This document shows, in pieces, positions 1-11,648 of a DNA stretch of 11,648 nt. Below the pieces are notes generated by a model, which saw nothing but the letters and a program-made list of their open reading frames with translations, was not told where the DNA came from and did not search any database. Location of the stretch: the NCBI GenBank assembly GCA_016213865.1, contig JACQZL010000225.1:1-11648 (forward strand). The letters run 5' to 3'. Position numbers and translations under genes: made by a program. How positions within the stretch are numbered: position 1 is the first letter of the stretch; every line of letters begins with the position of its first letter. The stretch is from Candidatus Rifleibacteriota bacterium. Lineage in GTDB: Bacteria > UBP17 > UBA6191 > JACPRK01.

Positions 1-33
1 GGGGTCGCCGGCTGCGCCCGTCCCGGCCGACTG

Positions 34-365
34 CCCCACCCATCAGTCCACGACAACAAGGATTGAAACTCCCTGCCGCCACCCGGCACCTCGTAGAAGT
101 GCTTGCCCCCACCCATCAGTCCACGACAACAAGGATTGAAACATCGTGTCGTCCGCCTACTTGGCGCACTTGCAAGAGGCCCCCACCCATCAGTCCACGA
201 CAACAAGGATTGAAACCCGAATCCCTCGTGGATGAGCTCCATCGCCGACTGCGCCCCCACCCATCAGTCCACGGCAACAAGGATTGAAACATCTTGCTGT
301 CCGCGGACAGACGCGTCGCCAGGCCGAGCCCCCACCCATCAGTTTACGACAACAAGGATTGGAGC
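34..365 (+). CRISPR. CRISPR array, distal end (5 repeats, 4 complete spacers)
   Basis: Five 36-bp repeats lie at 34-69, 107-142, 181-216, 255-290 and 330-365. They begin CCCCACCCATCAGTCCACG and end CAACAAGGATTGAAAC. The four spacers are 37-39 bp (70-106, 143-180, 217-254, 291-329), and bases 1-33 are the end of a further spacer. The ATTGAAAC 3' end is the usual polarity mark of many type I and type III repeats and implies crRNA transcription on the plus strand. Repeats 1-3 are identical, repeat 4 has one change (A to G at 273), and repeat 5 has four changes (CC to TT in the middle, GAAAC to GGAGC at the end). Decay at the right end places the leader to the left, outside the window. No cas gene is visible, so the subtype cannot be assigned. 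Confidence 0.97.
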
Positions 366-373
366 ATCATCGA

Positions 374-392
374 GCGGGGGACAAGCCCCCGC
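374..392. repeat. GC hairpin just after the terminal CRISPR repeat
   Basis: A perfect 7-bp stem with a 5-nt loop, GCGGGGG-ACAAG-CCCCCGC, starts 9 nt beyond the last repeat. It may terminate pre-crRNA transcription, although there is no T-run after it, or it may be a copy of a dispersed palindromic repeat. Only the hairpin itself is seen; the role is inferred. Confidence 0.5.
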
Positions 393-641
393 GCTACAGA
401 CCAGGTAGCGACTTCGCGTCTTCGCGTGACTCCCTGGCGACGCCCCATGAGCCGTTAGCGCTCCTCTTCTCACATGGGCCACCGCAGGCCGCGTCTCTGG
501 CTGGACGTTCGTTCGGATGTGCCCAATCACGTGTGCCGAAGCAGGCCCGTTTCGGGCGCCAGGCCCCATCGGCGCTTAAGCGGACGCATCGGTGCCCCGG
601 TGGGATCCGGACCACTCGGAGGGGCGGCGTCAGCGTGCCCC

Positions 642-778
642 GAGTGTCGTCCGCGGCAACCCGATGCAGTCGGGTGTGTACCGCGGGACCTGGGGCAATC
701 CCGCCCTGCGCATGCAGCGTCGTTTCCGGAGAGGAGGCGCCATCGGGTCGGGGTTGCCGCCCCATGTGGGGGACACTC
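642..778. repeat. Imperfect inverted repeat
   Basis: GAGTGTC (642-648), GCGGCAACCC (653-662) and CCGATG (661-666) recur in the same order on the other strand as GACACTC (772-778), GGGTTGCCGC (751-760) and CATCGG (741-746). The spacing between blocks differs by several bases, so the arms are diverged. Such short blocks in GC-rich DNA could partly be chance, and the element has no clear ends. Confidence 0.35.
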
Positions 779-811
779 TGCCCCGCTGCTCCCGGCCAGG
801 CCCGTACGTGG

Positions 812-826
812 GGTATCCTGGTCTGC
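812..826 (+). repeat. Upstream copy of the promoter-like 15-mer
   Basis: GGTATCCTGGTCTGC matches the 15 bases directly before the ATG at 992 (GGTATCCTGGTTTGC) with one mismatch, 165 bp upstream. Here the position corresponding to the start codon reads GCG, so no gene begins. It may be a leftover of a local duplication of the gene's 5' end or an extra -10 element. Confidence 0.5.
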
Positions 827-884
827 GCGTGCAGTAAGTGGGGAGCCGCATCATTGCCGCATCGAGTGAAGACGTCTTGGTGGG

Positions 885-904
885 GGCCGGTCTCCAGACC
901 GGCC
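885..904. repeat. Palindrome, twin copy 1
   Basis: GGCCGGTCT-CC-AGACCGGCC is a perfect inverted repeat with 9-bp arms and a 2-nt centre. It shares the core GGTCT-NN-AGACC with the palindrome 20 bp downstream. It resembles REP-type dispersed palindromes of high-GC environmental bacteria; genome copy number cannot be seen here. Confidence 0.65.
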
Positions 905-924
905 AGGATTGATGGGGCCTCAGG

Positions 925-944
925 GGCGGGTCTGGAGACCCGCC
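925..944. repeat. Palindrome, twin copy 2
   Basis: GGCGGGTCT-GG-AGACCCGCC is a perfect 9-bp-arm palindrome. Compared with copy 1, the fourth base of the left arm is G instead of C and the pairing base of the right arm is C instead of G, a compensatory pair change that keeps the stem. The central dinucleotide is GG instead of CC. It lies 33 bp before the promoter-like motif of the next gene. Confidence 0.65.
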
Positions 945-976
945 ACCACCAGTTCACCCATGAACCGCATGCACCC

Positions 977-991
977 GGTATCCTGGTTTGC
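977..991 (+). promoter_or_regulatory. Putative leaderless promoter of YkgJ-like gene
   Basis: TATCCT (979-984) is followed by exactly 7 nt (GGTTTGC) and then the ATG at 992. No Shine-Dalgarno is present. A -10 hexamer at this distance would start transcription at or beside the A of ATG. No good -35 is seen. Two other genes in the window share this layout, which is the main support. Confidence 0.5.
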
Positions 992-2161
992 ATGGACTTC
1001 AAGGACGACCCTCTGTTCGCCCAGATCTTCGAGCTCCTGCATGAGCGTTACGGCGAGCTCTCGCCCGAGGAGATGAAATCGTTCGCCAGACTGGACGGGC
1101 TCGGAGACCTTCTCGAGGAAGTCGAAGAGATGGTGGCTGCCGATCCGGAGCTCGTGGCTGCATGTGCCACAGGGTTTCCGGCTGGCCTGGTAAACGACGG
1201 AGTCGATGTGATGCCCGCGTCCGAGCACCCGGTGACTCTCCACCTCGAGTTGGATGATGAGATCCTGTTCGACCAGAAGGAGTGCCTGAGGACCTGTGCG
1301 GGCAACTGCTGCAAGGGCAAGAACTACCTGATGATCGGTCTCCCGGACATCTTTCGCATCGTGTCGGCCCCCGCTATGAAACGACTGGGTGTCCACTCGA
1401 CCGACGATCTGTACCGGCGCGACCCGCCACTCGTACAGTTGTTCTTCAACGAAGAGTACGGTCTCTTCCTGCCGTACCTGCGGTTCCTCGCCGTGGGTGC
1501 CGATAGGGCGACGTCGCCGGAGGATGCGCCGCAGAGCGTCTGCCCGTTCCTGGCGGCGATCGAAGAAGTGTGCTCGTACAATGGCAAGAAGGTCCCTGAT
1601 TGGGCTGGCCAGCAGGCCCAGGGGTGTGTCCTCTTGCGCCACAAGCCGAAAGTCTGCAGGCTGTCGCCAGTCGGAAAGTGCGCCGGCCTGGTCACGGGCA
1701 GGCTCACCTACGAGTACGCGCCGCCCGCGCTCGAGTGCCCGGCCTGCCAGACCCGGGTGTCCATCAAGCTGACCGATCACTTGTCCGGCGCCACGCTTCG
1801 GGGAGAGGACAGCCTCGACGCACGCCTGCACCGGATAGTGATGACCCGAGAGGTGCCGCTCAGCCTCGGCCAGCGGGGTCGCTATGAAGAGATCCTGAAG
1901 GAGATGTACAACATCGATGAACTGCTGGCCAGTTACGGGATCGATCGATGCCAGAGGCCATCTCTCGACGCGGTGATCGACATTGCGGTTCAAGCCTCAG
2001 AACTCCTGACATGCCGGTGGCACATGTTGACACGTGCTTATATCGCGCGCGCATGTGCGCGAATTCGCCCGGGTTCTATGCACTGGTGTGACAGGCCAAA
2101 TCGCCACCCCCCTCCGTCGGCCTCCAGCGGGTATTACACAGGGGTATGTCAGGAGGTCTGA
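992..2161 (+). CDS. YkgJ-family cysteine-cluster protein with MITE-derived C-terminus
   Basis: 389 residues, probably cytoplasmic. The family (putative zinc- or iron-chelating domain, PF03692 type) is recognised from the cluster C98-x3-C102-x3-C106-C107 followed by further cysteines C184, C194, C212, C222 and C230, with CPFL at 184-187 and the GC..RHKP..C pattern around 211-222; a CPAC pair lies at 249-252. The biochemical role of the family is not firmly known; metal or Fe-S binding is the usual proposal. The ATG at 992 is preferred because a TANNNT hexamer lies 7 nt before it; the frame is open back to 284, but that part covers the CRISPR array. Residues 1-336 look like normal protein. Residues 337-389 come from a 163-bp inserted element and read as low-quality protein (rich in C, R, H and P). 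The stop codon at 2159-2161 spans the insertion junction. The pre-insertion protein would have been 357 residues, ending with the reading frame preserved at 2166-2233. Function may be retained because the cysteine core is intact. Confidence 0.82.
   Translation: MDFKDDPLFAQIFELLHERYGELSPEEMKSFARLDGLGDLLEEVEEMVAADPELVAACATGFPAGLVNDGVDVMPASEHPVTLHLELDDEILFDQKECLRTCAGNCCKGKNYLMIGLPDIFRIVSAPAMKRLGVHSTDDLYRRDPPLVQLFFNEEYGLFLPYLRFLAVGADRATSPEDAPQSVCPFLAAIEEVCSYNGKKVPDWAGQQAQGCVLLRHKPKVCRLSPVGKCAGLVTGRLTYEYAPPALECPACQTRVSIKLTDHLSGATLRGEDSLDARLHRIVMTREVPLSLGQRGRYEEILKEMYNIDELLASYGIDRCQRPSLDAVIDIAVQASELLTCRWHMLTRAYIARACARIRPGSMHWCDRPNRHPPPSASSGYYTGVCQEV
1998..2160. mobile_element. MITE-like element, 163 bp, with TIRs and 5-bp target duplication
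   Basis: The left end CAGAACTCCTGACAT (1998-2012) and right end ATGTCAGGAGGTCTG (2146-2160) are 15-bp terminal inverted repeats with one mismatch. AGCCT occurs immediately outside both ends (1993-1997 and 2161-2165), a 5-bp target-site duplication. The element has no transposase gene and so would be mobilised in trans by a related insertion sequence that is not in the window. Inside lies a CGCGCA-TG-TGCGCG palindrome at 2048-2061. I cannot assign it to an IS family from these ends. Removing the element and one AGCCT copy rejoins the interrupted gene in frame, which strongly supports the boundaries. Confidence 0.88.
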
Positions 2162-2233
2162 GCCTCGCAGGGCAACTTCACCCCCTACGATGAGCTCGTC
2201 GAGAGACTGGTTCGCATGACCACTCGAGCGTAG
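2161..2233 (+). pseudogene. Displaced original 3' end of the YkgJ-like gene
   Basis: Immediately after the present stop codon the same frame stays open to a TAG at 2231-2233 and encodes ASQGNFTPYDEL followed by VERLVRM and TTRA, which looks like genuine protein. Joined to the upstream part at AGCCT it gives ...DIAVQASQGNFTPYDEL..., with the serine codon shared across the junction (TCA at 1997-1999 now, TCG in the ancestor). These 21 codons are the ancestral C-terminus, separated by the insertion and now untranslated. Confidence 0.8.
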
Positions 2234-2350
2234 TCGACCCGCCCGGGCCCCCGCGCAGCACCACTCACGAGGCCAGTTGTCGACCCACGAACCGTGCGCG
2301 CATCCGGTCGAGATGGGAGCGATGCAGACAGAGCGGAAGCCGCATCACTG

Positions 2351-2468
2351 CGAAGGCACGAGGAGACCCAACCACGAAGGCACGAAGGACGCGAAGAGCG
2401 GCACAAGGGGCCTCGTTCGAACACGCTTCTCTTCGTGCAGTCCCTGGTGCTTTCGGGTCTTCGTGGTT
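2351..2468. repeat. Octamer-repeat hairpin element, CACGAAGG type
   Basis: The left side carries imperfect tandem octamers; CGAAGGCACGA occurs at 2351-2361 and again at 2375-2385, exactly 24 bp (three octamers) apart. The outer 10 bases AACCACGAAG (2370-2379) are perfectly complementary to CTTCGTGGTT (2459-2468), and the inner right arm contains further diverged matches (CTTCGTGC, CTTTCGGG). The result is a long, imperfect hairpin of about 99 bp. Similar CACGAAGG-rich elements occur dispersed in several environmental phyla (from memory). No target duplication is evident. Confidence 0.65.
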
Positions 2469-2548
2469 CAAGGGTCCGTGGATTACCCCGAGGATCCGGC
2501 GTCGCTCCCGTTGAGATTCTGAGGCTGAGGACCTGGTGTCCCCAGTGC

Positions 2549-2561
2549 TACACTCGTGGTC
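2549..2561 (+). promoter_or_regulatory. Putative leaderless promoter of DUF2059-like gene
   Basis: TACACT (2549-2554) is followed by 7 nt (CGTGGTC) and the ATG at 2562. There is no Shine-Dalgarno. The arrangement is the same as before the ATGs at 992 and 9665. No strong -35 is found. Confidence 0.45.
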
Positions 2562-3431
2562 ATGAAGCCCCCGATTCTCCTTCCCCGGTTGTTCGTGGCT
2601 GCTACCCTCGCCCTCTGGCTCGCGGCCATGGCCGCCGGAGCCCAGACGCCCGTGACGACGCAGCCGGCGCCCCCCCAGGGTCAGGTCTTCAAGCTGCTGG
2701 ACGTTGCGGCGGAGCTGGACCAGCTCTCCGTCAACGTCGCGGCGCGACTCGCCGAGCAGCGCGACAAGTTCCCGGCGGAACTGTACGCCCACCTCCAGGC
2801 TGCCGCGCAGGAGGCCTTCGAGGGGAAGGGCTTGCGGGCCGAGTTCCTCCGCAACCTCGAGCGTGACCTGAGCAGCCGCGATGCGAAGGAATGCGTCGAG
2901 TTCCTGGCCTCACCGCTCGCCAAGAAGCTGACGGACCTCGAGGCCGGCTTGTCGGGACCCGAGGCGTCGGCCCGTGCCTCCGAGTTTGCGCGCACCCTGA
3001 AGCCGGATGCGAAGGGGTCCGCCCGCAAGGCGCTCGTTCAGCGTCAGATCGATCGGTCGGACGCCGTCGACTCGTACGTGCGGCGCAGCCGGTACATGTC
3101 GATAGCACTCCACCAGTCCGTCTCCCGCATCCTGCCTCCCGAGCAGCGGCCCAGTCGGGAGGAGTTCGACCGCCAACTGGCCGAGCTGGACAGGCAACTG
3201 CGACCGGCCTTCCGGACCGAGCTGACCTCGCTTCTCCTCTTTGCCTACCGGTCGGTCCCCGACACGGAGCTGCAGGCCGCGATCGCGTTCTACGAATCGC
3301 GGGCCGGGCAGGCCTTGCGCTCCTCGCTGCAACGTTCGGGGACAGAGACCTTCGAGAGCGCCACGAAGCTGATGGCCGAGTCGTTCGAGCGCCGGGTCGG
3401 CACGGCCGCCAAGCCGGCCGTCGACTGGTAG
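2562..3431 (+). CDS. Exported DUF2059-like protein
   Basis: 289 residues. The N-terminus has a signal peptide: basic K2 and R9, a hydrophobic stretch at about 10-26, and a likely cleavage after AGA near residue 27, so the protein is probably periplasmic. The remainder is predicted largely helical. The C-terminal part (about 215-255) with F-A-Y-R, TELQAAIAFYESRAGQAL is typical of DUF2059 (PF09832 type), a family of unknown function. A similar pattern occurs in the first half (DAKECVEFLASPLAKKL, about 108-122), suggesting two related modules. GTG at 2556 could be an alternative start two codons upstream, but ATG 2562 fits the -10 spacing. The gene is convergent with the porin, with only 10 bp between their stop codons. 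Confidence 0.8.
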   Translation: MKPPILLPRLFVAATLALWLAAMAAGAQTPVTTQPAPPQGQVFKLLDVAAELDQLSVNVAARLAEQRDKFPAELYAHLQAAAQEAFEGKGLRAEFLRNLERDLSSRDAKECVEFLASPLAKKLTDLEAGLSGPEASARASEFARTLKPDAKGSARKALVQRQIDRSDAVDSYVRRSRYMSIALHQSVSRILPPEQRPSREEFDRQLAELDRQLRPAFRTELTSLLLFAYRSVPDTELQAAIAFYESRAGQALRSSLQRSGTETFESATKLMAESFERRVGTAAKPAVDW

Positions 3432-3441
3432 CGTTCGCTCG

Positions 3442-4740
3442 TCAGAAGTTCTGCTGGACGAAGACCGAGACGCGCTGGTCGAGCCCCGGAGCCAGGCCGT
3501 TGAAGTGCGTTTCCCAGCGGTTCAAGTCCAGGCCCAGCTCGGTGCGGCTGCCGACCCGCAGCCGATGGAACATGGTGTACGTCCCGTTGTGGATGCGGCC
3601 GCCCGCGGGCACGTCTCGCATGCCCGGATGGTCCTCGCTGTGGCCGAAGCCCAGCGTGTAACGCTTGTTCACGTGGAAGAGCAACTCCTCCCACCCGCCC
3701 GAGCTCTCGATCTCGCGACCGGTCACCGGGTTGAGGCTCTGCCCCACGCCGCCTCGCACGTCGCCCAGGTCCGCGCCTGCCCAGTACTCGCCTCGCAGCG
3801 TCAGCCAATCGGCGGCCGGTAGCTGGTAGTCGAATCCCAGGGAGTGGCTGTCGAAGGTCCGCTTGCCCGCAATGGGCAGGTCCCGCTGCTGCCCGCTCTT
3901 GTGGCCCCACACGCCGAGCTGCAGCTTGTCCTTGCGTCCGTGCCAGGTCGTGGCGTAACCCACCCGGCCCTGCCAGATGGGTCGGCCCGTGTCCGCGCCC
4001 TGCAACGGCTGCAGCGGACTCCCCGGCAGCGCGATGGTCGCATCGCGCATGTTCTCGGCCGCGCCGGCCTCGCCTGCCGAGCCGACGAACGACCACTGCC
4101 CGTCGCCGTCTTGATGCGGCGTCCAGCCGAGCTGCAACTGCGGCCTGCGGTCGCCCGTGTTGCCGGCGAGCCACATCAACGTGATGTTGTTGGCTGTGGG
4201 AATGAGCGGCGAGATGACGTCGAAGCTCTGTCCCGCCAGCAGGTAGGACTCGGCCCAGTCCATCCGGACGAAGGCGTGGCGAATCCGTGGGACCTGCCGC
4301 GACTCGGCGAAGATGCTCTGAGCCTCGATGTTGAGAAAGTCGATCTCGACCTTGCCGCTGACGTCAGATTGCCCCAGCAGCTCGAGCTTCGTCTTGGCGA
4401 GATCGGCCCCCAACCTGGTTGCCCGCGGCGAGAAGACGAGGCTGCGCGTGGGGTTGACGTACGTGCTGCGCGAGCGGATGAAGAGCGGGAAGACCGGGTT
4501 GTCCGGAAGGCTGCTGTCGTGCTCGACGTCGTTGCGCAAGAAGCCGTAGACCGTGAGCTTGGCGGGGTTGGCCGGCGCCTCCTTGCGGACCGGGGCCGCC
4601 ACGGTGGTTAGAACCTGGCGGGCGGCCGATGGACCCGTCTGGGCCGGCACGGCGTGTGCCGATGCGGTCAAGACCAGCGCGGCGAGAGGTACCATGAGAG
4701 ACGTCCTGAGAAACGACGTCGATTGCGGAAGAGGGGTCAT
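3442..4740 (-). CDS. DcaP-like outer-membrane porin
   Basis: 432 residues from the ATG at 4740. This start gives a complete signal peptide (n-region with R12, hydrophobic 16-27, cleavage near AHA30); starting at the internal ATG 4695 would lose the basic n-region, and the ATG at 4779 would add 13 residues before it. The mature part begins its barrel at about L62 (LTVYGFLRND) and shows alternating strands, many aromatic residues at strand ends, segments such as RATRLGADL, RIRHAFVRMDW and LLAGQSFDV typical of DcaP-type porins, and a C-terminal VFVQQNF whose final phenylalanine is the usual barrel-assembly signal. Trimeric DcaP porins pass anionic solutes, but the substrate here cannot be told. 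The small exported protein at 4893-5462 lies directly upstream on the same strand. The family call is by pattern recognition, not a search. Confidence 0.78.
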   Translation of the reverse strand: MTPLPQSTSFLRTSLMVPLAALVLTASAHAVPAQTGPSAARQVLTTVAAPVRKEAPANPAKLTVYGFLRNDVEHDSSLPDNPVFPLFIRSRSTYVNPTRSLVFSPRATRLGADLAKTKLELLGQSDVSGKVEIDFLNIEAQSIFAESRQVPRIRHAFVRMDWAESYLLAGQSFDVISPLIPTANNITLMWLAGNTGDRRPQLQLGWTPHQDGDGQWSFVGSAGEAGAAENMRDATIALPGSPLQPLQGADTGRPIWQGRVGYATTWHGRKDKLQLGVWGHKSGQQRDLPIAGKRTFDSHSLGFDYQLPAADWLTLRGEYWAGADLGDVRGGVGQSLNPVTGREIESSGGWEELLFHVNKRYTLGFGHSEDHPGMRDVPAGGRIHNGTYTMFHRLRVGSRTELGLDLNRWETHFNGLAPGLDQRVSVFVQQNF

Positions 4741-4822
4741 GACGAGCAGGACCTGCTGTCCGTTTTGGGGATGCGCCACCGACTCGGCCGGGGATGGCGC
4801 CAGTCAGACCAAATCCCACTTC

Positions 4823-4828
4823 AGACTA
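4823..4828 (-). promoter_or_regulatory. Weak -10 candidate before the porin
   Basis: TAGTCT on the minus strand, about 82 nt upstream of the porin ATG, has the TANNNT pattern. It follows the hairpin at 4848-4882, so the porin could have its own transcript. No -35 is evident, and TANNNT alone is a weak signal. Confidence 0.2.
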
Positions 4829-4847
4829 TCGGTTCCGTGCGATTCGA

Positions 4848-4882
4848 CCCTGAGCAGCCGTCCCCCGCTCGGCGGCTCAGGG
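4848..4882 (-). terminator. Hairpin between small exported protein and porin
   Basis: CCCTGAGC (4848-4855) pairs perfectly with GCTCAGGG (4875-4882), and CCG/CGG inside can extend the stem past a 2-nt bulge. On the minus strand it begins about 10 nt after the stop codon at 4893. There is no U-tract, so it may be a factor-dependent or partial terminator, or an mRNA-stabilising hairpin within an operon. Confidence 0.4.
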
Positions 4883-4892
4883 GCACGTCGAC

Positions 4893-5462
4893 TCAGAACC
4901 TGTAGTCCACCGAAAGGACGGGCCCCCCGGAATCCGCCTGGGCCGACCCAGACCGGCCGGCCAGCACCAGCGCGAACTTGACGCGATCCCAGGACCCCAG
5001 ACCCAAGCCAAGCCCGCATCCCGTCCGACGGATCGGCAGCTTACCGAGGACCGGCACGGTCCTCAGCTTCTCCTCCAGCCAGGCACTGTGCCACAGGCGG
5101 CCGTCCGCCGCGGGGAAGGCCTCGAGCCGGTCGGCCTTGTCCTGGAGGGCCCCCCCGGGCTGCAGACCGCGCGTCGCATGTGCCGGAGGAAGCACGTCGC
5201 GGGTGTCGTCGGGTCGGGCGGTGAACCGGTCGAAGAGCGAGGGACGCCAGTCGAACCGCTCGCCCGTGAACGGCGCCAGCTCGACTGGCAACGGCGGTAA
5301 CGAGGGCTGCGCTGCCTTGCGCACGATCGGCGGTTCGGCCGCGAGACAGTACCGGCCCGCCGGTCCCGGCAACCGGTGGCCCGCGAACAGCCAGGCTGCC
5401 ACCAGCAAGCAGAGACAGCACCGAGGCCCCCTCGCGGAGACCGATTGTCGTTCGTGACCCAT
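4893..5462 (-). CDS. Small exported protein of unknown function
   Basis: 189 residues, family not recognised. The N-terminus has arginines (R5, R11, R14) followed by a hydrophobic stretch (CLCLLVAAWLFAG), consistent with export; a cleavage near LAA42 is possible. The middle is proline-rich. The last 40 residues (GCGLGLGLGSWDRVKFALVL, then GPVLSVDYRF) look like two amphipathic beta strands ending in phenylalanine, as in outer-membrane barrel ends. High third-position GC supports this strand over the overlapping opposite frames. AAGG lies 6 nt before the ATG. It sits upstream of the porin on the same strand, with 152 bp and a hairpin between them, so they may be co-transcribed. At 189 residues it would make only a small barrel, or it may attach to one. 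Confidence 0.6.
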   Translation of the reverse strand: MGHERQSVSARGPRCCLCLLVAAWLFAGHRLPGPAGRYCLAAEPPIVRKAAQPSLPPLPVELAPFTGERFDWRPSLFDRFTARPDDTRDVLPPAHATRGLQPGGALQDKADRLEAFPAADGRLWHSAWLEEKLRTVPVLGKLPIRRTGCGLGLGLGSWDRVKFALVLAGRSGSAQADSGGPVLSVDYRF

Positions 5463-5545
5463 GGCAGACCTTGCTCCGGATCCCTATCGGCAGTTCGACG
5501 GCACGGGGCGCGCGCCCGCTCGAGCCGCCGGCCCCGCGGATGAGC

Positions 5546-5551
5546 TAGACT
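5546..5551 (+). promoter_or_regulatory. -10 candidate for DUF3795 gene
   Basis: TAGACT lies 42 nt before the chosen GTG start and 21 nt before an upstream ATG, a normal distance for a short leader with a Shine-Dalgarno. No -35 match is visible 17 bp upstream. Confidence 0.3.
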
Positions 5552-5581
5552 GCCGGCCGGCGAATCCAGCCGATGACGACC

Positions 5582-5587
5582 AAGGAG
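5582..5587 (+). promoter_or_regulatory. Shine-Dalgarno that decides the DUF3795 start
   Basis: AAGGAG is followed by 6 nt and GTG at 5594. This favours GTG over the in-frame ATG at 5573, which has no ribosome binding site. Confidence 0.6.
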
Positions 5588-5593
5588 ACGACC

Positions 5594-5944
5594 GTGACCA
5601 AGATGATCTCGATGTGCGGACTCGATTGCGCAGGGTGTCCGGCCTTTCTCGCTCGCCTGAACAACGACCAGGCGCTGCGCGAAAAGACCGCCGTGGAGTG
5701 GTCCGCGCAGTTCCAGTGCGATTTCAAGGCTGCTGACATCAACTGTGTCGGCTGCCTGGTTCGCGAAGGCGCGCACATAGGCCACTGCTCGGAGTGCGAG
5801 ATGAGGCTCTGCGGCCTGGCAAAGGGCGTCAAGAACTGCGCCCATTGCGGCGACTACCCCTGCGCCCCTCTCTCCAAGTTCCTGGAGATGGTCCCTCCCG
5901 CCAAGGCGAACCTCGAAGAGGTCCGCAAGTCGCTGAAGCCCTGA
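5594..5944 (+). CDS. DUF3795 cysteine-rich protein
   Basis: 116 residues with 12 cysteines: C8, C12, C15, C42, C51, C54, C65, C68, C73, C82, C85 and C90. The pattern CGLDC..CPAF at the start, IN-C-x2-C in the middle, HC-x2-C-x4-C, and NCAHCGDYPC near the end is diagnostic of DUF3795 (PF12675 type). The paired cysteines point to zinc or Fe-S binding, but the family's role is unknown. No signal peptide, so likely cytoplasmic. An ATG at 5573 would add 7 residues. It is divergent from the small exported protein (131 bp between starts) and convergent with modC (12 bp between stops, no terminator seen). Confidence 0.88.
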   Translation: MTKMISMCGLDCAGCPAFLARLNNDQALREKTAVEWSAQFQCDFKAADINCVGCLVREGAHIGHCSECEMRLCGLAKGVKNCAHCGDYPCAPLSKFLEMVPPAKANLEEVRKSLKP

Positions 5945-5956
5945 GCGGCCCCGACG

Positions 5957-7027
5957 TCACAGCACCGACACGGCCTTGATCTGGGCGTAGAGCGCGAGAC
6001 CCGAGGCCAGGCCCAGGACGTGGGCCGAGTGGCGAGTCACCAGGGACCAGACCGTGGCGCCGGCCACGTCGAGGCGCACGAGCACTTCGGCCGGCCCCCG
6101 CGGAGAGAGCGAGACGACGCGCGCGCGCAGGATGTTCGAGATGCTTGTCTTCTCAGGCGGCACCAGCGCCAGCGAGACGTCGCGGGCCCGCAGGAGGACG
6201 CGGGCCTGCCGGCCGACTGCCAGCTCACGCCGCGGAACGTGCAGGACGCCCTGCGGGAACTCGAGCCGGGTGAGCTGGAAGTCCTCGTCGTGACCTGCCA
6301 CGGTCACGGAGAGCACGGCCTCGACGTCGGACTCGTCGATCAGGAAAGCGTCCAGGCGCGAGACCAGCTCGGCGAGCGGCCCGTGGTCGCGCACCCGTCC
6401 ACGCTCCATCAGCACCAGGTAGTCGGCCATCCGGGCGGCCTCGGCCGTCGCGTGCGTGACGTAGACGACGGGGATGGAGAGCTCGTCGTGCAGCCGCTCG
6501 AGGTAGGGCAGGATCTCGGCCTTGCTGGCCGAGTCCAGGGCCGACAGCGGCTCGTCCATCAAGAGGAGCCGAGGGCTGGAGACGAGGGCGCGGGCGATCG
6601 CGACTCGCTGCCGCTCGCCGCCCGAGAGGCCGTCTGACCGGCGATGCAGCAGGTGCGAGAGCCCCAGAAGAGCCGTTGCCTCCTCCAGCGAGACGCGCCT
6701 CTCTCCAACCGGGACCAGCCGCACGGCGAAGTCGAGGTTGCCGCGTACGTCCAGGTGCGGAAAGACCGTCGGTTCCTGGAAGACGTAGCCCACGGCTCGC
6801 CGGTGCGTCGGTACGAAGAGGCGCCGCGAGTCGTCCTGCCAGACCTCGTCACGCACCTGCAGGAACCCGCCGGCTGGCCGCTCCAAGCCTGCCAGGCAGC
6901 GCAAGAACGTCGTTTTCCCGCACCCGGACGGGCCGACGACGGCCGCCACTCCGCGGTCGGGCCAGATCAGGTCGACCTCCAGCGCGAAGTCCTGCCGCTC
7001 CAGCCTGAACCTGGCCGCAATGCTCAC
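5957..7027 (-). CDS. modC: Molybdate ABC transporter ATP-binding protein ModC
   Basis: 356 residues; the cytoplasmic ATPase that drives molybdate import with ModB. Walker A GPSGCGKTT is at 32-40, the Q-loop FQEP at 83-86, the ABC signature LSGGE at 134-138, Walker B LLLMDEP at 154-160 and the switch histidine at 192. A C-terminal TOBE/Mop domain begins around 293 (KTSISNILRARV), the typical ModC feature that distinguishes it from other importers. The GTG start at 7027 overlaps the modB stop as GTGA, a sign of translational coupling. The frame is open further upstream, but that would overlap all of modB. It is the last gene of the operon. Confidence 0.95.
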   Translation of the reverse strand: MSIAARFRLERQDFALEVDLIWPDRGVAAVVGPSGCGKTTFLRCLAGLERPAGGFLQVRDEVWQDDSRRLFVPTHRRAVGYVFQEPTVFPHLDVRGNLDFAVRLVPVGERRVSLEEATALLGLSHLLHRRSDGLSGGERQRVAIARALVSSPRLLLMDEPLSALDSASKAEILPYLERLHDELSIPVVYVTHATAEAARMADYLVLMERGRVRDHGPLAELVSRLDAFLIDESDVEAVLSVTVAGHDEDFQLTRLEFPQGVLHVPRRELAVGRQARVLLRARDVSLALVPPEKTSISNILRARVVSLSPRGPAEVLVRLDVAGATVWSLVTRHSAHVLGLASGLALYAQIKAVSVL

Positions 7028-7704
7028 AACCGCGTCCGCTCGAAGGCCCGGTTGACCAGGTAGAGCCCGGTCAACAAGAGGAAGGAGAAAGCCAGGAGGC
7101 CGCCCGCCAGCACTTGCGCTCGAGCGTGGTCGAGCGCCTCGGCGTGGTCGTAGATGGCGATCGAGAGCACCCGCGTCACGCCCGGGATGTTGCCCCCGAC
7201 CATCAAGATGACACCGAACTCGCCCAGTGTGTGGGCGAAGCTCATCGCCGCAGCAGAGACGAACCCCCTGCGAGCGAGCGGCACGGCGACCGTGAAGAAG
7301 CGGCGCAGCGGTCCCGCCCGAAGCGTGGCCGCCACCTCCAGGGGCCGCTGGCCCACCGCCGCGAAGGCGTCCTGCAGCGGCTGGATCGCAAACGGCAGCG
7401 AGTAGAGGACCGATGCGATGACCATCCCGGTGAAGGTGAAGGCCAGGTGATGCCCACCCGCCCGTTCGAGCGCACCGCCGATGGCCCCGTTCGGCCCCAG
7501 AAGCACCAGCAGGTAGTACCCCAGCACGGTTGGCGGCAACACCAGCGGGAGCGCCACGACGGCCTCGACCAGCACCCTGCCCCTCCAGCGCGTGCGCGCC
7601 AGCCACCAGGCGAGCGGGGTCCCTCCGACGAGCAGGATGGCCGTCGTCGTCGCCGCCAGCCGCGTGGTGAGGGCTATGGTCGTGAGATCGGCGGCGTCGA
7701 GCAT
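7024..7704 (-). CDS. modB: Molybdate ABC transporter permease ModB
   Basis: 226 residues, inner membrane. About five hydrophobic segments are visible (roughly 13-32, 47-69, 88-110, 145-170 and 198-217). LPLVLPPTVLGYYLL at 52-66 is the characteristic ModB segment. The EAA loop that contacts ModC is at about 123-142 (EVAATLRAGPLRRFFTVAVP), and HTLGEFGVILMVGGNIPG at 158-175 is another hallmark. It starts 12 bp after the modA stop; a GAGGG stretch lies close before the ATG. It overlaps modC by 4 bp. Length is normal for the family. Confidence 0.95.
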   Translation of the reverse strand: MLDAADLTTIALTTRLAATTTAILLVGGTPLAWWLARTRWRGRVLVEAVVALPLVLPPTVLGYYLLVLLGPNGAIGGALERAGGHHLAFTFTGMVIASVLYSLPFAIQPLQDAFAAVGQRPLEVAATLRAGPLRRFFTVAVPLARRGFVSAAAMSFAHTLGEFGVILMVGGNIPGVTRVLSIAIYDHAEALDHARAQVLAGGLLAFSFLLLTGLYLVNRAFERTRL

Positions 7705-7716
7705 GGCCCTCGCCCA

Positions 7717-8484
7717 TCACGGCTGGCGTTCGCCGGGCAGGACGAAGCCGAAAGTCCGGAGGATGCCGCGGGCCCGTTCTCCCTGGCAGAAATCGGCGAG
7801 CTCCCCGGCTCGCGGGTCCGAGGCCGCCCTCTTCAATACGCAGTACGCCTGGTCGAGCGGTTCGTGCAGCTCCTCGGGGACCAGCACGAAGCTGCCCGCC
7901 GCTGTCAATTCGCGGCCCAGGGCCAGCGAGTAGGCGATGAGCCCGGCGTCGGCGGCGCCGCTCTCGACGAGCTGGGCGGCGTGGGAGACGTTTTCGCCGA
8001 GGACCAGCTTGGGCTGGACTGCAGCCAAGACGCCTGCCTTCCGCAAGACCTGCTCGGCCCGTTGTCCGTACGGCGCATGCCTCGGGTTGGCGATCGCGAC
8101 CTTTCGAAACCGCTCGCCGACGAGCGCGGCCAGGGTCAGTCGGGAGGCGTCACGCCCCGGCCACCAGAGGACGATGCGGCCGCGAGCATACGGGACCGGT
8201 CCACGGACGGTCAGGCCCCGGGCAGCCAGCCTGAGGGCGAAGTCGATGTCGGCCGAGAAGAAGAGGTCGAAGGGCGCGCCGTTCTCTATCTGGGCTGCCA
8301 GCTTTCCTGACGAGCCGAAGATCAGCTCCAGTTCGGTGCCCGGGTGGGCCTTGACGAACGCTTCTCGCACCTCCGACAGGGCGTAGCGCAGATCGGCCGC
8401 CGCGGCCACCCGTAGCGGTTCCGTCGCGCACGCGGGCTGGAACGTGAAGACACTGGCGATTGCCGCCAGAAGGAGTGGCTTCAT
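7717..8484 (-). CDS. modA: Periplasmic molybdate-binding protein ModA
   Basis: 255 residues. The signal peptide (MKPLLLAAIASVFTFQPACA) is probably cleaved after residue 20; a C19 is present but there is no clear lipobox. VAAAADLRYAL (26-36), IFGSSGKLAAQI (55-66), PFDLFFSAD (71-79), GENVSHAAQLVESGAADAGLIAYS at about 163-186 are the conserved ModA ligand-binding segments; residues near A28, S58-S59, V166-S167 and Y185 would hold the oxyanion. Tungstate is an alternative ligand. GGAGG (8491-8495) is 6 nt before the ATG. The ATG overlaps the regulator's stop as ATGA. The open frame runs far upstream but without family similarity, and it overlaps the regulator. Confidence 0.95.
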   Translation of the reverse strand: MKPLLLAAIASVFTFQPACATEPLRVAAAADLRYALSEVREAFVKAHPGTELELIFGSSGKLAAQIENGAPFDLFFSADIDFALRLAARGLTVRGPVPYARGRIVLWWPGRDASRLTLAALVGERFRKVAIANPRHAPYGQRAEQVLRKAGVLAAVQPKLVLGENVSHAAQLVESGAADAGLIAYSLALGRELTAAGSFVLVPEELHEPLDQAYCVLKRAASDPRAGELADFCQGERARGILRTFGFVLPGERQP

Positions 8485-9665
8485 TGGGAGCCTCCGGACG
8501 TGGATGCGCTTGGCCCGAACCGGGCCAGCACGGTCCCGGTGCGGGTGACGTCGTAGCCGGGCAGGGCCGCCAGGTCCTCGCGCAGCCGGCGGCTCTGGAG
8601 CAGGTCCAGCGTGGCCTGGACCGCGGGATGTTCGGCCGCGTCCCCCGGAATCACCAGGTCGAAGTGAACCTCCGTCAGCGGCACGAAGTCGAGCTCGCAG
8701 GCGACCGCCACCGCGGCCAGGCCCACGCCGGCGTCCGCCGCTCCTGCGGCGATCGCCCTGGCCACGGCCATATGGCTGGCGGCGAGCGTCTGGTAGCCGG
8801 CCACGCGCTCGGCCGGAAGGCCCGCGCGGGCGAGCAACGTGTCCAGGACGTCCCGACTTCCGGCACCCTTCGCCCGGTTGACGATCGTCACTCCGGGACG
8901 CGCCAGGTCCTCGATGCCACGCAGGTGCTTGGGATTGCCGCGACGCACCATCAGCCCCTGCTCCCAGCGTGCGAAGGCGACCACGAGGCCGCCACCGCCG
9001 GCGAGGGCCTTCCTGGCGTGGACCAGGTTGAACTCTCCGCTGCGCGCATCCCTCAGGTGAGAGCCGGCGATATGAACCCCGCCTTTGGCCACGGCCGCAA
9101 GGGCTGTTCGGCTGGGGGCGGGAAGCCAGCTCAGGCGCATCTCGGGCCGTGCACGTTCCAGGTGAGCGCCCAGGAGGCCCAGACCGGGATCGCACCCCAT
9201 CAGGAACGCCGTCGTCTCGAGCCGGCTCGGATCGACGAAGAGCCTGGCCAGGCTCTGCGGGCCGTCAGATTCCAGCAGACCATCGGCCGGCGAGAACCCC
9301 TCGCACAGCGCCAGTCCGTGCGTCAGGGGGTGCGCCACCAGCCGGCCGCGGACGCGCCCCACGACCACCCGCGTCGGTCCCCGCTCGGGTTTCTGCCACA
9401 TCTCCACGGGGCAGAGCGGCGTCTCCTCCGCCAGACGGAAGAGCTCCTCCACCCGGCAGCCGAAGACCCGCGCCAACTGCAGGGCAACCGAGGTGTTCGG
9501 CAAGTAATGGCCGCCCTCGATGGCGTTGATCGCCTGACGGGTCAAGCCGGTGCGCTTGGCCAGCTCCTGCTGCGAAAGGTGCGCGGCCGTGCGGAGCTCC
9601 CGCAGGTGATTGAGCAATCCGGCCTCCGCCTGACGGGCCGAGGAACGTCCTGTTCGCGTTGACAT
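8481..9665 (-). CDS. XRE-type regulator with molybdate-binding PBP-like domain
   Basis: 394 residues. Residues about 18-77 form an XRE/Cro helix-turn-helix (LRELRTAAHLSQQELAKRTG, LTRQAINAIEGG). Residues about 185-370 match the periplasmic-binding-protein-like sensor domain of the COG1910/PF12727 type: GGVHIAGSHL, WEQGLMVRRGNP, TIVNRAKGAGSRDVLD, HMAVARAIAAGAADAGVG and FDLVIP. No signal peptide is present, so it is a cytoplasmic one-component regulator, inferred to sense molybdate and control its own operon in the role ModE plays elsewhere. The stop overlaps the modA start (ATGA). The ATG at 9665 has TATACT 7 nt upstream and a 20-bp palindrome across it; an earlier in-frame ATG at 9764 would place the operator inside the gene. 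The middle part (80-185) is a linker of unclear fold. Confidence 0.9.
   Translation of the reverse strand: MSTRTGRSSARQAEAGLLNHLRELRTAAHLSQQELAKRTGLTRQAINAIEGGHYLPNTSVALQLARVFGCRVEELFRLAEETPLCPVEMWQKPERGPTRVVVGRVRGRLVAHPLTHGLALCEGFSPADGLLESDGPQSLARLFVDPSRLETTAFLMGCDPGLGLLGAHLERARPEMRLSWLPAPSRTALAAVAKGGVHIAGSHLRDARSGEFNLVHARKALAGGGGLVVAFARWEQGLMVRRGNPKHLRGIEDLARPGVTIVNRAKGAGSRDVLDTLLARAGLPAERVAGYQTLAASHMAVARAIAAGAADAGVGLAAVAVACELDFVPLTEVHFDLVIPGDAAEHPAVQATLDLLQSRRLREDLAALPGYDVTRTGTVLARFGPSASTSGGSQ
8491..8495 (-). promoter_or_regulatory. Shine-Dalgarno of modA
   Basis: GGAGG, 6 nt before ATG 8484 and inside the end of the regulator gene. It fixes the modA start and contrasts with the leaderless first gene of the operon. 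Confidence 0.7.
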
Positions 9666-9666
9666 C

Positions 9667-9686
9667 GTGTCCAGTATACAGGACAC
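9667..9686 (-). promoter_or_regulatory. Operator palindrome over a leaderless promoter (mod operon)
   Basis: The plus strand reads gtgtccagtatacaggacac, a 20-bp palindrome with one mismatched base pair (outer GTGTCC/GGACAC, inner GTATAC). On the minus strand the -10 TATACT (9678-9673) lies in its centre and is followed by 7 nt (GGACACG) and the ATG at 9665. Binding by a dimeric XRE regulator here would block RNA polymerase. It is the only promoter-like site found for the regulator-modABC operon. Confidence 0.7.
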
Positions 9687-9751
9687 ACGGCTCCCGTCGC
9701 CACCATGCTCGTGGGTCGGGAGCGACGCTAGCTCATGGGATATCTCGAGTG

Positions 9752-9839
9752 AACACAGAGACACAAAGACACGGAGCCACAGAGAAGAGTCTCATCAAAT
9801 CAGCTCCTCTGTGGTTCTGTGCCTCTGTGGCTCCGTGTT
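9752..9839. repeat. Octamer-repeat hairpin element, CACAGAGR type
   Basis: Each arm is four tandem octamers of consensus RCACRGAG-like sequence (left arm 9753-9784, right arm 9807-9838 on the opposite strand), with a loop of about 22 nt (9785-9806). The outer ends AACAC and GTGTT pair. Most arm positions are complementary, with scattered mismatches. Elements rich in ACACAGAG occur widely in environmental genomes (from memory). It sits between the 3' end of glgP and the promoter of the mod operon, both on the minus strand, so it could fold in glgP mRNA and shield or terminate it. Confidence 0.75.
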
Positions 9840-9920
9840 GATTGACGACTCTTCAGCGATCGTGGACATGCGGGTTCCCACTTCTCTGCATGCTCCCCGC
9901 AAGCCCGCGGCCCGCCGGAG

Positions 9921-11648
9921 CTACGACTGAAGCTCGATCGGCACCGGCTCGACCTTCCAGATGTGCCGGCAGTACTCTCGAATGGCCCGGTCCGACGAGA
10001 AGCGGCCCATCCGGGCGACGTTCAGGATCGAGGCGCTGACCCAGTCGTCGGTCCTGGCGAAGGCGGCGTCCACCGCCTCCTGGCAGTCCACGTACGCGGC
10101 GAAGTCGGCCAGCACCAGGAAAGGGTCCTGGTAGAGCAGCGAATCGACCAGCGGCTGGAAGGTCGTGCGATCGCCGCCCGAGAAGAACCCGGAGGCGACG
10201 AGGTCGATTGCCTCGCGCAGGCGCGGGTCGAAGTGATAGCACGCCGCCGGCTCGTAGCCGCGCGCCTTCAACGCCTGCACCTCTCCCGCGTCGAGCCCGA
10301 ACAGGAAGAAGTTCTCCGGTCCCACCGCCTCGCGGATCTCGACGTTGGCCCCGTCCAGCGTCCCGAGGGTCAGGGCCCCGTTCATCGAGAACTTCATGTT
10401 GCCCGTGCCGGACGCTTCCATGCCGGCCGTGGAGATCTGCTCCGACAGGTCGGCGGCGGGGTAGACGCGCTGGGCGTTGCTAACGTTGAAGTTAGGAAGG
10501 AAGACGACCTTGAGCCAGTCGCGGGTGTCGGGGTCGGCGTTGACCACGTTGCCGACGCAATGGATGAGATGGATGATCTGCTTGGCCAGGAAGTACCCCG
10601 GTGCCGCCTTGCCCCCGAAGATGAAGGTCCGTGGCGCCATCGCCCCGCGTCCCTCGCGTTTGAGCCGGGCGTATCGGCTGATGACGTGGAGCAGGTTCAG
10701 GTGCTGGCGCTTGTACTCGTGGAACCGCTTGACCTGCACGTCGAAGAGCGAGCGCGGATCGACCCGCAGTCCCTGCTTTCTCTCGATGATGCGTGCCAGG
10801 TCGGCCTTGTTCTCGAGCTTGATGCGGCCCCAGCGCTCCCGGAAGGCCCCGTCCGAGGCGAACCGTTCCAGGCCGCCCAGGTCTTCCAGGTCGCGGGCCC
10901 AATCGTCGCCGACGGCCTCCGTGATGAGGGCCGCCAGGCGAGGGTTGGCCAGCACCACGAACCGCCGCGGAGTGACGCCGTTGGTGACGTTCAGGAACCG
11001 GTCCGGCCAGAGCGCGTGAAAGTCGTGCAGCAGTTGCCGGGCCAGCAGCTCGCTGTGCAGCTTCGCCACGCCGTTGATCGTCTGGCTTCCGACGCAGGCC
11101 AGGTGCGCCATGCGCACATGGCGCCCGCCGGTTTCGTCGATGAGCGACAGGCGCTGCACCCTCGCATCGTCTCCCGGGAAGGCCGCCCGGACCTCATCGA
11201 GGAACCGGCGGTTCAACTCGTAGATGATCTGCATGTGGCGCGGGAGCAGGCTGGAGAACAGGCCGACGGGCCACTTTTCGAGCGCCTCCGGGAGCAGGGT
11301 GTGGTTGGTGTAGCCGAAGGTCCGCCGCGTGATCTCCCAGGCCTCGTCCCAGCCCATGCCGTGTTCGTCGAGCAGCAGCCGCATCAGCTCGGCCACCGAA
11401 ATCGACGGATGGGTGTCGTTGAGTTGCACGGCGTACTTCTCGTGGAAGTCGTGCAAGGTGGGAGCCCGCTGCAAGTGGATGCGGATCATGTCCTGCAGGG
11501 AGCAGGAGACGAAGAAGTACTGCTGCTCCAGGCGCAACTGCTTGCCCGCCATCGAGGCGTCGTTCGGATAGAGGATCTTCGTCAGGTTCTCCGAGGCGAC
11601 GTTGTCCTCGACCGCACCGTAGTAGTCGCCCTTGTTGAACGCCTGGAG
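9921..11648 (-). CDS. glgP: Glycogen phosphorylase, partial (C-terminal 575 residues)
   Basis: Releases glucose-1-phosphate from glycogen or related alpha-glucans with pyridoxal phosphate; cytoplasmic. The gene enters from the right edge in frame, beginning LQAFNKGDYYGAVEDN, and ends at TAG 9921-9923. Conserved stretches, numbered in the visible part: SENLTKILYPND (19-30), QYFFVSCSLQD (43-53), QLNDTHPSI (75-83), NGVTPRRF (223-230), KRFHEYKRQHLN (307-318), and EASGTGNMKFSMNGALT with the PLP-binding lysine at 419. All active-site motifs visible are intact. About 250 N-terminal residues are missing compared with the usual length of 800-850. Specificity for glycogen against maltodextrin cannot be told. 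No clear intrinsic terminator follows, apart from the hairpin element downstream. Confidence 0.97.
   Translation of the reverse strand, partial: LQAFNKGDYYGAVEDNVASENLTKILYPNDASMAGKQLRLEQQYFFVSCSLQDMIRIHLQRAPTLHDFHEKYAVQLNDTHPSISVAELMRLLLDEHGMGWDEAWEITRRTFGYTNHTLLPEALEKWPVGLFSSLLPRHMQIIYELNRRFLDEVRAAFPGDDARVQRLSLIDETGGRHVRMAHLACVGSQTINGVAKLHSELLARQLLHDFHALWPDRFLNVTNGVTPRRFVVLANPRLAALITEAVGDDWARDLEDLGGLERFASDGAFRERWGRIKLENKADLARIIERKQGLRVDPRSLFDVQVKRFHEYKRQHLNLLHVISRYARLKREGRGAMAPRTFIFGGKAAPGYFLAKQIIHLIHCVGNVVNADPDTRDWLKVVFLPNFNVSNAQRVYPAADLSEQISTAGMEASGTGNMKFSMNGALTLGTLDGANVEIREAVGPENFFLFGLDAGEVQALKARGYEPAACYHFDPRLREAIDLVASGFFSGGDRTTFQPLVDSLLYQDPFLVLADFAAYVDCQEAVDAAFARTDDWVSASILNVARMGRFSSDRAIREYCRHIWKVEPVPIELQS

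Follow-up and report, generated by a model that had tools for sequence, protein, structure and literature searches.

Tn5 makes a target duplication of 9 bp. Rickettsia palindromic elements and a 168-bp Yersinia repeat are described as small inserts by which a host gene gains an in-frame peptide (PMC10969869, PMC2229807). These two reports and a third (PMC4853749) deal with miniature inverted-repeat transposable elements (MITEs) other than the one described here. The locus that we analyzed lies on a stretch of 11,648 nucleotides from a Candidatus Rifleibacteriota bacterium (contig JACQZL010000225.1), which we call the window. It contains a 163-bp insert that is probably a non-autonomous, MITE-type transposon, inserted with duplication of AGCCT by a PF21804 (Transposase_29) transposase acting in trans.

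The insertion and the gene that it interrupts

A sequence-only reading of this DNA had proposed a 163-bp MITE-like element with near-perfect terminal inverted repeats, with AGCCT directly on both sides and without a transposase. Direct reading bears out the length, the coordinates, the two copies of AGCCT (Table 1) and the 14/15 inverted match between the 15-bp ends, CAGAACTCCTGACAT at 1998-2012 and ATGTCAGGAGGTCTG at 2146-2160. The inverted ends lengthen to 18 bp, CAGAMCTCCTGACATRCC, with 16 of the 18 positions matching. When this 18-mer is sought with up to three mismatches, it is present in the window at both element ends only; 200 shuffles gave a mean of 0.01 and none with two, a test that is partly circular because the pattern was derived from the same two ends. 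A motif-free inverted-repeat search returned the same end pair (79% over 33 nt) in local and whole-window runs. Folding of the 163-bp element gives z scores of -3.06 as RNA and -2.52 as DNA, to which the paired ends contribute. That the element lacks a transposase is true but trivially so because 163 bp can code for no more than 54 aa; Pfam gave no match to the 389-aa read-through. Rfam yielded no match at the gathering score in the whole window, and no promoter or terminator was predicted in 1900-2300. Read outward, both 15-bp ends hold AGGAG/AGGAGGT, which is Shine-Dalgarno-like; by eye, a suitably spaced start codon is absent after it at the right junction. Together, the inverted ends, the duplication exactly at the boundaries, the known empty site described below and the short length without a transposase gene bear out the MITE-like reading.

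Table 1. Features of the insertion site, in window coordinates.
Feature	Position	Strand	Basis and remarks
Host gene, 5' part (335 full codons and one base)	992..1997	+	Homologue alignment; several cysteines by reading; without Pfam family
Left target duplication copy, AGCCT	1993..1997	.	Sequence; fits outer A...T of target preference
Left terminal inverted repeat, CAGAACTCCTGACATGCC	1998..2015	+	Direct reading, inverted-repeat search, 18-mer scan
Non-autonomous element, 163 bp, internal GC-rich hairpin at ~2043-2062	1998..2160	.	Sequence and fold
Right terminal inverted repeat, CAGACCTCCTGACATACC	2143..2160	-	Direct reading, inverted-repeat search, 18-mer scan
TGA spanning right junction, ends chimeric 389-aa frame	2159..2161	+	Reading frame
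Right target duplication copy, AGCCT	2161..2165	.	Sequence
Host gene, 3' remainder, conserved QGNFTPYDELVERLV segment, TAG stop at 2231-2233	2166..2233	+	Segment in 20/20 other homologues

The start assigned to the host gene, ATG at 992, is presumptive and yields precisely the 357 aa of a homologue, P0003. Removal of the element and one AGCCT in silico gives a joined gene of 357 aa that ends in ...VQASQGNFTPYDELVERLVRMTTRA, so the continuous frame expected upon excision is indeed restored. With the element in place, residue 336 remains S and 53 element-encoded residues substitute for the last 21 of the host protein. The element and one duplication together make 168 bp, so neither insertion nor excision shifts the frame, which may be a coincidence. 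When the 5' part of the host gene was used as the query of a protein search, 21 proteins were returned, the window's own among them. All 20 of the others align across the predicted join and have the xG(N/D/S/H)F segment; P0003 is 62% identical to the host protein, and P0002, which is 67% identical, reads ...EASHGNFVPYDDFVRALVRT. Thus, empty-site forms of the gene exist at the protein level. The sequence-only reading had named the lack of any empty-site allele as evidence against an insertion, and it is the opposite that we observe. A Pfam search with the host protein found no family, and a search of 95 NC10-phylum genomes for a P0003 homologue, run without a positive control, found it in none, so an NC10 origin of the window is improbable. 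Upstream of the host gene, at 878-951, lies a strong short inverted repeat (27 nt, 89%).

Elsewhere in the window, five CRISPR-like repeats (CCCACCCATCAGTCCACGACAACAAGGATTGAAAC) are spaced 73-75 bp apart at 32-365, and the last is degenerate, like the trailing end of an array. Palindrome-like stretches seen by eye at 2362-2472 and 9750-9842 (CCACGAAGGCACGAAG... and CACAGAGACACAAAGACACGGAG...), which the repeat search at its settings did not return, resemble repeats of environmental genomes. Among the neighboring genes at 5957-9665 are those for a BPD_transp_1 permease and for an HTH/PBP-like regulator, some homologues of which carry the names molybdate-binding or molybdopterin protein; by reading, this would be a molybdate transport cluster. 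Among the 120 regulator homologues listed, the best named one is from Candidatus Wallbacteria (63%), and five other named ones are from Chloroflexi/Chloroflexota.

Elements with the same ends in other genomes

Copies with these ends had been suggested as something to look for elsewhere, and several short elements that carry them were found in other genomes. A scan of species genomes for CTCCTGACAT-N(118-148)-ATGTCAGGAG returned 11 loci, and the outer bases of all 11 were read. A full end is present in a 161-bp element from NC10 (L001, duplication AAATT) and in elements of 178 bp (L003, duplication ACCTT) and 167 bp (L011, flanks AGTTT/AATTT) from Verrucomicrobiota MAGs. In a Lentisphaeria locus (L007; L153), both sides carry the end CTGAACTCCTGACAT, and the flanks, ATCTT/GACAT, do not match. 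L004/L018, from Rhodospirillales, is a partial pair, and L028 has flanks without a matching duplication (AGCTT/GCTTC). L002, L005, L006, L008, L009 and L010 were judged unrelated from their outer bases. A 55-bp element of the NC10 phylum (L047 in G006) has a perfect AAGGT duplication. Overall, other genomes contain separate short elements of 55-226 bp in which the duplication is perfect or has one mismatch, suggesting that short forms transpose as units. With up to two mismatches, the 16-base end occurs 28 times in five carrier genomes versus 11 times for the reversed pattern, so two-mismatch matches there are partly chance; in G005, the counts are nine versus zero, and several copies share two kinds of subterminal sequence. 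No paired cores 118-148 bp apart were found in viral contigs. A search of plasmids with distant blastn settings and the 163 bp as query gave a single 27-bp Burkholderia match (E 0.5), which was taken as chance.

Complete elements with the same ends, and thus a candidate autonomous partner of the kind that had been called for, were also found in other genomes. The exact end TCAGANCTCCTGACAT occurs at 9 places in 4 of 95 NC10-phylum genomes versus 1 place for the reversed pattern, and G001, the source of the query locus, is among the four. Among 387 Verrucomicrobiota genomes, 9 contain the exact end CAGANCTCCTGACAT, at 20 places in total versus 0 for the reversed pattern, with 2 of the places in G002, which is also a source genome. 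Both of the widely spaced inward pairs that emerged from these searches, 2584 bp in G033 and 2515 bp in G808, enclose a PF21804-type gene. The 786-aa protein of G033 (L046) matches PF21804, Transposase_29, with an E value of 4.9e-83 and has N-terminal HTH motifs; no NCBIfam model reaches its cut-off. By tblastn, the G808 element is 50.5% identical to the G033 protein over residues 4-759, and it has a perfect AATTT/AATTT duplication. Homologues of the G033 transposase are present in 10 of 95 NC10-phylum genomes. Among 240 Verrucomicrobiota genomes, 18 have a PF21804 match (16 above the cut-off), as do 8 of 349 genomes from the phylum of G005 (7 above the cut-off); none of 14 control genomes has one. 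Proteins of this family seem plentiful in public sequence databases: of 7998 candidates that were scored, 7921 match PF21804 at E <= 0.001. A tblastn search of plasmids with the G033 transposase returned one Streptomyces record only, with 20% of the query covered.

The full elements measure 2.3-2.6 kb, and the five measured ones with full-length reading frames (L046, L063, L064, L066 and L108) encode 726-838 aa. Their ends and flanks are CAGACCTCCTGACAT twice with GAGTC/GAGTC in L064 (2433 bp), CAGGGCTCCGGACAT with CATTC/CATTC in L066 (2316 bp), CAGACCTCCTGACCT with GAATC/GATTC in L063 (2615 bp) and, in a Verrucomicrobiota element, L108 (2607 bp), CTGAACTCCTGACAT with AAATT/AAATT. L046/L072 has good ends and unmatched flanks, ACCTT/AAATT, at a contig edge, and L078 (2330 bp) has more diverged ends flanked by AGTCT/AGTCT. 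We also ran a motif-free end scan on the five loci with full-length reading frames, which were selected because both motif ends had already been seen; in three of the five, the best answer was 15/15 ends with the duplications GAGTC, CATTC and AAATT. The first 15 bp of the left end in the window are the end type of these PF21804-type elements.

Not every PF21804 locus has such ends. L105, L106, L116 and L122 are long loci without an inward pair at up to three mismatches, contig ends often being close; L110 has an inward pair at three mismatches without a duplication; and many or most of the partial loci have one end or none. Because long loci without such end pairs exist, the Pfam family is probably broader than the CAGANCTCCTGACAT-type ends. 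Four genomes with short elements or ends of this type (G001, G004, G005 and G006) have no PF21804 match, and three of them are MAGs. MAGs frequently lose repeated elements. There are six such ends in G734. The five that were examined (L170, L171, L172, L178 and L180) represent a single repeat end that recurs at five sites, each close to a contig end and flanked by ANNNT. This repeat is probably a multi-copy element that is missing from the assembly.

To count end pairs, we used 163 records, namely 162 loci, some of them overlapping, and the window. Allowing up to one mismatch per end yields 13 distinct inward pairs, of which 7 have a perfect duplication, 3 a duplication with one mismatch and 3 a worse one; the reversed pattern gives 0 pairs. 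At two mismatches, 22 pairs include 8 with a perfect duplication, and the control gives 3 pairs, none of them perfect. The degenerate end was counted 34 times versus 1 in ten genomes that have elements of this kind.

Target preference was read from the flanks of 36 distinct exact ends, which represent approximately 28 insertion sites, both ends being counted at eight; a few single ends may be chance. Position -5 is A in 28 and G in 8 (a purine in 36/36), -4 is A in 26, -3 is flat, -2 is T in 25, and -1 is T in 25 and C in 7. Positions -6 to -10 show a far weaker preference. A at -5 occurs together with T at -1 at 25 of the 36 ends. This palindromic 5-bp preference near RANTY supports a 5-bp duplication. 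We considered a 3-bp duplication with ends one base longer (T-CAGA), which fits the window only and is unlikely because some elements are preceded by C (GAGTC, CATTC) and because the base preference starts sharply at -5. The AGCCT of the window fits at its outer A and T and is palindromic around its center; the inner A and T of RANTY are missing. GANTC adjoins 6 of the 36 exact ends, and PF21804-type ends next to GANTC were seen at L051, L054, L063, L094, L165 and L174. GANTC is a known methylation site of the cell-cycle methyltransferase CcrM; since the two coincide, target choice could be methylation-dependent in some hosts.

Origin of the window element

We compared bases 16-75 of 14 short-element ends and 12 full-element ends, using mononucleotide shuffles. 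The right end of L007 matches the left end of L108 with z 6.2, and its left end matches the right end of L108 with z 5.2, both being T-rich sequences for which the shuffles control partly; thus, the Lentisphaeria element keeps both L108 ends in matching arrangement. For the Rhodospirillales elements, the match is to the right end of L046, with z 11.3 and 7.1. Subterminal similarity to full elements is clear for L007 and for one end each of L028 and L013. The best score of the window element is z 3.1 (1 of 200 shuffles, in 24 comparisons), a weak match that is not convincing, so its assignment to PF21804 rests on its ends and its duplication.

This weak subterminal similarity is what would be expected if the insert were a real MITE that some other, unseen transposase had moved, one with ends of the same CAGANCTCCTGACAT motif. 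We consider this unlikely given that PF21804-type elements in two phyla agree with the window element in the 15-bp end, in a duplication of 5 bp and in the outer bases of the target. Moreover, the five paired elements longer than 2 kb and the G808 element all encode a PF21804-type protein, although only G033 and G808 were discovered from their ends. The insert could instead be the decayed remnant of a full PF21804 insertion whose interior was lost after insertion in the host gene. Internal deletion does happen, since short elements of G003 and G005 hold subterminal DNA of full ones; in the window, however, the ends and the duplication are intact, and other genomes contain separate short elements with perfect or one-mismatch duplications, so we judge such decay in place to be quite improbable. 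An assembly artefact or a chance inverted repeat, to which the single copy seen might point, is extremely improbable in view of the shuffle expectation for the 18-mer and of the boundary duplication, which is exact over 5 bp; the 20 empty-site homologues and the pair counts speak strongly against it.

The preferred reading remains a short element mobilized in trans by a PF21804 enzyme. In the predicted model, the PF21804 protein has a Tn5-like fold with an RNase H-like core of Tn5 type; a sequence search of solved structures found none at E <= 0.1. Among 26 aligned proteins, D363 and E542 (G033 numbering) are invariant and D439 is nearly so (>=90%), and we propose from this conservation that the three are a putative catalytic triad. 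The window element would consist of two transposase-binding ends flanking approximately 127 bp without a gene, and may have derived from a full element by internal deletion. A full-length element would supply the PF21804 transposase in trans; this enzyme would bind the CAGANCTCCTGACAT ends and, by the DDE chemistry that the model suggests, join them to AGCCT, a roughly palindromic target, with a 5-bp stagger. Gap repair would then double AGCCT. By this route, a PF21804 enzyme would have moved the window copy.

Comparison with known systems

A literature search for Transposase_29 returned nothing related; in a search for the end core or PF21804, among the matches listed, titles were unrelated and none had PF21804. 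A MITE-type insertion is ordinary in kind, and its likely parent family was not found described; it is possible that the insertion sequence is named otherwise in ISfinder. Tentatively, and with somewhat less than even confidence, we suggest that the PF21804 elements, together with the short forms derived from them, are a separate insertion sequence family. It would have a large transposase of Tn5 fold, ends of the CAGANCTCCTGACAT type and a RANTY target (AANTT and GANTC classes), and the window element would be a cross-mobilized satellite of it in an uncultured lineage. With the ends, the length of the duplication and the target preference proposed here, PF21804 elements, and short satellites missed by annotation, would become findable in MAGs, and the CAGAMCTCCTGACAT-type ends offer a defined substrate for transposase tests.

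The PF21804 full elements are like the window element in their CAGANCTCCTGACAT-type 15-bp ends, their 5-bp duplication and their outer target bases; they differ from it in being 2.3-2.6 kb long and having a gene, whereas the window element has 163 bp and none. The short elements L001, L003, L011 and L047 have ends as in the window, ANNNT duplications and, except for L047, a similar length, but their interiors and hosts differ. The Rickettsia and Yersinia MITEs are like the window element in being small inserts in genes; unlike them, the window insert replaces the C-terminus of its host protein, and the stop codon arises at the right junction. The Tn5/IS50 (IS4-type) transposase has a core fold like that of the predicted PF21804 protein, with an identity of ~11-12%. 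The ends of Tn5 differ from PF21804-type ends, and the 9-bp duplication by which IS4/Tn5 membership is judged differs from the 5 bp that PF21804 elements give.
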